Positions 1-64,000 of a stretch of 64,000 nt of DNA are shown here, one piece after another. The position numbers were made by a program, and so were the translations under genes. The stretch's first letter is position 1, and the number at the start of each line of letters is the position of its first letter. The stretch spans positions 1-64,000 of the forward strand of contig NZ_MRBY01000001.1 of the NCBI RefSeq assembly GCF_001904615.1, given 5' to 3'. Under the pieces are notes generated by a model. That model was given only the letters and a program-made list of their open reading frames with translations, ran no database searches and was not told the DNA's origin. The stretch is from [Limnothrix rosea] IAM M-220. Lineage in GTDB: Bacteria > Cyanobacteriota > Cyanobacteriia > Cyanobacteriales > MRBY01.

Positions 1-129
1 ATAAGCTCCTTTACTTTACCCCTTTCCTGTCTTTTATTTTGATGCGATTACCCTGTAAAGTTGCAGAAACAGTAGCTTCCTTGAAAAGAAAAATATTTTC
101 CTGACCTTTACATTTCACAGAGTAAGTTT

Positions 130-1122
130 ATGGCTGACGTTTCATACATCATTTGTACCTATAATAATGCCTCGCTCCTGTCAGGGTGTATTTTATCTAT
201 TCTGAATCAAGACTATACAGATATTAACTCTGTAGAACTAATCGTCGTTGATAACAACTCCATAGACGAAACAAAGAAAGTTGTTGAAGAATTTCAGCAG
301 ACTAGTAAATTCGTCAACATAAATTATGTTTTAGAAAAAAAGCAAGGAGTTGGATACGCCAGAATCACTGGAGCAAAAAAAGCAAAAGGAGAATTTTTAA
401 TTTATGTAGATGATGATATTCGCCAAAAGCCAAACTGGTGTAAAGAAGCCCTCAGATTTTTTCACAATCATCCCAAAGCCGGCCTAGTCGGCGGTCGCAT
501 TGCCCTAAAATATCTAGTTCCTCCAACACCGACTGTACAAATGTGTGAAACCGTTCTTTGTCGTATGGACTTCGGCTCAGAGGAACTAGAAGCTTGGTCT
601 GGTAAAGGAAATATCTATCTCGTTGGAGCAACATTTGCTTGTCGTAGAAAAGCCTTGTATGAATCGGGTTGGATTGAAAACCCTGTCCTCATAGGACGAA
701 CAGGAAAAAATTTAACCTCCGGTGAGGACACGGAGATTTTTTTTAGGATTAAAAATCAAGGATGGGAACTTTGGTATTCTCCAAACTTAGGTGCTACCCA
801 CGAAATCCCAGAAAAGAGAATGACAGTCTCCTACCTTTGTCAGTTACATCGCAATATATCGAGGAGTAGTGCACAACTGCGAGCTTTATATTCATATGGT
901 GAAGTCTCCGTAGGGACTCAAGCTCTAAATCTAACGAAAGATCTATTTAATCTTGGTAAACGCTCCATGGCATGGCTGATAAAAGATATGTTGTTAGGGA
1001 AAAATATCGGCAATAAGAGGTACATTCAAATTTTTGAAACCTATGGAAGAGTCGAAAGCTCTTTTGCATATCTATTCGAAGATAAGAGCAAATACCATAT
1101 TGAAAAAAAACAGTCTAAATAA
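130..1122 (+). CDS. GT2 family glycosyltransferase
   Basis: Predicted inverting glycosyltransferase of the GT-A fold that transfers a sugar from a nucleotide-sugar in the cytoplasm. The 330-residue product opens with the family beta strand and loop (SYIICTYNNA), has the metal-binding acidic cluster YVDDDI near residue 93 and the catalytic-type SGEDTEIFFRI around residue 200. A length of 300-330 residues is usual for single-domain GT2 enzymes. It is the first gene of a same-strand run of sugar-transfer genes and sits about 50 bases before the next. The gene is A/T-rich and contains no HIP1 site, unlike most genes in the window, which may mean later acquisition. Acceptor and donor cannot be inferred. 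Confidence 0.9.
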   Translation: MADVSYIICTYNNASLLSGCILSILNQDYTDINSVELIVVDNNSIDETKKVVEEFQQTSKFVNINYVLEKKQGVGYARITGAKKAKGEFLIYVDDDIRQKPNWCKEALRFFHNHPKAGLVGGRIALKYLVPPTPTVQMCETVLCRMDFGSEELEAWSGKGNIYLVGATFACRRKALYESGWIENPVLIGRTGKNLTSGEDTEIFFRIKNQGWELWYSPNLGATHEIPEKRMTVSYLCQLHRNISRSSAQLRALYSYGEVSVGTQALNLTKDLFNLGKRSMAWLIKDMLLGKNIGNKRYIQIFETYGRVESSFAYLFEDKSKYHIEKKQSK

Positions 1123-1173
1123 TATGCTCGGAGATGTATGCTTTCTATAAATTCGAGTTATTAAAATTGCTAA

Positions 1174-2433
1174 ATGAAAAGAATTTATCTTGCAATTCAA
1201 CATTCATTAAACCCTCGCTTTTATTATGGAAAATTATGGATAGATAATTTTGTGCCTGCTCTGGAAAATTTGGGCTATGAAGTTGTTATCTCAGCTGTTG
1301 ACTTATTACCGGCTAGCCATTTTATGGGGGTAAAAAAGCCTTTTACTTCGGAAGAGTTGGCGATGCGCTCAAAGCTCACGGAACAAATAATTAATGAGGT
1401 TAAAACAGTTCATCAACAGCAGGGTATCGATCTGTTTCTCAGTTATTTTTACGATTCTCATTTTGATCCAAGTGGCTTCGATGAAATAAAAAAATTAGGC
1501 ATTCCTATTGTCAACTTTTACTGCAATAGCATTTATCAGTTTGAGCTTGTTGAAGAAATTTCAGCAGCAGTAGATTTTGCTTGGCATGCAGAAAAGCATG
1601 CGCGGGATTCATATTTGAGTGTCGGAGCAAATCCGATTTGGGTGCAAATGGGAGGTAATCCGGATTTGTATGCTCCGGTAGCGGTCAGCAAACGTACTAA
1701 AAAGGCTTGTTTTGTGGGTCAGCGGTATGCGGATCGGGCGATGTATCTGGCGGCTTTAGTGGATAATCAGGTGCCGGTAGATATTTATGGGAATAGTTGG
1801 GGCTGGACTCCTCCTGAAAATGAGGCGGCGATCGCCCCCCCAAAACCCAAAGAACCTTCTATCGAACCGCAGGATGCAATACCAACAGGCTCCTATTTAG
1901 GTCGTGAAATTCCGCAACTAGGGGGATTAAAAAGTTACCTCAATGTTATTAGTGAAACATTAAATGAGCGCGGCTTAATCAAAGGCTGGGCTAATGTTTT
2001 TGAACAATTTCTTTATCGTCAACAAAATCAGCAGCTCATTGCCAAATTAACCAGTTCGGCAAAGGGCTTTGCGGAGAGTATTCCTGAGACTTTTTCGTCC
2101 TATGAAGTGGTGCTAAATTTTAGTAATGTCTGGGGCAATGGTCGTCCGGGTTCTGGGTTGATTCCCCATGTACGTTTGCGGGATTTTGAAGCACCTTTAT
2201 GCCGGAGTTGTTATCTGACGGGCTATACCGATGAAATTACTGAGTTTTATGAAATCGGCAAAGAAATTGACACCTATAGCTCCCCTGAAGAACTGGTGGA
2301 AAAAACAAAATTTTATCTAGAACATCCAGATGCGGCAGAAAAGTTGCGGAATGCAGGATATGAGCGGGCTTTGCGAGACCATACTTGGGAAAATCGTTTT
2401 CGAGAACTTTTTAGTAAGATTGGGCTTAGTTAA
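1174..2433 (+). CDS. CgeB-like glycosyltransferase (GT-B fold)
   Basis: 419 residues resembling CgeB / 'glycosyl transferases group 1' proteins of the GT-B fold. An N-terminal Rossmann-like half discusses no DxD motif. The C-terminal half has the family pattern: a stretch around residues 310-345 (GNGRPGSGLIPHVRLRDFEA), an acidic sugar-binding segment with CYLTGYTDEI, and the terminal helices YSSPEELVEKTKFYLEHP and AGYERALRDHTWENRF. These match the end of Glyco_trans_1_2 domains. Cytoplasmic, no signal peptide or membrane segment. It lies between two GT2 genes in the same direction, so it probably adds one sugar of the same surface glycan. Substrate unknown. Confidence 0.8.
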   Translation: MKRIYLAIQHSLNPRFYYGKLWIDNFVPALENLGYEVVISAVDLLPASHFMGVKKPFTSEELAMRSKLTEQIINEVKTVHQQQGIDLFLSYFYDSHFDPSGFDEIKKLGIPIVNFYCNSIYQFELVEEISAAVDFAWHAEKHARDSYLSVGANPIWVQMGGNPDLYAPVAVSKRTKKACFVGQRYADRAMYLAALVDNQVPVDIYGNSWGWTPPENEAAIAPPKPKEPSIEPQDAIPTGSYLGREIPQLGGLKSYLNVISETLNERGLIKGWANVFEQFLYRQQNQQLIAKLTSSAKGFAESIPETFSSYEVVLNFSNVWGNGRPGSGLIPHVRLRDFEAPLCRSCYLTGYTDEITEFYEIGKEIDTYSSPEELVEKTKFYLEHPDAAEKLRNAGYERALRDHTWENRFRELFSKIGLS

Positions 2434-2448
2434 TGTTTGGAGCTTGTG

Positions 2449-3405
2449 ATGGCTGAAATTTTGCCAATATCGGCACTGATTCCAACTCGTAATCGTGCAG
2501 TGGTTTTCCGCAGAACCTTGGAAAGTCTTGGGCAACAGTCGGTTCAGCCCGATGAAATCGTGGTAGTGGATGGCTCGGATGATGAATCTACGGCAGTAGT
2601 CTGTCGTGAAAAGATTGCTAATTTGGAGACTAAAATTCGGTATTTTCGTGCTGATAAGCTTGGGGCTGCGGTGCAACGAAATCAGGCGATCGCCGAAGCA
2701 ACCCAAGAAGTGATTTGGCTACTAGATGACGATATTCTACTAGAGCCCGAATGCCTACAGCGACTATGGACAGCCCTCCATTCAGATCCAAAAGTAGGTG
2801 GCGTTAACGCCATGATTACCAATCAAAAATATACGCCGCCCGGTCGCATTAGCCGTCTGCTCTACGAGATTTTGTCAGGTCAAAAGCGAGAAAGTTATGC
2901 CGGACAATGTCTTGGCCCTGCGCTAAATTTGTTGCCAGAAGATAGAGAAGAACTACCCGAAGTTGTACCCGTTGACTGGTTAAATACCACCTGCGTTTTA
3001 TATCGTCGCGAAGCCTTGCCAGAACCTTTATTCCCTTCAAATTTTAGGGGTTATTCTCTCATGGAAGATGTCACTTTATCTTTGACAGTGGGAAAAAAGT
3101 GGCAGTTGTTGAATGCTCGAACAGCAAGGATTTTCCATGATAGTCAGCCGGGTGATCATAAAAATAGCCAGAAAGTTTTGGCGCAAATGGATTTGGTGAA
3201 TCGTCACTTTGTCATGACTAAAATTCTAGAGCGTCGGCAATTATCTGATTATTTTAAATTAACTCTCCTTCAGCTTTTTTCTATTGCTGCGTTATTTGGT
3301 TCCCAAGGAAATGTTAAGGATTTACCGGCCGTTGTATCGGGAAAAATTGCAGGGTTATTTGAAATTTTAAATTCTACTAAAACCCAAAAACATTCGCCGA
3401 GCTGA
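2449..3405 (+). CDS. GT2 family glycosyltransferase
   Basis: Second GT2 enzyme of the cluster. It shows the N-terminal SALIPTRNRA strand, a DGSDD loop near residue 40, the metal-binding WLLDDDILLEP near residue 90 and an EDVTLSLTVGKKW segment near residue 210 that supplies the catalytic acid. I chose ATG 2449 because GGAG at 2439-2442 lies 6 bases upstream; the frame is open back to a TTG at 2437 that would be too close to the previous stop. The C-terminus (after about residue 265) is hydrophobic and helical and may touch the membrane. It follows the CgeB-like gene by 15 bases and precedes an acyltransferase by 8 bases, so co-transcription is likely. Confidence 0.88.
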   Translation: MAEILPISALIPTRNRAVVFRRTLESLGQQSVQPDEIVVVDGSDDESTAVVCREKIANLETKIRYFRADKLGAAVQRNQAIAEATQEVIWLLDDDILLEPECLQRLWTALHSDPKVGGVNAMITNQKYTPPGRISRLLYEILSGQKRESYAGQCLGPALNLLPEDREELPEVVPVDWLNTTCVLYRREALPEPLFPSNFRGYSLMEDVTLSLTVGKKWQLLNARTARIFHDSQPGDHKNSQKVLAQMDLVNRHFVMTKILERRQLSDYFKLTLLQLFSIAALFGSQGNVKDLPAVVSGKIAGLFEILNSTKTQKHSPS

Positions 3406-3413
3406 AATGAATA

Positions 3414-3974
3414 ATGATTGATTTGTTAGAGCGAATTTATACTGGTTTATTGTCCCGTTACCGGAATAACTATTACAAGCTACGGGGAGTCCATTTATCT
3501 GGCTATTCACGGCTGCAAACTATTGAGATTCCGCGTAATTTTGATGATATTGAAATTCATGAAAATTGTGCCTTAGATCGAGGTGTAACGTTACTGTGTA
3601 GTGGTGAAAAAACGGATAAACCTAAAATTCAAATCGGTGCGCAAACCTATATCAACCGCCATTGTTTTTTTGATGCTGCAAAATTAATTGTGATTGGCAA
3701 AAATTGCGGTTTTGGACCTGGTTGCTACATTACCGACCATGACCATGGTTTAGACCCGGCGTTAGCACCACTGGAACAAGAGTTAATCTCTAAAGAAACC
3801 ATTATTGGCGATCGCGTTTGGATTGGGGCAAATGTCACGATTCTCAAGGGTGTAAATATTGGTGATGACGCGGTTGTGGGTGCTGGCAGTGTGGTCACAA
3901 AAGATATCCCGGCGCAGGCGATCGCCGTCGGCAATCCAGCAAAAGTATTACGGATAAAGGGTCAGGAAAAATGA
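3414..3974 (+). CDS. Left-handed beta-helix (hexapeptide) acyltransferase
   Basis: 186-residue trimeric acyltransferase of the CysE/LacA/WcaF type, expected to O- or N-acetylate a sugar using acetyl-CoA. Isoleucine-patch hexapeptides run from about residue 55 to 170 (for example IGDRVWIGANVTILKGV, IGDDAVVGAGSVVTKDI) and the usual closing AVGNPAKVLR is present. The catalytic histidine is probably in YITDHDHG near residue 105. The stop overlaps the next glycosyltransferase start in an ATGA, so the two are translationally coupled. In this setting it most likely modifies the glycan made by the neighbouring glycosyltransferases. Confidence 0.9.
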   Translation: MIDLLERIYTGLLSRYRNNYYKLRGVHLSGYSRLQTIEIPRNFDDIEIHENCALDRGVTLLCSGEKTDKPKIQIGAQTYINRHCFFDAAKLIVIGKNCGFGPGCYITDHDHGLDPALAPLEQELISKETIIGDRVWIGANVTILKGVNIGDDAVVGAGSVVTKDIPAQAIAVGNPAKVLRIKGQEK

Positions 3975-4855
3975 CGATTTGCGATATCAGTGTGGTCATC
4001 CCAACTTACAAGCGACCCGATGATTTGGTGGTTGCCATCGAAAAGATTGTCGCCTGCGATCCCCAGCCAGCGGAGATTGTGGTGCACATTGACTACGGTG
4101 AAACGGTGACTAAACCAGTCCTTGACAAGCTAAACTACGACTCGATAGATATTGTGATTATTGAAGGCGATCGCCGCGTGGGGCCGGGAGGAGGTCGGAA
4201 TAAGGCCATAAAAAAAGCAAAACATAACATTATTGCGAGTTTTGATGATGATTCTTATCCCCTAGACAAAGACTATTTTGCACGGCTATTAAGTCTGTTT
4301 GAAAAATATCCAAAAGCAGCAGTGATTGGCGCAGCAATTTATCACAGAGATGAAACCATTTTGCCGGAACGTCATGAAGCTCAATGGGAACATTCTTTTG
4401 TGGGTTGCGGTTGTGCCTATCGCAGAGAATTATTTCTTAATACGGGGGGTTATGTTGAGCTACCTGTCGCCTATGGCATGGAAGAAGTCGATTTATCTTT
4501 GCGTTTATACGACCAAGGTTGGCGTGTTTTGGTGAGTCCTTGGTTGAGGGTTTTTCATGATACAAATTTAGCGCGTCATGGTAATCCGAAAATTACAGCA
4601 GCGAGCATTAGCAATCAAATTTTATTGACCTATTTAAGATATCCTGTATTACTGTGGTGGATTGGTATTGGTCAGACAGTAAGTCGTATTTTGTGGCTAA
4701 TCCGGAATAATCGTTTTGCAGGGATTGGCAAAGGACTGATCAATATTCCAAGCCTAGTATTTGATAATCGTCAATATCGCGCTGTCGTTAAAGCAAATAG
4801 TTTAAATGACTTTTTGAGATTAAAACGTCAACCGATTCCTGAAAAAATTACTTAA
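3971..4855 (+). CDS. GT2 family glycosyltransferase
   Basis: 294-residue GT2 enzyme. Visible motifs are the N-terminal VVIPTYKRPDDL, the nucleotide loop with GPGGGRNKAI near residue 75, the metal-binding ASFDDDSYPLD near residue 95 and MEEVDLSLRLYDQGW near residue 175, the catalytic-base region. The fold ends around residue 215; the remaining helices with LLTYLRYPVLLWWIGIG could sit on the membrane. The start overlaps the acyltransferase stop by four bases. Donor and acceptor are unknown; the AGGGRN-like motif is seen in rhamnosyl- and galactofuranosyl-transferase-like GT2 proteins but does not prove specificity. Confidence 0.88.
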   Translation: MTICDISVVIPTYKRPDDLVVAIEKIVACDPQPAEIVVHIDYGETVTKPVLDKLNYDSIDIVIIEGDRRVGPGGGRNKAIKKAKHNIIASFDDDSYPLDKDYFARLLSLFEKYPKAAVIGAAIYHRDETILPERHEAQWEHSFVGCGCAYRRELFLNTGGYVELPVAYGMEEVDLSLRLYDQGWRVLVSPWLRVFHDTNLARHGNPKITAASISNQILLTYLRYPVLLWWIGIGQTVSRILWLIRNNRFAGIGKGLINIPSLVFDNRQYRAVVKANSLNDFLRLKRQPIPEKIT

Positions 4856-4907
4856 ATAGCTTAGGTTTAATCACTATTTTTGATCTTTTAGCGCATTGGA
4901 TTTATCT

Positions 4908-6155
4908 GTGACACACCCAACAAAAAATGATACAACATGGTTCTGTTGTCAGCTTGGGGCAAGGGAACATTACTCAATTCCTAGAGCCTTAAAGCAAGCG
5001 GGTCAACTAGGAGCTTTGCTGACGGATGCTTGGGTACAGCCTGAGTCTCTAGTGAAAAAAATTCCGGTTAGTAGTTTAAAAAGTTTGGGCGATCGCCACC
5101 ATCCTAACCTATCAAATACTGAAGTTTATAGCTTTACCAATCAACTGATTTTATTTGAAGTACAGCAACGTTTACAAAGAACTGAATCTTGGCCGAGAAT
5201 GATTTCTCGGAACAATTGGTATCAAGGACAAATTATCAAAAAGCTCAAGCAACTCTCAAGTCAAAATCCTCACCACAAAAAGATTTTATTTTCCTATAGT
5301 TATGCGGCATTAGAAATTTTTAAATATGCAAAATCCCAAGGCTGGCAAACTATTTTAGGTCAAATTGATCCCGGAGTTGAAGAGGAAAAAATCGTTATTG
5401 AGGAATTTCAAAAAGACCAAACTCTTGCTCCTGATTGGCAGCCTGTACCGCAAAAATATTGGCAAGATTGGCAACTGGAATGTGAGCTAAGTGATCGTAT
5501 TTTAGTGAATTCTGAATGGTCGAAAAAATTATTAGTTAAAGGTGGTGTTGAGGAGACGAAAATTAAGGTTGTGCCGCTAGTTTATCAAGCCCCTAAAAAT
5601 GTTGATGATTTTACACGAAAGTATCCGGCGCAATTTACGAAAGAGCGACCTCTACGGGTTTTATTTTTAGGATTAATTACGCTGCGGAAAGGGATTCGGG
5701 CTTGTTTAGAGGCGATCGCCCCATTGGTTGACGATGAAACCATTGAGTTTTGGTTTGTGGGCAGCCAACAAATTAATATTCCAGAAGAATTTCACAATCG
5801 AAAAAATATTCACTGGGTCGGCTCAGTGCCCCGTAGTGAAACCGCAAATTATTACCGACAAGCGGATGTGTTTTTATTTCCCAGTTTATCCGATGGTTTT
5901 GGCCTCACTCAGCTAGAAGCCCAAGCTTGGCAACTGCCAATTATTGCCTCAAATCGTTGTGGTGATGTGGTGACAGATGGTGAGGATGGGGTTGTTTTAT
6001 CGGATGTTAGTGGCGAAGAAATTCGGCGATCGCTCCTGCAACTGAAATCCCAACCAGAGCTTTTACAAAAATTTGCTGATGCTATTCAACCGAAACCGCA
6101 ATTTTCCCTTGAATATTTAAGTCAATCCCTCCAAAAACTCACTGTATCAGCCTGA
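4908..6155 (+). CDS. GT4 family glycosyltransferase (GT-B fold)
   Basis: About 415 residues of a retaining GT-B glycosyltransferase. The C-terminal domain has the family signatures: RVLFLGLITLRKGI (start of domain 2), VFLFPSLSDGFGLTQLEAQA with the conserved E-x7-E type patch near residue 340, and IASNRCGDVVTDGEDG. The frame is open to a TTG at 4896. I prefer GTG 4908 because GGA at 4900 region gives a usable spacing, but either is possible. The N-terminal WFCCQLGAREHYSIPRAL is typical of cyanobacterial members. It lies 50 bases after the previous gene and 41 bases before the next GT4 gene, on the same strand. Confidence 0.85.
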   Translation: MTHPTKNDTTWFCCQLGAREHYSIPRALKQAGQLGALLTDAWVQPESLVKKIPVSSLKSLGDRHHPNLSNTEVYSFTNQLILFEVQQRLQRTESWPRMISRNNWYQGQIIKKLKQLSSQNPHHKKILFSYSYAALEIFKYAKSQGWQTILGQIDPGVEEEKIVIEEFQKDQTLAPDWQPVPQKYWQDWQLECELSDRILVNSEWSKKLLVKGGVEETKIKVVPLVYQAPKNVDDFTRKYPAQFTKERPLRVLFLGLITLRKGIRACLEAIAPLVDDETIEFWFVGSQQINIPEEFHNRKNIHWVGSVPRSETANYYRQADVFLFPSLSDGFGLTQLEAQAWQLPIIASNRCGDVVTDGEDGVVLSDVSGEEIRRSLLQLKSQPELLQKFADAIQPKPQFSLEYLSQSLQKLTVSA

Positions 6156-6196
6156 GAATTCTCCGATAAAATAACAGCGCGGTATTCCATCAATTT

Positions 6197-7282
6197 ATGA
6201 GCCAGTCACCCATTCGAGCCACGTTTTATTCAATTTTGCCCTCGCCCTATCAGCGGGATTTATTTGCGGCGATCGCCGCCCGCCCTGATATTGATTTGCA
6301 GGTGAAGTACCTCGAAATGACGGTGGATGACTCGCCATGGCCGCAAAAAGAATTGCAAGCTTATGAATCCGTTTTACCCGGTAAAGATCTGCGGTGGGGT
6401 TCCTCGCGCTTCCATATAAACTGGCATTTGCCAAATTTTGCCGACACCGATGTGGTTGTACTCAATGGCTATCAAAGCTCGGTATCCCAATGGATTCTCC
6501 GTACCCAAGCTGGCAAAATTCCCTGTGTGTTTTGGGGTGAAAAAATAGTCGGTGCTGCAACCGGCGTAAAAGGAAAAATGCAAAAAAACTTTGCTGATTC
6601 TCTTAGTAATTGTCAGGCGATCGCTGCCATTGGTGCTGCTGCCGTAGAAGACTACAAACAGCGTTATCCCAACATGCCCGTTCATCCCATTCCGTACTAC
6701 TGCACCCTCAGAAACTTTCAAGATAATATTCCCCAACGTCCCAGAGACCCCATTAATATTTTCTTTTGTGGTCAGATGATTGCCCGCAAAGGCGTTGATC
6801 TATTGCTACAGTCCTTTTCCCAAATTATTGACCAAGGTTTTAACGCCACATTAACCCTTGTCGGTCGTGAGGCTGAACTGCCGGAATTTATGGCAGCGAT
6901 TCCAGAAAAAACCCAAGAAAAAGTAATTTACAAGGGATTTCAAGCCCCTGAAACCCTACCGAAATTTTTTAATGAAGCGGACATTTTTGTTTTGCCCAGT
7001 CGTTACGACGGTTGGGGTGTCGTTGTGAATCAAGCTGTTGGGGCGGGATTGCCGATTGTTTGTTCTGATGCGGTCGGTTCGGCAGCTGATCTTGTCAAAG
7101 ATAACGGCATAATTTTTGAGGCAGGCAATCAGGCAAAACTCTACGAAGCTCTACTGACCTACATTAGCAATCCAGAAAAATTAACCGCTGCCAGCAAAGC
7201 GTCCTACGCAAATTCGGCTGACTGGTATCCGGAAGTTGGGGCAGAACGCTGGGCTAATTTGTTTCGTCAGGTGCTGGCGTAA
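6197..7282 (+). CDS. GT4 family glycosyltransferase (GT-B fold)
   Basis: 361-residue GT-B enzyme, last gene of the glycosyltransferase run. It shows INIFFCGQMIARKGVDLLL at the start of the second domain, LTLVGREAELPEF, and the donor-binding VLPSRYDGWGVVVNQAVGAG followed by PIVCSDAVGSAADLV. This SRYDGWG pattern is seen in a subgroup of GT4 proteins of surface polysaccharide loci. ATG 6197 is the natural start, shortly after a HIP1-free leader. The gene converges with the GH13 gene at 7305 across 22 bases. Specificity cannot be read from sequence. Confidence 0.87.
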   Translation: MSQSPIRATFYSILPSPYQRDLFAAIAARPDIDLQVKYLEMTVDDSPWPQKELQAYESVLPGKDLRWGSSRFHINWHLPNFADTDVVVLNGYQSSVSQWILRTQAGKIPCVFWGEKIVGAATGVKGKMQKNFADSLSNCQAIAAIGAAAVEDYKQRYPNMPVHPIPYYCTLRNFQDNIPQRPRDPINIFFCGQMIARKGVDLLLQSFSQIIDQGFNATLTLVGREAELPEFMAAIPEKTQEKVIYKGFQAPETLPKFFNEADIFVLPSRYDGWGVVVNQAVGAGLPIVCSDAVGSAADLVKDNGIIFEAGNQAKLYEALLTYISNPEKLTAASKASYANSADWYPEVGAERWANLFRQVLA

Positions 7283-7304
7283 ATTTAGTAAATTTAGGGA
7301 TGAA

Positions 7305-8801
7305 TCATTGTTTGAGTTCAAGGATCATGCTGTCACGGGCGGGTAATTTCAGCGCAAGTTGGTTCTTCGTTAGCTCACTGCCGTTACCGTAAAGGGTGGC
7401 GATCGCCTCAAATTTTCCTAGAGAATCTAGCGACACTTTACCGTGATAATTTTCTAGTCCAGCATTAACAAAAACGAGAATCGTTTGGGTAAAATTCTCT
7501 GTTTGGAGTTGACGACTAAACCCGTAAACTTTGCCCTCTGCGAGCAGAAATTTGTAAGTACCGCGTTGTAGCGCAGGGAAACGCCGTCGCAACTGAATTA
7601 ACTCGCGATAACACTCGGTAATGTCCGGTTGCCAATCGTTTTCGCGGGGGAAAACCCGCCGACAATCGGGATCAATACCGCCCCCTAAACCCACCTCATC
7701 ACCGTAATAAATGGAGGGCGCACCGGGAAAAGTCATGAGCAAAACCGCACACAATTTCACGCCTGCAATGGCGGTGGCGATCGCCCCTTGTTTTTCAGTT
7801 TCACCGCCGAGAACCGTGAACAACCGTGCAACATCATGGCTCGACAAAAGATTCATTTGGGTGAGCTGAATTTCCCAATCGTACAAGCCCAAAAGATGCT
7901 GAATGCGACGGTCATATTCGGCGGCATTAATCGGTTCATATTGACGGTGAAAAGGTTTTTCCATCAGTTCGGGCACGATATTTTCGCCCCCCGCAAAGGC
8001 GATCGCCTCTCTGGTAAACAGATAATTCATTACGCCATCAAACTGTGTGCCGTCCAGCCACGGGCTGGCATCAAACCAAATTTCGCCGACAATATAAAGA
8101 TCAGGATTGATTTTTTTGAGGCGATCGCGAAACTCCTGCCAAAAGCCCTCCACTTCAATTTGCTCCGGCACATCCAACCGCCAGCCATCGATACCAAACT
8201 CCGCCCAATATTCCCCGACCCGCATAATATATTCCCGCGCCTGTGGATTCTCATGATTAAACTTGGGCAACGAGCGATTATCAACCCAGCCCACATAATT
8301 CGCCGGAAAATTACCGTCATAGGCAGACACCGGCCAATCCGTCACCTGAAACCAATCAAGCCAAGGAGAATGGGGGCCATTTTCGAGGATGTCATTAAAA
8401 AAGAAAAAGCCGCGACTAGCATGGTTAAACACACCATCTAAAACAATTTTCATGCCCCGTTTGTGAGCCGCATCCAGCAAAACTTTGAGGGCACGATTGC
8501 CGCCTAACATTGGGTCAACTTGATAGTAATCGTGGGTGTGGTAGCGGTGATTACAAGCAGACTGGAAAATTGGTGTGAGATAAATGGCTGTAATGCCGAG
8601 ATCTTTGAGATAATCCAGCTTTTCGATTACGCCCCAGAGGTTGCCACCCTTATAACCCTGTAGCGTTGGCGGACTCTCCCACGGTTCAAGGGGCACTTGC
8701 ATCGCGGGCGAAGGAGTGGGCGGTTCGGCTTTGGCAAAACGGTCTGGAAAAATTTGATAGAAAACCGCTGATTTAACCCAATCTGGTGTCTGAATCGACA
8801 T
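7305..8801 (-). CDS. GH13 alpha-amylase-family glycosidase
   Basis: 498-residue alpha-glucan hydrolase of family GH13, close to the neopullulanase/cyclomaltodextrinase group but lacking their N-terminal carbohydrate-binding domain: the (beta/alpha)8 barrel begins at once with WVKSAVFYQIFPDRF. Conserved regions are DGVFNH (region I, residue ~120), the nucleophile Asp in GWRLDVPEQ (~205), the acid/base Glu in IVGEIW (~240) and the stabiliser Asp in LLSSHDVARL (~325). A C-terminal beta domain follows from about residue 425. No signal peptide, so probably cytoplasmic glycogen or maltodextrin breakdown. Products cannot be predicted. Confidence 0.9.
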   Translation of the reverse strand: MSIQTPDWVKSAVFYQIFPDRFAKAEPPTPSPAMQVPLEPWESPPTLQGYKGGNLWGVIEKLDYLKDLGITAIYLTPIFQSACNHRYHTHDYYQVDPMLGGNRALKVLLDAAHKRGMKIVLDGVFNHASRGFFFFNDILENGPHSPWLDWFQVTDWPVSAYDGNFPANYVGWVDNRSLPKFNHENPQAREYIMRVGEYWAEFGIDGWRLDVPEQIEVEGFWQEFRDRLKKINPDLYIVGEIWFDASPWLDGTQFDGVMNYLFTREAIAFAGGENIVPELMEKPFHRQYEPINAAEYDRRIQHLLGLYDWEIQLTQMNLLSSHDVARLFTVLGGETEKQGAIATAIAGVKLCAVLLMTFPGAPSIYYGDEVGLGGGIDPDCRRVFPRENDWQPDITECYRELIQLRRRFPALQRGTYKFLLAEGKVYGFSRQLQTENFTQTILVFVNAGLENYHGKVSLDSLGKFEAIATLYGNGSELTKNQLALKLPARDSMILELKQ

Positions 8802-9010
8802 ATTTCACCCTACATTTACAGCTAATGTCTAGGGTAACGAAGGCTCCCAGAGATTCAAGTCGGTAGCGGCGATCGCCCTCTGGGAAATCTCGCAACATTT
8901 TGTCGTAAAGAAAATAATCAACGGCTGGAACTTTAAAATAGGGTTTATTTTAAAAATTCTTTAATTCGCTCAAAATTTAATTCGCCCAAAATCTTTATAC
9001 CCCACAAGCT

Positions 9011-9934
9011 ATGACTGCAAGTACGCCTACCAAGGAAACTGACTTTCGTTCTAAATTAGTGAACCGTATTTTATCGGTGCGTCCCCTTGCCGACTTTGCG
9101 AAAAATCGTGCTCGCCACATGATGATTACCCGGGCGGAAAAGTTGGGTGTGCCTTGGCGGAAAACGGTTGCAGAACTTCAACAACGCAATTGGCAGCCGG
9201 ATCTGGAAAAAATCACAAATTCTAATCTAAAATATCCCGACTATTACACCACTTCATTCCACGCCTACGATGAGGGTAATCTCGGTTGGGAACCGGCGTT
9301 AGAAGTTGAATGTGCCTCAAAAGCTGTGCATTCTACTTTGTTTGGGGAGCCGACAATTGAGGGCGATCGCCTATTGCGAGAGAGCTATCACAACATTCTC
9401 AAGGCACAATTACCCGAAGCTCCTGAAACCATTGTCGATATTGGCTGTGGGGCTGGTTTAAGTACAGAGGCATTGCAAGAACTTTTTCCCGACGCGCAGG
9501 TGACTGGGGTTGATTTATCGCCCTATTTTCTCGCAGTGGCAAGTTATCGTACGGCTCAAGCTGAAAAGCAATTAACTTGGCTCCATGCGGCAGGGGAAGC
9601 GACGACTTTGCCGGACAATTCTGTTGACTTGGTTTCTTGTTCTTTGGTGTTTCATGAGTTGCCCCAGAGCGCGGCGATCGCCATTTTTAGAGAAGCAAAA
9701 CGCATCCTCAAACCCGGTGGTCACTTTGCCATGATGGACATGAATCCCCAGGCGGAAGTGTATCGCACGATGAAGCCTTATATTTTGACGCTGTTGAAAA
9801 GTACCGAACCCTATCTTGATCAATATTTTGCGTTAGATGTGGGAACAGAGCTGGTAAAAGCTGGGTTTAATGCGCCCTATTTGGAAGAAAATACCGCTCG
9901 CCATCGTACGGTTATTGCTCAGGTAAAAGGCTAA
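9011..9934 (+). CDS. Class I SAM-dependent methyltransferase
   Basis: 307 residues. The SAM-binding core starts near residue 140 with IVDIGCGAGLSTEAL (motif I), followed by VTGVDLSPYFL (acidic loop binding the ribose), and motif II/III LVSCSLVFHELP and ILKPGGHFAMMDM. The N-terminal 130 residues are an extra helical region (MTRAEKLGVPWRKTV) found in cyanobacterial members with unknown substrate. No membrane segment. The next gene starts 3 bases after the stop, so the two probably form an operon. A small-molecule substrate (lipid, quinone or isoprenoid) is more likely than RNA from the fold type, but this is inference. Confidence 0.85.
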   Translation: MTASTPTKETDFRSKLVNRILSVRPLADFAKNRARHMMITRAEKLGVPWRKTVAELQQRNWQPDLEKITNSNLKYPDYYTTSFHAYDEGNLGWEPALEVECASKAVHSTLFGEPTIEGDRLLRESYHNILKAQLPEAPETIVDIGCGAGLSTEALQELFPDAQVTGVDLSPYFLAVASYRTAQAEKQLTWLHAAGEATTLPDNSVDLVSCSLVFHELPQSAAIAIFREAKRILKPGGHFAMMDMNPQAEVYRTMKPYILTLLKSTEPYLDQYFALDVGTELVKAGFNAPYLEENTARHRTVIAQVKG

Positions 9935-9937
9935 ACC

Positions 9938-11035
9938 ATGACCCAAAATGTGGTGATTTTAGGGGCTGGGGTTGTAGGGGTGGCGATCGCCTACGAGTTG
10001 AGTTTGCGCCCAGAATTTCACGTAACTTTGCTCGATACTCAGCCGCCAGCTCAGGGTTCAACGGGAGCAGCGCTCGGAGTTTTGATGGGGATTATTAGCC
10101 GCAAAACCAAGGGTCGAGCATGGCAATTGCGGCGGCGGAGTATGATACGCTTTCCTGAGTTGTTGCAGGAATTAGAGCAAGCGGGATGTCCTGTTCCCCA
10201 CAATCCTGACGGCATTTTAAAACTGTTTGACGCAGAGACCGATGTTTCAAAGCTCGAAAATCTGCAACAAAAACGCCACGATGGGGGATGGCAATTAGAG
10301 CTGTGGGATCAAGGCAACATTAACGAAACCTGTCCGCAAATTACCGAAAATATTTGTGCTGGTGCGGTGTATTCTCCCGAAGATTTTCAGGTGCAACCCG
10401 TTCCTTTTGTGCAAGCTTTACTCGAAGTTGCCCAGCAAAAGGGTATTGAAACAGCCTTTGAAATTGAGTCCCCAAAATTAAATTTTGATGGGGGAAATTG
10501 TGTCAGTGTCACGGCCGGCGATCGCCTTTTTTCCTGTGATTGGTTAATTATTTCGGCGGGGTTAGGCTCCCTTGAAATTACAAAACCATTGCTGGCAGAC
10601 TTCCAGATGAAACCTGTTTTGGGACAAGCCTTTCATGGGAAAATCCCCAATTACCAAGCCCCTGATTTTCAGCCTGTGGTCAGTTATAACGATGTTCATG
10701 TTGTGCCTTTAGGGGATGGCGAATTTTGGGTGGGTGCAACGGTGGAATTTCCTGACGATGAAGGCAATTTGGCAGCAGATCAGGACTTAGCTCAAAAAGT
10801 ATGGGAGGCGGCGATCGCCTTTTATCCGGCTCTGGAAAATGCGGAGATTTTGCGCCATTGGTCTGGTCAACGTCCCCGTCCGGAAGGACAAGGCGCACCC
10901 GTAATTCAGCCATTACAGGGCTATCAAAATATTTTGTTGGCAACAGGACATTACCGTAATGGTGTGTTGCTGGCTCCGGCAACTGCCCTGAAAATTTGTG
11001 ACTGGCTACTGGCTCCGGAAACGATTCCCCGTTAA
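9938..11035 (+). CDS. FAD-dependent oxidoreductase (DAO family)
   Basis: 365-residue flavoprotein of the D-amino-acid oxidase/glycine oxidase superfamily. The N-terminal dinucleotide-binding motif is VVILGAGVVGVAIAYELS, the ribose-binding acid follows in LLDTQPP, and a second FAD contact is the C-terminal LLATGHYRNGVLLAPATA. Substrate is probably an amino acid or N-substituted amine; glycine-oxidase (ThiO) members look similar but no thiamin genes are near. It starts 3 bases after the methyltransferase stop. Its last 30 bases overlap the end of the convergent PfkB gene. Confidence 0.85.
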   Translation: MTQNVVILGAGVVGVAIAYELSLRPEFHVTLLDTQPPAQGSTGAALGVLMGIISRKTKGRAWQLRRRSMIRFPELLQELEQAGCPVPHNPDGILKLFDAETDVSKLENLQQKRHDGGWQLELWDQGNINETCPQITENICAGAVYSPEDFQVQPVPFVQALLEVAQQKGIETAFEIESPKLNFDGGNCVSVTAGDRLFSCDWLIISAGLGSLEITKPLLADFQMKPVLGQAFHGKIPNYQAPDFQPVVSYNDVHVVPLGDGEFWVGATVEFPDDEGNLAADQDLAQKVWEAAIAFYPALENAEILRHWSGQRPRPEGQGAPVIQPLQGYQNILLATGHYRNGVLLAPATALKICDWLLAPETIPR

Positions 11036-11881
11036 CCATTGCCGCGTCCCGAAAAATTGGCAAGCATAACTGGCAACCTCGGCTGCCGATCTCAAAGCTG
11101 TTGCAAAGTCTTGTTGGAGAATGTAATGGCAAAATGCGCCGTGGAAAATGTCGCCTGCCCCTAACGTATCCACAACTTTAGTTTTTGGGACTGGAATTTC
11201 ACCGTGGCGATCGCCCTGCCACCAGCGAATTGGATCTTGCCCTTGAGTAATCGCGATTGATTTAACCCCTAAATTTTTTAAAAAATCCACAACCTCATTT
11301 TGAGTTTTACAGTTGGGCGGCAGAAAATTATTAGAACAAATGGCAAAATCTGTATTTTTGAGAACCGTTTCAAAGTTGGGTTTCCAGCTCCCGCCATCCA
11401 CCACCACCGGAATGTTTTTTTCTCGACTTTGCTGGGCGATCGCCGCGCCGATTTCCATCAAATGACCATCAATTAACACCACATCAAAATCCTCTAAAGG
11501 CGGCATTAAATGCTCAAAATTATGCGGAATAAATCCCTTGGTATTGCGGGAAATAACCGCGCGATCGCCTGTGGATTTGGTCACGATAATCGAAGAAAGA
11601 GGTGGTTCATATGCGCTGTTTTGAGCTGTGTCAATAATTTGAAGACCGTATTTTTTTAGTTCCTCACCAAGGAGTAAACCGAATGTTTGCTCGCCTAAAA
11701 AACTCAGTAAAGTCGCCCCTGAACCGAGATGATGACAGGCGATCGCCGCATTTGTTGCCGGGCCACCCGCCGTAAAGCAATAGTCTAGAGCCTGCACTTT
11801 TTCATTCCCTTGGGGGGGACGATGGGCTAAATACAATAAATCCCCGGTCATTAACCCCACAAATAATCCTCTGTGTTTCAT
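11006..11881 (-). CDS. PfkB-family carbohydrate/nucleoside kinase
   Basis: About 291 residues of a ribokinase-like kinase. The N-terminal GGPATNAAIACHHLG and C-terminal signature VVDTLGAGDIFHGAFCHYI contain the anion hole GAGD and catalytic Asp typical of PfkB enzymes. I use ATG 11881; the frame also has a GTG two codons earlier at 11887. The substrate is unknown: cyanobacterial members are usually annotated only as sugar kinase. The C-terminal coding end overlaps that of the oppositely oriented FAD enzyme by 30 bases. Confidence 0.87.
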   Translation of the reverse strand: MKHRGLFVGLMTGDLLYLAHRPPQGNEKVQALDYCFTAGGPATNAAIACHHLGSGATLLSFLGEQTFGLLLGEELKKYGLQIIDTAQNSAYEPPLSSIIVTKSTGDRAVISRNTKGFIPHNFEHLMPPLEDFDVVLIDGHLMEIGAAIAQQSREKNIPVVVDGGSWKPNFETVLKNTDFAICSNNFLPPNCKTQNEVVDFLKNLGVKSIAITQGQDPIRWWQGDRHGEIPVPKTKVVDTLGAGDIFHGAFCHYILQQDFATALRSAAEVASYACQFFGTRQWLTGNRFRSQ

Positions 11882-11960
11882 TGCCACATTTTTAAAATGA
11901 CTTTTGTTTCTAGAACTAAACTAGTATTGCTCGCAGATAGTATAAATTCCGCATTCTCTT

Positions 11961-12809
11961 ATGACTGATGGCACGCTCTACCTAGTCGGCACTCCCATTG
12001 GGAACCTCGACGATATGACCTTTCGGGCGATCGCCACCTTGAAAGCCGTGGATCTCATTGCCGCAGAAGACACGCGCCACACAGGAAAATTACTGAAGCA
12101 TTTTCAAATTACAACGCCCCAAATCAGTTACCACGACCACAATCGTCAACAACGGTCGGGACAGCTCATCGAAAAATTACAGACAGGCACAGCGATCGCC
12201 CTTGTGAGCGATGCGGGGATGCCGGGCATCAGCGATCCCGGCTATGAACTTGTCGTTGCGGCGATCGCCGCAGGGATTACCGTAATTCCCATACCGGGTG
12301 TGAGTGCGGTGCTCACCGGCTTAGTGGCATCGGGGTTATCACCAGAGCAATTTGTCTTTGCCGGATTTTTACCCAATAAAAAAAAGCTCCGTTTACAGCA
12401 GCTAGAGCAATTAAAAACAGAACCCAAAACAATTGTTTTCTACGAAGCGCCCCACCGCGTCCTCAAAACGCTGCAGGAATTTCAAGATTATTTTGGCGGC
12501 GATCGCCCCATTGTCTGCGCTAGAGAACTGACGAAACTCCACGAAGAATTTTGGCGAGGAACCATTCAGGGGGCGATCGCCCACTACCAAACCCAAGCAC
12601 CCAAGGGAGAATTTACGCTGATCGTTGCAGGTCAATCACGCACCGAAACCACAGAAATTACCGATGCGGAGATTCTAGAAGAACTTCAAAAACAACTTGA
12701 TGCAGGCGTTAGCCCATCCCAAGCTAGCCGTTTACTCGCCAACGAATTACAAATACCCAAGCGGCGTATCTATCAACTCAGTCGAAACTTAAACGACTCC
12801 AAAAATTAA
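11961..12809 (+). CDS. rsmI: 16S rRNA (cytidine(1402)-2'-O)-methyltransferase
   Basis: 282 residues of the tetrapyrrole-methylase fold family. The signature begins at residue 5: LYLVGTPIGNLDDMTFRA, then IAAEDTRHTGKLLKHF, VSDAGMPGISDPGYELV and IPGVSAVLTGL, all diagnostic of RsmI (YraL). The enzyme adds the 2'-O-methyl of m4Cm1402 in the decoding centre of 16S rRNA. The C-terminal helical domain (residues 235-282) is present, so the protein is full length. The gene is rich in HIP1 sites and is separately transcribed, diverging from the PfkB gene across 73 bases. Confidence 0.96.
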   Translation: MTDGTLYLVGTPIGNLDDMTFRAIATLKAVDLIAAEDTRHTGKLLKHFQITTPQISYHDHNRQQRSGQLIEKLQTGTAIALVSDAGMPGISDPGYELVVAAIAAGITVIPIPGVSAVLTGLVASGLSPEQFVFAGFLPNKKKLRLQQLEQLKTEPKTIVFYEAPHRVLKTLQEFQDYFGGDRPIVCARELTKLHEEFWRGTIQGAIAHYQTQAPKGEFTLIVAGQSRTETTEITDAEILEELQKQLDAGVSPSQASRLLANELQIPKRRIYQLSRNLNDSKN

Positions 12810-12878
12810 CTCTTCAGTCGATGGCACTTATTAACGTCAGTTCGGGTTAAGGAGTGATCTGAATGCCTTGAAGACACA

Positions 12879-13014
12879 GGGACATTGGGAGAGGGGGACG
12901 CGGGGAAGGAGAGACGCGGGGAGGGAGTAAAACATTCAAATGCGCATTTTTTGACTCCTAGAATTTTTGGATGAACAATCGCCCCATCCCTCGCTCTCCC
13001 TGTCGCCGCGTCGT
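12879..13014. repeat. G-rich/C-rich inverted low-complexity repeat
   Basis: Downstream of rsmI a G-rich arm (12879-12927, with two copies of GACGCGGGGA) is followed 54 bases later by a C-rich arm (12981-13014, with CTCTCCCTGTCGCCGCGTC). The arms are imperfectly complementary and could form a long hairpin. Such GAGACGCGGGG-type repeats are common between genes in cyanobacteria. It may act as a transcription barrier between convergent rsmI and the RodZ-like gene. No coding frame. Confidence 0.65.
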
Positions 13015-13050
13015 CATTCCAGACCATGCTTAAACCGAACTCAGGTTTTA

Positions 13051-13896
13051 TTAAGAAGCCGTTCGTTCAATCCGCGTTGCATCATCAGCAAGGGCTTGGT
13101 AGGTAAACTCTTCCACTGCGCCCGGTTCACCCAAGGGCTGAGGTGTTTCGTTATTGATGGTAATGAGGACAGCACCAGCATTACCTGTGCGAATTTTGAT
13201 ACTTTCATCGACAACCCATTGCCTTTCGGTTCCTTCCGGTAATGTCCCTTCAAAGGCTGTTTCGCCATCGACTTCGACGCGCATCCAAGCCGACTCTTGG
13301 GTTTTAATATCGACAACAACGGATTCTACTGGGCTCGTGATAGATTTTGGCAAACTATCGACTAAAGCTGTGCCCGGATTAACCGATGCTTGGGAGGTCG
13401 GCACGGGAGCGGTAGGGGCTTGGATAGGAGGCGTATCAGGCGTAACTTCGGTGGGCGTTTCTAACTGTGGATCAAGACTGAGTTGTGGCGATCGCAGATT
13501 ATTCGCAAGGGACTGTACAGTCGTCACGATAACGACCAAATACACGACGTAGAGGTGTACTGGACGGAGGTGAAACTGTAGTGATAGCCGTTGCCAGAAA
13601 GGTAATTTCCAACCGTGGGGATTTTCGTCTATGGGAAATGTCAAGGCGATCGCCTGGGCATCAAGACCGAGGCATTCTCCATAGCGTTGGAGCAAACTCC
13701 GAATATAAACAGGTTCCGGTAATCTATCCAGCGCTGCCTCTTCGATATGTTGAAGCAGAGTGGCACGAATTTTTGTTTGGCGCGCGACAAAAGCAAGGCT
13801 CCAGCCTTTGGCAAGACGGGCATTTTGGAGCAGACTGCCGATTTCAGTAAGGCGCTCTTGCTGCTGAATCAAAATATTCGAGGTGGTCTCCTTCAT
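13051..13896 (-). CDS. RodZ-like helix-turn-helix membrane protein (DUF4115)
   Basis: 281 residues with the RodZ layout. A cytoplasmic HTH_25 domain spans about residues 15-85 (GSLLQNARLAKGWSLAFVAR through YGECLGLDAQAI), one transmembrane helix near 118-140 (YVVYLVVIVTTVQSLA), a Pro/Thr-rich periplasmic linker, then a C-terminal DUF4115 beta domain (about 190-275). RodZ links MreB filaments to the cell-wall elongation machinery. The start overlaps the stop of the upstream pseudouridine synthase by four bases, so the two are coupled. Confidence 0.85.
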   Translation of the reverse strand: MKETTSNILIQQQERLTEIGSLLQNARLAKGWSLAFVARQTKIRATLLQHIEEAALDRLPEPVYIRSLLQRYGECLGLDAQAIALTFPIDENPHGWKLPFWQRLSLQFHLRPVHLYVVYLVVIVTTVQSLANNLRSPQLSLDPQLETPTEVTPDTPPIQAPTAPVPTSQASVNPGTALVDSLPKSITSPVESVVVDIKTQESAWMRVEVDGETAFEGTLPEGTERQWVVDESIKIRTGNAGAVLITINNETPQPLGEPGAVEEFTYQALADDATRIERTAS

Positions 13897-14672
13897 ACTG
13901 AATGCTCCCGGTGCGAAACGGGCAATTTTGGTGAGGCTTGAGGGTGAATATGTTGTTGGAGTTGATGAAGTTCGATGGTCGTCAGAGGACGGGATTGACC
14001 CCGTTTGAGATTCCCTAAATGAATATCGCCGATGGCAAAACGATGCAGACTAATCACGGGATAGCCAAGCTGTTCGGCGACACGGCGGATCTGACGATTT
14101 TTTCCTTCGGTAAGCATAATATCAACACAAGTTTTATCTTGGTTAACTTTTTTTAGCGTAATTTCCGCCGGAAGAGTTTTTCTGCCATCGAGCATTACGC
14201 CATTACGCCACTGGGTAAGGATGCTATCGGGAACTCGACCCTTTAGCCAAACGCGATAACGCTTGCTGACATGATAGCGGGGATGGGTGAGGGCGAGCGT
14301 TAAATCACCGTCATTGGTGAGCAGCAGGGCACCAGTAGATTGGGCATCAAGTCTACCAATGGGGTGCATTCCTTGTCCTTCCTGTAAGTTTTGAGGCAAT
14401 AGTGTCAGAACTGTGGGGCGATCGCGGGGATCGCGACAGGTAGAGACTACTCCTTTTGGCTTATGAATCAGATAGTAATGATTATGGGGACGGTGGCTGG
14501 GGCTGATTTTTTTGCCATCGACACAAAGTTCGTCGATGCTGGGATCAGCACGGTCACCTAGTTGGACAGGTACGCCATTGAGCGTAATACGTCCAGCGGT
14601 AATCATTTTTTCTGCACTACGTCGGGAAGCGATTCCCCAATGCGCAAGGATTTTTTGGACTCTTTCCGCCAT
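13893..14672 (-). CDS. RsuA/RluB-type rRNA pseudouridine synthase
   Basis: 259 residues. An N-terminal S4 RNA-binding domain (VQKILAHWGIASRRSAEKM, residues 4-65) is followed by the synthase fold with the catalytic-Asp motif HPIGRLDAQSTGALLLTNDG near residue 105 and the GKNRQIRRVAEQLGYPV motif near residue 195. The latter defines the RsuA/RluB/RluE/RluF group. It isomerises a uridine in rRNA; RluB-like (23S U2605) is the most common type in this phylum, but the site is not proven here. It is the upstream partner of the RodZ-like gene (4-base overlap). Confidence 0.93.
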   Translation of the reverse strand: MAERVQKILAHWGIASRRSAEKMITAGRITLNGVPVQLGDRADPSIDELCVDGKKISPSHRPHNHYYLIHKPKGVVSTCRDPRDRPTVLTLLPQNLQEGQGMHPIGRLDAQSTGALLLTNDGDLTLALTHPRYHVSKRYRVWLKGRVPDSILTQWRNGVMLDGRKTLPAEITLKKVNQDKTCVDIMLTEGKNRQIRRVAEQLGYPVISLHRFAIGDIHLGNLKRGQSRPLTTIELHQLQQHIHPQASPKLPVSHREHSV

Positions 14673-15070
14673 TTAGGTATTGACAAAACTGCTTTTTTCG
14701 GGATTCTCTTACTAGCCTTCACAAATCTTAGCAGGCATCGGTTGCCATGAACGTGGGTTTTTGATACTAAATTTGTTTTTTATGGGGTTCGTGCTGTGGT
14801 TCGTGATGATGTGATGGGTGAATCGGTGCTAAGGGGTTGTGTTAGTCTGTTTTGCCTGTACCACCGCACATGGGGCAGGTTGATTCGTATTGGCTTTTGC
14901 CGACACAGTCGCGAATTGGCACATAGCCTTTGCCTTCGCAGGGGTTGTCATGGTGTGAGGGGCATGGGGGTTTTTTGAATATTACAGAAATAATTTAGTT
15001 GTGGCGGGCGGCGATCGCCCACTAATTTAGGTTTTAATAAAAAATTCCGAACTAAAGCAATAAAAACATA
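14673..15070. other. 400-base gap before the 5-oxoprolinase gene
   Basis: Apart from the Cys-rich minus-strand frame at 14842-14994 this divergent region holds one HIP1 site (15011-15018) and no clear promoter or hairpin. Both flanking genes should have their promoters here. Confidence 0.5.
14842..14994 (-). CDS. Possible Cys-rich zinc-binding micro-protein without a standard start
   Basis: An open frame on the minus strand ends with TAA at 14842-14844 and reads ...PPCPSHHDNPCEGKGY then VPIRDCVGKSQYEST then CPMCGGTGKTD. The two Cys pairs and CPMCGGTGK look like a DnaJ-type zinc finger repeat, so the stretch is or was coding. The upstream in-frame stop is at 14995-14997 and between it and the first Cys there is no ATG, GTG or TTG; only ATT (14994, 14991) or ATA could start. 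A six-A/five-C run at 14966-14976 may hide an indel. It could be a functional gene with a rare start, a frameshifted gene or a remnant. Confidence 0.4.
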   Translation of the reverse strand: MISVIFKKPPCPSHHDNPCEGKGYVPIRDCVGKSQYESTCPMCGGTGKTD

Positions 15071-18000
15071 ATGAGCGCGCAAGTAATGTCTTCTGTGTGG
15101 CAATTTTGGATTGATCGGGGTGGCACATTCACCGATATTGTCGCGAAATCCCCAACGGGCGAGCTTATTACCCATAAATTATTGTCGGAAAATCCTGAGC
15201 TTTACCCCGATGCGCCGGTGCAAGGTATACGAAATATTTTAGGTTTAGCGTCGGATGAAGCGATTCCCCTAAATCAAATCGAAGTGATCAAAATGGGGAC
15301 AACGGTAGCAACGAATGCCCTACTGGAGCGGAAGGGCGATCGCCTTGTTTTGGTGATTACGCAGGGATTGCGAGATGCGCTGCGCATTGGCTATCAACAT
15401 CGCCCAGATATTTTTGCGCTCAATATTCAGTTGCCGGAAATGCTTTACGAACAGGTTATTGAAGCGGACGAGCGGCTCGATGCCCATGGTGACATTCTTC
15501 AACTTTTAGATACGGAACAGATTCGGCAGGATTTACAAAGGGCTTTTGACTTAGGCATCCGCAGTTGTGGTGTGGTGTTGATGCATAGTTATCGCTATCC
15601 AGATCATGAGCAAAAAATTGGGGCGATCGCCAAAGAGATTGGTTTTACGCAGATTTCACTTTCCCACGAAGTTAGTCCGCTGATGAAGCTCGTTAGTCGC
15701 GGCGATACAACGATGGTGGATGCTTATTTGTCACCAATTTTGCGTCGCTATGTTGATCAAGTGGTTGGCTTTTTACAGGAAAAAGTCCCCCTTACAAAGG
15801 GGGATTTAGGGGGATTCTCCGTCGGTTACGACAACCCAAATAATCCTCTCCAGCTTCCCTTGTCAAAGGGGGATTTAGGGGGATTCTCCATCGGTTATGA
15901 CAACCCAAATAATCCTCTCCAGCTTCCCTTGTCAAAGGGGGGAGGAAGAGATATCAATCTCATGTTTATGCAGTCTAATGGGGGTTTGGCAGAAGCAAGT
16001 CAGTTTCAAGGGAAAGACAGTATTCTGTCGGGGCCAGCGGGAGGGATTGTGGGCGCGGTAAAAACGGCGGCGATCGCCGGATTCGAGAAAATTATCACCT
16101 TTGATATGGGGGGCACTTCGACGGATGTGGCTCACTACGATGGCGAATATGAACGGAGCCTAGAAACAGAGATTGCCGGGGTGCGGCTGCGGACACCGAT
16201 GATGGCAATTCACACCGTGGCGGCGGGGGGCGGTTCGCTGGTGCAGTTTGACGGGGCGCGGTTTCGAGTGGGGCCGGAGTCGGCGGGGGCAAATCCGGGG
16301 CCTGCTTGTTATGGCAAAGGCGGTGAGCTGACGGTGACGGATTGTAATGTGATGCTCGGCAAAATTCAGCCAGCGTTTTTCCCGAAGGTGTTTGGGCGTA
16401 ATGGTGATCAACCTTTAAATAAAGAAATTGTTCTGCAAAAATTTCAGCAGTTAGCAAAAAATCTTGGTCAAGACGCAGAAGAAATTGCCGCCGGATTTTT
16501 GGCGATCGCCGTGGACAACATGAGCAATGCCATTAAACAAATTTCCCTCCAACGGGGCTACGACATAAGTGACTATACGCTGTGTTGTTTCGGCGGGGCT
16601 GGCGGTCAACATGCCTGTGGGATCGCCGCAACTTTGGGGATGAAACGGATTCTCATTCACCCCTTTGCGGGAGTGCTGTCTGCCTACGGGATTGGGCTGG
16701 CGGAGGTGCGGATTCTCAAAGAAAAGTCATTGGAAATGCCCTTAAATCCGGCTCTAATCGCAACGCTCCAGCAAGAATTTTTACAGTTGCAAGATCTTGC
16801 CCAACAGGAATTAGCCCAGCAAAAGGTGTCGTCGGAGGCTTCCCAAACTCAGAAAAAAGTTCACCTAAAATATCAGGGGACAGATTCCAGCTTAATTGTG
16901 GATTTTGATGAATTAGCACCGATGCGCCAAGCCTTTGAAACCCTTCATCAGCAACGCTACGGGTTTACCCTGCCAGACAAACCTCTAATCGTTGAATTGG
17001 TTACTCTCGAATTAATTTGTGAAACTCAAACGGCAACTGAGAAAGAAATCACTCGGCGATCGCCTCATCCTCCAAAACCAGTGGAAACTGTGCAAATGTA
17101 CAGCGGAGGTCAATGGCGAGATACCCCAATTTATTTACGAGAAAACTTACAACCCGGCGATGTAATTTCTAGCCCAGCGTTAATCATTGAAAGCACCGGA
17201 ACAAACGTGATCGAATGGGGTTGGCAAGGAAAAGTTACTGAATACAACCATCTCGTTCTTGAAACAGTGAACAGTGAACAGTTATCAGTTATCAGATATC
17301 AGATATCAGACATCAATGAACCGGATCCTGTGCAGCTCGAAATTTTTAATAATCTTTTTCGGGCGATCGCCGAGCAGATGGGCGTGACCTTACAAAATAC
17401 GAGCTACTCGGTAAATATTAAAGAACGCCTCGATTTTTCCTGTGCAATTTTCGATCAGGAGGGTCATCTCGTTGCCAATGCGCCCCACATTCCGGTGCAT
17501 CTGGGATCAATGAGCGAAAGCATTTACAGTCTCATTCAAGCGAAGGGAAATGACTTAAAACCGGGCGATGTGTATATGCTTAACAATCCCTACAACGGCG
17601 GCACACACCTCCCCGATGTTACTGTTATCACCCCTGTTTTCTCTCCGGAAGTCCCCCTTTCAAAGGGGGATTTAGGGGGATTTCCCCAACCACTTTTCTA
17701 TGTCGCATCCCGTGGACACCACGCCGATCTTGGCGGCATTACGCCGGGATCCATGCCTCCCCAAAGCCACACCATTTCTGAAGAAGGCATCCTCATCGAC
17801 AATTTCCAGCTGGTTAAAAACAACATTTTCCAAGAAGCAGCCGTTACTCAATTATTCACCGAAGCCGAATACCCCGTCCGCAATCTCACCCAAAATATTG
17901 CCGATCTCCAAGCCCAAATTGCCGCTAACGAAAAAGGCGTTCAGGAGCTGCATCGTATCGTCGCTCAGTATGGCTTAGAAACGGTGCAAGCCTATATGCA

Positions 18001-18883
18001 ACACGTTCAGGACAATGCCGAAGCTGCCGTAAAAAAGATTATCCCGACCCTGAAAAATGGTGAATTTAGCTTGGAGCTGGATGGTGGCGATCGCCTATCC
18101 GTCTCTATTCAAATCGATCATAAACAAGAAAAAATCACCGTTGATTTTACGGGCACTTCTCCCCAATCAGAGACAAATTTCAATGCCCCGAAAGCTGTTA
18201 CCCAAGCGGCGGTTTTGTACGTTTTTCGCACCCTTGTCCAAGACAATATTCCGTTAAATTACGGCTGTCTTAAACCCATTAAGGTAATTGTCCCTGAAGG
18301 CTGTTTACTAAATCCCGTTTACCCCGCGGCGGTCGTGGCGGGCAATGTGGAAATTTCTCAAAACATTACCGATTGTCTTTATGGCGCGTTAGGGGTTTTA
18401 GCCGCATCCCAAGGCACGATGAACAATTTTACCTTTGGCAATGAAAAGTACCAATATTACGAAACCATTTGCGGGGGATCAGGTGCAGGGCAAGGCTTTC
18501 ACGGCACAGACGCTGTGCAAACCCATATGACCAATTCCCGACTCACTGATCCTGAAGTGCTCGAATGGCGTTTCCCTGTGCTTTTGGAAGAATTTTCGAT
18601 TCGTAAAAATAGTGGTGGCAAAGGCAAATTTCACGGTGGTGATGGAGTGAGTCGTCGCCTACAATTCCGTGAACCGATGACTGCAGCCATTTTATCCAGC
18701 CGCCGTAAAATCCAGTCCTTTGGCTTAAACGGCGGTAATTCAGCAAAAACTGGTGAAAATAAATTAATTCGCGCGGATGGTACAGAATCTCAATTAGATT
18801 CAACCGTTGAAGTGGAAATGAAAAGCGGCGATCGCCTAGAAATTAGAACACCCGGCGGTGGCGGTTACGGTAAGCCTGATTAG
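15071..18883 (+). CDS. 5-oxoprolinase, HyuA-HyuB fusion
   Basis: 1270-residue ATP-dependent 5-oxo-L-proline amidohydrolase, which reopens pyroglutamate to glutamate. The HyuA half (about 1-690) starts with [14 protein letters not shown] and has the actin-like ATPase motif [17 protein letters not shown] near residue 340 and [13 protein letters not shown] near 505. The HyuB half (about 755-1270) has [23 protein letters not shown], a [13 protein letters not shown] metal-type His motif, and a Gly-rich end [17 protein letters not shown]-like. Three stretches are foreign to the family: a 69-base tandem repeat near residues 240-290, a low-complexity segment near 738-752 ([15 protein letters not shown]) and [11 protein letters not shown] near 862. 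All keep the frame. The stop overlaps the convergent J-domain gene by four bases. Confidence 0.93.
15787..15955. repeat. 69-base tandem repeat inside the 5-oxoprolinase gene
   Basis: Two full units and a partial third, with AAAGGGGG at 15796, 15865 and 15934, so the period is exactly 69 bases (23 codons). Each unit carries the hairpin-forming core CCCCCTT-x-AAAGGGGG followed by GATTTAGGGGGATT, a dispersed cyanobacterial repeat, and a unique segment encoding [14 protein letters not shown]. Because 69 is divisible by three the frame survives. Confidence 0.9.
17268..17312. repeat. Low-complexity AGTTATCAG/ATATCAG repeat at the HyuA-HyuB junction
   Basis: Short direct repeats GTGAACA (x2), GTTATCA (x2) and GATATCA (x2) follow one another exactly where the two halves of the 5-oxoprolinase are joined. 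This kind of sequence is common between cyanobacterial genes and here forms part of the interdomain linker. Confidence 0.75.
17651..17683. repeat. Single copy of the CCCCCTTT/AAAGGGGG dispersed repeat
   Basis: The core CCCCCTTTCAAAGGGGG plus GATTTAGGGGGATT recurs here in the HyuB half of the same gene, encoding [11 protein letters not shown]. It is in the same orientation and reading frame as the tandem copies 1.8 kb upstream. Confidence 0.85.
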
Positions 18884-20412
18884 ATGCCTTTTGCGCCGGA
18901 AATATTAGTTTCGATGTCAACGTAAGCAAAATAAAACTTTGTGCCAGTCAGATCCGCGTCCCGTAAATTTGTGCCGAGCAAACTCGTGTTAGCGATCGCC
19001 GCATTTGCCAAACTACAACCTCCTAAATCGGCGTGGTCAAATTTTGTGTTTTGCAGCTTGGCATCACTAAAATTCGACTTACAAAGATTGACCCCAATCA
19101 ACGTTGCACAGGATAAATCAGAACCCGCAAAATCAATCCCGACATGATGATAAGAATAACTTTTGCCAGAGGCGATATTACTGCCGTTGAGGTTTGTGCC
19201 GACCAACTGTGCTTGGGTAAAAGTTGTCCCCTGCAAATTGGCGTTGGTCAGTTCAGCTCGACCGAGATCCGCTCCAGAAAAATCGGTATCACTCAAATTG
19301 GCATTTTCCCAATGGGCATTGGCTAAAGTGACTTCGGTAAAAACACTTTTTTTCGCCTTCGTATTGGTCAAAATCGCGCCAGAAAAATCAGCTTTGTGAC
19401 AGTGAGTATCGTCAAGATTTCCCTCGAGCCATTGCACCTGCTTTAGACTTGCCGCACAAAAAATCGCCTGCTGTGCATTAGCGTGATTTAATGTCGCTTT
19501 ATCAAATTTTGCCTCGGAAAAATCACTCCCTTTAAAGCTGCCGTCAATCCACTGCACGCTATCGAGATTTGCCCCAATAAAACTGGCCTGATCGGCGATC
19601 GCCCCCGACAGATCCGCCTCCGACAAATCCGCCCCATCAAGGTTCGACCCCGTAAGCTGCACACCCGCCAACTTTGCCTTGTGGAGTTTTACCCCCTGTA
19701 AATTCGTCTCACTCAAATCCGCACCACTGAGATCAACGCCACTTAGATCCGGCACATAGGTTTCACATTGGCGAAATAAATTCCATGCTCGAATACCCGC
19801 CTCTCCAGCTTGTAATAGCCGTACTGCTCGCGCCGTTGTAATCGTCTCTTCGTTAGTCGTCGTCGTGTAATGGGGTTGCTCGGCTGCTGCCGTTGTTTTT
19901 CGATGTTGTAAAAGTGCTAGATCAGCTTCGATCTGTGCTCGCAACTCACGGGAATGGACAACAGCTAATGCCTGCTTTAAATAGGTTTCGACAAGGGATA
20001 GATCCTGCACTTCGACGGATTCGGACAAGGCAACAGCCAGCGCATATTGCACCTCTGCAAGAATATCGCCACATTCACTGTCTTCTGGAAACAACCCATA
20101 CAAATTTTTGGCGATCGCCACCGCCTGCTCCAGTTCCCCCAAATCACAAAAATAATCAATCTCCCTAATCAATGCCTGACGGCGATCGTCATTCAGAGAA
20201 TCGTCATAAACCTCCCGTTGAGACGGCTCAGACAGAATTTCGTAGATCAGATTAAGCTCTTTCAACCTTTCCTCAGCCAACTGACGTAGAGATTGTGCCG
20301 TGTCACCACTGAGTTTATCTGGATGAATTTCTATGGCTTTTTTGCGATATGCCTGCTTAATTTCTTTCTGGGTCGCACTAACCGGAACCCCTAAAATCTC
20401 ATAATAGTTCAC
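18880..20412 (-). CDS. J-domain protein with pentapeptide repeats
   Basis: About 510 residues. A DnaJ J-domain occupies roughly 2-70 ([17 protein letters not shown], with the Hsp70-stimulating HPD in [12 protein letters not shown]). A helical linker follows (residues 75-210, [20 protein letters not shown]). From about 220 to 500 come many pentapeptide repeats of the A(D/N)LxG form ([17 protein letters not shown]), which fold as a right-handed quadrilateral helix. I place the start at GTG 20412 because it overlaps the upstream VWA stop as GTGA and begins the J-domain directly; the longer frame to 20448 adds residues with no homology expected. Likely a targeting co-chaperone for DnaK; the client is unknown. 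Confidence 0.85.
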
Positions 20413-21197
20413 GGCAATAACCCTTCCCCTGAGCCAGAACCCAGACAATTTAATAAACTTTTTTTCGATGTCGTCAATTGCTGCGATCGCCGTAGTTGCT
20501 CATGAAACGTCATCAGCAAACCCACTTCCCCCATACAAATCCCAATCAACAAATCCACCAAATCATTAATATGAGCCAAGTTCAGGTAAACACCACCCGT
20601 TTCCCGTGCCATCTCCCGGAAAACCCGTTCCGTATCCCGATGCCGACCACACTGAATCGCATAAAGCTTAATGCCCTTACGCTTCAAAACCTGAACCTCT
20701 TGCCGCCAAAAATGCCCATATTTACAATTTTTTACCGAATCAATCACACCATGGGGCGGTGCATCCCCAATCAGGGCGATCGCCCGCCTACTCCCCAGCC
20801 GCCAATCCATCTGATTTGCCCGAAACAAAGCCTCCTCAATGGCCTCAGGAAAATCACCACCATCCGTTTTTTTAGTGCCCAGAAGAAACCGAGAAACCTG
20901 ACTAATATCCGCAGTAAAATCCAAACCCCTTGTCACGTAGGTAGTCCTTGCATCACAATAGTCCCCGTAGGCTAAGACCCCTACCCTTGACTTCGGAATG
21001 TAATCCCGAATCACCTGCGACAAGTGAGATATCTCACCGCGTACCCGTTCCAAAAAACGGTACATACTACCCGTCGTATCAAAACAAAACAAAATATCTA
21101 GAGATGCCACCCGAGATAATGTCGGAACAATTTCATCCCCTAGTTTGCCATTAGCGCAATAACGCATCACATTATGACTTCGGCGTAAGTAGGACAT
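20409..21197 (-). CDS. von Willebrand factor A domain protein
   Basis: About 262 residues, almost entirely one VWA domain. The metal-ion-dependent adhesion site is visible as [16 protein letters not shown] (D-x-T-G-S variant), then a [13 protein letters not shown] loop and [12 protein letters not shown]. No signal peptide or membrane helix, so it should act in the cytoplasm. The frame begins at TTG 21209; ATG 21197 is preferred. The stop overlaps the J-domain/pentapeptide gene start in GTGA, implying that the two proteins are made together and probably interact. Cytoplasmic VWA proteins often assemble complexes with AAA ATPases or chaperones. Confidence 0.85.
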
Positions 21198-21608
21198 TGC
21201 ATACCCCAAGCCCTAAACCTCAACACATAGATGTCTTACCTAGAGCAGTGAATTTCCCTTAACCATATCTCAAAAAAAAACAGAAAAAGCACAATTTACA
21301 CTTCATAACCTTTGGCTAAATCTTGACAAGTGATCATACCCAAGCCAAGCCTTTCACCATTGTTAGTTGATTACCAAATCAAAGACCCAAAATCTTTGCT
21401 TATTCTTAGATAAATATTTTCCTAGATAAGCTTAGAAATTGACCCTAGAAAGACTTTATTAGGCTTTCGAAAACACGAAATACATGATCGACAGTTATCA
21501 AGACATTAACTCACCGCGATGCACCCGAATAATCCCTAAGCCAGACCCCTCAGATTTGATTTAAAACCCTAAGAAATACAACAACAATATAACCTTGATT
21601 TCGATGTC

Positions 21609-22037
21609 ATGAGTTGGGACAGTACTAGAAAAAAACGCTCACCCAGCACATCCCTTGAGCCCGCCGTCTCTACCCAAATCAGAAACCAGTACTTCGACAA
21701 ACAAATATGTTTGCGGTTGATTAGAGCTGAGCGCCTCAGCGATGTTGAAAAAATGGCCAGCTTCTTAATTAAAGACCGCATAGCTCAAACGCAACATCTA
21801 TATACACTATGACCCAATCTATCCAATCACATACAGCCTTTTCTCCAATGCTTTAGCCGAAAGCTTGACACTATTGCAAATGCCCAAACTAGTTGTGAGG
21901 CCGCAGAATTTTGGGACAAAACCAGTCTCAAAAATATCTTAGATGACAGACAAGCCGATTTTTTTTTGAAAGCTTTGATCGTTTTTTCGTTGAAATGGGA
22001 ATCCTATATCATCATAAAACAATACGTACGTAGATGA
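21609..22037 (+). pseudogene. Possible decayed gene with one in-frame TGA
   Basis: From ATG 21609 a 67-codon frame ends at TGA 21810-21812; the same frame then stays open for 74 more codons to TGA 22035. The joined reading has charged, helix-like segments (LRLIRAERLSDVEKMASFL; EFWDKTSLKNILDDRQADF). No ribosome site is visible and I do not recognise a family. The second open part could be chance in A/T-rich DNA. Confidence 0.25.
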
Positions 22038-22360
22038 TTTATTCTTGGTTTTGGACTTGCAGTTTTGTGGGTTCCATTTACAAAAAACAATGTATTACTT
22101 CAATACCTCATGACCTGCTCCCATACATTTCTCTATTAAGGCCGGGCAAAGTCATGCCTGATTTTTGCAGAAAAAATTCTTTAATTCTTTACTTTGTGAA
22201 GAATCATTTGTCTTTTCGCCGATCATGATTTTATCAGCTACGCAAAAGTGCTTGACTTTTACTGCTTTTTTAAATTCTCCTGTATTGTTAGGTACGTGAG
22301 ATCCGGAGAAGTTGTATTTTTCGTAAAAAAAGCTTTTCCTACTTAAGGAGTTGAGATTTA

Positions 22361-22510
22361 ATGTTTGGTGAATACGTAGAAGCGTAGATTGGGGAAGATG
22401 GATCAAATTATTTTGATCTTGCACTTTCTCAGATAGGTTTTCACCAAATCGTGATTTCTCCTCCCCAAGGACGCTTTTCCTTAACAGTTAACTCCTATCC
22501 AAGAATGTGA
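22361..22510 (+). other. Short leader frame with strong Shine-Dalgarno and in-frame TAG
   Basis: TAAGGAG at 22344-22350 lies 10 bases before ATG 22361, the best ribosome site in this gap. The frame reads MFGEYVEA then TAG at 22385-22387, and continues in phase for 40 codons (with SNYFDLALSQIGFHQIVI and PPQGRFSLTVNSYPRM) to TGA 22508, 12 bases before the start of the first surface-protein gene. It may be a leader peptide, a stop-interrupted small gene, or chance. Confidence 0.3.
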
Positions 22511-22522
22511 GGATATAAAATT

Positions 22523-25138
22523 TTGTCTAGTCCCAAGCGATCGCCCAAGTGGTCAAGATCAGTCTCTCCCTTCCTTGTCGCCGGCCTGCTAGTAACGGGG
22601 AACTTCCACTTTATTCCCCAAGTTTTAGCCCTCGGAACAGCGGCTGGCACGCCTATTAACAATAGGGCAACTGCAACTTACGAAGATCCTGATGGTAATG
22701 AGATTGATGCGATCTCCAATACTGTCATTATTACAGTTGCGGAAGTCGCAGGTATTACAGCAGTACCAGATCAAATAGTTGACCGGGATGGTGGCGCTGT
22801 TGAAGCCGGCGATACCCTAGATTTTTCCTTCACTGTTACCAATACTGGTAACGACACAAACCAGATCAGTGTTCCAACAAATGTTGGTACAGAGAATTTT
22901 GACGTAATCCCAGCCGGTAATATTCGCGTTGAATACGATGAAAATGGTAATGGAACGATCGAGTCTGACGAGGTTTACACATTCGATGGGACAGCCTTCT
23001 TAAATCCCAGTAATGTAGATTTTGAAACAGTGGATGTCCCAGCTGACGACGATTTCTTGGTTATCGTCACCGGCACAGTTCCAGCTACTGGCGTTAATTC
23101 TGGAGATCCGGTTTCTGTTACCCTTGGTGATACTCCAACGGTTGGAGACCAAAACGTTGATTTTGACGGCTCTCTTGATACTAATGATTTAGCAACTCTC
23201 CAGACAGATCCTGTGAATGGCCGACGAGAGGCAAGTGCAACTCAAAGTATTCCCTTCGCATCAAGCGTCAATCCTCTCGCATTAGCCAGAGTCGAAAAGA
23301 ACGACACAAACTACGTTGAGGGAGATCTAACGACTTACAGTGACGATCTCATCACTTACGAATTAGATGTTGACGTAGCTGATACTGATCCTAGTAACCT
23401 TTTCCAACCCGGTTCGTTAGCTGGAACCAACATCACCCTTGACGGCGCTACTGCCCAGCGCATTTTAGTTTCAGATGCTATTCCGACGGACACTCAACTT
23501 AGTTCAACTTCCACTACCCTACCTTCTGGATGGAGTGTTGTTTATACAACTGACAGTCCAACCACAGCAGGGAATGAAGCACCGACAGAGGCGCGATGGT
23601 GGACAAGCTTTGGTACAAATATAGGGCAACCAGCAACTCTTGCTGATGTCGCACGTATCGGTTTTATCTTTGATGGTTCTCTTGCCGCAGGATATGATAC
23701 TGCCAATGAAGCGGGTAGCTTAAGTTTTACGGTTCAAGTCACTAGTACTAGTACAGCACCGGGCCTTAATATCTACAACTTGGCTCAATTGCTGGGTATT
23801 ACCCAGGGTGACGATCCTGCCGACCCTAATGACATTGTTTATGATGAGTCTGGTGACGATAACACTAACAACTTTAGTGATGATGGTACACCAACGCCCT
23901 ATGACCCAAATAATGACACTGGGGATCCCGGTACTCCACCAGATGATGATACTGATGACGGTACAAACACTGGTACAGATACAGATCCTGCAGTCGGTGG
24001 TGGTGAACCGAATCGTTTGCCTCTGACAATTATTGCTGCTAACGACACTATCTTGATAGGTCCCGATGGAGCAGCAGGTGCAGTTGGTCCTGATGGAACT
24101 CAAGACACAGATTTTACGAACCAATCTGCCCCATTTACCCCTGTTGATGCAGACAATGATGGAAACTTTGATGCATTTACCCCTCCTGAAATCGTATACA
24201 CGAATACAATTCAAAACCCAGCAACATCGGGCTTTATCGCTGATGCGACCGTTGAACCTGCAGACATTGCTCAATCAGGAGCAGCAGCTGGTGATATCCC
24301 CACAGGTACTATTGTTCGGATTACTAATGGTGTAAATACTGCTTTTTATGAGTATCAAGCCGATGGGACATGGAGTGCACCTGGTACCACTCCTGACTTC
24401 ACGGGTGGTAATCCTGACAATCCCGGAATTCCAGTTATTTTTGATGACCAGCTAACAGCACAGGAAACGCAGCAGGTTACAGTGGGGGTTCAATTCCCTG
24501 AACTGTCTAGTGCAGACGACATTCCAGTCAATGAGTTACCTAGTTATCCGATTACTTTAATCGTATTTCCTGAGGATGATCCTACAAATCCTGGATTTGA
24601 TAACGAAGTTACTTCTAACTTAACAATTGATCGTGCATACCCTGCAGGCTACGTCGAACTTTTGAAAGAAGCACGAATTCTAGATTCTACAGGTGCCCAA
24701 GTTTTTCCTGCTGCTACTGGCACATATGCAGAAGATGGTTTCCCGGCTCTTGAGATTGGTCAAGTCATTGAGTATAGAATTACTTATACCAATATTTCTG
24801 AAGGCAATGGCGTGGGTACTAGCAATGGCCTCTTGCCAGCGACAAACTTCTTTATCTCTGAGGATGGGACAACGGCCCCAAACAATTGGGCGCTTGATAA
24901 TGATGCTAATGGAACAGTGGATACCCTTCATCAGAATGGTGCGACTCGTACTGATGGAGACATCTACTACTACAGCAGTGCCACTGATACTAATTTCACT
25001 GGTTTTGACCCCACTGCACCATCCGGCTCTACAACCGATCCAGCTGATGATTTAACGGTGCAAGGTTATATCAACCTTGTGGGTGATGTAAACCCTCAGG
25101 ATAGCGGTTCATTTACCTTCCAACGTGAACTTCAGTAA
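22523..25138 (+). CDS. Secreted DUF11-like surface protein
   Basis: 871 residues starting at TTG 22523, with GAGG at 22509-22512. An N-terminal signal peptide (PFLVAGLLVTGNFHFIPQ, cleavage near ALG) leads into INNRATATYEDPDGNEIDA, the opening pattern of DUF11-type surface repeats. Several immunoglobulin-like beta domains follow, e.g. GDTLDFSFTVTNTGNDTN, IGQVIEYRITYTN. Between about 440 and 500 is a very Asp/Thr/Pro-rich linker (YDPNNDTGDPGTPPDDDTDD) likely to bind calcium. It ends SGSFTFQRELQ. No transmembrane anchor or LPXTG, so it is released or held by partners. First gene of the surface cluster. Only one HIP1 site, in the signal-peptide region. Confidence 0.8.
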   Translation: MSSPKRSPKWSRSVSPFLVAGLLVTGNFHFIPQVLALGTAAGTPINNRATATYEDPDGNEIDAISNTVIITVAEVAGITAVPDQIVDRDGGAVEAGDTLDFSFTVTNTGNDTNQISVPTNVGTENFDVIPAGNIRVEYDENGNGTIESDEVYTFDGTAFLNPSNVDFETVDVPADDDFLVIVTGTVPATGVNSGDPVSVTLGDTPTVGDQNVDFDGSLDTNDLATLQTDPVNGRREASATQSIPFASSVNPLALARVEKNDTNYVEGDLTTYSDDLITYELDVDVADTDPSNLFQPGSLAGTNITLDGATAQRILVSDAIPTDTQLSSTSTTLPSGWSVVYTTDSPTTAGNEAPTEARWWTSFGTNIGQPATLADVARIGFIFDGSLAAGYDTANEAGSLSFTVQVTSTSTAPGLNIYNLAQLLGITQGDDPADPNDIVYDESGDDNTNNFSDDGTPTPYDPNNDTGDPGTPPDDDTDDGTNTGTDTDPAVGGGEPNRLPLTIIAANDTILIGPDGAAGAVGPDGTQDTDFTNQSAPFTPVDADNDGNFDAFTPPEIVYTNTIQNPATSGFIADATVEPADIAQSGAAAGDIPTGTIVRITNGVNTAFYEYQADGTWSAPGTTPDFTGGNPDNPGIPVIFDDQLTAQETQQVTVGVQFPELSSADDIPVNELPSYPITLIVFPEDDPTNPGFDNEVTSNLTIDRAYPAGYVELLKEARILDSTGAQVFPAATGTYAEDGFPALEIGQVIEYRITYTNISEGNGVGTSNGLLPATNFFISEDGTTAPNNWALDNDANGTVDTLHQNGATRTDGDIYYYSSATDTNFTGFDPTAPSGSTTDPADDLTVQGYINLVGDVNPQDSGSFTFQRELQ

Positions 25139-25329
25139 CCGATCAAGAATAATTTAGTGTTGCTTTTTAGTTTTGAATAAGTAGTTGGAGCTATTAAATC
25201 AGCACTAGATTTTCCTCTGGGGAAAGTTGAAAGTAATTTTGGCTTCCCCTTCCGACTTACTTTGTGAATACAGACATTAAAGTTTGGTTTTGTTTTCTAG
25301 CAAAACTTCTGATGAGAGAGGATTTATCT

Positions 25330-25896
25330 ATGACTAAACGCTCTTCCCTAATTGCTTTGGGTGTTGGCTTGGCTATCGCTGCTAGTTTTGCGCCAGTCAA
25401 TATCCCACAATTATCATCCCAGCCGGCGATCGCCCAAACGCAGGAGCAAAGTCTTGAGTTGGCGCTTGTTGGCGAGCTGAAAGTGACTCGAACAAACTGG
25501 CGTGGGCAACAAGAGGTTGCTTGGCGAAATCTAGAAGGTGGATTTTTCCGAGGGGCTCCGACTGTCCGCCCTGGTGACATTATTCGGTATACGGTCAGTG
25601 GCAACAATCGTACGGAACAGCCGATTTCTGGTTTAGTCCTCACTGATGATTTACCAGCAAATATGGTTTATGTCATGGACTCTGCTGTTTCTGTGGGTGG
25701 TGCAACCATTACCTACAGCATTGATGGCGGCAAAACATATACGGCTAATCCGACAATTCAGGTCAGACTACCTGATGGCACTTTCGAAACACGTCCGGCT
25801 CCTGCTGAGCGCTATACCCATGTCCGCTGGACATTTCGATCGGCAGTCCCAGCAAAGGGAAGTGTGAATGGCCAGTATCAAGTTCGTGTTCAGTAA
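25330..25896 (+). CDS. Small secreted DUF11-domain protein
   Basis: 188 residues from ATG 25330, chosen because GAGAGG at 25315-25320 gives good spacing; the frame is open to GTG 25264. Signal peptide residues 1-35 (SLIALGVGLAIAASFAPV ... AIAQ). The mature part is one DUF11-like domain: VRPGDIIRYTVSGNNRTEQP, GLVLTDDLPANMVYVMDSA, VRWTFRSAVPAKGSV, ending GQYQVRVQ. This is a single repeat unit of the kind found many times in the neighbours, so it could be the pilin-like or capping subunit of a surface fibre. It lies between the 871- and 508-residue proteins on the same strand. Confidence 0.8.
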   Translation: MTKRSSLIALGVGLAIAASFAPVNIPQLSSQPAIAQTQEQSLELALVGELKVTRTNWRGQQEVAWRNLEGGFFRGAPTVRPGDIIRYTVSGNNRTEQPISGLVLTDDLPANMVYVMDSAVSVGGATITYSIDGGKTYTANPTIQVRLPDGTFETRPAPAERYTHVRWTFRSAVPAKGSVNGQYQVRVQ

Positions 25897-25986
25897 AAAA
25901 ACAAGACCTTATTTTTTGAAATAAGTTAGCCGCTGCATCTACATTTTTCTCCTATTCTTTCTCCACACCCAAAATATATCTAAGCA

Positions 25987-27513
25987 ATGAGAACATTTCT
26001 CCCGCAAAGTTTGCACTGGTTAAGGCGATCGCCCCGCGTGGTTGTTATGGCTAGTTTGATTTTGGGTTTTCTTCCCAATGCAGCCTTTGCCCAAATCGAA
26101 GAAGGCAATAGTATTTCATTATCGAATACAGCGCAGGCCTCTTATCAAGGGATTAATAATCCTACTGTCATCAATATTCTGAGTAATCAAGTTGATATTG
26201 ATTCCGATGCAAGGGCTCTCATTGACCCAACAGGTCTCATTGTTGATTGTGAGGGCGTGCCTTTTGATAGCTATGCTGGTTTTTCTGTTGCTTTATTTAA
26301 TGCCGCTGGATCGACGGGAGCTGAACTGGGCTCTTTGGTAAATCTGCCAAGTGTGTCACCGGCGGATCTTGCGAATAGCACCATTGTTAATGTGAACCCA
26401 AGCAATGATAATCCTTTTGATGTTGGCATAACGGATAGCCTGGATGAAAATCTGCGAGGACGCTTTAATTTCCTCTTGTCTCCGGAACAAATTCAACCCG
26501 ATGATGCGTATATTCTCGTTATTCAGCCGCCGCCAGATTTGCTAGTGGATGAGCGCCGAATTCGTATTGCTGATTTTCAACTGACTGGTGGGGTGGGGTC
26601 AGAGCAATTGACTTATCGAGCTATTTCCTTGGATGGATTGCCTCTTAGTGTGGAAGATTCTGTCCCTATTGCGAAGGAAATTGTTGTGCCTCAGGGGCAG
26701 CAAAATGCGATTTTCTTGACTACTGCGGTCACACCACTGTGCCAAAGTCAGGCCATTCGCATTCGCAAGACGGCGGATAGGGTGACAACGCAACCTGGTA
26801 GTTTTGTGGTTTATCAGATTACGATTGAAAATCTGAGTACTTCAACTCTGGAGAATGTTACTGTCAATGATCGTTTACCTCGTGGTTTTTCGCTGTTAGA
26901 GGATTCGGTACAGGCTCAGATTGGTGATAATTCTACGCCGATTACAACGGTTGTTAATGGCCGTAGTGTTAGTTTTGAGTTTCAAGAGGGTTTACCGGGT
27001 AATGCTGATCCCAGTAATAATCCTGTGGCTAGGATTGCCTATGTCACGGAAGTGAATCCTGATGCTTTGCGGGGTGATGGTCGAAATGTTGCTTTAGCGT
27101 CTGGCGATCGCACGGACAATAGTTTTGTGGCGAATGATGGGCCGGCGATTTTCGAGGTAGATATTCGAGAAGATTTGTTGTCTGATCTCGGCACAATTAT
27201 TGGGCGGGTATTTGTCGATAAAAATTTTGATGGGGAGCAGCAGTTTGGTGAGCCGGGTGTTCCTAATGCTGTGGTTTTTATGGAAAACGGCAACCGGATC
27301 GTGACGGATAAAGATGGTCTTTTTTCTGTTGCGAATGTTTATCCCGGTTGGCACACTGGTGCATTGGATCTAACGAGTGTTCCGGGTTATACCTTAGCCC
27401 CGAATCCCTACATTTTGAGGAAAGAAAGTCAAAGTCAGGCGGTTCGTGTGGAGCCGGGTGGTCTGGCTCGATTAAATTTTGCGGTCACTCCAGTAGTTGA
27501 GGGGGCACGCTAA
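25987..27513 (+). CDS. Secreted protein with DUF11 and SdrD_B-like domains
   Basis: 508 residues. Signal peptide (VVVMASLILGFLPNAAFA, about residues 18-36); an N-terminal region beginning SISLSNTAQASYQGINN like the 871-residue neighbour; a DUF11 domain near 255-390 (IRIRKTADRVTTQPGSFVVY, LENVTVNDRLPRGFSLLED); then an SdrD_B/Cna_B-like domain near 401-505 (GRVFVDKNFDGEQQFGEPG, GLFSVANVYPGWHTGALDL). These domains occur in surface adhesins. The TAA stop shares its last base with the ATG of the next gene (TAATG), so the barrel protein is translated by coupling to it. Confidence 0.85.
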   Translation: MRTFLPQSLHWLRRSPRVVVMASLILGFLPNAAFAQIEEGNSISLSNTAQASYQGINNPTVINILSNQVDIDSDARALIDPTGLIVDCEGVPFDSYAGFSVALFNAAGSTGAELGSLVNLPSVSPADLANSTIVNVNPSNDNPFDVGITDSLDENLRGRFNFLLSPEQIQPDDAYILVIQPPPDLLVDERRIRIADFQLTGGVGSEQLTYRAISLDGLPLSVEDSVPIAKEIVVPQGQQNAIFLTTAVTPLCQSQAIRIRKTADRVTTQPGSFVVYQITIENLSTSTLENVTVNDRLPRGFSLLEDSVQAQIGDNSTPITTVVNGRSVSFEFQEGLPGNADPSNNPVARIAYVTEVNPDALRGDGRNVALASGDRTDNSFVANDGPAIFEVDIREDLLSDLGTIIGRVFVDKNFDGEQQFGEPGVPNAVVFMENGNRIVTDKDGLFSVANVYPGWHTGALDLTSVPGYTLAPNPYILRKESQSQAVRVEPGGLARLNFAVTPVVEGAR

Positions 27514-30500
27514 TGCAGTCATTATCTACTTCTACTTTATTAACTGCGCTCATTGTTCCGGGTCTGGTTACGCCTGCTGTTGCTATTCCTGTTGCGTCAA
27601 ATTCAGAGTTTTTACCATCGCCGCTGCTATTTGCCCAGGTGGAGAGTCGGGTTGAAGATGGTTCTGTTGCTGATACTGATGGTGTGAGTGCTGTAAAAAT
27701 TCTGAGTCCTACGATGGGCGCAGTACTGAAGAGTAATTCATCTGCGGTTGTGATTGAGGCTCCCATTGGTAGCCAGGTGACGTTACAGGTTAATGGTCGT
27801 CCTATTGATGCGAATCAGGTGGGTCAGTTACAGACTGATTCTGCTCAGGGTATTGTTCGTCAGACTTGGTTTGGTGTGATTTTTAAGGATGGTGATAATA
27901 TCCTGACGGCGATCGCCACAAAAGATGGCGAGACAACCACCGATGAAATTACACTCCAAGCACCCGGGATGATCGCTGATTTAAGGCTCACTACAGTCGA
28001 ACAGCGAGTACCTGCAGACGGTCGTTCTACGGTTACAGTTCAGGGTTTTTTATTAGACGATAATGGGAATATTTCCAATCGTGGTGGACTAATTACTTTA
28101 GTCTCGTCCTCTGGAGAATTTGTGGGGGTGGATGCCGAGCCTGATGCTGAAGGCTTTCAGGTAGATGCGAAGGATGGTCAATTTGAGGCAACGCTCCAAT
28201 CTTCTTTAGAAAGTGGCACTGTTCAGATTCGGGCTGATTTGCTGGGTTTAGAAGCTTTTACTCAGGTGCAGTTTGAGACGGCATTACGTCCGAGTTTGTT
28301 GACGGGTGTCATTGATGTGCGTATCGGTGCTGAGAATACTAATTATTACGGTAGCTTTAGTGAGTTTCTCGATCCGGACTCTGATGGCAAAACGGTCATT
28401 GATGTTGATGGTGCGGCCTTTGCTATTGGGGCAGTTGGTGATTGGCTGCTAACTGCTGCCTTTAATGGCGATCGCCCCCTCAATGAAGCCTGTGAAACCT
28501 GCACAAACCGCTTGTACCGCGCTGATCAAAAATCAGAAGAACCTTATCCCACTTATGGTGATGAGTCTACCGTTTCGAATCTCACCCCTTCCCAAGATCA
28601 ACTATTTATCAGATTTGAGCGTTCTCCCGGCATTTTGAATGCCGACCCCGACTACATCATGTGGGGAGACTACAGTACTAGGCGAGAGTTTGCCAATGCC
28701 TCCCAAGAGTTTAGTGCCCTCAGTCGGCAGCTGCATGGTGCAAAGCTTAATTACAACCTTGGTGATCTACAGATTTCCGGCCTTTTCAGTCAGGGAGGCG
28801 AATCTTTCCAGAGAGATACCCTCTTGCCCGATGGCACCACTGGTTTTTACTTCCTGACCCAACGTTTTGTTGTACCGGGTAGTGAAGAAATTTATGTAGA
28901 ACTAGAAGAATTAGAGCGCCCCGGCACTGTACTCCAGCGCGATCGCCTCCAGCGCGGCATTGACTACGACATTGACTATGACCGCGGTAGCGTCGTTTTC
29001 ACGGATCCGATGTTACGGACAGAATTTAGTGACGAAGGGGCGCTGCTTGTCCGCCGCATTGTGGCCAGTTACCAGCACGAAACCGATAGTGACAATAAGC
29101 TCTATGCAGGTCGCTTAAGATATAACTTTAGCCGCGAGACAGGCGCTGAGAGTTGGCTCGGCACAACCTATTTCCACGAAGATAAAGGCGAGCGAGATCT
29201 TGAAGTCTTTGGTGTTGACTCTCAAATTTCCTTTGGCAAAAATTATTTGTTCACAGGTGAGTATGCCCGGAGCACCAACGATTCGACAGAGCTGGGTAAT
29301 GTTTCCGGCTCGGCTTATCGCTTAGATTTTATTGGGCAATTTAGCGACAATATTTCTGGACGTGCTTATTACCGTCACGCCGATACGGAATTTGCCAATG
29401 AATCTACCATTAGCTTTGTTCCCGGGCAGACGCGCTATGGTGCAGAGCTAGATGCCAAAATTTCTAACAGTACTCAGCTACGCTTCAAGTATGATCATGA
29501 AAATAATGACGGCGTTAATATTCGTCCGATTGTCACCCTTGGAGATTTATTAGCTGCTGACGATGAGGCGATCGCCGACGGTTTTGTGGACAACAGCTTA
29601 ACTACGATTTCCGGTGGCTTGCTCCAAAAAATTGGCAAATCTAACCTCACCCTAGACCTGATTTACCGCGATCGCGAAGACCGCATCAACCCAGACAATA
29701 GCGGCAATTCCACACAGCTACGTAGCCGCTTTACCACACCCCTAAGAGACAACTTACGCTTTAGTATCAGTAACGAAACAACCCTCTCAGGTGACACAGA
29801 TGCCGTTTATAACGACAGAACCCAAGTCGGCTTTGACTGGAAAATTCTTTCCGGTGTAAATCTCGGCCTTAAGCAAAACTGGTACACCAGAGGTAGCCTC
29901 GCCGGACAATCAACGACGAGTATTGATCTTGGAGGTCAATATCAACTCTGGAAAAACGCAGTCTTTACTGGGCGCTATCGCTTTGAAAACTTCAGCACTG
30001 GTATCGAAGACAGCCTTGGCTTTGGCATTAGACAGCGCTGGACAGTCTTCCCCGGTTTTCACGTCGATGCAGCCTACGAAAAAGTTGTCGGTAACTTATT
30101 CTTTGGCGGCGATGGTTCCGTGTCCCAAGGCGGTAGTCGCTCCACACGGGTGCGGGATGGCGATAGCTTGAGTCTGCGGGCAAGTTACACCGATAACCCG
30201 AATTTCAAGGCGGAAGCTTTATACGAATGGCGCAATACCAATGGTGGTCAAACCTCTAATGTCTCTGCATCATTGTTGGGTAAAGTTTCGCCCTCTTTAA
30301 CAACTTTATTTAATATTGACCGACGTTTTGCTGCGGGCAAGGCAACCAGAGATTTACCGGCCAGCACAGATATTCGCTTAGGTCTGGCTTACCGTAATCC
30401 CTACAGCGATAAGTTTAATGCCTTAGTGAAATACGAATATCGTCATAATCCTGACACCATTCCCGAAACGCTATTACTGGGAACCGGCAACAGTTTGCGT

Positions 30501-32162
30501 GAACATATCTTTGCTGGCGAGATGATCTATGCGCCCAATTGGCAGTGGGAATTTTATTCAAAACTTGCCTACCGTCACTCCAGTATTGATTTAGCAGATA
30601 ACTTTAGTGCTAGTAGCTCCCTTGGCTTGGCTCAGGTACGGGCAAGGTATCAAATGAATCGTTGGGTGGATTTAACCTTTGGGGGACGTTGGATTCGTCA
30701 GTTTTCTGCTGGTTATGATGAAATGGGTTGGCTCGGAGAAGTGGGTTTTCATCCCACTCCAAATTTAAGGTTGGCTGTGGGGTATAGCTCTGGTGAAATT
30801 AATCAAGACCGCGATTTTGACGGTACACGGGCTGATAGTGGTTTGTATGCGGCGGCAACATTGAAGTTAGATCGGCTCTTTGGTGGGTTTGGTTTACAAG
30901 AGCCTTTGCCTACACCTCAGGTACGTCGTCAGTTGATGGTGGAAAATACTGAAGCTGAAGAAGACATTACATTGCAAGCAGCTTTGCCGTCACAACCTTT
31001 ACGGCTCAATGTTTCCCAAACTATTGAATTTTCGCCTAATGCAACTTCAATGTCTCGTAAGGGACAGGTGGTTTTGGATAGTTTGATTACGGTGATGCAC
31101 CAGTATCCTGATTTAAATATTGATATTCAAGGTGAGTTGCCGCCCCTTGCGGAGTTAACGCCTGACAATATTGAGGCGCAGCGTCTCCAAACTGCTCGTA
31201 AGTATCTCCTCAGCAAAGGTATTCAAGGAAATCGTATTGTTATTCGTTCTCTCGGTCAGATGGCGCGTAATACTGTTCAAGAACAGCGGGAAGACAGACT
31301 TGTTGGTTTTGCGCTCATCGGTTCAGCTGAGACGTTTGAGTTGTTGTCGAGTCAGCTCAGTAGTGAGTTTGTTGGGACGTTGTTAGGTGAAGGTTTGCCT
31401 TCTTTGGCGGCACGTCAGGCTGAACTGGAAGAGAATATTGTCGCGGTTAATCCTGTGGTTTCTGAGGTTGTAGAGCAGGCTTCTACGAATGTCGAAGAAC
31501 CGGAAGGGCTTGAAACAACGGCTGTCGTTCCTCGTAATTTTGATGATGATCCACTTTTTAGTTTTGCGCCTTTGGCTGTGCCGTCTGAAGGGTTGGGTGA
31601 CATTTTGGTTCGAGAAGCAACGTTGGATCGTGAAGCTAGGGACATGCTTTTAGGCGATCGCCGGGTTGATGAAGCTGAAAATATTACTGAAGACTTCTTT
31701 ACGACTGAGGTGAGACCGGAAGAAGAACTAATTTTAGGCGATCGCCGTATTCCCAATGATGAAACAGACTTAACCTTCTTCAATACTGACCAGTGGATGA
31801 ATATGGATATGCTCACCCTGACAAGCGTCAATCTGGATCTCACAGATGGCTTTGCGAATGGTTTGATTTTGTCGCAACTGCCTGAATCTGAAGCGATGAC
31901 CGTGCGAGACTTTAGCTTCTTCACTGATGATCGCGATACCCTTGCTCTTGCTCCTACTGACGTGACTGAAGACACGGTTGCTCAATTGAGTTATCTCGAA
32001 GCGCGTCAACTAGAAAGTGCCTTAAGTTTCCTCTTAGGTCGTGATGTGGAAACCCTCGACACTATTCTGGAGGCCACTGCCCAGCAGCAGGAATTGCGCG
32101 GTGAGGTCATTGACTTTGATCGCCTAATGAACCAGAGCAATGATTTGGGAGGTCAACTATGA
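27513..32162 (+). CDS. Very large outer-membrane beta-barrel protein with OmpA-like domain
   Basis: 1549 residues. A signal peptide (about 1-25) and a low-complexity segment precede two Ig-like/Big domains (about 55-260; ILSPTMGAVLKSNSSAVVIE, DGRSTVTVQGFLLDDNGN). From about 264 to 1120 alternating hydrophobic/polar strands with aromatic ends and Asp/Asn turns (GIDYDIDYDRGSVVFTDP, LDLGGQYQLW-like) indicate a large beta-barrel. An OmpA_C-like domain follows near 1162-1250 (IEFSPNATSMSRKGQVVLDS, ARKYLLSKGIQGNRIVIRSL) and would bind peptidoglycan. The last 300 residues are acidic and of unknown fold. Coupled to the genes on both sides (TAATG before, ATGA after). Probable anchor or export pore of the cluster. 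Confidence 0.8.
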   Translation: MQSLSTSTLLTALIVPGLVTPAVAIPVASNSEFLPSPLLFAQVESRVEDGSVADTDGVSAVKILSPTMGAVLKSNSSAVVIEAPIGSQVTLQVNGRPIDANQVGQLQTDSAQGIVRQTWFGVIFKDGDNILTAIATKDGETTTDEITLQAPGMIADLRLTTVEQRVPADGRSTVTVQGFLLDDNGNISNRGGLITLVSSSGEFVGVDAEPDAEGFQVDAKDGQFEATLQSSLESGTVQIRADLLGLEAFTQVQFETALRPSLLTGVIDVRIGAENTNYYGSFSEFLDPDSDGKTVIDVDGAAFAIGAVGDWLLTAAFNGDRPLNEACETCTNRLYRADQKSEEPYPTYGDESTVSNLTPSQDQLFIRFERSPGILNADPDYIMWGDYSTRREFANASQEFSALSRQLHGAKLNYNLGDLQISGLFSQGGESFQRDTLLPDGTTGFYFLTQRFVVPGSEEIYVELEELERPGTVLQRDRLQRGIDYDIDYDRGSVVFTDPMLRTEFSDEGALLVRRIVASYQHETDSDNKLYAGRLRYNFSRETGAESWLGTTYFHEDKGERDLEVFGVDSQISFGKNYLFTGEYARSTNDSTELGNVSGSAYRLDFIGQFSDNISGRAYYRHADTEFANESTISFVPGQTRYGAELDAKISNSTQLRFKYDHENNDGVNIRPIVTLGDLLAADDEAIADGFVDNSLTTISGGLLQKIGKSNLTLDLIYRDREDRINPDNSGNSTQLRSRFTTPLRDNLRFSISNETTLSGDTDAVYNDRTQVGFDWKILSGVNLGLKQNWYTRGSLAGQSTTSIDLGGQYQLWKNAVFTGRYRFENFSTGIEDSLGFGIRQRWTVFPGFHVDAAYEKVVGNLFFGGDGSVSQGGSRSTRVRDGDSLSLRASYTDNPNFKAEALYEWRNTNGGQTSNVSASLLGKVSPSLTTLFNIDRRFAAGKATRDLPASTDIRLGLAYRNPYSDKFNALVKYEYRHNPDTIPETLLLGTGNSLREHIFAGEMIYAPNWQWEFYSKLAYRHSSIDLADNFSASSSLGLAQVRARYQMNRWVDLTFGGRWIRQFSAGYDEMGWLGEVGFHPTPNLRLAVGYSSGEINQDRDFDGTRADSGLYAAATLKLDRLFGGFGLQEPLPTPQVRRQLMVENTEAEEDITLQAALPSQPLRLNVSQTIEFSPNATSMSRKGQVVLDSLITVMHQYPDLNIDIQGELPPLAELTPDNIEAQRLQTARKYLLSKGIQGNRIVIRSLGQMARNTVQEQREDRLVGFALIGSAETFELLSSQLSSEFVGTLLGEGLPSLAARQAELEENIVAVNPVVSEVVEQASTNVEEPEGLETTAVVPRNFDDDPLFSFAPLAVPSEGLGDILVREATLDREARDMLLGDRRVDEAENITEDFFTTEVRPEEELILGDRRIPNDETDLTFFNTDQWMNMDMLTLTSVNLDLTDGFANGLILSQLPESEAMTVRDFSFFTDDRDTLALAPTDVTEDTVAQLSYLEARQLESALSFLLGRDVETLDTILEATAQQQELRGEVIDFDRLMNQSNDLGGQL

Positions 32163-33988
32163 AGCCGATAAAGTTATCCACAGTGCCACAACATTTAATG
32201 TCATTCACCGCAGCTTTGCCATTGTTAATGTGGGGGATGTCTAGTACGAATACCCTTGCTTCTACGACTGAGTATCCAGATGCTGTGTATTCCAATCCCG
32301 ACGAAGTGCCGATGCGGCCTGCCAGTGAAGCAACCTACGCCATTGTGGTGAATAGTGTTGCTGATGGTGAAATTACACCCGATAGCAGTTTGACATTACG
32401 GGAGGCGATCGCCCTCACAAATAACGAGATTTCATTCGCCGAACTATCTGATTTAGAAAAGCAACAAATTCAACCCCAAGCCGACTATTCTTCGATTACT
32501 TTTGATCTAGTTGGGACTCAAACCATTTATCTCCAGAATGAACTTCCGCCATTACGTCAGACGGGCTTAGTTCTTGATGGGAGCCTTAACGGCGATGCGA
32601 AGGTTGTTTTAACCCCAGACCTTGCGGTGATTGCCAGTGCCAATGAGCTTGACGACGATGCCCTTGACGACGAAAACATCTTAAATAACTTTGATGGCGA
32701 CAGCATTGATCGTTACATGCCAGAAGGTGAAAAGCTGAAATATGGTTTGCCGATTGGCTTCTCCGTTATTGCCGATGACATTACCATCAAAGATTTTCAG
32801 TTTTATGGTTTCCACAGCAGCGCTTATAAAGCTTATCCCTTCGTTGGAGCCGTCGTTATTAGTACTGGTCAGATGCTTTATGACCTCTGGCGTTTACCGG
32901 ATATTGTCCAGGTTGAAGCCCCCCAGAACGTGCGGATTGAAAACAATATTTTTGGAATGACTCCAGAGCAATTGCTAGAAACTCAACCTACCCTTAGTTT
33001 TGGCTTGGTGCTTTACGATGCGATCGCCGCGACGGTCACGAATAACGAATTTCTTAACCTCAATGGCAGTGGCATTCTGACGGGAAAAGTCGCCGAATCA
33101 GTCGTCATTGCCGATAATTTATTCTTAGCAAATGGCGGTAACGGTTTACGAGATGCTGTACGTCTCGAAGGCGATATTGCTGGAACTTCTCTGGTAAACA
33201 ACCGCTTTTGCGGTAACAGTGGTGCAGGTATTTTTCTCTTTAAACCAGAAGGGGCGATCGCCGTTAAAAACAATTTATTTGATGGCAACGGCTCGCGCAA
33301 CGAACGAGAATTTGTGCTCACCCATCCCGATGACGGCATCGCCGCAATTTATCTAATGGGTTCAGAACACGAAGTCACAGGCAATACAATTATGAACCAA
33401 GGCGGTTCTGGCGTTGTGGTCGCCGCCTATCCCCGTAGCCAAGGCAATCTCATTACCGACAATATATTTGCCAATTTGCAAGGCTTAAGCATTGATCTCG
33501 CGACCCGCAGAACCATCGATATCCATACCTACCAAGACGGTGATGGCGCAAACCCTTGGCGCGACTCAAAAAACAGGCGCATTGATACAGGCAATGGCGC
33601 GGTTAATGCCCCTCACTTTGCGAATCCAGAATTTTTTCCCTTTGGCCAAGAAGTCGTGATTTCCGGTATTGCCGATCCCAAGGTCACGATTGACTTTTAC
33701 CGTGTCCTTGAGCCCACCTCAGAATTTGGCCCCCTCAATGAATTTCTTACCCAAACGACTACCGATGAAGAAGGACATTTTTCCCTTGCCCTCACCGAAT
33801 GGGAACTGGGCGATCGCCTATCCGCTATTGCCACAGACCCGACATATGGCACATCAGAACCCGCTGAAAATATTGTTATTCGTTCATTCGAGGATACGTC
33901 TCGAGATTTCCCGAAAGCAACTTCCCCTGTAACTACCGCAAAAAAAGTGTGCCATGAATTTGCAATTCTAGATACTGAACCAGAATGA
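32159..33988 (+). CDS. Secreted right-handed beta-helix protein
   Basis: 609 residues whose ATG overlaps the barrel gene stop as ATGA. A signal peptide (LMSFTAALPLLMWGMSSTNT region) precedes a CSLREA-like start (VNSVADGEITPDSSLTLREA) that is typical of extracellular parallel beta-helices. PbH1-type repeats run from about 255 to 445: VRIENNIFGMTP, VTNNEFLNLNGSGILTGK, VVIADNLFLANGGNGLRD, VNNRFCGNSGAGIFLFK. A beta-sandwich follows near 500-575 (VVISGIADPKVTIDFYRV). No catalytic residues of pectate lyases are evident, so an adhesive or glycan-binding role is more likely than lyase activity. Confidence 0.8.
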   Translation: MKPIKLSTVPQHLMSFTAALPLLMWGMSSTNTLASTTEYPDAVYSNPDEVPMRPASEATYAIVVNSVADGEITPDSSLTLREAIALTNNEISFAELSDLEKQQIQPQADYSSITFDLVGTQTIYLQNELPPLRQTGLVLDGSLNGDAKVVLTPDLAVIASANELDDDALDDENILNNFDGDSIDRYMPEGEKLKYGLPIGFSVIADDITIKDFQFYGFHSSAYKAYPFVGAVVISTGQMLYDLWRLPDIVQVEAPQNVRIENNIFGMTPEQLLETQPTLSFGLVLYDAIAATVTNNEFLNLNGSGILTGKVAESVVIADNLFLANGGNGLRDAVRLEGDIAGTSLVNNRFCGNSGAGIFLFKPEGAIAVKNNLFDGNGSRNEREFVLTHPDDGIAAIYLMGSEHEVTGNTIMNQGGSGVVVAAYPRSQGNLITDNIFANLQGLSIDLATRRTIDIHTYQDGDGANPWRDSKNRRIDTGNGAVNAPHFANPEFFPFGQEVVISGIADPKVTIDFYRVLEPTSEFGPLNEFLTQTTTDEEGHFSLALTEWELGDRLSAIATDPTYGTSEPAENIVIRSFEDTSRDFPKATSPVTTAKKVCHEFAILDTEPE

Positions 33989-34093
33989 CAATCTACAAAA
34001 GACAAGAGATAAATTGGGCTATTCCTGAAAAATCTCAAGCCTTGCAGTCATCTATACATTCCATTACACAATGAGCCTCGTCTAGTTAGATTT

Positions 34094-36037
34094 ATGCCAA
34101 CGAATAATCATACTTTACTCACATCTTATTTCCGTAGGTGCTGCCAATGTATGGTCGGCAGTTTAACCTTACTGGTTGCCATCATAGGCGTGCCTAGAAC
34201 AGCAGAAGCAATTGAATCACAAGTATGCTATATCGTTGCTGATACTGGTGGTGGCAATGGAGGGGACGATTTACTTCTAAAAGTTGACTCCGAAGCAACA
34301 CCTCCTCGGAATTTTGTTCAGGTTGGAACTGGCACAGGCACAAACAGTATCGAAGCCGCCGCTGCTCAACCCGGCACTAATCTGCTTTTTGCGGCTGATC
34401 AAGATGGAACAAATAATGGCCGCTTGGGTATTATTGACCTGACTACAGGGGTGTTCACAGCGAGGCCACAAGTCATGGGTTCAGGTGATGGCGCTAGAGA
34501 CACTATTACATTTAGAGACCCAGATGGCCTCACTTTTGATCCCGCTAGCGGCACTTTATATGCCAGTATCCGTATCGGTGACTCATCTGCGCCTCCTGAC
34601 GTTCTTATTCAACTTGATCCCGTCACAGGCGCTCATATCCCCGGTGCTTTTGGGACTGACATTAACGGCAACCCGATTGATTACATTGAAATTGAAGTTC
34701 AAGGTGGTCGAAATGACATTGATGGTATTGCCTTTGCCCCCAGTGTCGTTCTCGGTGGAGCCCAACCAAATACTCTTTATGGTGTTGCTAACCAAGGTGC
34801 CGGCGATCCTCAAATTTTAGTTGAGATTGATCCAACTACAGGTAATACAACAATTGTGGGTAATATTCCGCTCCCGGATGTTGAAGACCTTGCCTTTGAT
34901 ATTCCGGGACAACTCTATGCCTCTACTGGCCGCGATGGCAAACTATTTGATCTAAGCATTTCTGGTTCCACTATTTCAGCAGAGGAGGGTCTAACACCGG
35001 GAATTGGTCGGGACTACGAGAGTTCAGGATGTTATCTTGAGCCGCCTGTAGACTTGTCCTTATTAAAAGCTGCCGATAACCTTACTCCGAACCAAAATGA
35101 AGTTGTCGAGTTTACACTGACGCTTGCCAATGATCAAACTGATTTTGTTTACCATGATGCCAATGATGTTGAAGTTGAAGATGTTCTACCAACCGGTCTG
35201 ACCTTTGTTGCCTTTACCAATATCCCCTCTGGCTCAACAGCAAGTGAGAATAATGGCACCATCACGTGGAGTGTTGATGAAGTTTTGTTAGGTCAGAGCC
35301 AAGAACTGCGATTTACTGCCAGAGCTACTGGTGTGGGCACAATAATCAACTCAGCTGAAGTTATAGACCTGCGGGAATTTGACCTTGACTCAACGCCCAA
35401 TAATAATCGGCCTAGTGAAGACGATCAAGATTCTGTAACCTTAACGGTGACGACAGCTACAGGGACAAATCCAGAGGTCATTCTGGTGAAGCGAATTACC
35501 GCAATTAATGGAACGCCTACAGTGACTGTTGATCCAAACACCACCCCTGAACTTGAGGATAATGATGCTGAATGGCCTAGTAATTTCCTTGAGGGAGCTG
35601 TCTCTGCGCCTGTGATGCCTAGTGATATTGTCGATTACACGATTTATTTTCTGAATACTGGTGATGGAGCCGCTGAAAACTTGACGATTTGCGATATTTT
35701 GCAATCGGAGTTGACCTTTATTCCGGATGCATATAATGCTTTTAGTGCTGATGCTGATGCTGGTGTCGGAAGTGGGACGGACTTGGGTATTCGTCTTGAT
35801 GATGGTGCTACAACGAAGTATTTATCGGCGCTCTCTCTGGATTCAGACCGAGGTCGCTTTATTGAGCCAGCAACTAATTTAGACCCAGAATGTGATCCAA
35901 CTGACACTTCACCTATTGACTATTCTAATGCTGAAAATACTGTTGTGGTTGATGTGACTGGTAGTGACTCTGGTCAAAATCCCAATATTGCTCCAGGTAC
36001 GGCTGGATTGGTTCGTTTCCGGGTAAGGGTGGATTAG
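34094..36037 (+). CDS. Secreted DUF11-repeat protein with N-terminal propeller-like domain
   Basis: 647 residues. Signal peptide about 17-38 (VGSLTLLVAIIGVPRTAEA). Residues 45-310 look like beta-propeller blades (GRLGIIDLTTGVF, LTFDPASGTLYASIRIG, DGIAFAPSVVLGG, LAFDIPGQLYASTGRDGKL). Two DUF11 domains follow: about 318-450 (VDLSLLKAADNLTPNQNEVV) and about 462-640 (ILVKRITAINGTPTV). It ends GTAGLVRFRVRVD. No HIP1 site anywhere in the gene. It lies 105 bases after the beta-helix gene, so it may have its own promoter or be the last gene of the operon. Confidence 0.8.
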   Translation: MPTNNHTLLTSYFRRCCQCMVGSLTLLVAIIGVPRTAEAIESQVCYIVADTGGGNGGDDLLLKVDSEATPPRNFVQVGTGTGTNSIEAAAAQPGTNLLFAADQDGTNNGRLGIIDLTTGVFTARPQVMGSGDGARDTITFRDPDGLTFDPASGTLYASIRIGDSSAPPDVLIQLDPVTGAHIPGAFGTDINGNPIDYIEIEVQGGRNDIDGIAFAPSVVLGGAQPNTLYGVANQGAGDPQILVEIDPTTGNTTIVGNIPLPDVEDLAFDIPGQLYASTGRDGKLFDLSISGSTISAEEGLTPGIGRDYESSGCYLEPPVDLSLLKAADNLTPNQNEVVEFTLTLANDQTDFVYHDANDVEVEDVLPTGLTFVAFTNIPSGSTASENNGTITWSVDEVLLGQSQELRFTARATGVGTIINSAEVIDLREFDLDSTPNNNRPSEDDQDSVTLTVTTATGTNPEVILVKRITAINGTPTVTVDPNTTPELEDNDAEWPSNFLEGAVSAPVMPSDIVDYTIYFLNTGDGAAENLTICDILQSELTFIPDAYNAFSADADAGVGSGTDLGIRLDDGATTKYLSALSLDSDRGRFIEPATNLDPECDPTDTSPIDYSNAENTVVVDVTGSDSGQNPNIAPGTAGLVRFRVRVD

Positions 36038-36177
36038 ATTGCTGCTTTAACAGATTATGAAAAAACGCGTAGTCTTTTTTTTCTAGGTATTCATGGTGGT
36101 TGGAATAAAAGATTTGCAAGAAAGACGAGTGTCTTGTGATGGTTTTTTCGTCATATTGGTCGCTAAGCTATGGAGAT

Positions 36178-37875
36178 TTACTTGGTCTTTTCTGAAAACA
36201 AATCAAGCTGCTCAGGGCGATCGCCATTATTGCTACTGTTTTGATGGGACATGGGGTGTAGCCAAATCTCATTTTGTGTTGTGGGCATCCGGATATTGGC
36301 GGCTTCAAAGGCATATGTCAAACGACGACGGTATTCCCTTGCGACTTCCCATTGCTTTAAGGGCAGCGTTTTGAGCCATAGTTTGACGAGCATACCTCGC
36401 TCATTAAAGTTATCAACGCCTAAAAGTAGTGGATCTTCTAAAATTAAGGCTCCCCAAAATTCATCTTTTCGCATTGTCCAAGCTGTGTTGTTAATAACTT
36501 CTAGGGCTTGGTCGATGTCTGTTTGATAGGCTACAGGAATATGTAGGCTAGCCCGCGACCATTCATTGGTGAGGTTGGCGACAATCTTGACTTCACTATT
36601 GGGAATCGTAATTAATCGGCCTTCTTCGTCTCGAAGCTGGGTAATACGCAAATTTACGTTTTCAACGAAACCTGCTACATCGCCAACGCTGATGACATCA
36701 CCGACGGCATATTGGTCTTCAAAAATAATACAGAAGCCGTTGATGATGTCTTTTAGTAAGTTTTGGGCTGCAAATGAAATGGCTAAACCGATGATGCCGG
36801 CACCGGCAAGAATTGGGGCAATGTTGATATTCAGCACCCAAAAAAATGTGAGTAGGGCGATCGCCAAAATGATGATGGTGATAATGCTGCGTGCTACTTG
36901 GGAGAAGGTATTGACGCGCAGTTGGAGACGTTGGTTGGATTCTTGGGTAATAAACGCAAAAGCATCGAGAGCACCAGCTGTGAAGAGTTGATTTCCCTGA
37001 GCAACGAGGGCGTAACTCAGGCGGATAGCAATGTATGCTGTGATACTGATGACGGCAAGAATAATCGGATATCGAAAGATGCCCAGTAGCCAGACTTGGG
37101 CAATACGAGTTTGGGGAAATAAACCAACAACGATAAATACAGCAATCATGATGCTTCCCCATCGCAATAGTTGGCAGAGGCGATATTGCACCTCTTGAAG
37201 GTTATAAAATTGCCTGAGTGTCAGCTGGGTTGAAATGAGGGTTGTGTCTTGGGTGCAGGTTTCTTCTCGTTCTTGGCGCTGTTTGAGTTTTTTATACCAA
37301 TTTCTGCCGTATAAGTTTAGGGCGATCGCCACGGCGAGAATGATGCCCGCCACAATGCCCTGTCGCCTTAAAAATTCCGGCGATCGCTCATCCTGAATGC
37401 CCGCAAGACTCGCTTCAATTTGTTCAATGATATAGGTCGTACGACCCGGAATCGTTTCACTCTGTAACTCCGCATCCCAGCGGGTCACTGTCATCAACCG
37501 CAAAGACTCATCATCAATGGTGATCATGATGTTACTCAGGCTGTCGTCTACCTTACGCCAAACCTTGACATTGGGATCTGCTTCAACGCGGTAAAGTCGC
37601 TTCGCGCGATTTAGTTGTGCCTGAATATAGGTGAGGCGGGTCTCCATTTCAGAGCGTGGAGCCGCTACCTTAAACACACAGCGACCGTCGAGATATACAC
37701 AACGCTCAACAATTAATTCATTGCCGTCATTGGGCAAAATACTTGCTAAGTCTGTTTCGGGGAACATAACATTAAAAACGCCAAGGCCAGCAAGGACTGG
37801 GCTTTGAGCACTGATCGTAATGAGTAGCCCTAGGCAAAATGCCAAACAAGCAAGGAGCGATCGCCGCAATGTCAT
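36178..37875 (-). CDS. MscS-family mechanosensitive ion channel
   Basis: 565 residues: signal peptide (about 1-28, LLACLAFCLGLLITISAQSP), a periplasmic domain (30-170), then transmembrane helices near 178-195, 240-262, 275-297 and 325-390. The pore helix and beta domain are recognisable in APILAGAGIIGLAISFAAQN followed by LLKDIINGFCIIFEDQYAVG and RLITIPNSEVKIVANLTNEW. The channel opens under membrane tension to release osmolytes. It converges with the last surface-protein gene and has no partner nearby. Membrane part and C-terminal alpha/beta domain are complete. Confidence 0.92.
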   Translation of the reverse strand: MTLRRSLLACLAFCLGLLITISAQSPVLAGLGVFNVMFPETDLASILPNDGNELIVERCVYLDGRCVFKVAAPRSEMETRLTYIQAQLNRAKRLYRVEADPNVKVWRKVDDSLSNIMITIDDESLRLMTVTRWDAELQSETIPGRTTYIIEQIEASLAGIQDERSPEFLRRQGIVAGIILAVAIALNLYGRNWYKKLKQRQEREETCTQDTTLISTQLTLRQFYNLQEVQYRLCQLLRWGSIMIAVFIVVGLFPQTRIAQVWLLGIFRYPIILAVISITAYIAIRLSYALVAQGNQLFTAGALDAFAFITQESNQRLQLRVNTFSQVARSIITIIILAIALLTFFWVLNINIAPILAGAGIIGLAISFAAQNLLKDIINGFCIIFEDQYAVGDVISVGDVAGFVENVNLRITQLRDEEGRLITIPNSEVKIVANLTNEWSRASLHIPVAYQTDIDQALEVINNTAWTMRKDEFWGALILEDPLLLGVDNFNERGMLVKLWLKTLPLKQWEVAREYRRRLTYAFEAANIRMPTTQNEIWLHPMSHQNSSNNGDRPEQLDLFSEKTK

Positions 37876-37977
37876 ATAAAAAAAATCGAGATGAAGATCA
37901 GCTCGACTCTAGCAAATATAAAAAGGAGTTGAAGTTATTTGTGACTCACTAACAGCGGCGATCGCCATCCCTTTGCT

Positions 37978-38928
37978 TTAGCCCTCCTGCACCGCAGCAC
38001 TGCTCGTTTGCGCTAAATAAATCCCCGTCAGTACCACCGCAAAACCGAGCCATGTCGTTAGTCCGAGCGCTTCAGTGAAAATAACCCAAGCCAAGAGCGC
38101 ACTAACAATGGGTTCAAGCAATAAAAATAGCGACACAAAGCTACAGGACAGCTTATCCAGACAAGCCGCAATGAGCCGTTGTCCAAAGCCCTCACAAACA
38201 ATACCCAAACCGAGGGCGGCGAAAATTGCCACCTGGGTTGTTGGAAAAAATTGCCCCTCAGTAAAAAAGACAATGGGCACAAGCATGGCACTCCCAACAC
38301 CACATCGCCACAGCAAAATAGTCGTCGCATCAAAATTTGTGCGGAGCTGCTCCACCATCAAAAAATAAGTTCCGAGAAACATGGCTGAGGCGATCGCCAA
38401 CAAATCCCCAATCAACAAGCCATCACCGCCCTGCAAATCCTCAAATCCTAATCCCAACGCTCCCGTCAAGGCGATCGCCATCCCAATCAAAAAGCGTTTA
38501 TCAAAACTTTTGCCAAATAATAACCAGCTACCCAAACTTGTAAAAATTGGCGTGAGATTATTCAGTAGCATACATTTGGCGACAGTCGTGTATTGCAGCG
38601 AAATTGCCCAGAGCACCAAAGAAATAATCGAAATAATGCCAACGCTTCCCAGTAACCACCATTGGGATTTGGCGATCGCCACTGGCTTTGATTCCTCTAG
38701 TTCATCCCCTTGTTGTGTCCCACGGGCGACGAATTTCCCTAACCCGAAAACCATAAAAAAAATAAACATCCGGTTAAAGACCGTGGCATTTGCCCCCAGC
38801 TCCGTTTCACTAAGACGAATGAAAATTGGTGCAAAGGAAATGGCCATTAATGCGAAAGTTAATGTGGCGATCGCCAACACATAGGAGCGATTAGACGATT
38901 GAGGTCGAGACAACTCAGAAGATTGCAT
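37978..38928 (-). CDS. EamA/DMT-family transporter
   Basis: About 316 residues with ten hydrophobic helices in two EamA repeats (IATLTFALMAISFAPIFIRL at the start; LDKLSCSFVSLFLLLEPIVS and LTTWLGFAVVLTGIYLAQ at the end). The second repeat has the usual LEPI...A...E pattern. The open frame extends to 38973, but ATG 38928 begins MQSSELSRPQ directly before the first helix and is preferred. The family exports or imports metabolites such as amino acids; substrate unknown. Many HIP1 sites lie in the gene. Confidence 0.87.
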   Translation of the reverse strand: MQSSELSRPQSSNRSYVLAIATLTFALMAISFAPIFIRLSETELGANATVFNRMFIFFMVFGLGKFVARGTQQGDELEESKPVAIAKSQWWLLGSVGIISIISLVLWAISLQYTTVAKCMLLNNLTPIFTSLGSWLLFGKSFDKRFLIGMAIALTGALGLGFEDLQGGDGLLIGDLLAIASAMFLGTYFLMVEQLRTNFDATTILLWRCGVGSAMLVPIVFFTEGQFFPTTQVAIFAALGLGIVCEGFGQRLIAACLDKLSCSFVSLFLLLEPIVSALLAWVIFTEALGLTTWLGFAVVLTGIYLAQTSSAAVQEG

Positions 38929-39192
38929 GGAGTCTATAAATTCAAATAAATCAACGGGACAAAACCGTTCCACAATCTAATAACAGCCGAGTTGCCTAGG
39001 CTGTACCCAGTAATACAAACACCAACATTGCAAAATATTTCTAGAAAAATCAGTTCGTCGTCCCCCAAGAAAAACCCGGCAAGCAAAGGCGCAAAATAGA
39101 AGGTCGAAGACAAAGATTTTTGGTCAATACCCTTGAAGAATTGGGCATACAGAAGCTATTATTGTAAGCTGTGTCGATTTATAGAAATTTAT

Positions 39193-39396
39193 ATGCCTAA
39201 ACTAAAAACACGTCGCGCTGCTGCGAAGCGATTCAAGGTGACGGGAAGCGGCAAAAAAATCACTCGTCGTAAAGCATTTAAGAACCACCTGCTTAACCAC
39301 AAGAGCTCTGAGCAAAAGCGTCGTCGTCTTTCTGGTGCGGCACTTGTGCACGAGACTGATGAGAAGGCTGTACGCCTCATGATGCCTTACTCCTAA
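39193..39396 (+). CDS. rpmI: 50S ribosomal protein L35
   Basis: 67 residues, very basic, with the full L35 pattern [20 protein letters not shown] through [20 protein letters not shown]. The frame is open to 39133, but ATG 39193 is the family start. It binds 23S rRNA near the exit tunnel. The L20 gene follows 73 bases downstream, the usual rpmI-rplT order; infC is not adjacent. Confidence 0.98.
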
Positions 39397-39469
39397 AGAA
39401 TTTAGCGCGTCTTCTAAATCTCTAAAATCTTTATTTTCTATTCTCACTTTCTATATTTAGGTAAAATTT

Positions 39470-39820
39470 ATGCCAAGAGTTAAGCGCGGTAATGTTGCCC
39501 GTAAACGCCGCAAAAAAATCCTTAAGTTAGCGAAAGGTTTTAGAGGTTCTCACTCTAAGCTCTTCCGCACTGCGAATCAGCAGGTCATGAAAGCCCTGCG
39601 TAATGCGTACCGCGATCGTCGTAAGAAGAAGCGTGATTTTCGTCGCCTGTGGATCGTTCGTGTCAATGCTGCTGCACGCATGAACGGCATTTCCTACAGC
39701 CAACTGACTCACAAACTGAAGCAGTCCAATATTGAGATCAACCGTAAGATGCTTGCAGAGCTTGCAGTTGTTGATCCCGCAGCTTTCACCAAGATTGTTG
39801 AAGTCGCCAAGAGCGCCTAA
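39470..39820 (+). CDS. rplT: 50S ribosomal protein L20
   Basis: 116 residues beginning [20 protein letters not shown] and containing [20 protein letters not shown] and [14 protein letters not shown], all diagnostic of L20. It is needed for early 50S assembly and in many bacteria represses its own operon; I do not see a proven operator here. A strong intrinsic terminator lies 42 bases after the stop. Confidence 0.98.
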
Positions 39821-39861
39821 GCTGTGGCAAAATCACAATTAAAGATTTGATCGTATGAGAA

Positions 39862-39886
39862 CCCTGAAATCATTTCAGGGTTTTTT
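39862..39886 (+). terminator. Intrinsic terminator after rpmI-rplT
   Basis: CCCTGAAATCATTTCAGGG forms a perfect 8-bp stem with a 3-base loop and is followed at once by TTTTTT. It lies between rplT and the solute-binding protein gene. Confidence 0.93.
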
Positions 39887-39897
39887 GTTGGAGGTAG

Positions 39898-40680
39898 ATG
39901 AGCTTGATTTCCCTGTATAAACGTTTCAGTAGTCTGGGTTTGGCGATCGCCTCCATTTTTGTTGCAAATCCATTGTTGGCAACGCCTCTCGAAGATATTC
40001 AGGAACGTGGCACCATCCAAATTGCCGTCAAAGAAAATGTTCGTCCTTTAGCCTTTCGCGATAGCGCAGGAAATTTACAGGGTTTAGAAATTGATATTGC
40101 TCGCCGCCTGGCAAAAGAACTGATGGGAAGTGATGCGCAGGTTGAGTTAATTCCCGTTAAAAACCAAGAACGTCTCGATTTACTTTTGCAAGGGGAAATT
40201 GATCTCGTTATTGCCCAGCTTGGTTTAAACGCATCTCGCCGAAGACTTGTTGATTTCAGTGACTATTACTATCTTGACGGTTTAGGATTTGTCACCAAGC
40301 AAGCAAATTTGACTGAAGCGCATCAAGTTACGACTCAACGGGTTGCGGTACTAAATTCTTCAGAGGCGATCGCCGCTGTGCGTGCCTATTTTCCTGCAAC
40401 AACTCTAGTCGCCGTTAATTCCTACCAAGAAGCTTTGGCTAGTCTCGAAAATAACGACGCTGATCTCTTTGTCGGTGATCATTCTGTCCTAACGGGCTGG
40501 ACGCAAGAATATCCTGAATATCGCCTGTTGCCCGCTTGGCTGGAGGGGAATGCACTGGCGATCGCCATCCCCAAAGGTGCTCAACACCAAAGCCTATACA
40601 ACGAAATTCAAACCCTAATGGCTGAATGGCAAGCAAGTGGATGGTTACAGGATCGTATCAATCATTGGGGGCTTCCCTAA
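39898..40680 (+). CDS. Periplasmic amino-acid-type solute-binding protein
   Basis: 260 residues of the SBP_bac_3 family: signal peptide (SLGLAIASIFVANPLLA), then IQERGTIQIAVKENVRPLAF, LQGLEIDIARRLAKELMG, LLLQGEIDLVIAQLGLNASR and DFSDYYYLDG. The product captures a polar amino acid or related ligand for an ABC transporter whose other parts are not in the window. The GGAGG at 39890-39894 is only 3 bases from ATG 39898 but 9 from TTG 39904, so initiation at the TTG is possible. The gene begins a few bases after the rplT terminator. Confidence 0.88.
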   Translation: MSLISLYKRFSSLGLAIASIFVANPLLATPLEDIQERGTIQIAVKENVRPLAFRDSAGNLQGLEIDIARRLAKELMGSDAQVELIPVKNQERLDLLLQGEIDLVIAQLGLNASRRRLVDFSDYYYLDGLGFVTKQANLTEAHQVTTQRVAVLNSSEAIAAVRAYFPATTLVAVNSYQEALASLENNDADLFVGDHSVLTGWTQEYPEYRLLPAWLEGNALAIAIPKGAQHQSLYNEIQTLMAEWQASGWLQDRINHWGLP

Positions 40681-40763
40681 AGAACTGATAAACTAGCAAA
40701 ACGGCTGCATTTGTGGCTGTCTTTTTATCTAAAAAATTATTTAAACACCTATTTTTTTCTGCT

Positions 40764-41297
40764 ATGGATGCCGCTTCTTTACCGATTTTCTATCTATCAA
40801 TTCTCGTCGGATTATTGGGAGTCCTCGGTATTTTATTGTTCCGCCAAGTCCTCAAAACACGCCGCGTAGAAACGACTTTTGGGAAACTCCAGAAAAAGCT
40901 ACAAAATGAACCAGGTACAGCAAAAGAATATTACGAACTTGGTAGTCTTTATCTCGATAAAAAACTCCATGTTCAAGCTGCTCAACTCTTAAAAAAAGCC
41001 CTCAAAGTCGAAGATGAATTAGAGTCTGAAAATGCGGCATTAATTTATAACGCTCTCGGCTATGCGTACTTTGCCCAAGAGCAATATGATCTCGCTATTC
41101 GACAATACAAAGAAGCCTTAAAAGCAATTCCTGAATATCCGACTGCACTGAACAATCTCGCCAATGTTTACGAGAAAAAGCAGATGACAGCAAAGGCGCT
41201 GGAAACTTATGAGGAAGCACTTAAAGCAGATCCAGAAAATAAGGTGGCAAAAAAGCGGGCTGAATCTCTACGTAAACGGTTTGTTGCTTCTAAATAA
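40764..41297 (+). CDS. ycf37: Ycf37-like TPR protein
   Basis: 177 residues from ATG 40764 (MDAASLPIFYLSILVGLLGV). One N-terminal transmembrane helix (about 8-28) followed by three tetratricopeptide repeats: AKEYYELGSLYLDKKLHVQA, ALIYNALGYAYFAQEQYDLA and PTALNNLANVYEKKQMTAKA. This layout and length match cyanobacterial Ycf37, which helps assemble or stabilise photosystem I. The frame also opens at GTG 40713, but the extra 17 residues are not expected in the family. Confidence 0.85.
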   Translation: MDAASLPIFYLSILVGLLGVLGILLFRQVLKTRRVETTFGKLQKKLQNEPGTAKEYYELGSLYLDKKLHVQAAQLLKKALKVEDELESENAALIYNALGYAYFAQEQYDLAIRQYKEALKAIPEYPTALNNLANVYEKKQMTAKALETYEEALKADPENKVAKKRAESLRKRFVASK

Positions 41298-41338
41298 TAG
41301 TCTGAATTTAGCATTAGAAATTCAATAATTTTTTTTGG

Positions 41339-41364
41339 AGTCAATAGTTATTGGCTCTTTTTTA
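41339..41364 (+). terminator. Intrinsic terminator after ycf37
   Basis: GAGTCAATA pairs with TATTGGCTC (one G-U pair) around a short loop, followed by TTTTTT. It ends the transcript of the Ycf37 gene. Confidence 0.85.
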
Positions 41365-41410
41365 TTGGCAACAACTAAAGACAGTTATTTCGTACTAAAG
41401 ATTAGAAAAT

Positions 41411-41500
41411 GCCCTGCTTCGGAGGGGTTAGGAGTGAGTTGTAAGTAGGTTACGTAACCTATCGAAACCCCTTCTGCCTTCGGCACTTTCTCCGAGGAAG
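41411..41500. repeat. Palindromic repeat between convergent genes
   Basis: A 14-base perfect palindrome AGGTTACGTAACCT (41447-41460) is flanked by AGGGGTT (41423-41429) and its complement AACCCCT (41466-41472), then a further imperfect pair CTTCGGAGG / TCTCCGAGG. It resembles the cruciform-like intergenic repeats of cyanobacteria. Confidence 0.6.
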
Positions 41501-41517
41501 GATGAATTATTCTGTGT

Positions 41518-42747
41518 TTATGAGGCAGCGGCGATCGCCTGACCTGCTAGCCAGCTTGTTGTCCAAGCGCTTTGAAAATTAAAACCGCCCGTAACCCCAT
41601 CAATATCTAAAACTTCCCCGGCAAAATAAAGATTTGGGCAAATACGACTTTCCATCGTTTTAAAGTTAACTTCTTTTAGTTTTACGCCGCCGCAAGTGAC
41701 AAATTCATCTTTAAAAATGCCTTTGCCTTGAATTTGATATTGCCCTTGGGTGACTTCTTGAATGATGATATTTAGCTGTTTTTTTGATAAATCTGCCCAG
41801 TTTTGATCTGGGGCGATCGCCGCGTATTTCACGAAGCTTTGCCATAATCTTTTCGGGATATCAATGGGCGAAAAAGTATGGATTTTTTTCTTGGGATTTT
41901 GAGCTTTAAATTTTTGTATTTGCTGGCGTAATGTTTCGGGATTTTCCGTGGGTGAAAAGTTTACTTTTAGAGGTATTTTATATTGATGCTCTGCTAAAAT
42001 TCTTGCTCCCCAAGCCGATAGTTTAAGCACAGCGGGGCCACTTAATCCCCAGTGAGTAACAAGCAAAGCGCCACTTTGTTCGAGCTTCTTTTTCTTGTCT
42101 CGTTTAATAGTGGCGATCGCCTCCGGTACACTTACACCCGCTAAATCTTTGAGCCGTTCATCTTTAATCTGAAACGTAAATAAAGAAGGTTTTGGTTCAA
42201 TAATTTTATGCCCCAAAGTTTTAGCAAATCGATGACCACTAGGGTGACTCCCCGTCGTAATCAGGAGGCGATCGCCGAGTAATTCTTCTTCATTTTTTGT
42301 GGTGATGACAAATTGATCGACATCATTTTTAACGATGCTTTTTACCGGTGAAGATGTGCGTAATTGAATACCTGCATTAATTGCCGCTTGCTGAAGACAG
42401 TTTACAATTGTCGCCGAATTATCCGTTGTCGGAAACATGCGCCCATCAGCTTCCGTTTTTAGCTTGATCCCTTCTATATTTAACCAAGCGATCATATCTT
42501 TAGGCTGAAATTTGCTAAAGGCTCCCCGCAGTTCGCGATGACCCCGTGGGTAAGCTTTTGTGAGTTCTACTGGGTCAAAACAATGGTGCGTCACATTACA
42601 ACGACCACCCCCGGAGATGCGTACTTTTCCTAAGAATTCTTTGCCTGCTTCTAATAAAATAACTTGCAATTTTGGGTTACTACGAGCTGCGGCGATCGCC
42701 CCAAAAAAACCAGCAGCCCCACCACCAATCACAATCAATTTGGTCAT
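41518..42747 (-). CDS. HI0933/YhiN-family flavoprotein
   Basis: About 409 residues. The dinucleotide-binding motif LIVIGGGAAGFFGAIAAA begins the protein, with the ribose acid in LLEAGKEFLGK and the family signature KVRISGGGRCNVTHH near residue 45. The C-terminal FAD contact is YFAGEVLDIDGVTGGFNFQS. HI0933/YhiN proteins are FAD-binding oxidoreductases of uncertain substrate. ATG 42747 with AGGA 8 bases upstream is preferred over the TTG at 42750. It follows a small membrane-protein gene by about 10 bases. Confidence 0.9.
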   Translation of the reverse strand: MTKLIVIGGGAAGFFGAIAAARSNPKLQVILLEAGKEFLGKVRISGGGRCNVTHHCFDPVELTKAYPRGHRELRGAFSKFQPKDMIAWLNIEGIKLKTEADGRMFPTTDNSATIVNCLQQAAINAGIQLRTSSPVKSIVKNDVDQFVITTKNEEELLGDRLLITTGSHPSGHRFAKTLGHKIIEPKPSLFTFQIKDERLKDLAGVSVPEAIATIKRDKKKKLEQSGALLVTHWGLSGPAVLKLSAWGARILAEHQYKIPLKVNFSPTENPETLRQQIQKFKAQNPKKKIHTFSPIDIPKRLWQSFVKYAAIAPDQNWADLSKKQLNIIIQEVTQGQYQIQGKGIFKDEFVTCGGVKLKEVNFKTMESRICPNLYFAGEVLDIDGVTGGFNFQSAWTTSWLAGQAIAAAS

Positions 42748-42756
42748 CAATATTTC

Positions 42757-42951
42757 CTAATAATTTTTTGTCCAGTCAAGACCATAAAAGATACCAGAAA
42801 GTATCGTTAAAAGAAGCATAATATTAATAATACCGCCGGGAATTAAAGTAAATGGTGGAATACCAAAACCCCGCAGAAGCCACAATGATAAAAAACAGAC
42901 AAAACAAGTAACAAATAAAGTTAAAAGACTAGAAGAATTAGAGCGATTCAT
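42757..42951 (-). CDS. Small two-helix membrane protein
   Basis: 64 residues with two hydrophobic helices (LLTLFVTCFVCFLSLWLLRG and GGIINIMLLLTILSGIFYGL) and a charged tail DWTKNY. It ends just before the YhiN-type gene on the same strand, which supports a real gene. No function recognised. Confidence 0.65.
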   Translation of the reverse strand: MNRSNSSSLLTLFVTCFVCFLSLWLLRGFGIPPFTLIPGGIINIMLLLTILSGIFYGLDWTKNY

Positions 42952-43079
42952 AATAGTTTTTGACCGGAATATACATTTATCCTAGCACTGTCAATTTTCG
43001 TTTTGCGAATCCTTGCATTGAACCCTTCCAAAAGCCGATATGATAAACAATTGCAAAATCTCTAGATCAACACTTTTTT

Positions 43080-44165
43080 ATGACCCAGCAATATAGTATT
43101 ACCCTCCTTCCCGGCGATGGCATTGGCCCCGAAATTATTACAGTGGCAGTGGATGTACTCAACAGTATCGGCAAAAAATTTGATCTAGAGTTTAAGTTCA
43201 CCGAAGCGCTCATGGGTGGTGCAGCCATTGATGCAACTGGTGATCCGCTACCCGCTGAAACCCTTGATATTTGTAAGAAAAGTGACGCTGTATTATTTGC
43301 GGCGATCGGTGGCTACAAGTGGGATAATCTCCCCCGCGAAAAGCGACCAGAAACTGGCTTATTAGGCTTGCGAGCTGGTCTTGGACTTTTTGCCAATCTC
43401 CGTCCTGCGACGATTTTGCCCCAACTCATTGATGCATCTTCCCTCAAACGCGAGGTGGTTGAAGGGGTAGACATTATGGTGGTGCGCGAACTGACTGGTG
43501 GCATTTACTTCGGAAAACCTAAAGGCATCGCTGAAACGGAAACTGGCGATCGCCGTGGTTTTAACACAATGGTTTATGACGAGTCTGAGGTAGATCGCAT
43601 TGCGAAGGTTGCCTTTGAAATTGCCCAAAAGCGCAATAATCGCCTCTGTTCTGTCGATAAAGCCAATGTCCTTGATGTGTCGCAGTTGTGGCGCGATCGC
43701 GTCAATCTCATGGCAGAGAAATATAGCAATGTGGAACTATCCCACCTCTACGTAGATAATGCTGCCATGCAATTGATTCGAGCACCGAAACAATTTGACA
43801 CCATTGTGACGGGTAATCTGTTCGGCGATATTTTGTCTGATGCTGCGGCAATGTTAACAGGCAGTATTGGTATGTTGCCTTCGGCGAGTTTGGGCGCGGT
43901 CGCACCGGGAGTTTACGAGCCTGTTCACGGTTCAGCGCCGGATATTGCCGGTGAAGATAAAGCGAATCCTTTGGCAATGGTGCTTAGTGCAGCGATGATG
44001 TTACGGTATTCCCTCGATCAACCTGAAGCCGCAAGCAAAATTGAAGCGGCTGTCCAAACAGTTCTGGATCAGGGTTTCCGCACTGGTGACATTATGTCGG
44101 AAGGAATGGAATTACTAGGTTGTAAAGCAATGGGTGAAAAGCTTTTAGCTGCTCTTGAGGCATAA
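43080..44165 (+). CDS. leuB: 3-isopropylmalate dehydrogenase
   Basis: 361 residues of the isocitrate/isopropylmalate dehydrogenase family. Start [20 protein letters not shown], substrate loop [36 protein letters not shown] with the leucine-pathway substrate determinants, and NAD-binding [20 protein letters not shown]. It oxidises and decarboxylates 3-isopropylmalate to 2-oxoisocaproate in leucine synthesis. No leader or other leu gene is next to it. A hairpin terminator follows at 44181. Confidence 0.97.
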
Positions 44166-44176
44166 ATGACAATTTG

Positions 44177-44252
44177 GTAGGGTGCGTTAATGAAATGCAA
44201 CGCACCTATTTTTTGTTTAATCTGTGCGTTACGCTTTGCTAACACACCCTAC
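44177..44252. repeat. Nested inverted repeat; first hairpin can terminate leuB
   Basis: Outer arms GTAGGGTG (44177-44184) and CACCCTAC (44245-44252). Inside, GGTGCGTT (44181-44188) pairs with AACGCACC (44199-44206) and is followed by TATTTTTTG, a plausible intrinsic terminator for leuB. The TAGGGTGCGTTA motif and its partner TGCGTTACGCTTTGCTAAC form a small interspersed element of a type widespread in cyanobacterial intergenic DNA. Confidence 0.75.
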
Positions 44253-44322
44253 AGACTTGCTTACTCGCAAACAGAATCAAAGTGAAATAACAGGCGATCG
44301 CCCCTCAGTTTTCAGTACCAAT

Positions 44323-44799
44323 TTAACGCTCAATTTGTAACGGAAAATCAGGAATGAGCAGAGATTTTGTTAGAGCGCCAGTCTGATCATAGAAACTTAT
44401 TTTTCCGTTTTCATCACATATCCAAACTTCTTGGCATTTTGCTGAAAAATATAACTGCTTTTTGAACTCCATTTCGCCTAATGTGTTGCCAGATGACTTC
44501 ACTTCCACGCAAATCTCTGGGGCAATAGAAGCAGAAACTTCATCTTCAATCTGAGTAAATCTTTCGTCAGAACACCACACAACATCTGCAACTCTCACGC
44601 CATCTTCTGTTTCAATGGCACATTCTGGCATTACTTCACCACCATCAGTTAGAGATTCGAGGAGCCGCTGAATTCTGCCTTGATAGAAAGAGTGCTTGAT
44701 TTTGACGGGACTCATAATAATCTGTCCCCATTTATTTGATTCAATCTTGAAGGGCAAATCTTGAAGCTGTTTATTCTCACAAATCTCTTGCCACTGCAT
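44323..44799 (-). CDS. Uma2/DUF820-family putative endonuclease
   Basis: 158 residues of the Uma2 family, abundant in cyanobacteria and structurally related to restriction-type nucleases. The conserved core is VRVADVVWCSDERF, then the acidic strand EICVEVKSSGNTLGEMEFKK (E-x-K type nuclease motif) and YFSAKCQEVWICDENGKI. Biological target unknown. The gene is alone between leuB and the transglutaminase gene. Confidence 0.85.
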   Translation of the reverse strand: MQWQEICENKQLQDLPFKIESNKWGQIIMSPVKIKHSFYQGRIQRLLESLTDGGEVMPECAIETEDGVRVADVVWCSDERFTQIEDEVSASIAPEICVEVKSSGNTLGEMEFKKQLYFSAKCQEVWICDENGKISFYDQTGALTKSLLIPDFPLQIER

Positions 44800-44932
44800 C
44801 GTTTCACGGCTCTGCTAAAGATGTCACGATTTTAGCAAATAGGCAAGGACTCAGAAAAAAGGCGATCGCCCCCATTCACAAAAAAACAGAGAGGCGATCG
44901 CCCCTTACTTCACCCAATAATCAAGCAAAAAA

Positions 44933-46585
44933 TTACGGTTTTAGTTCATCGAGAATAGTGAAACGAATATGGTTTAGGGCCAGCTCACCAATTGATGTCT
45001 CTTCTTTGGGAATCACTTCACCATTGCGATAGAGCTTTTCAAACTTCACACCTTTCGCCATTTCCGCGTGATACCAAGCCAAACCCATAAAAAAGCGCGA
45101 TGGGTAGGGGCCACCTTCTTGGAGATCGTCGGGATTTGATTCCATCGGCAACCAACCATAGCCGGGCAAATAAAATTCCATCCAAACGTGGTTATAGTCA
45201 GGCTGCAAAGGAATGTTGCGCTCATGGCCGTGGGCAGGACATTTATAGCGGCCAACGGTACGGCTGGCAATGCCGTTTAGGCGAGAGAGAGCCAGCAACA
45301 CACCAAGATATTCGCCGCAAGACCCGACACCGCGCCGCAGGGCAATATCAGGGGTATCGATGTGGGGTTTAATGCCGTAGGACAAATGGTCGTAGACATA
45401 GTTGCGAATGGAATACATCTGCCGTAAAAAGTTCACTTCGCTGCCGATCGCCTCGGTAGCTGCCCGTTTGATAATGTCTGTATCCATTGCCAAATTGTCA
45501 TTGTCCACAAGATATTTCGCGGCAAATTCTGGGGTTAGCTCTGGCAGATTTTCACAATCAAGGGGATTGAGTTGATATTTAATGCCCCACACCTGCAACT
45601 TGGCGCGCCACCCAAAAACATGGCGTTGCTTGGTGGTGAGGTGGTCAAATTTAAAGACGGCAATTCGTTGACCATCGTGATTTTCCTCAGTGAAGGGAAT
45701 CCCAATCGGTTCTAGTTCAACGATTTGTTGGCGATCCGTTTCGGCGGGTAGAGCAATTTTCCACTCTAAATCTTTTAACTCAACGGGATCGAGGGGTGAT
45801 AATTCCTCGACGTAGCTCATTTCGATTAGGAAGCCATTGGACAGGGCGAATTTTTTATCTTCGTAATAACGAAAATACAGGGGATGTAAAAAAGTAACGT
45901 CGCGATATTGCAGTTCGTAGTTGGGGTCGGCGTTGGGATTGTCGCGGATGTAGGGTTCTTGCTCAGCGTAGGCAACATAAAGGACTTCTTCGCCGGTGTC
46001 TGGATCGGTGTAAAAGGTTACGCCTGTGGGGGATGCAAAGGGCGTGAGTAGGCTAAGTTGTATTTCGCCGGTGGCGCGGTCAAGGCAATAGATGGTTTGT
46101 TCGAGGTTGTCGGAAACCCATAGTTCTTCGTTGCGAATGTAGAGATTTTCGATACCGATACCGGGGGCATAAAGATTCGTAATTTCTTTACCATTAACTG
46201 CGTTGTAGACAGAAATTTCGCCGCGTTTTTGGCAACTGATGTAAACACTGCTGCCAGATACGGCAACGCCGCTAGCATTGTCCCGTAGGCGTAAAAATAG
46301 TTCGGGATTCCACTGACCATCGCTCATGGAACATTTATAAACATGTTCACCGCTCGTAAACCATAGGATGTCGTCGGCGATCGCCAAGCCCGTTGCACCG
46401 ACGAAGCCAGACCAAGTTTCGGTATTCAGAATTTCTGTAGCGTCAGTTTTCGGATTAATGCGCATCAAATACCCATTGATCGTCTCAATTGCCCAAAAGT
46501 ATCCCTCGTGGAACGCCACGCCATGGAGCGCGTAGGTTGCAATGGGGCGAATGGTACGGTGGGTGGTAGGAGTCGCAGTATTCAA
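44933..46585 (-). CDS. Transglutaminase-like protein with N-terminal propeller
   Basis: 550 residues beginning at TTG 46585. Residues 15-215 read as NHL/SMP-30-like beta-propeller blades (LHGVAFHEGYFWAIETING, ENLYIRNEELWVSDNLEQT, LSLLTPFASPTGVTFY). A beta-sandwich (260-345) precedes a transglutaminase core at about 365-485 with the Cys of VGSCGEYLGVLLALSRLNG, the His of YNHVWMEFYLPGYGW and the Asp/Asn in PMESNPDD. No signal peptide, so it acts in the cytoplasm. Likely a protease/amidase-like or cross-linking enzyme; substrate not known. Confidence 0.82.
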   Translation of the reverse strand: MNTATPTTHRTIRPIATYALHGVAFHEGYFWAIETINGYLMRINPKTDATEILNTETWSGFVGATGLAIADDILWFTSGEHVYKCSMSDGQWNPELFLRLRDNASGVAVSGSSVYISCQKRGEISVYNAVNGKEITNLYAPGIGIENLYIRNEELWVSDNLEQTIYCLDRATGEIQLSLLTPFASPTGVTFYTDPDTGEEVLYVAYAEQEPYIRDNPNADPNYELQYRDVTFLHPLYFRYYEDKKFALSNGFLIEMSYVEELSPLDPVELKDLEWKIALPAETDRQQIVELEPIGIPFTEENHDGQRIAVFKFDHLTTKQRHVFGWRAKLQVWGIKYQLNPLDCENLPELTPEFAAKYLVDNDNLAMDTDIIKRAATEAIGSEVNFLRQMYSIRNYVYDHLSYGIKPHIDTPDIALRRGVGSCGEYLGVLLALSRLNGIASRTVGRYKCPAHGHERNIPLQPDYNHVWMEFYLPGYGWLPMESNPDDLQEGGPYPSRFFMGLAWYHAEMAKGVKFEKLYRNGEVIPKEETSIGELALNHIRFTILDELKP

Positions 46586-46723
46586 TCTCTCTGGTTCCGG
46601 TCTAATAAATGTCTTGATCCACTAGGATTATCTCCTATGAAACTGCTTCTCTTAAACTTTTTTCCGTCGGCATTTCATAAGATTTGCCAACGAATTTTGA
46701 TCAAAATCTGAGGTGTATAGGTC

Positions 46724-47326
46724 ATGGGCTGCGAACAAAGCTTTGATCGACAAGGGGCGATCGCCTGGCTGGAAAATAATGTGTCAGAGCACCGTCTTAA
46801 CCACATTCTCGGTGTTGAGGCGATGGCGGTAGAGCTGGCAATTATCCACGGCGTAAATCCCCAAAAAGCCAAGATTGCTGGGCTATTGCATGATCTCGCT
46901 AAATTTTTTCCGCCCCCAAAACTTCTGGCGATCGCCCAAGATGCCGCTCTTGAAGTAGACGAGATTTGTCAGCGAGTCCCCCACCTCATTCACGCTGATG
47001 TTAGCGCTGTCGTTGCCCAGCGGGAATTTGGCATTACTGATCCAGAAATTTTAGCGGCGATCGCCCTGCATACACTGGGTCAAGCAAATATGAGTGATCT
47101 TGACTGCATTATTTTCGTTGCTGATGCCCTCGAACCCGGTCGCGGTGATGATAAAAAGCTCAAGAAAATGCGCGAAATAAGTCAAAAAAATCTCTACAAA
47201 GCCGTGTGGCACGTTTGTGATTACACCCTAAAACACCTCATTAAAGGCGATCGCCTAATCCATCCCCGCGTTATCGACACCCGCAACTGGGCAATGCAAA
47301 AGACACGTTCAAAACCCAGTCATTGA
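46724..47326 (+). CDS. yqeK: HD-domain diadenosine tetraphosphatase, YqeK type
   Basis: 200 residues of the HD superfamily. Metal ligands are visible in HRLNHILGVEAMA, AGLLHDLAKFFPPPKLLAIA (HD pair) and HADVSAVVAQREFG, with ALHTLGQANMSDLDCIIFVADALEPG near residue 108, the YqeK signature. These enzymes split Ap4A symmetrically. GAGG lies about 10 bases before ATG 46724. Start and length fit the family. Confidence 0.9.
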   Translation: MGCEQSFDRQGAIAWLENNVSEHRLNHILGVEAMAVELAIIHGVNPQKAKIAGLLHDLAKFFPPPKLLAIAQDAALEVDEICQRVPHLIHADVSAVVAQREFGITDPEILAAIALHTLGQANMSDLDCIIFVADALEPGRGDDKKLKKMREISQKNLYKAVWHVCDYTLKHLIKGDRLIHPRVIDTRNWAMQKTRSKPSH

Positions 47327-47466
47327 TAGTGTCCTCTGATATGTTGAGAGATCCCAATGAAGCTTTGCGGGATAGTCCTCAAAGAAAGAAAAATGTTTGT
47401 CATAATTGACTCAACTTGATTGAAACCATCAAAAATTATTGTCTGCATCTGCACCGTTCACGCTTT

Positions 47467-48648
47467 ATGATTAATCAATCTTTCCGCCAGTGGGGCTTAT
47501 ATGCGAGCCTAATTATTGTTGGGGGAGCGATTGGTGTGGCAAGCCATGCCTACTGGATGCAAGGTCAGCTCAGCGAAGCGTTGCAGTCCTATGAAGAGTT
47601 TTATGGCAGTGAACCGATTACGGCAAATTCTCGCAGTGGCTCGGTAAATTTTATTGCCCAAGCGGTTCAGGAAGTCGGTTCGGCGGTGGTGCGTATCGAT
47701 GCCACAAAGGATCTGTACAGCCAAGATATGTCGTCGCCACTATTTAAGCGTTTCTTTGATCAAGATATCCCTAGTTTTGAGCCAGATGTTGAGCAAGGCA
47801 CAGGGTCAGGGTTTATTCTCAGTAGCGATGGACGACTGATTACCAATGCCCATGTGGTGGAAGGGAGCTCCATGGTTAAAGTCACCCTTAAAGATGGGCA
47901 GGTATTTGATGGCAAAGTCATCGGCATAGACGAATTAACCGATATCGCTGTTATCAAAATTGAAGCGAATAATTTACCAACGGCCAAGCTGGGTAGCGCC
48001 GAAGCGTTAATTCCCGGTGAATGGGCGATCGCCATTGGTAATCCATTAGGGTTTGATAATACAGTCACCATTGGCATTATTAGTGCTCTAGATCGACCCA
48101 GCGCCCAGGTGGGGATTCCCGATAAACGGGTGCGTTTTATCCAAACTGATGCAGCGATTAATCCCGGTAATTCCGGTGGCCCCCTCCTCAATGTGCGGGG
48201 CGAAGTGATTGGGTTAAATACAGCGATTCGCACCGATGCCCAAGGTTTGGGTTTTGCCATTCCCATCGAAACAGCCCAGCGCATTGCAGAGCAACTTTTC
48301 TTGAAAGGCAAAGCGGATCACCCTTACCTCGGCATTCGCATGTTGACCCTAAATGGCGAGGGCAAAGAGCGGGTTAAGGAGTATTTTTCTGATTCGATGG
48401 GTGATATTAGTGATGAGCAGGGCGTTCTAGTGGTCGGCGTTGTGGAAGATTCTCCGGCGGCGATCGCCGATCTGCGCGAGGGAGACATCATCCAAAAAGT
48501 TGGCGATCGTAAGGTATATACGGCCATTGAAGTGCAAGAGGCTGTGGAAAATAGTGTCATTGGTCAGGTGTTACTCGTAGAAGTAAAGCGGCAAGACAAA
48601 ATGGTCATGCTTAAAGTGCGTCCCACTAATTTCCCCTTGACCTACTAA
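47467..48648 (+). CDS. HtrA/Deg-family serine protease with PDZ domain
   Basis: 393 residues from ATG 47467; a TTG at 47416 would add 17. Membrane anchor or signal helix near the start (YASLIIVGGAIGVASHAY). The trypsin-like domain has the catalytic His in LITNAHVVEGSSMV, Asp in IDELTDIAVIKIEANN and Ser in NPGNSGGPLLNVRGEV. A PDZ domain (about 285-380) contains GVVEDSPAAIADLREGDIIQ. Deg proteases clear damaged proteins in the periplasm or thylakoid lumen. Cyanobacteria have three (HtrA, HhoA, HhoB); which one this is I cannot tell. Confidence 0.93.
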   Translation: MINQSFRQWGLYASLIIVGGAIGVASHAYWMQGQLSEALQSYEEFYGSEPITANSRSGSVNFIAQAVQEVGSAVVRIDATKDLYSQDMSSPLFKRFFDQDIPSFEPDVEQGTGSGFILSSDGRLITNAHVVEGSSMVKVTLKDGQVFDGKVIGIDELTDIAVIKIEANNLPTAKLGSAEALIPGEWAIAIGNPLGFDNTVTIGIISALDRPSAQVGIPDKRVRFIQTDAAINPGNSGGPLLNVRGEVIGLNTAIRTDAQGLGFAIPIETAQRIAEQLFLKGKADHPYLGIRMLTLNGEGKERVKEYFSDSMGDISDEQGVLVVGVVEDSPAAIADLREGDIIQKVGDRKVYTAIEVQEAVENSVIGQVLLVEVKRQDKMVMLKVRPTNFPLTY

Positions 48649-48679
48649 ACTCGAAAAAACGCGCAATTTTTCTCTGGCG

Positions 48680-49372
48680 ATGGCGACAACTTTTACCGCT
48701 TTGATGATTGGCAATTCGCGCTATCACTGGGCAACGATTATTAACGGCAAAATCAAACAGGTTTGGCATTGTGATCATAATGAACCGTTACCCAAACTCG
48801 AAAATGCCTTGGTTTTTGCTTCTGTTGTGCCGAGCCAGAGCGATCGCCTCAAACAGTCTTTTCCAAATGCCCATGAAATAACTCTTGCCGATATTCCTCT
48901 CAAAAATCTTTATTCTACCCTCGGTATTGATCGCGCTTTAGCAATGTATGGTGCAGGCGAAGCCTATGGTTATCCTTGCCTCGTGATCGACGGCGGCACA
49001 GCCTTAACTTTTTCTGGTGTGGACGGCGATCGCCGTTTTGTCGGGGGGGCGATTTTACCGGGACTAAAGTTACAGTTTCAAATGTTGTCCCAAGGCACTG
49101 CGGCATTACCCAAAATTGACTTACCAGAGCAATTACCGACTCGCTGGGCACAGGATACACAAGGGGCGATCGCCAGCGGTATTTTGCATACGGTCACAGC
49201 CGGACTAAAAAGCTTTATCGATGATTGGTTAATCAAATACCCAGCAAGTTCGATTGTAATAACAGGTGGCAACGGTAAATTCCTTCTCCACCTTATTTCG
49301 TATTGTGAAAATTCCTATTACAACGAAAACTTGTTAAACCAAGCATTTCAAAAGCTTTTTATCGGTTCCTAA
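48680..49372 (+). CDS. coaX: Type III pantothenate kinase
   Basis: 230 residues of the ASKHA-fold pantothenate kinase: N-terminal ALMIGNSRYHWATIINGKI (phosphate-1 motif), LVIDGGTALTFSGVDGDRRF (phosphate-2) and GGAILPGLKLQFQMLSQGTA. It makes 4'-phosphopantothenate in coenzyme A synthesis. It is shorter than many CoaX proteins (about 255 residues) but the motif set is complete. It starts 31 bases after the HtrA stop. Confidence 0.92.
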   Translation: MATTFTALMIGNSRYHWATIINGKIKQVWHCDHNEPLPKLENALVFASVVPSQSDRLKQSFPNAHEITLADIPLKNLYSTLGIDRALAMYGAGEAYGYPCLVIDGGTALTFSGVDGDRRFVGGAILPGLKLQFQMLSQGTAALPKIDLPEQLPTRWAQDTQGAIASGILHTVTAGLKSFIDDWLIKYPASSIVITGGNGKFLLHLISYCENSYYNENLLNQAFQKLFIGS

Positions 49373-49404
49373 AAACAAAAAATCTCCTCTAAATTTAGAG
49401 AAGA
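49372..49404 (-). terminator. Terminator of the tRNA-Leu gene
   Basis: Read on the minus strand, TCTTCTCTAAA pairs with TTTAGAGGAGA and is followed by TTTTTTGTTTTT. It sits about 28 bases after the tRNA 3' end. Confidence 0.75.
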
Positions 49405-49431
49405 CTTTCTTTGAGGTATTTATGGGTGGTA

Positions 49432-49513
49432 TGCGGATGGCGAGACTCGAACTCGCACAGCGTGAGCCACACGCCCCTCAAGCGTGCGTGTCTACCAATT
49501 CCACCACATCCGC
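49432..49513 (-). tRNA. tRNA-Leu (anticodon GAG)
   Basis: The minus strand reads GCGGATG...CATCCGC (acceptor), TGGTGGAATTGGTAGAC (Leu-type D arm), anticodon stem CACGC / GCGTG around TTGAGGG (anticodon GAG), a long variable arm, and GTTCGAGTC in the T arm. The discriminator is A. CCA is not directly encoded at the 3' end. Confidence 0.96.
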
Positions 49514-49643
49514 TTGTTTTTGACCTTAGCAATCGTAGCATAGGTCGATTCTCTTTGCCAAGATTCATCGCTGCAAAATTTTTGAGGAATAAATTGAAAT
49601 AGTTGGCGATCGCCGATTAGAAGTGGGCTCTAAAAACCTAATC

Positions 49644-50894
49644 CTATTGATACTGTGGAGTTTGGGAGACTTCACTCGCCCTTGATTTAACCGCTAAATC
49701 TCGTTTTGACCAATTCTCTTGGACAGGCTCTAATTGATTGGCAATTTGGATTTGGTCTTGCAATTGCTCAGTGGAGGAAACAAGTTGGCTGAGGCCGTTG
49801 ACGAGATCAATTAAGTTTTTTCGGAAGGTTGGATCCCCCGTTAGTTCGTCGAGATCTGAGGTGATTTTCTGGGTGTTTTCGAAGGTGACCCGTGCTGCAT
49901 CTAGGGTTTTTTGGAGGATCGTGATATTCGCCGGGTCATTGAGGGTGACAGAGATATCTTTGAGGTTGCTAGAGGCGATCGCCGCGTTATTGGTGAGGGT
50001 TGCAAGGTCTTGCATGAGCTGCCTTGTATCGGTCATGGCCAAGCCATCATTTAACGTCCCTAGGGCTGTATCCAGAGAGGCGATCGCATTTTGCATCTGG
50101 TCACTAGTGCGGGTAATACTATCAAGCGTACCCACAAGGGTTTGACGATTTTCGACAACAAGGGAATTAAGATTTGTGGTGAGCTCATTAATGCCACCCA
50201 TCGTTTGTTTGAGCTGGCTAGAGCTATCAATGGCTGCATTGGTAATAGACTGGGCATTTTCTGAGAAATTCCCCACTTCTCCCCGTACATCTCGAGATAA
50301 GAGGGTGAGCTCTGCCGTTAATTCTGCTAATTGTTCAGCGGCACTGGTCGAACTTTCTGCAAAACTCGCAATGAGGGCGACAAATTCTTCGTCACTGTAG
50401 GCGCGGCTAAATTGTTGCGTTAACCGCAGCGTCTCCTCAAAGCTCACCCCGATAACGCCTTCGATGTTGTCCTCATGGCAGATGATCTCACCCAGTTCTG
50501 CACAATCGCTTGCTAAAGGACTTTGGGCGATCGCCGCCTCACTGAGCACAGCACCGGGCACAATTTCGATATCTGGCTCTCCCACCAAACCCGCTTGGTT
50601 GGTTTCAATGAGCGAATCTTTCGGCATCACCAAGTCAGCAGAAGCGACTTCAATCTGCACATTGACACCATTACTATTCGGCTCCACCGATGCGACGCGA
50701 CCAATTTCGAGACCACGGTAACGGACAATTGCCCCCTCCCTTAACCCATTGGCATCCGCAAAATTGACATTAATCAGGTAGGTTTTTCGACTAAAAGTTG
50801 CACCAGTTAGCCAGATCAGCACTGCACCAAGGAGCGACAAGCCACCGAAAATAAATAAACCGAGGGAACCTTCTTTAATCGTGCGAGAGCGCAT
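49644..50894 (-). CDS. MCE/MlaD-domain lipid-transport protein
   Basis: 416 residues. An N-terminal membrane helix (LGLFIFGGLSLLGAVLIWL) is followed by the MCE domain (about 38-115; LREGAIVRYRGLEIGRVASV, LVMPKDSLIETNQAGLVGEP), then a long alpha-helical region to residue 390 rich in Ser/Thr/Asn heptads, likely a coiled-coil barrel across the periplasm. It binds phospholipids as part of a trans-envelope ABC carrier. The ATPase gene lies directly upstream; the permease (MlaE-like) is not in this window. Confidence 0.9.
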   Translation of the reverse strand: MRSRTIKEGSLGLFIFGGLSLLGAVLIWLTGATFSRKTYLINVNFADANGLREGAIVRYRGLEIGRVASVEPNSNGVNVQIEVASADLVMPKDSLIETNQAGLVGEPDIEIVPGAVLSEAAIAQSPLASDCAELGEIICHEDNIEGVIGVSFEETLRLTQQFSRAYSDEEFVALIASFAESSTSAAEQLAELTAELTLLSRDVRGEVGNFSENAQSITNAAIDSSSQLKQTMGGINELTTNLNSLVVENRQTLVGTLDSITRTSDQMQNAIASLDTALGTLNDGLAMTDTRQLMQDLATLTNNAAIASSNLKDISVTLNDPANITILQKTLDAARVTFENTQKITSDLDELTGDPTFRKNLIDLVNGLSQLVSSTEQLQDQIQIANQLEPVQENWSKRDLAVKSRASEVSQTPQYQ

Positions 50895-50954
50895 TAGTAA
50901 ATGGGAGAGTTAAATAAAAAACTTAAGAGCTATTGTATTGGGGATCTTCCCGAT

Positions 50955-51749
50955 TTAACCGATAACTTTAATGGGGCCTTCGACTGCCGCACTAAAAAAT
51001 TGTCGTACCAAGGGATTGTCCGTGCTATCAATTTCCTCAACGGAGCCAGCCCATTGGATTTTACCGCCGTAGAGAAAAATGACGCGGTCAGCTGTGCGGC
51101 GAATGGTGCTGTCCTGGTGACTGACCATCACATAGGTGCCGCAAACCCCCTGCATATATTGCAGCTGGCGCACCATATTTTCAATAACCGTTGAGGCGAT
51201 GGGATCAAGACCTGCCGTTGGCTCGTCGTACAAAATGACATCGGGATTGTCTTTGGGATTATCCGGGTTTGCCATAATTGCCCGCGCAAAACTCACCCGT
51301 TTACGCATACCACCAGACAGTTGGGCTGGATAGCGATCGCCGACACCGGAAAGACCGACCATATCAAGCCTTTCTTCCACCAGTTCCCGAATGTGACGGC
51401 GGGACAGCTTGGAATGCTGATACAGTAAAAAACCAACATTTTCTGCAACGGTGAGGGAATCAAACAGAGCCGCCTGCTGGAAAACCATACTGATGCCGAT
51501 GGGGTCATTGCCATCTTCGATGAGGCCAATGCGCCGTTCTCCTTTGACATAGACCTCCCCCGCATCGGGTTCTAGTAACCCGGCAATAATGCGCAAAATG
51601 GTGGATTTACCAGTACCGGAGGGGCCAATAATGACGAGGGCTTCCCCTTGGTAAATTGTCAGATCAATGTTGTCGACAATGACGGCAGAACCAAAGGATT
51701 TTGAAATGCCCCGTAGTTCGATGAGGGGTTCTGCTTGGGTCATAACCAT
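50955..51749 (-). CDS. MlaF-like ABC transporter ATPase
   Basis: About 264 residues, one ABC domain: LIELRGISKSFG, Walker A VIIGPSGTGKSTILRIIAG, Q-loop GISMVFQQAALFDSLTVAEN, signature AQLSGGMRKRVSFARAIMAN, Walker B VILYDEPTAGLDPI and H-loop YVMVSHQDSTIRR. These match the MlaF/Ttg2A group that powers MCE systems. The frame opens to 51833, but ATG 51749 (or 51743) starts just before the conserved core. It is co-oriented with the MCE gene 60 bases downstream. Confidence 0.92.
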   Translation of the reverse strand: MVMTQAEPLIELRGISKSFGSAVIVDNIDLTIYQGEALVIIGPSGTGKSTILRIIAGLLEPDAGEVYVKGERRIGLIEDGNDPIGISMVFQQAALFDSLTVAENVGFLLYQHSKLSRRHIRELVEERLDMVGLSGVGDRYPAQLSGGMRKRVSFARAIMANPDNPKDNPDVILYDEPTAGLDPIASTVIENMVRQLQYMQGVCGTYVMVSHQDSTIRRTADRVIFLYGGKIQWAGSVEEIDSTDNPLVRQFFSAAVEGPIKVIG

Positions 51750-51854
51750 AAAGAAACTGATACTAAATGTATTGCCTGCGGTATTAGGTTGCATCTTAAC
51801 GGATTGCGTCCCTTTAGGGCGATCGCCCTGCACCTTATACCCAAAAAGCTTGTT

Positions 51855-52601
51855 CTAGCCGACAGGTAAGCGATTATATTTCAAGAAAAATCCGACAAAC
51901 AGTAATCCCACAATACCCAGAGTGCCCAACCCAACCCAACTAGGCACCCAAAAAACCACATCAAGATGATTCAGTTGCCCCGGTTGTAATGTCCAGATCA
52001 GGCGATCGCCCTCCTTGCGCGTCATCGCTTGCCCCACACCATCATGACTCACAACATTTGACCAGAGCGGCGTTTTTAAACTGACATCAAGATCTAGCAG
52101 AGAACCCGGACTAAGAATTAAACTACCTTGCTGGGACAGCACCCCCAAAGCTCTCAAATCCACATCGAGGGTGGCGCGATTCCGTTCAAAGAAAAGCCAG
52201 TTGCGTTGATCGAGCGCTAATGTCGATTTCAGCTGCACCAAATCAAGTTCATCAGATTGGAGATTTTGTCCTTCTGGATTGAAAAAGCGATTAAACTTTT
52301 CCACCATGTCGTCACCATTATTAAATGGGATTCGCACATCCAGTTCTTGCTGAGAAATGCGCTTCACCGAGCCGTGCAAACTTTTTGCCCGTTTTTCCAC
52401 ACTGCGGAGCCATTTCCGTGATTCCTGCTGATTAAAGTTCGTGAACTCTTCACCGAGGCGTAAATGCTGATGAATTTCGCCATGGTGCTGATGGTCAAAG
52501 GCAATTTCGACATCATAATCCACACAGCCGCCCAGAACTAAGACACAGACTAGGCAGGTGAAGACAAAGCGTAGAATCGGATTTCGCGTAAGGGCAACCA
52601 T
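51855..52601 (-). CDS. DUF3153-family lipoprotein
   Basis: 248 residues of a family found in cyanobacteria and plastids. N-terminal lipobox VCVLVLGGCVDYDVEIAFDH gives a lipidated Cys25; a C-terminal transmembrane helix (VGLGTLGIVGLLFVGFFLKY) lies near the end. The domain between is beta-rich with no known activity. It precedes the ABC ATPase gene and follows the PmbA gene on the same strand. Confidence 0.85.
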   Translation of the reverse strand: MVALTRNPILRFVFTCLVCVLVLGGCVDYDVEIAFDHQHHGEIHQHLRLGEEFTNFNQQESRKWLRSVEKRAKSLHGSVKRISQQELDVRIPFNNGDDMVEKFNRFFNPEGQNLQSDELDLVQLKSTLALDQRNWLFFERNRATLDVDLRALGVLSQQGSLILSPGSLLDLDVSLKTPLWSNVVSHDGVGQAMTRKEGDRLIWTLQPGQLNHLDVVFWVPSWVGLGTLGIVGLLFVGFFLKYNRLPVG

Positions 52602-52646
52602 AGCTCGCAGTGAAGGAAAAAAATTATCAGTCTAGACTTCCAAATT

Positions 52647-53945
52647 CTAAACCTCCCGCGACGCAACTCCTAACTTGCCAAATAACATCGACGGCATTAG
52701 GGCGCTACCACCCACCCATTCCCGGCGATCGCTAAGATCGATTAAGTGATCAAACGCTTCAAAAATACTACCTGCCACCATCGTATTTTTTAGACGACCA
52801 ACGATTTCACCATTTTCGACTTTGTAACCGAGGTCGAGGTTTACCGAAAATTCGCCAGCTAATTGGTTCGATTGTCCCGCCCCTAAAACTTGATCGACAA
52901 TGACACCCTCTTTCATATCCTTAATTAAATCTGCGAGGGGTGTTTGGCCAGCACCCATACAAAAATTCACCATGTCAGGGCTGGGACGAGATAAGCCACC
53001 CCGGAAGCCATTGCCTGTCGCTTCCGCATTACCGCGGGCTGCCCACTGGCGATCCCAATAGAACTGCTGCACTACGCCATTTTTAATAAAGGTTTTTTTG
53101 CTGGTGGGTGTGCCTTCATCGTCAAAGGGACAAGCGGAAACGCCAATGGTCGGATCTTCGTAGATAGTCAGCACATCACCAAAGAGTTTTTCGCCTAGTT
53201 TGCCAGCGAGGGGCGATGCTTTTTGGACAACGACTTGACCGGACAAAATGGTGTCGAAGAGTCCGCCAATAGTACTCAGGGCAGCGCGGGGTGTGAAGAG
53301 AACGGGATACTTGCCACTACTAATACTCGCTGTCTTTTCGGCGTTGGTATATTTCTCGATCAGTGTCGCTAAAATCTTGTCGTAATCAGGTTCGCCGTTT
53401 TTCGCGACATCGTAGCCGTATGCTTGCAGAAAATCTTCACCCTGTACTAAATTTCCACCAAGACTAGCACTCACAACCTTACTGTTGCGCTCACCGTACA
53501 CACCGCCAGTGGTAGCAAGTTTCGTTTGACCAGAACGAATGTGAAAGCCTGCGCTAACTAAAATGTCGCTGTTGTAGCTGTGAACTTTCTCGATGAGCTC
53601 CTCACCAACTTTGACGAGCTTGGCGGTTTCGGGCAATTCGTAATCACTTTCGGGAACGACTTCTTTAAAATTTTTGGCAAATTCAAAATCGACGGGATCG
53701 CCAATCTCTGCGGTGGCGATCGCCGCATCAACGACAGCTTCGAGGCGAGTCAGGTCAGTAGAGCTCGCAAACCCAAGTTTGCCATTGACAACCACGCGTA
53801 GAACAACACCCTGAGTTGCTTTAGTTTCGAGGGACTTAAGGCGATTATTTTCAAAATCAATGGGAGTATCGCGACTGCTGCGATAGTAAACCTCCGCTTC
53901 AATACCCTTTTTTTTAGCGAGATCTAAAATTTGCTCGACGACCAT
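52647..53945 (-). CDS. pmbA: TldD/PmbA-family metalloprotease homologue (PmbA/TldE)
   Basis: About 432 residues; ATG 53945 is used, since the open frame to 53972 begins at a TTG. The fold and length match PmbA/TldE, the partner of TldD: VYYRSSRDTPIDFENNRLKS, DEGTPTSKKTFIKNGVVQQF, GAGQSNQLAGEFSVNLDLGY. TldD carries the HExxxH zinc site; no such site is seen here, as expected for the TldE half. The pair trims peptides. TldD is not in the window. Confidence 0.92.
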   Translation of the reverse strand: MVVEQILDLAKKKGIEAEVYYRSSRDTPIDFENNRLKSLETKATQGVVLRVVVNGKLGFASSTDLTRLEAVVDAAIATAEIGDPVDFEFAKNFKEVVPESDYELPETAKLVKVGEELIEKVHSYNSDILVSAGFHIRSGQTKLATTGGVYGERNSKVVSASLGGNLVQGEDFLQAYGYDVAKNGEPDYDKILATLIEKYTNAEKTASISSGKYPVLFTPRAALSTIGGLFDTILSGQVVVQKASPLAGKLGEKLFGDVLTIYEDPTIGVSACPFDDEGTPTSKKTFIKNGVVQQFYWDRQWAARGNAEATGNGFRGGLSRPSPDMVNFCMGAGQTPLADLIKDMKEGVIVDQVLGAGQSNQLAGEFSVNLDLGYKVENGEIVGRLKNTMVAGSIFEAFDHLIDLSDRREWVGGSALMPSMLFGKLGVASREV

Positions 53946-54088
53946 AAGTTTCTCGATAATATTTGCCGTCAACTATTGTAAAAGATTCTGAATTATCGAC
54001 GGCGACATTGCCTTATCTGGCTGGGTAGTAATGTGACATGATCCGGCGTTTTTGCGTAATTAAATTATTGGTATTAGTGGCCATGATG

Positions 54089-54469
54089 TTAGTGGGTGAC
54101 TAATGCGCCGCCATGGCGTTGTTGGGCGATTTCTTCAGCCCAATAGGTCAGTTGATACCAAGTATGGATATCGAGCTGCCCGGTGGCTGATACCTCTAGA
54201 TATTGCTGTAATCGCAGTAGGGCGCGCTCAGTTTTGAGGTTGAAATGGCCATCAAGGGAACCATTGTAAAGGCTTAATTCTTTGAGAATGATTTGGAGAC
54301 GCTGGACATCGGCACCGTTGTCATGGAGTTTGAGATCACAGTCCGGCTCTAGGGCTTGAATGGACATGAGGGCGATGGGGGAAAGGCGGAGTAATTGCTT
54401 CGGCATGGTCTTGGTTTGGCAGAAAAGAATTGTTGAATGGAAATGGTTGAATGGATGAATTAACTTCAT
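54089..54469 (-). CDS. Peptidoglycan-binding domain protein
   Basis: 126 residues, or 105 if ATG 54406 is used. A PG_binding_1 domain covers about 48-110: LKLHDNGADVQRLQIILKEL, GSLDGHFNLKTERALLRLQQ, VSATGQLDIHTWYQL. No catalytic domain and no clear signal peptide, so it may be a small binding module. It stands alone. Confidence 0.75.
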   Translation of the reverse strand: MKLIHPFNHFHSTILFCQTKTMPKQLLRLSPIALMSIQALEPDCDLKLHDNGADVQRLQIILKELSLYNGSLDGHFNLKTERALLRLQQYLEVSATGQLDIHTWYQLTYWAEEIAQQRHGGALVTH

Positions 54470-54988
54470 TGTCGGGCGATCGCCGCTCTAGCTCAGTGAG
54501 ATAGGCCAAAGATTGGTGTCTGTTTGATCAACGCCAACCCTTGGGCGAAAACACGTAGATCACCGGATGAAAAACCCTACTTAAAGTGATCTTGCGCACA
54601 ATGTACAAAAGCCACGTAAGGGATCTGCTTTGATTAGTCATGGCCTTTATGAAGATTCCGGTAAGTTTTAAAAAAAATATCCTCCAATTTCCAAGGGACT
54701 GAAGGATAAGCACGATGTTTAAGGAAAAAATAAATTAAACAGTCAAGTCATGGCTCAGGGGCATCTAACACGCCTTAAAACCATCACAGCGTTAGTCAAT
54801 GCCACTCTTTCTGAGTGGGTGGTGAAAGACTATTCACCGAAAGCTCGCCACCTGTTGTAGGCCAGTCAAGATAGATGAATGTTTTTTTGTCTATGGGTGG
54901 CGATCGCCCCTTAATCCGGACGTAGCAAACGATAAAATAACCGTCCTACAATAGAAGGCTAAGCAAAACCTCCCACACCACCTTCCCA
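54470..54988. other. 520-base gap with one possible micro-ORF
   Basis: Contains a HIP1 site at 54477 and another near 54900. The only candidate reading frame is the 36-codon plus-strand ORF at 54750. A minus-strand frame at 54528-54713 has no coding character I trust. No hairpin terminator is evident. Confidence 0.5.
54750..54860 (+). CDS. Possible 36-residue protein
   Basis: ATG 54750 opens a 36-codon frame that reads MAQGHLTRLKTITALVNATL followed by SEWVVKDYSPKARHLL and TAG. The balanced composition and amphipathic helix look coding. No ribosome site is close, and I know no family. Confidence 0.25.
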   Translation: MAQGHLTRLKTITALVNATLSEWVVKDYSPKARHLL

Positions 54989-56188
54989 ATGCTCTCAGAA
55001 ATTACTGCCCTCGCCGAAAAATTAGCACCCCGCTTGATCGAAATTCGTCGTCATTTACATACCCATCCAGAGCTCAGCGGGGAAGAATACCAGACAGCAG
55101 CCTATATTGCTGGGGTGCTTTCTTCAACGGGCATTCATGTGACGGAATCTGTAGGAAAAACGGGGGTTGTAGGCAACTTACCGGGCGTTACGGCACAACA
55201 CAATACCCTCGCCATTCGAGTGGATATGGATGCCCTGCCGATCCAGGAATGTAATGACTTTGAGTTTGCCTCGGCGAAACCGGGAGTTATGCATGCTTGC
55301 GGCCATGATGTCCATACGACGGTGGGCTTGGGTACGGCGATGGTGTTGTCTCAACTACCGGAGGCGATCGCCGGCAATATTCGCTTTTTATTTCAGCCCG
55401 CCGAAGAAGTCGCCTTAGGCGCAAAATGGATGGTAGAAGCCGGTGCATTAAAAAATACCGATGCAATTTTAGGGCTACATGTTTTCCCCACCATTCCGGC
55501 CCAGTCAGTCGGTATTCGTTATGGCGCACTCACCGCCGCTGCCGATGATCTCGAAATTTTCATTTACGGCGAATCAGGCCATGGTGCACGACCCCACCAA
55601 GCCAAAGATGCCATTTGGATCGCATCCCAAGTGATCACAGCTCTACAGCAGTCCATTAGCCGTACCCAAAATCCCCTACGACCCATTGTGCTCACCATTG
55701 GACAAATCCAAGGCGGCAGGGCCCCCAATGTGATTGCCGACCAAGTACAAATGACCGGAACCGTGCGATCACTCCATCCCGAAACCCACGCCAACTTACC
55801 CGAATGGATTGAAAATATCGTCGCCAGTATCTGCAATACCTACGGCGCAAAATACAAAGTAAATTATCGACGAGGTGTTCCTTCCGTACAAAACGATTTT
55901 CACCTCACCCAAATCCTTGAACGAGCCAGTCGCGAGGCCCTCGGCAATGAACATGTGCAAATTTTGCCTGAACCTTCCCTCGGTGCCGAAGATTTTTCTG
56001 TTTACTTAGAAAATATACCCGGCACAATGTTTCGCCTCGGTGTCGGTCACCAAAACCGCCTTAACTATCCCCTACACCATCCATTATTTGATGTGGACGA
56101 AAGCGCTATTCGTACTGGTGTTATCACCCTTGCCTACACCGCTTATAAATATTTCCAACAGTCTGAAGCAAATCATGAGGAAATATAG
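54989..56188 (+). CDS. M20-family amidohydrolase
   Basis: 399 residues of the M20D peptidase/aminoacylase family. Helical start IRRHLHTHPELSGEEYQTAA, metal ligands in VDMDALPIQE and MHACGHDVHTTVGLG, then PAEEVALGAKWMVEAGAL and a lid domain, closing with the His of YPLHHPLFDVDESAI. Such enzymes remove acyl groups from amino acids or auxin-like conjugates. Zn2+ or Mn2+ ligands are all visible. It starts a co-oriented run with a small PepSY-like protein and pheA. Confidence 0.92.
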   Translation: MLSEITALAEKLAPRLIEIRRHLHTHPELSGEEYQTAAYIAGVLSSTGIHVTESVGKTGVVGNLPGVTAQHNTLAIRVDMDALPIQECNDFEFASAKPGVMHACGHDVHTTVGLGTAMVLSQLPEAIAGNIRFLFQPAEEVALGAKWMVEAGALKNTDAILGLHVFPTIPAQSVGIRYGALTAAADDLEIFIYGESGHGARPHQAKDAIWIASQVITALQQSISRTQNPLRPIVLTIGQIQGGRAPNVIADQVQMTGTVRSLHPETHANLPEWIENIVASICNTYGAKYKVNYRRGVPSVQNDFHLTQILERASREALGNEHVQILPEPSLGAEDFSVYLENIPGTMFRLGVGHQNRLNYPLHHPLFDVDESAIRTGVITLAYTAYKYFQQSEANHEEI

Positions 56189-56242
56189 AGAATAGGGGAA
56201 ATAACTGCCGATCCCTTAGCAAATAAACAAAACCTAATCCCC

Positions 56243-56530
56243 ATGGCTTTTGATAAACGCGCAATTCGTAAACTTCACCGCAGCCTAGTGCCGATTATGG
56301 TTGCACCACTCATCATTACAGTGTTGTCGGGCACATTATTCCAAATCGCAGCATTAACGGGTCGAGCTGTTGATTTTATTTGGCTCCTCAAGCTGCATAA
56401 GGGCAATTTGGGTTTTATTAATTTAGAAAAAATCTATCCCTTTCTCAATGGTTTTGGGTTGTTGTTATTAATTGTGAGTGGTGTTGTTATGTGGTGGACT
56501 ACTCGGCCAAGAAAGCGGCAGAGCACTTGA
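56243..56530 (+). CDS. Small PepSY-associated membrane protein
   Basis: 95 residues with two hydrophobic helices (IMVAPLIITVLSGTLFQIAA and GFGLLLLIVSGVVMWWTTRP). The pattern RKLHRSLVPIM...HKGNLG...YPFLNGFGLLLLIVSG matches the transmembrane part of PepSY_TM proteins that may bind heme via the two His. It lies between the M20 enzyme and pheA, 40 bases ahead of pheA. Confidence 0.75.
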   Translation: MAFDKRAIRKLHRSLVPIMVAPLIITVLSGTLFQIAALTGRAVDFIWLLKLHKGNLGFINLEKIYPFLNGFGLLLLIVSGVVMWWTTRPRKRQST

Positions 56531-56570
56531 AACTTGATAGGATTGTGACATTCGCAATTGATAGTAGGGT

Positions 56571-57422
56571 ATGACCATTAAAATTGCCCATTTAGGCCCG
56601 GCTGGGACAAATGCAGAAGCGGCAGCGTTTACTTATCAGGAGTGGTTACAGTCGCAGCAGCAACAGGATATAGAGCTTATTCCTTGTCAGAGTATTGCCC
56701 AGAGTCTATACACTTGGGCACAGGGCGAGGTGGATTTAGCGGTTGTGCCCATCGAAAATTCTATTCAGGGTTCTGTGGCAATTTCTTTAGATCTGGTATG
56801 GGAGTTGCATCCTCTATCAATTTGCCATCAAATTATTTTGCCAATTCATCATGCCTTAATTTCCTTTGCCCCTGAAATTTCCCTGATAAAAGAGGTGCAT
56901 TCCCACCCCCAAGCTTTGGCTCAATGTCAGCGTTGGCTAGAAAAACATATTCACCATGCGCCTCTGATCGAAACGAAATCAACGACGGAAATTTTGCAAC
57001 ATCTTGAGGCTCGACCGGAAATTGCGGCGATCGCCTCCCCTAGAGCAGCCCAACTTTATCAGCTCCCCATCCTCGCAGACACCATTAACGACTTTCAAAA
57101 AAACTGCACCCGCTTTTGGGTTCTAAGTAAAACGCCCCAGTCAGAAGGAGAAGTGATTTCCCTTGCCTTTACCCTGCCCGCCAAGATTCCGGGTGTCCTA
57201 GTTAATGCCTTGGAAGTTTTTTCTCGACGCAATATCAACCTCAGTCGCATTGAGTCTCGCCCAACCAAACGATCTCTGGGAGAGTATTTATTTTTTGTAG
57301 ACCTCGACGGTTGTCTCAGTGACGAAGCCGTCAAAAAAGCCCTAGCTGAACTACAGACCCATACAGAAATCCTCAAAATTTTCGGCAATTATCGCACTAT
57401 TCCCCAAGCGATACTTGCGTGA
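56571..57422 (+). CDS. pheA: Prephenate dehydratase
   Basis: 283 residues: N-terminal IAHLGPAGTNAEAAAFTY, catalytic region VDLAVVPIENSIQGSVAISL and DFQKNCTRFWVLSKTP with the conserved Thr-Arg-Phe, and a C-terminal ACT domain (about 195-275) with the ESRPTKRSLGEYLFFVDL motif that binds phenylalanine. It converts prephenate to phenylpyruvate, with feedback inhibition by Phe. No fused chorismate mutase. Confidence 0.96.
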   Translation: MTIKIAHLGPAGTNAEAAAFTYQEWLQSQQQQDIELIPCQSIAQSLYTWAQGEVDLAVVPIENSIQGSVAISLDLVWELHPLSICHQIILPIHHALISFAPEISLIKEVHSHPQALAQCQRWLEKHIHHAPLIETKSTTEILQHLEARPEIAAIASPRAAQLYQLPILADTINDFQKNCTRFWVLSKTPQSEGEVISLAFTLPAKIPGVLVNALEVFSRRNINLSRIESRPTKRSLGEYLFFVDLDGCLSDEAVKKALAELQTHTEILKIFGNYRTIPQAILA

Positions 57423-57872
57423 AGGTTTTGTAAATAAATTCAGGTTTTTCCCCGTCTAAATTCAGAGAGTAAGGTAACAAAGGAAATAATTCTACCTAAT
57501 GGAAGCTAGGTGATAAGAAATCAGGTAGATGTTAGTTTATCCAAGTCGATATTGAAAACATCCTTGAAAATCAAGGGCTTATATTCTCAAGTCAACGGTT
57601 TTCATCGGATCAAGCCATTTTATTAAGTAAAAACGTAAATGACTAAAATCTCCGTATAAATTCTAGATTTAAGATTTTGTAAGGTCTTTGAGCTACTTAA
57701 GTTCTGTATAAAAGTCGTAGTACCCCGATTGAAAATCGACTTTTTGCTTTACAGAGACCTCACTGCTTTGTTTTCTGTCAAGCCATAAAATTTAACGTAA
57801 GTACCTATGCCATTGAAACTATATTTCAAGTTTCTATTTTGCTTGGCATTATTGGATTTAGTTTGATTTTTT
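57423..57872. other. 450-base gap upstream of the lipoprotein-GGDEF pair
   Basis: A/T-rich with no open frame of note, no HIP1 site and no recognised riboswitch fold. It should hold the promoter of the two-gene unit that follows. Confidence 0.5.
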
Positions 57873-58445
57873 ATGACTCTTTCTCACAAAATTATCGCTG
57901 TGGCGATCGCCTTTTTTCTACTCATTGGTTGTACACCCCAGCCCCAAGAAAAACAGCCTATTATCACAATCCTGCGATCAGCAGAGTTGACCCTAGAAAA
58001 GCCATTACCTATTCCCAAAGAAGAGCCAATATTGACCGTAACTGGCAAGATTCAGGCCGTAAATCAAGGAGATCAGCTACAGTTTGATCGGCCAACGATT
58101 GAAAAATTGCAGCTCATTCAATACGAAATTTTTGATTTATTCGAACGAAAGAATGTTACTTTTGAAGGCGTTCTATTAAATGATTTGATGGATCTCTGGC
58201 AAATTAAACCAGATGCTACATCTTTAGAAATTACAGCCCTAAACGATTACACTATTACTGTGCCCATTCAAACAACTCGCGAAATTCCGATCTTATTTGC
58301 ACTAAAGCAAAACGGTGTTTATCTCGAAAGGAACTATCGAGGCCCTGCCATGTTGATTGTGCCGCCCTTCAACGAAAAACCAGAAATAAAAATACCAAGG
58401 CAGGATTTTTGGATATGGCAGATCGAGTCAGTTTCGGTCTACTAA
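57873..58445 (+). CDS. Lipoprotein with SUOX-like (molybdopterin-fold) domain
   Basis: 190 residues. Lipobox FFLLIGCTPQ makes Cys20 the lipidated residue. The rest resembles the oxidoreductase molybdopterin-binding fold: ILTVTGKIQAVNQGDQLQFD, FEGVLLNDLMDLWQIKPDA, YRGPAMLIVPPFNEKPEI and the terminal FWIWQIESVSVY. Cys20 is the only cysteine, so the Mo-ligand Cys is missing and catalysis is unlikely. It ends 28 bases before a membrane diguanylate cyclase gene and is probably a periplasmic sensor or ligand-binding partner for it. Confidence 0.8.
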   Translation: MTLSHKIIAVAIAFFLLIGCTPQPQEKQPIITILRSAELTLEKPLPIPKEEPILTVTGKIQAVNQGDQLQFDRPTIEKLQLIQYEIFDLFERKNVTFEGVLLNDLMDLWQIKPDATSLEITALNDYTITVPIQTTREIPILFALKQNGVYLERNYRGPAMLIVPPFNEKPEIKIPRQDFWIWQIESVSVY

Positions 58446-58473
58446 GGTAAATTCCTATGCTTTTGTTCTGTCC

Positions 58474-60048
58474 ATGGCTCTCGACACACCTGTGAAAACA
58501 TGGATTTTTCAAACTAAAAATATCGGCAAGGTGCTCATTGGGATCTTGGGCTTGGCGACTTCTATCTCTGCTCTAGTGCTCACCGTCCTGTTTCGGGAGA
58601 TAGATAAGAATAACCCCTTTGACGATTTTGTTCTCAGTGAGACCGTGCACTCTATTGGTCAGTTGGGGCGTGAAACCTTACGACTACAAGTTTTACTGGT
58701 CTCTCTTTCTGAACAAAGTGAAGTGAGTCTGCTGCAACAACAATTTGATATCCTCGAAAGCCGTGTACGTATTGTCACTATTCAATCTGACTATTATTCC
58801 CTCTCGCCATCAGCCCGTTTAGAGCTACAAATCTATATAGACAATTTAGACTTTGTGTTGTCCCACAAACCGGACATCCTTGCTAAATCTATTACTCCCC
58901 AAAAATTAGAGTCGATTACAACACTGTTAGCGGAGATGGAAAAAACTGCTCATGGGATCTCAATTGAAAATCAAAGGTATATTCAAAGGCAGCAAAAGTC
59001 ATCTGCTCTTTTAAAAAAAAGACTATTTGTTTTATTAGTTGTCACCTATTTTTCTTTGCTATTTCTTGTGATCACCTTCTTTGCTTTTATGATCAAATTT
59101 GTTAAGGAACGGCAAAAGACTTTGGCAATTTTAAATTCAAGTGAAGAGCGTTATCAAAAGATTGTTGAAAATGCGGAGGAAGGAATTTGGGTCTTAGATC
59201 CATCGAAGAATATTGTTTTTTTAAATTCAAAGCTAGCGCGTCAGTTTCAGACAAAAAATGGTGAACTTTTAAATAAAAATGCCCTTGATTTATGTGCATC
59301 TGAGGAATTTAAGGTGCTTTTTAAGGAGAAGATTTTAGAGCTTACGGTGGCTGGTGCAGTAAGTTTTGATATTTGTCTAAAAGATCGTGAAAATAATCGG
59401 TTATGGTTTTATGTCAATAATACTTTTATTGATTTTTATGGTGATGGCGAACAGTATATTTTGGGCTTGCTCACGGATATTACTAAGCGAAAAAAAATTG
59501 AAGAGGAGCTTAAAATGCTCAATAAACGATTAACTCACCAGGCCAATGTTGATGAGTTAACGCAAATTGCGAATCGTCGGTATTTTAATCTTTATGCTAT
59601 TCGGATGTGGGAGCAGGCTATCCGTGAGAAAAAAGCTTTATCTTTAGCTTTGGTCGATATTGACTTTTTTAAAAAATATAATGATTACTATGGGCATTTG
59701 CAGGGAGATATTTGTTTGTTTCAAGTGGCGCAGGTGATTAGTGGGGCTGCTCAACGTGGAGATGATCTTGCTGCTCGCTATGGGGGGGAAGAGTTTGTGC
59801 TTTTATTGCCTGGGACGGATCAGCAACAGGCGATCGCCATCGTGACAGAAATGCAGGATAAATTAGCGGCTTTAAAGTTAAAGCATCAGTGGCGTGATCT
59901 TCAAGGAACTGTGACTCTGAGTATTGGTCTGGTATCGGGTATTCCACAGGAAGCGGTGTCTCTGGAGAAGGCTTTAAGTTTAGCGGATAAAGCGTTATAT
60001 CAGGCGAAACATGATGGACGGAACTGCTACTCTGCTTTGCAATTTTAA
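58474..60048 (+). CDS. Membrane PAS-GGDEF diguanylate cyclase
   Basis: 524 residues: a first transmembrane helix (about 18-37), a helical periplasmic domain (40-190, probable four-helix bundle), a second helix (about 190-215), a PAS domain (225-340; YQKIVENAEEGIWVLDPSKN, ILGLLTDITKRKK) and a GGDEF domain (360-524). The active-site loop is RYGGEEFVLLLPG. The inhibitory site RxxD (RGDD) is five residues before it, so product feedback should operate. It makes c-di-GMP in response to periplasmic and PAS signals. Co-transcribed with the lipoprotein gene. Confidence 0.93.
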   Translation: MALDTPVKTWIFQTKNIGKVLIGILGLATSISALVLTVLFREIDKNNPFDDFVLSETVHSIGQLGRETLRLQVLLVSLSEQSEVSLLQQQFDILESRVRIVTIQSDYYSLSPSARLELQIYIDNLDFVLSHKPDILAKSITPQKLESITTLLAEMEKTAHGISIENQRYIQRQQKSSALLKKRLFVLLVVTYFSLLFLVITFFAFMIKFVKERQKTLAILNSSEERYQKIVENAEEGIWVLDPSKNIVFLNSKLARQFQTKNGELLNKNALDLCASEEFKVLFKEKILELTVAGAVSFDICLKDRENNRLWFYVNNTFIDFYGDGEQYILGLLTDITKRKKIEEELKMLNKRLTHQANVDELTQIANRRYFNLYAIRMWEQAIREKKALSLALVDIDFFKKYNDYYGHLQGDICLFQVAQVISGAAQRGDDLAARYGGEEFVLLLPGTDQQQAIAIVTEMQDKLAALKLKHQWRDLQGTVTLSIGLVSGIPQEAVSLEKALSLADKALYQAKHDGRNCYSALQF

Positions 60049-60472
60049 AGTCTTGAAACGTAATTTTTCGATGGGTTGAAAGGTGAGTGGGGTTAGCTTG
60101 TAAAGAAAAATCTAGTGGCGATCGCCTTTGCATTTAATGGGCTATCGGTCTAATTGATTGGACTCTTGATCAACAGTAATGGGAGACTCAAGGGGCTACC
60201 AAACTCTCGTTTATCGTTCACCTTTCTTTAGGTATATTTTTGATTGTTCTAGATTCATTTCTAGGGAAATAATTGCCTTTTTTTGACAACATAAACTTGA
60301 GCTATGAGCTAGCATGTATAGAGGCTGCGATAGTGAAGGGGCAATCGTTACCCCGATCGGTTGCTAATTCTCTAAACCTTAAAAATACACTCTACAAATA
60401 GACAGCAAAGTTAAGAAAATATAAAACTAGCTGATTTAGGACATCTCTACTTTATCTATTGATATCTAATGT
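60049..60472. other. Leader/promoter region of the terminal-oxidase operon
   Basis: 424 bases without a gene. A TTGACA hexamer at about 60283 and a TATAGA at about 60317 are visible but 28 bases apart, too far for a classical promoter. No HIP1 site except at 60118. No hairpin terminator for the GGDEF gene is obvious. Confidence 0.4.
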
Positions 60473-60973
60473 ATGTTTGACAATCTACTGCCCCCTTTAA
60501 ATGAGCATAATTTACCCTATCCCGACACCATTCATCCGATTGTGGTGCATTTTGTGATTGCGATGGTTTTATTCGCATTTTTTTGTGATGTGGTTGGTTA
60601 TTTCACTGGTAACAAAAAGCTATACGAAGTGAGCTGGTGGAATATGTGTGTGGCGACGGTTTCGATCTTCATTGCTATTCTCTTCGGGCAAATTGAAGCG
60701 GGTTTGGCGATCGCCTACGATGCAGTTGCACCAATTTTAAATATCCACACTATTATTGGCTGGTCGCTATCGGGAATTATCGCAGCGATTACCGGGTGGC
60801 GATACGTGATTCGCTCCAAAACGCCGGACTCTTTACCCTCAGCATATCTCGGTATCAGCTTATTGCTCGTTTGCCTTGTCTTTTATCAAGTTATTCTTGG
60901 TGACAATTTAGTGTGGGTTTACGGCTTGCACACCACAGAAGTTGTCCAAGCAGCCAAAGATGGGCTGCTGTGA
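60473..60973 (+). CDS. DUF2231 four-helix membrane protein
   Basis: 166 residues with four hydrophobic helices. The family motif YPDTIHPIVVHFVIAMVLFA puts two His (six residues apart) at the top of helix 1; another His lies before helix 3 (NIHTIIGWSLSGI) and one near the C-terminus (VYGLHTTEVV). Such His placement suggests heme or metal binding, unproven. It heads the oxidase operon, 56 bases before a second DUF2231 gene. Confidence 0.8.
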   Translation: MFDNLLPPLNEHNLPYPDTIHPIVVHFVIAMVLFAFFCDVVGYFTGNKKLYEVSWWNMCVATVSIFIAILFGQIEAGLAIAYDAVAPILNIHTIIGWSLSGIIAAITGWRYVIRSKTPDSLPSAYLGISLLLVCLVFYQVILGDNLVWVYGLHTTEVVQAAKDGLL

Positions 60974-61029
60974 TGTTTCTGGATTTTCTGCATCGCACTA
61001 ATTTTGCATCGCACTAATTTACTGAAGCT

Positions 61030-61629
61030 ATGTATTCTGACGCTATTCAACAATTAAACCTTGGAGCAAACGGTCTGCCCTACAGTTTGCCGCTCCATCC
61101 TAATCTGGTGCATCTCACCCTCGGACTGTTTATTATCGGCATTGCCTTTGATATTGTCGGTGTTTTTTATACCTTTGAACGACCTATTTTTAAGTACCTT
61201 GCGATCCCGGCAACTCGGTCAAATTTCTTTGATGTGGGTTGGTACAACATGGTGGCGGCTGCCATTATCACCTTTCCGACAGTAGCCGCTGGCTTCTATG
61301 AAATTTTGTTGGTCGATTCACCGCCGGAGATTAAAAGTGCTTGGAATCTTAGTGCGATTGACACAATGCTTTGGCATGGTGTGGGGGGGGTGTTGCTATT
61401 AACTCTAATCGTTGCCATGACGGTTTGGCGAGGCTTTCAGCGGTATGTGTGGCGTAATGACATGAGTCGTCAGGTGCAATGGTGGTATTTACTAGCGGGT
61501 CTGGTGATTATATTTATGATGTATGTCCACGGAACCTTAGGGGCACATCTTGCTGGTGAGTTTGGCGTTCACAATACGGCGGGTCATTTGCTGCGTCTTG
61601 GTGAAGATCCCAATGTGGTGTTGCGCTAG
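61030..61629 (+). CDS. DUF2231 four-helix membrane protein
   Basis: 199 residues, paralogous to the preceding gene: LPLHPNLVHLTLGLFIIGIA repeats the HPxxVH motif, WHGVGGVLLLTLIVAMTVWR is helix 3, and the C-terminal VHGTLGAHLAGEFGVHNTAG is rich in His. It lies 15 bases before ctaC, with which it is surely co-transcribed. A role in assembling or feeding electrons to the oxidase is an inference from position. Confidence 0.82.
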   Translation: MYSDAIQQLNLGANGLPYSLPLHPNLVHLTLGLFIIGIAFDIVGVFYTFERPIFKYLAIPATRSNFFDVGWYNMVAAAIITFPTVAAGFYEILLVDSPPEIKSAWNLSAIDTMLWHGVGGVLLLTLIVAMTVWRGFQRYVWRNDMSRQVQWWYLLAGLVIIFMMYVHGTLGAHLAGEFGVHNTAGHLLRLGEDPNVVLR

Positions 61630-61644
61630 GAGGCAAGAAAGATT

Positions 61645-62535
61645 ATGAAACCTAAAACAGTTATTTCCCTCGGTATTATGGCGATCGCCCTCGCGGTTTT
61701 GAGTTATTTCGTTGGGCAATGGTCGTATAGTTGGTTGCCGCCCCAAGCGTCAGCGGAATCGATTTTAGTCGATAAATTATTTAGTACTTTAGTGGCGATC
61801 GGGACATTTATTTTACTTGGTGTGACAGGGGTCATTACCTTTTCGATTTTGTTCCACCGGGCAGGACGCTACGATACCAGCGACGGCCCTCCCATTGAAG
61901 GCAATACCACCGTTGAAATTGTATGGACAGTAATTCCTTTTTTGACGGTGATTTATCTGGCGTATTTCAGCTATCAAACCTACCAAGCCATGAATATTCA
62001 AGCGCCGGGACATATGCACGGCGCGATTGATCCTGTGGAAAAAATGGCCGATACGAGCGCCACAACCCCCATGACCAATATCGAAGTGGAAGGGAAACAG
62101 TGGGCATGGACATTTCGTTATCCCGAAAAGAATGTCACTAGCACTGAACTGCATCTCCCAGTGGATCAACGGGCGCATTTTGTGCTGCGATCGCCGGATG
62201 TGATCCATGGCTTTTATATTCCAGCCTTTCGGGTGAAACAAGACATTATTCCCTTTGAAGATACAGATTTTGAATTTACACCGATCCGCGAAGGAAAATA
62301 TCGGTTGCGGGATTCAATGTTTAGCGGCACATACTTTGCGGCAATGCAGGCCGATGTCGTGGTGGAATCCCAAGAGGAATTTCAGGATTGGTTGAACAAC
62401 GCCGCTCGCCAAACCCCCACCCCTGCCCCCAACCAAGCCGCCAGTGAATATGCCCGTCGTCAACAAAAAGATGAACAGTTTGGCTGGAAAACAGTTCCGC
62501 CAGCACCAGCACCGATGGTGAATTTTCATTCGTGA
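61645..62535 (+). CDS. ctaC: Terminal oxidase subunit II lacking the CuA site (ARTO type)
   Basis: 296 residues: signal/anchor helix (VISLGIMAIALAVLSYFVGQ), two transmembrane helices (about 43-70 and 91-112), then the cupredoxin domain. It keeps GKQWAWTFRYP and DVIHGFYIPAFRVKQDIIPF, but the CuA cluster, normally C-x-E-x-C-x3-H-x2-M, reads D223-S-M225-F-S227-G-T-Y-F231-A-A-M234. Both cysteines and the second His are gone; only His188 and Met234 remain. This is the hallmark of the cyanobacterial alternative respiratory terminal oxidase, which cannot take electrons from cytochrome c through CuA and probably uses quinol. GAGG precedes ATG 61645. Confidence 0.93.
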   Translation: MKPKTVISLGIMAIALAVLSYFVGQWSYSWLPPQASAESILVDKLFSTLVAIGTFILLGVTGVITFSILFHRAGRYDTSDGPPIEGNTTVEIVWTVIPFLTVIYLAYFSYQTYQAMNIQAPGHMHGAIDPVEKMADTSATTPMTNIEVEGKQWAWTFRYPEKNVTSTELHLPVDQRAHFVLRSPDVIHGFYIPAFRVKQDIIPFEDTDFEFTPIREGKYRLRDSMFSGTYFAAMQADVVVESQEEFQDWLNNAARQTPTPAPNQAASEYARRQQKDEQFGWKTVPPAPAPMVNFHS

Positions 62536-62616
62536 CCCCTTTTATTTGTAGAGGTTGACCATGGTCACCCCTACCAGATTCTCTTTTAAAAACCACTTTT
62601 ATTTCGTTTCTAAACC

Positions 62617-64000
62617 ATGACCCAAGCCTCACCTGAAGCCCTGCGAGACAGGGAATATCCCTTAACTTCCCTGCCCAACTGGCGCACATTTTTTAGCTTT
62701 AGCACCGACCACAAAGTGATTGGCATTCAGTACATCGTTACCGCTTTTTTCTTTTTTGTGGTGGCGGGAATTTTTGCCATGATCATGCGCGGCGAACTGA
62801 TTACCCCAGAGCCGGATCTTGTTGACCGCACGGTTTATAACGCTCTGTTTACGATGCATGGCACGATTATGCTGTTCGGCTGGACTTTTCCAGTTTTGGC
62901 CGGCTTTGCAAATTACCTTGTGCCGCTGATGATTGGGGCGCGAGATATGGCCTTTCCTCGCCTGAATGCGGTGGCGTTTTGGATGGTTCCAGTGTTCGGC
63001 ATTCTCTTTATTTTGAGTTTTCTCGCTCCCGGTGGCCCCGCTCAATCGGGTTGGTGGTCGTACCCGCCTGTGAGTGTCCAGAATCCTTCTGGGGTTTTGC
63101 TCAACGGCGAATTTCTCTGGCTGGTTGCTGTGGCTCTGTCGGGCGTGTCATCCATTATGGGAGCGGTAAATATTGTTACGACTATTGTGCGGATGCGTTG
63201 TGAGGGTATGGGCTGGTTTAAGACTCCAGCTTTCGTTTGGACGGTGATGGCGGCGCAAATTATTCAACTGTTTGGTTTGCCTGCGTTGACGGCGGGGGCG
63301 GTAATGTTGCTGTTTGACCTCAGTTTTGGCACAACATTTTTTGATCCTAGCCAAGGCGGTAGCCCAGTTCTTTATCAGCACTTTTTCTGGTTCTATTCCC
63401 ACCCGGCGGTTTACGTGATGATTTTGCCCGTGTTTGGCATTTTCTCGGAAGTATTTCCGGTCTACGCCCGGAAGCCGCTCTTTGGTTATAAAGTAGTCGT
63501 CATTTCCTCGATGATTATTGTTGCCCTGAGTGCGGTGGTGTGGGTTCACCATATGTTTGCCAGTGGTACGCCGCCATGGATGCGGATGTTGTTTATGTTC
63601 TCGACGATGCTTATTTCTGTGCCGACGGGGATCAAGGTTTTTGCTTGGGTGGCAACGATTTGGGGCGGAAAGTTACGGCTGGATACGTCAATGCTCTTTG
63701 CGCTAGGCGGCTTGGTAAATTTCGTTTTTGCGGGTATTACAGGCATTATGCTCGCTTCTGTTCCCGTCGATATTCACGTGAATAATACCTATTTTGTGGT
63801 GGGGCATTTTCACTATGTGATTTATGGGGCGATCGTTTTTGGGATTTATTCTGGGGTTTATCACTGGTTCCCGAAAATGACGGGCAAGATGTATTACGAA
63901 GGTCTTGGCAAGCTACATTTTTGGCTGACGATGCTCGGTACAACCCTCAATTTTTTGCCGATGCACCCAGTGGGTTTAATGGGGATGCCCCGCCGCGTTG
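62617..64000 (+). CDS. ctaD: Heme-copper oxidase subunit I, partial (runs off the window)
   Basis: 461 residues are visible. Ligands are intact: low-spin heme His81 (NALFTMHGTIMLFGW) and His399, CuB His262/311/312, high-spin heme His397 (VVGHFHYVIYGA), cross-linked Tyr266 and K-channel Lys340 (SVPTGIKVFAW). Instead of HPEVY the protein has F-Y260-S261-H-P-A-V-Y: the D-channel glutamate is absent and a Tyr-Ser dyad precedes the His, which is the A2-type arrangement. It reduces O2 to water and pumps protons. The 3' end and subunit III should lie to the right. Confidence 0.95.
   Translation, partial: MTQASPEALRDREYPLTSLPNWRTFFSFSTDHKVIGIQYIVTAFFFFVVAGIFAMIMRGELITPEPDLVDRTVYNALFTMHGTIMLFGWTFPVLAGFANYLVPLMIGARDMAFPRLNAVAFWMVPVFGILFILSFLAPGGPAQSGWWSYPPVSVQNPSGVLLNGEFLWLVAVALSGVSSIMGAVNIVTTIVRMRCEGMGWFKTPAFVWTVMAAQIIQLFGLPALTAGAVMLLFDLSFGTTFFDPSQGGSPVLYQHFFWFYSHPAVYVMILPVFGIFSEVFPVYARKPLFGYKVVVISSMIIVALSAVVWVHHMFASGTPPWMRMLFMFSTMLISVPTGIKVFAWVATIWGGKLRLDTSMLFALGGLVNFVFAGITGIMLASVPVDIHVNNTYFVVGHFHYVIYGAIVFGIYSGVYHWFPKMTGKMYYEGLGKLHFWLTMLGTTLNFLPMHPVGLMGMPRRV

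Follow-up and report, generated by a model that had tools for sequence, protein, structure and literature searches.

A conserved operon with apparently split CLIPPER domains and a predicted large outer-membrane barrel as a candidate surface-fibre assembly system

A six-gene locus in Limnothrix rosea

The cyanobacterium Limnothrix rosea IAM M-220 encodes, one after another, six secreted proteins that a first-pass annotation took for a candidate surface-assembly system. Do these proteins belong together and, if so, how might they be joined and held at the cell surface? We analysed the locus within a window of 64,000 nucleotides (contig NZ_MRBY01000001.1, positions 1 to 64,000). As had been claimed, all six open reading frames, here A to F, lie in a row on the forward strand with no other gene between them (Table 1); the true start of B is the ATG at 25330. 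Three junctions had been described as tight; two of them are overlaps, TAATG between C and D and ATGA between D and E, whereas the others are gaps of 191 (A/B), 90 (B/C) and 105 bp (E/F). Signal peptides at the N-termini of the operon proteins were judged by eye.

The operon is flanked in the window by unrelated housekeeping or envelope genes. At 18880-21209, the gene for a DnaJ-pentapeptide-repeat fusion protein overlaps that for a VWA-domain protein. A 1.3-kb stretch (21210-22522, 37% GC) separates the VWA gene from gene A; it has no open reading frame of 100 aa and no Rfam match, and is probably the control region of the operon. Promoter and terminator scans returned sites no commoner than in shuffled sequences.

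DUF11 has been renamed CLIPPER, an isopeptide domain in which a catalytic Asp assists the bond between a Lys and an Asn further along the chain (PMC12617251). By profile match, C, F and B belong to this family: in Pfam scans, C matched DUF11 (E 9e-10) in addition to a weak SdrD_B hit and F matched two DUF11 domains (E 4e-20), while B, a single DUF11-type repeat, passed only NCBIfam TIGR01451 (1.6e-8). Protein A was assigned to DUF7925 (E 8e-52) without a significant Pfam DUF11 match, and only the motif marks its terminal domain as CLIPPER-like, the match to the CLIPPER profile being weak (45%). The same domain scan described D as Invasin_D3/Big_1-like Ig domains plus a weak OmpA-like part, and E as a beta-helix.

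Table 1. Features of the operon (positions in the window; residue numbers refer to the respective protein)
Feature	Coordinates	Strand	Description
Gene A	22523..25138	+	871 aa; secreted multi-domain protein; putative donor motif at mature N-terminus, putative acceptor domain at C-terminus; DUF7925 254-451
A donor motif (putative)	22634..22738	+	GTPINNRATATYED...SNTVIITV; I45, N47, A49, Y53
A terminal CLIPPER-like domain without last strand	24644..25135	+	K715, E780/D781; ends FTFQRELQ-stop
Gene B	25330..25896	+	188 aa; single CLIPPER-like domain ending at same strand as A/F, without isopeptide residues
Gene C	25987..27513	+	508 aa; putative N-terminal donor motif, CLIPPER domain, SdrD_B-like domain; putative partner of D
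C donor motif (putative)	26098..26202	+	SISLSNTAQASYQG; L45, N47, A49, Y53
Gene D	27513..32162	+	1549 aa; predicted outer-membrane barrel platform
D two N-terminal Ig-like domains (Invasin_D3/Big_1-like)	27696..28280	+	Domain scan, model, structure matches
D predicted barrel	28296..30872	+	About 38-40 long antiparallel strands; AlphaFold model
D small beta-domain, early barrel insert	28803..29027	+	DYxIDYDRG region; plug-like; predicted secondary structure; invariant residues
D degenerate OmpA-like domain	30987..31295	+	GHTD -> GELP, Arg kept
D C-terminal tail	31296..32159	+	About 290 aa; homologous in relatives of same genus
Gene E	32159..33988	+	609 aa; right-handed beta-helix protein
Gene F	34094..36037	+	647 aa; variable N-terminal part, CLIPPER stalk, conserved putative acceptor domain; candidate distal adhesin
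F internal complete CLIPPER domain	35051..35410	+	K325, D363, N419 in GTIINSAEV
F acceptor domain (putative)	35465..36034	+	K466, D534; ends LVRFRVRVD-stop without Asn strand

The gene set is conserved across three phyla

Relatives of D were found in 32 of 60 relatives and, with weak fragments counted, in 47 of 386 genomes of the phylum. We read the neighbourhoods at about 120 loci (29 + 80 + 15), the 80 being the best loci of a scan of genome contigs, all of them cyanobacterial. Most of these loci are of one of two types: type I reads A-B-C-D(-E)-F and type II C(short)-D-E-F. The flanks vary, and such conservation of gene order amid unrelated flanks far exceeds chance. Co-occurrence tells the same story. 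Full-length B is present in 39 of the 386 genomes, D accompanying it in 39/39, and the terminal domain of F (E<=1e-10) is present in 43, of which 42 have D; in the lone genome without D, the match is a 183-aa open reading frame. The corresponding hypergeometric p values over 386 genomes, which ignore shared ancestry, are ~2e-48 for B and D and ~1e-52 for F and D. That the neighbours be conserved together in related genomes had been set beforehand as a test of the proposal, and they are. The operon is almost certainly a conserved functional module.

The system had been taken to be cyanobacterial, which proved too narrow. Searches with tblastn against plasmids found the C-D pair in Acinetobacter, Sinorhizobium, Phyllobacterium, Croceibacterium, Deinococcus and Thermus, among others, so that the loci span Cyanobacteriota, Deinococcota and Pseudomonadota. 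The order is B-A-C-D-F in Thermus as well as in a divergent genome from another class of the same phylum (L171), and B-A-C-D-beta-helix in Deinococcus; both Thermus B (E 7e-18) and Deinococcus B (E 8e-14) are homologues of cyanobacterial B. Thermus thermophilus HB8 carries the operon (TTH_RS10905-RS10925), as does Picosynechococcus. Our searches of the literature for DUF11 in connection with cyanobacteria, with Deinococcus, with donor strands or with OmpA had partial coverage, which makes absence weak evidence, and within them the gene set was not described; apparently it is undescribed.

Several further observations concern individual genomes. The genome from which the window is taken has one D and one F domain. 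Two D genes occur in several others (G136, G210, G331, G337, G368, G382, G110 and G247), and the second D, where read, belongs to the short (C-D-E-F) operon type, which suggests two parallel fibres in one genome. In genome G005 (locus L047), the VWA gene and an MscS gene flank the same operon, making the locus syntenic there. At this locus and at L046 (G034), A is split into several open reading frames, as is C in L046, with the frame of D intact; the broken genes are possibly sequencing errors or decaying genes. In Thermus brockianus (L189, 1-5047), carotenoid-biosynthesis genes lie directly upstream of the operon.

D is predicted to be a very large outer-membrane barrel

Whether the central region of D would be predicted as a barrel had likewise been set as a test. 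An AlphaFold model of residues 41-1142, built from an alignment of 27 sequences (pLDDT 74.8, pTM 0.63), depicts a very large beta-barrel, presumably of the outer membrane, its strand number and closure being predicted as well. In this model seven or eight strands precede the small insert. The region is not covered by any barrel family of Pfam or NCBIfam, and membership of D in the SprA family or among ushers by sequence was rejected for want of matches. Structure comparison with PDB returned AlgE, FimD/PapC, Deinococcus SlpA and SprA with Z of about 11-15 and large rmsd, so the modelled likeness is of a general large-barrel sort. For the Ig part, the similarity is to GH2 C-terminal domains and to those of intimin. 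In inverse autotransporters (intimin/invasin), however, an N-terminal 12-strand barrel precedes a C-terminal Ig passenger, whereas in D the Ig domains come before the strands, which places D outside this class. The C-terminal tail, which the first-pass annotation had left out, was matched in same-genus relatives only and has no family match. Both termini of D are expected in the periplasm.

A peptidoglycan-binding tail had also been ascribed to D, and this is not supported for the present genus, in which the domain is degenerate. Pfam OmpA (PF00691) gave no match to D even at E<=1; the OmpA-like part was matched by NCBIfam OmpA-type models (best 2e-6), and residues 1159-1261 by a profile built from relatives (47 bits). 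Of the peptidoglycan-binding residues, the Asp of GHTD is lost and the Arg kept. Elsewhere, the domain is usually a canonical one on E: of 54 E sequences, including some truncated at contig ends, 31 have it at the C-terminus, in canonical form in those inspected. In Acinetobacter, it is a separate Pfam-OmpA protein. Either E or, in this genus, D would bear the OmpA-type domain on the periplasmic side, in contact with the cell wall.

CLIPPER domains appear to be split between neighbouring proteins

Proteins A, B and F end alike. Each stops right after a conserved beta-strand (strand F of the domain), typically FxFQRxVN, YQxQVR or RFRxKV, and no sortase-type LPXTG signal was found; the chains end at the strand without a following signal. 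In the terminal domain of A (84 sequences), the Lys is conserved in 98% and the acid in 90-96% (E96, D90); in that of F (82 sequences), both are conserved in 100%. The terminal domains of A and F hold the Lys and the acid without the Asn strand, so that the Lys-Asp-Asn triad is not complete within either one. Retention of these residues over large divergence suggests that they work. In the F domain, C533/C600 are disulfide candidates.

Protein B is different in that its Lys is present in 88% of relatives and the position of the acid is occupied by Gln (94%); B of the window lacks the Lys. Its AlphaFold model (pLDDT 92.5) is consistent with a CnaA-like fold on comparison with RrgB, antigen I/II and 9IFR, with middling Z up to 8.7; the structural alignment, its register unchecked, was not counted as proof of a missing strand. 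End-points of DUF11 HMM matches are clean only for B, several of them at model positions 90-92, where strand F ends. In A and F they are blurred by long insertions, and there the split is read from the position of the stop codon and the conserved residues. Five CLIPPER proteins from genomes without D, a small sample, do not have such an ending.

The counterpart may be found at the other end of the neighbouring chains. A motif, IxNxAxxxY, is located at the mature N-termini of A and C. It is present in 89 of 94 A proteins (0/94 after shuffling) and 82 of 91 C proteins (1/91), in 1/90 F, and is absent from the N-termini of B and E. The conservation of its residues is I97 N98 A96 Y97 per cent in A and N98 A87 per cent in C; the 98% for Asn in both comes from alignments built without selection for the motif. 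The N-terminal regions of A and C align to each other (hhalign, 96% probability), whereas matches of this short segment to true CLIPPER last strands are weak, 31% for A and 5% for C. Judged by its sequence pattern, the Asn motif resembles the missing CLIPPER strand. Type II operons keep one such donor (C) and one acceptor (F), and the same donor and acceptor ends are seen in Thermus, Deinococcus, Acinetobacter and L171. The new point is this apparent fit of parts: split CLIPPER ends matched by Asn motifs on neighbouring proteins.

Could the locus be an ordinary fibrillar-adhesin cluster, in which CLIPPER stalks are held by D and OmpA domains, each alone and with no joining? Adhesins often contain SdrD_B, beta-helix and Ig domains. 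CLIPPER domains, too, are typical of adhesin stalks (PMC12617251). Yet in such a cluster nothing would call for the chains of three protein families, across three phyla, to stop at one and the same strand, with Asn motifs to match on exactly the other partners. Moreover, Pfam and NCBIfam scans recognised no anchor of their own in A, B or C. We consider this explanation quite improbable.

Variable F proteins and gene fusions

Only the last ~190 residues of F are constant, and its whole length ranges from ~460 to ~2200 aa. Between Thermus (L189, 16377-18878) and a cyanobacterium (L035, 13854-18122), the N-terminal parts of F are 50% identical, the rest of the operon being far more divergent, which suggests at the sequence level that adhesin tips have been swapped between phyla.

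Gene fusions occur as well. One chain of 3550 aa in Phyllobacterium joins an F-type N-terminus (38%, E 9e-54) to C and is followed by D with an ATGA overlap; in Acinetobacter C and D form one chain of 2008 aa. The resulting order, F-C-D, is the order predicted if the C-terminus of F joins the N-terminus of C. In the simplest reading of these sequences, a once continuous chain has been cut within a CLIPPER domain, after its strand F and before its strand G, and the two halves still meet.

The conserved C-terminal domains of A, B and F might instead serve as an export signal read by D, with D acting as a secretion channel like SprA. SprA, the translocon of type 9 secretion, is a very large single-chain barrel of 36 strands, and D, also predicted to be a very large single-chain barrel, is structurally similar to it (Z 11.5, 428 aligned). 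The near-perfect co-occurrence of F with D and the constancy of only the end of F would fit this. However, usher, AlgE and SlpA score at least as high as SprA against D; Pfam/NCBIfam scans at E<=1 gave no match to SprA or a T9SS C-terminal domain in D or the substrates; the PorE match of D (0.0034) is to its OmpA part only; and the operon contains no PorV, gliding or motor genes. Furthermore, the fused F-C protein of Phyllobacterium has D but no such terminal domain, and an export signal leaves unexplained both the Lys and acid kept without Asn and the Asn motif of the A and C N-termini. This alternative is improbable, if a little less so than unjoined adhesins.

A model of donor-strand joining on D

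Taking these findings together, we somewhat favour a reading in which the operon is a surface-fibre assembly and anchoring system, with CLIPPER domains split between chains and joined on D. In this model, D would hold the fibre and probably let it out; C would be the base joining the fibre to D; A, with a donor end and an acceptor end, would be the middle subunit; and F would be the distal adhesin-and-stalk subunit. F or A, ending after strand F and keeping the Lys and Asp/Glu, would receive the Asn-bearing last strand from the mature N-terminus of the next protein (A or C), and an intermolecular Lys-Asn isopeptide bond may lock this donor-strand complementation. B may be a non-covalent assembly chaperone or a capping subunit, and, speculatively, may hold donor strands before assembly. 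The parts of the model differ in strength: a surface fibre on D is very probable, donor-strand joining in the order F-(A)-C, which is suggested by the sequences, is fairly likely, and covalent sealing of the joints is tentative. The first-pass suggestion that the barrel exports or anchors a fibre made of the other proteins fits the fusions and the donor and acceptor ends; export and fibre formation are where it goes beyond them. Speaking against joining are the weak profile matches of the donor motif and of the end of A, the absence of the Lys from B of the window, and the predicted topology of D, whose termini would be periplasmic while C and the fibre would need to reach the outside.

Donor strands might also join the subunits non-covalently, in which case the retained Lys and acid would be structural relics. 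B, which lacks the acid in most species and yet has the same ending, is in line with this, and many CLIPPER domains are without isopeptides (PMC12617251). The retention of Lys (98-100%) and acid (90-100%) in the A and F ends over large divergence suggests, however, that these residues work, and we regard non-covalent joining as rather unlikely.

Comparison with known systems

The proposed scheme recalls chaperone-usher pili. These have an outer-membrane barrel with an early insert, as predicted for D (FimD Z 14.8; PapC rmsd 6.5 over 307 residues), and their subunits have an Ig fold left incomplete at one end together with an N-terminal donor strand, as proposed here; their tip is acceptor only and their base donor only, as proposed for F and C. 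On the other hand, the usher has 24 strands against about 38-40 predicted for D, and the operon subunits, unlike those of chaperone-usher pili, are CLIPPER domains keeping isopeptide residues. Pfam Usher did not match D or 26 relatives at E<=1, and neither a PapD-like chaperone nor a pilin family was matched among the six proteins in Pfam and NCBIfam. By analogy, we infer that the operon would work like chaperone-usher pili without being a member.

For donor strands combined with intermolecular isopeptides, the nearest precedent is found in archaeal threads (Saci_0406, Sulfolobus; PMC9715654). As proposed for the operon, they combine donor-strand complementation with a proposed intermolecular isopeptide bond, and a putative cap subunit has a donor without an acceptor (PMC9715654). 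Their bond, however, links an N-terminal Asp to an Asn two subunits away, unlike the Lys-Asn bond proposed here; there is no outer membrane or barrel, and the proteins are unrelated to those of the operon. CLIPPER adhesins (PDB 9IFR, Acinetobacter silvestris B9T28_05395; PMC12617251) share the family, the Lys-Asp-Asn chemistry and the role of Gram-negative surface stalks. The known ones are complete domains with an intramolecular bond, whereas the terminal domains of the operon would be divided among chains and associated with a dedicated barrel. SpyTag/SpyCatcher is an engineered split CnaB2, in which a strand with one isopeptide residue joins a domain without that residue; the split proposed here is natural and CnaA-like. 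More tentatively, the operon may represent an undescribed class of Gram-negative fibre assembly in Cyanobacteriota, Deinococcota and Pseudomonadota, in which a ~40-strand barrel exports and holds subunits that polymerise covalently, without sortase, via natural split CLIPPER domains.

If true, bacteria with two membranes would have a new means of building surface fibres and anchoring them, and since Thermus thermophilus HB8 and Picosynechococcus carry the operon, the model can be tested in tractable strains. The conserved barrel, with its dedicated partners at the surface, offers a concrete candidate (see also PMC11424642). A natural split isopeptide domain would show sortase-free covalent assembly of Gram-negative fibres and could supply new protein-coupling tags.
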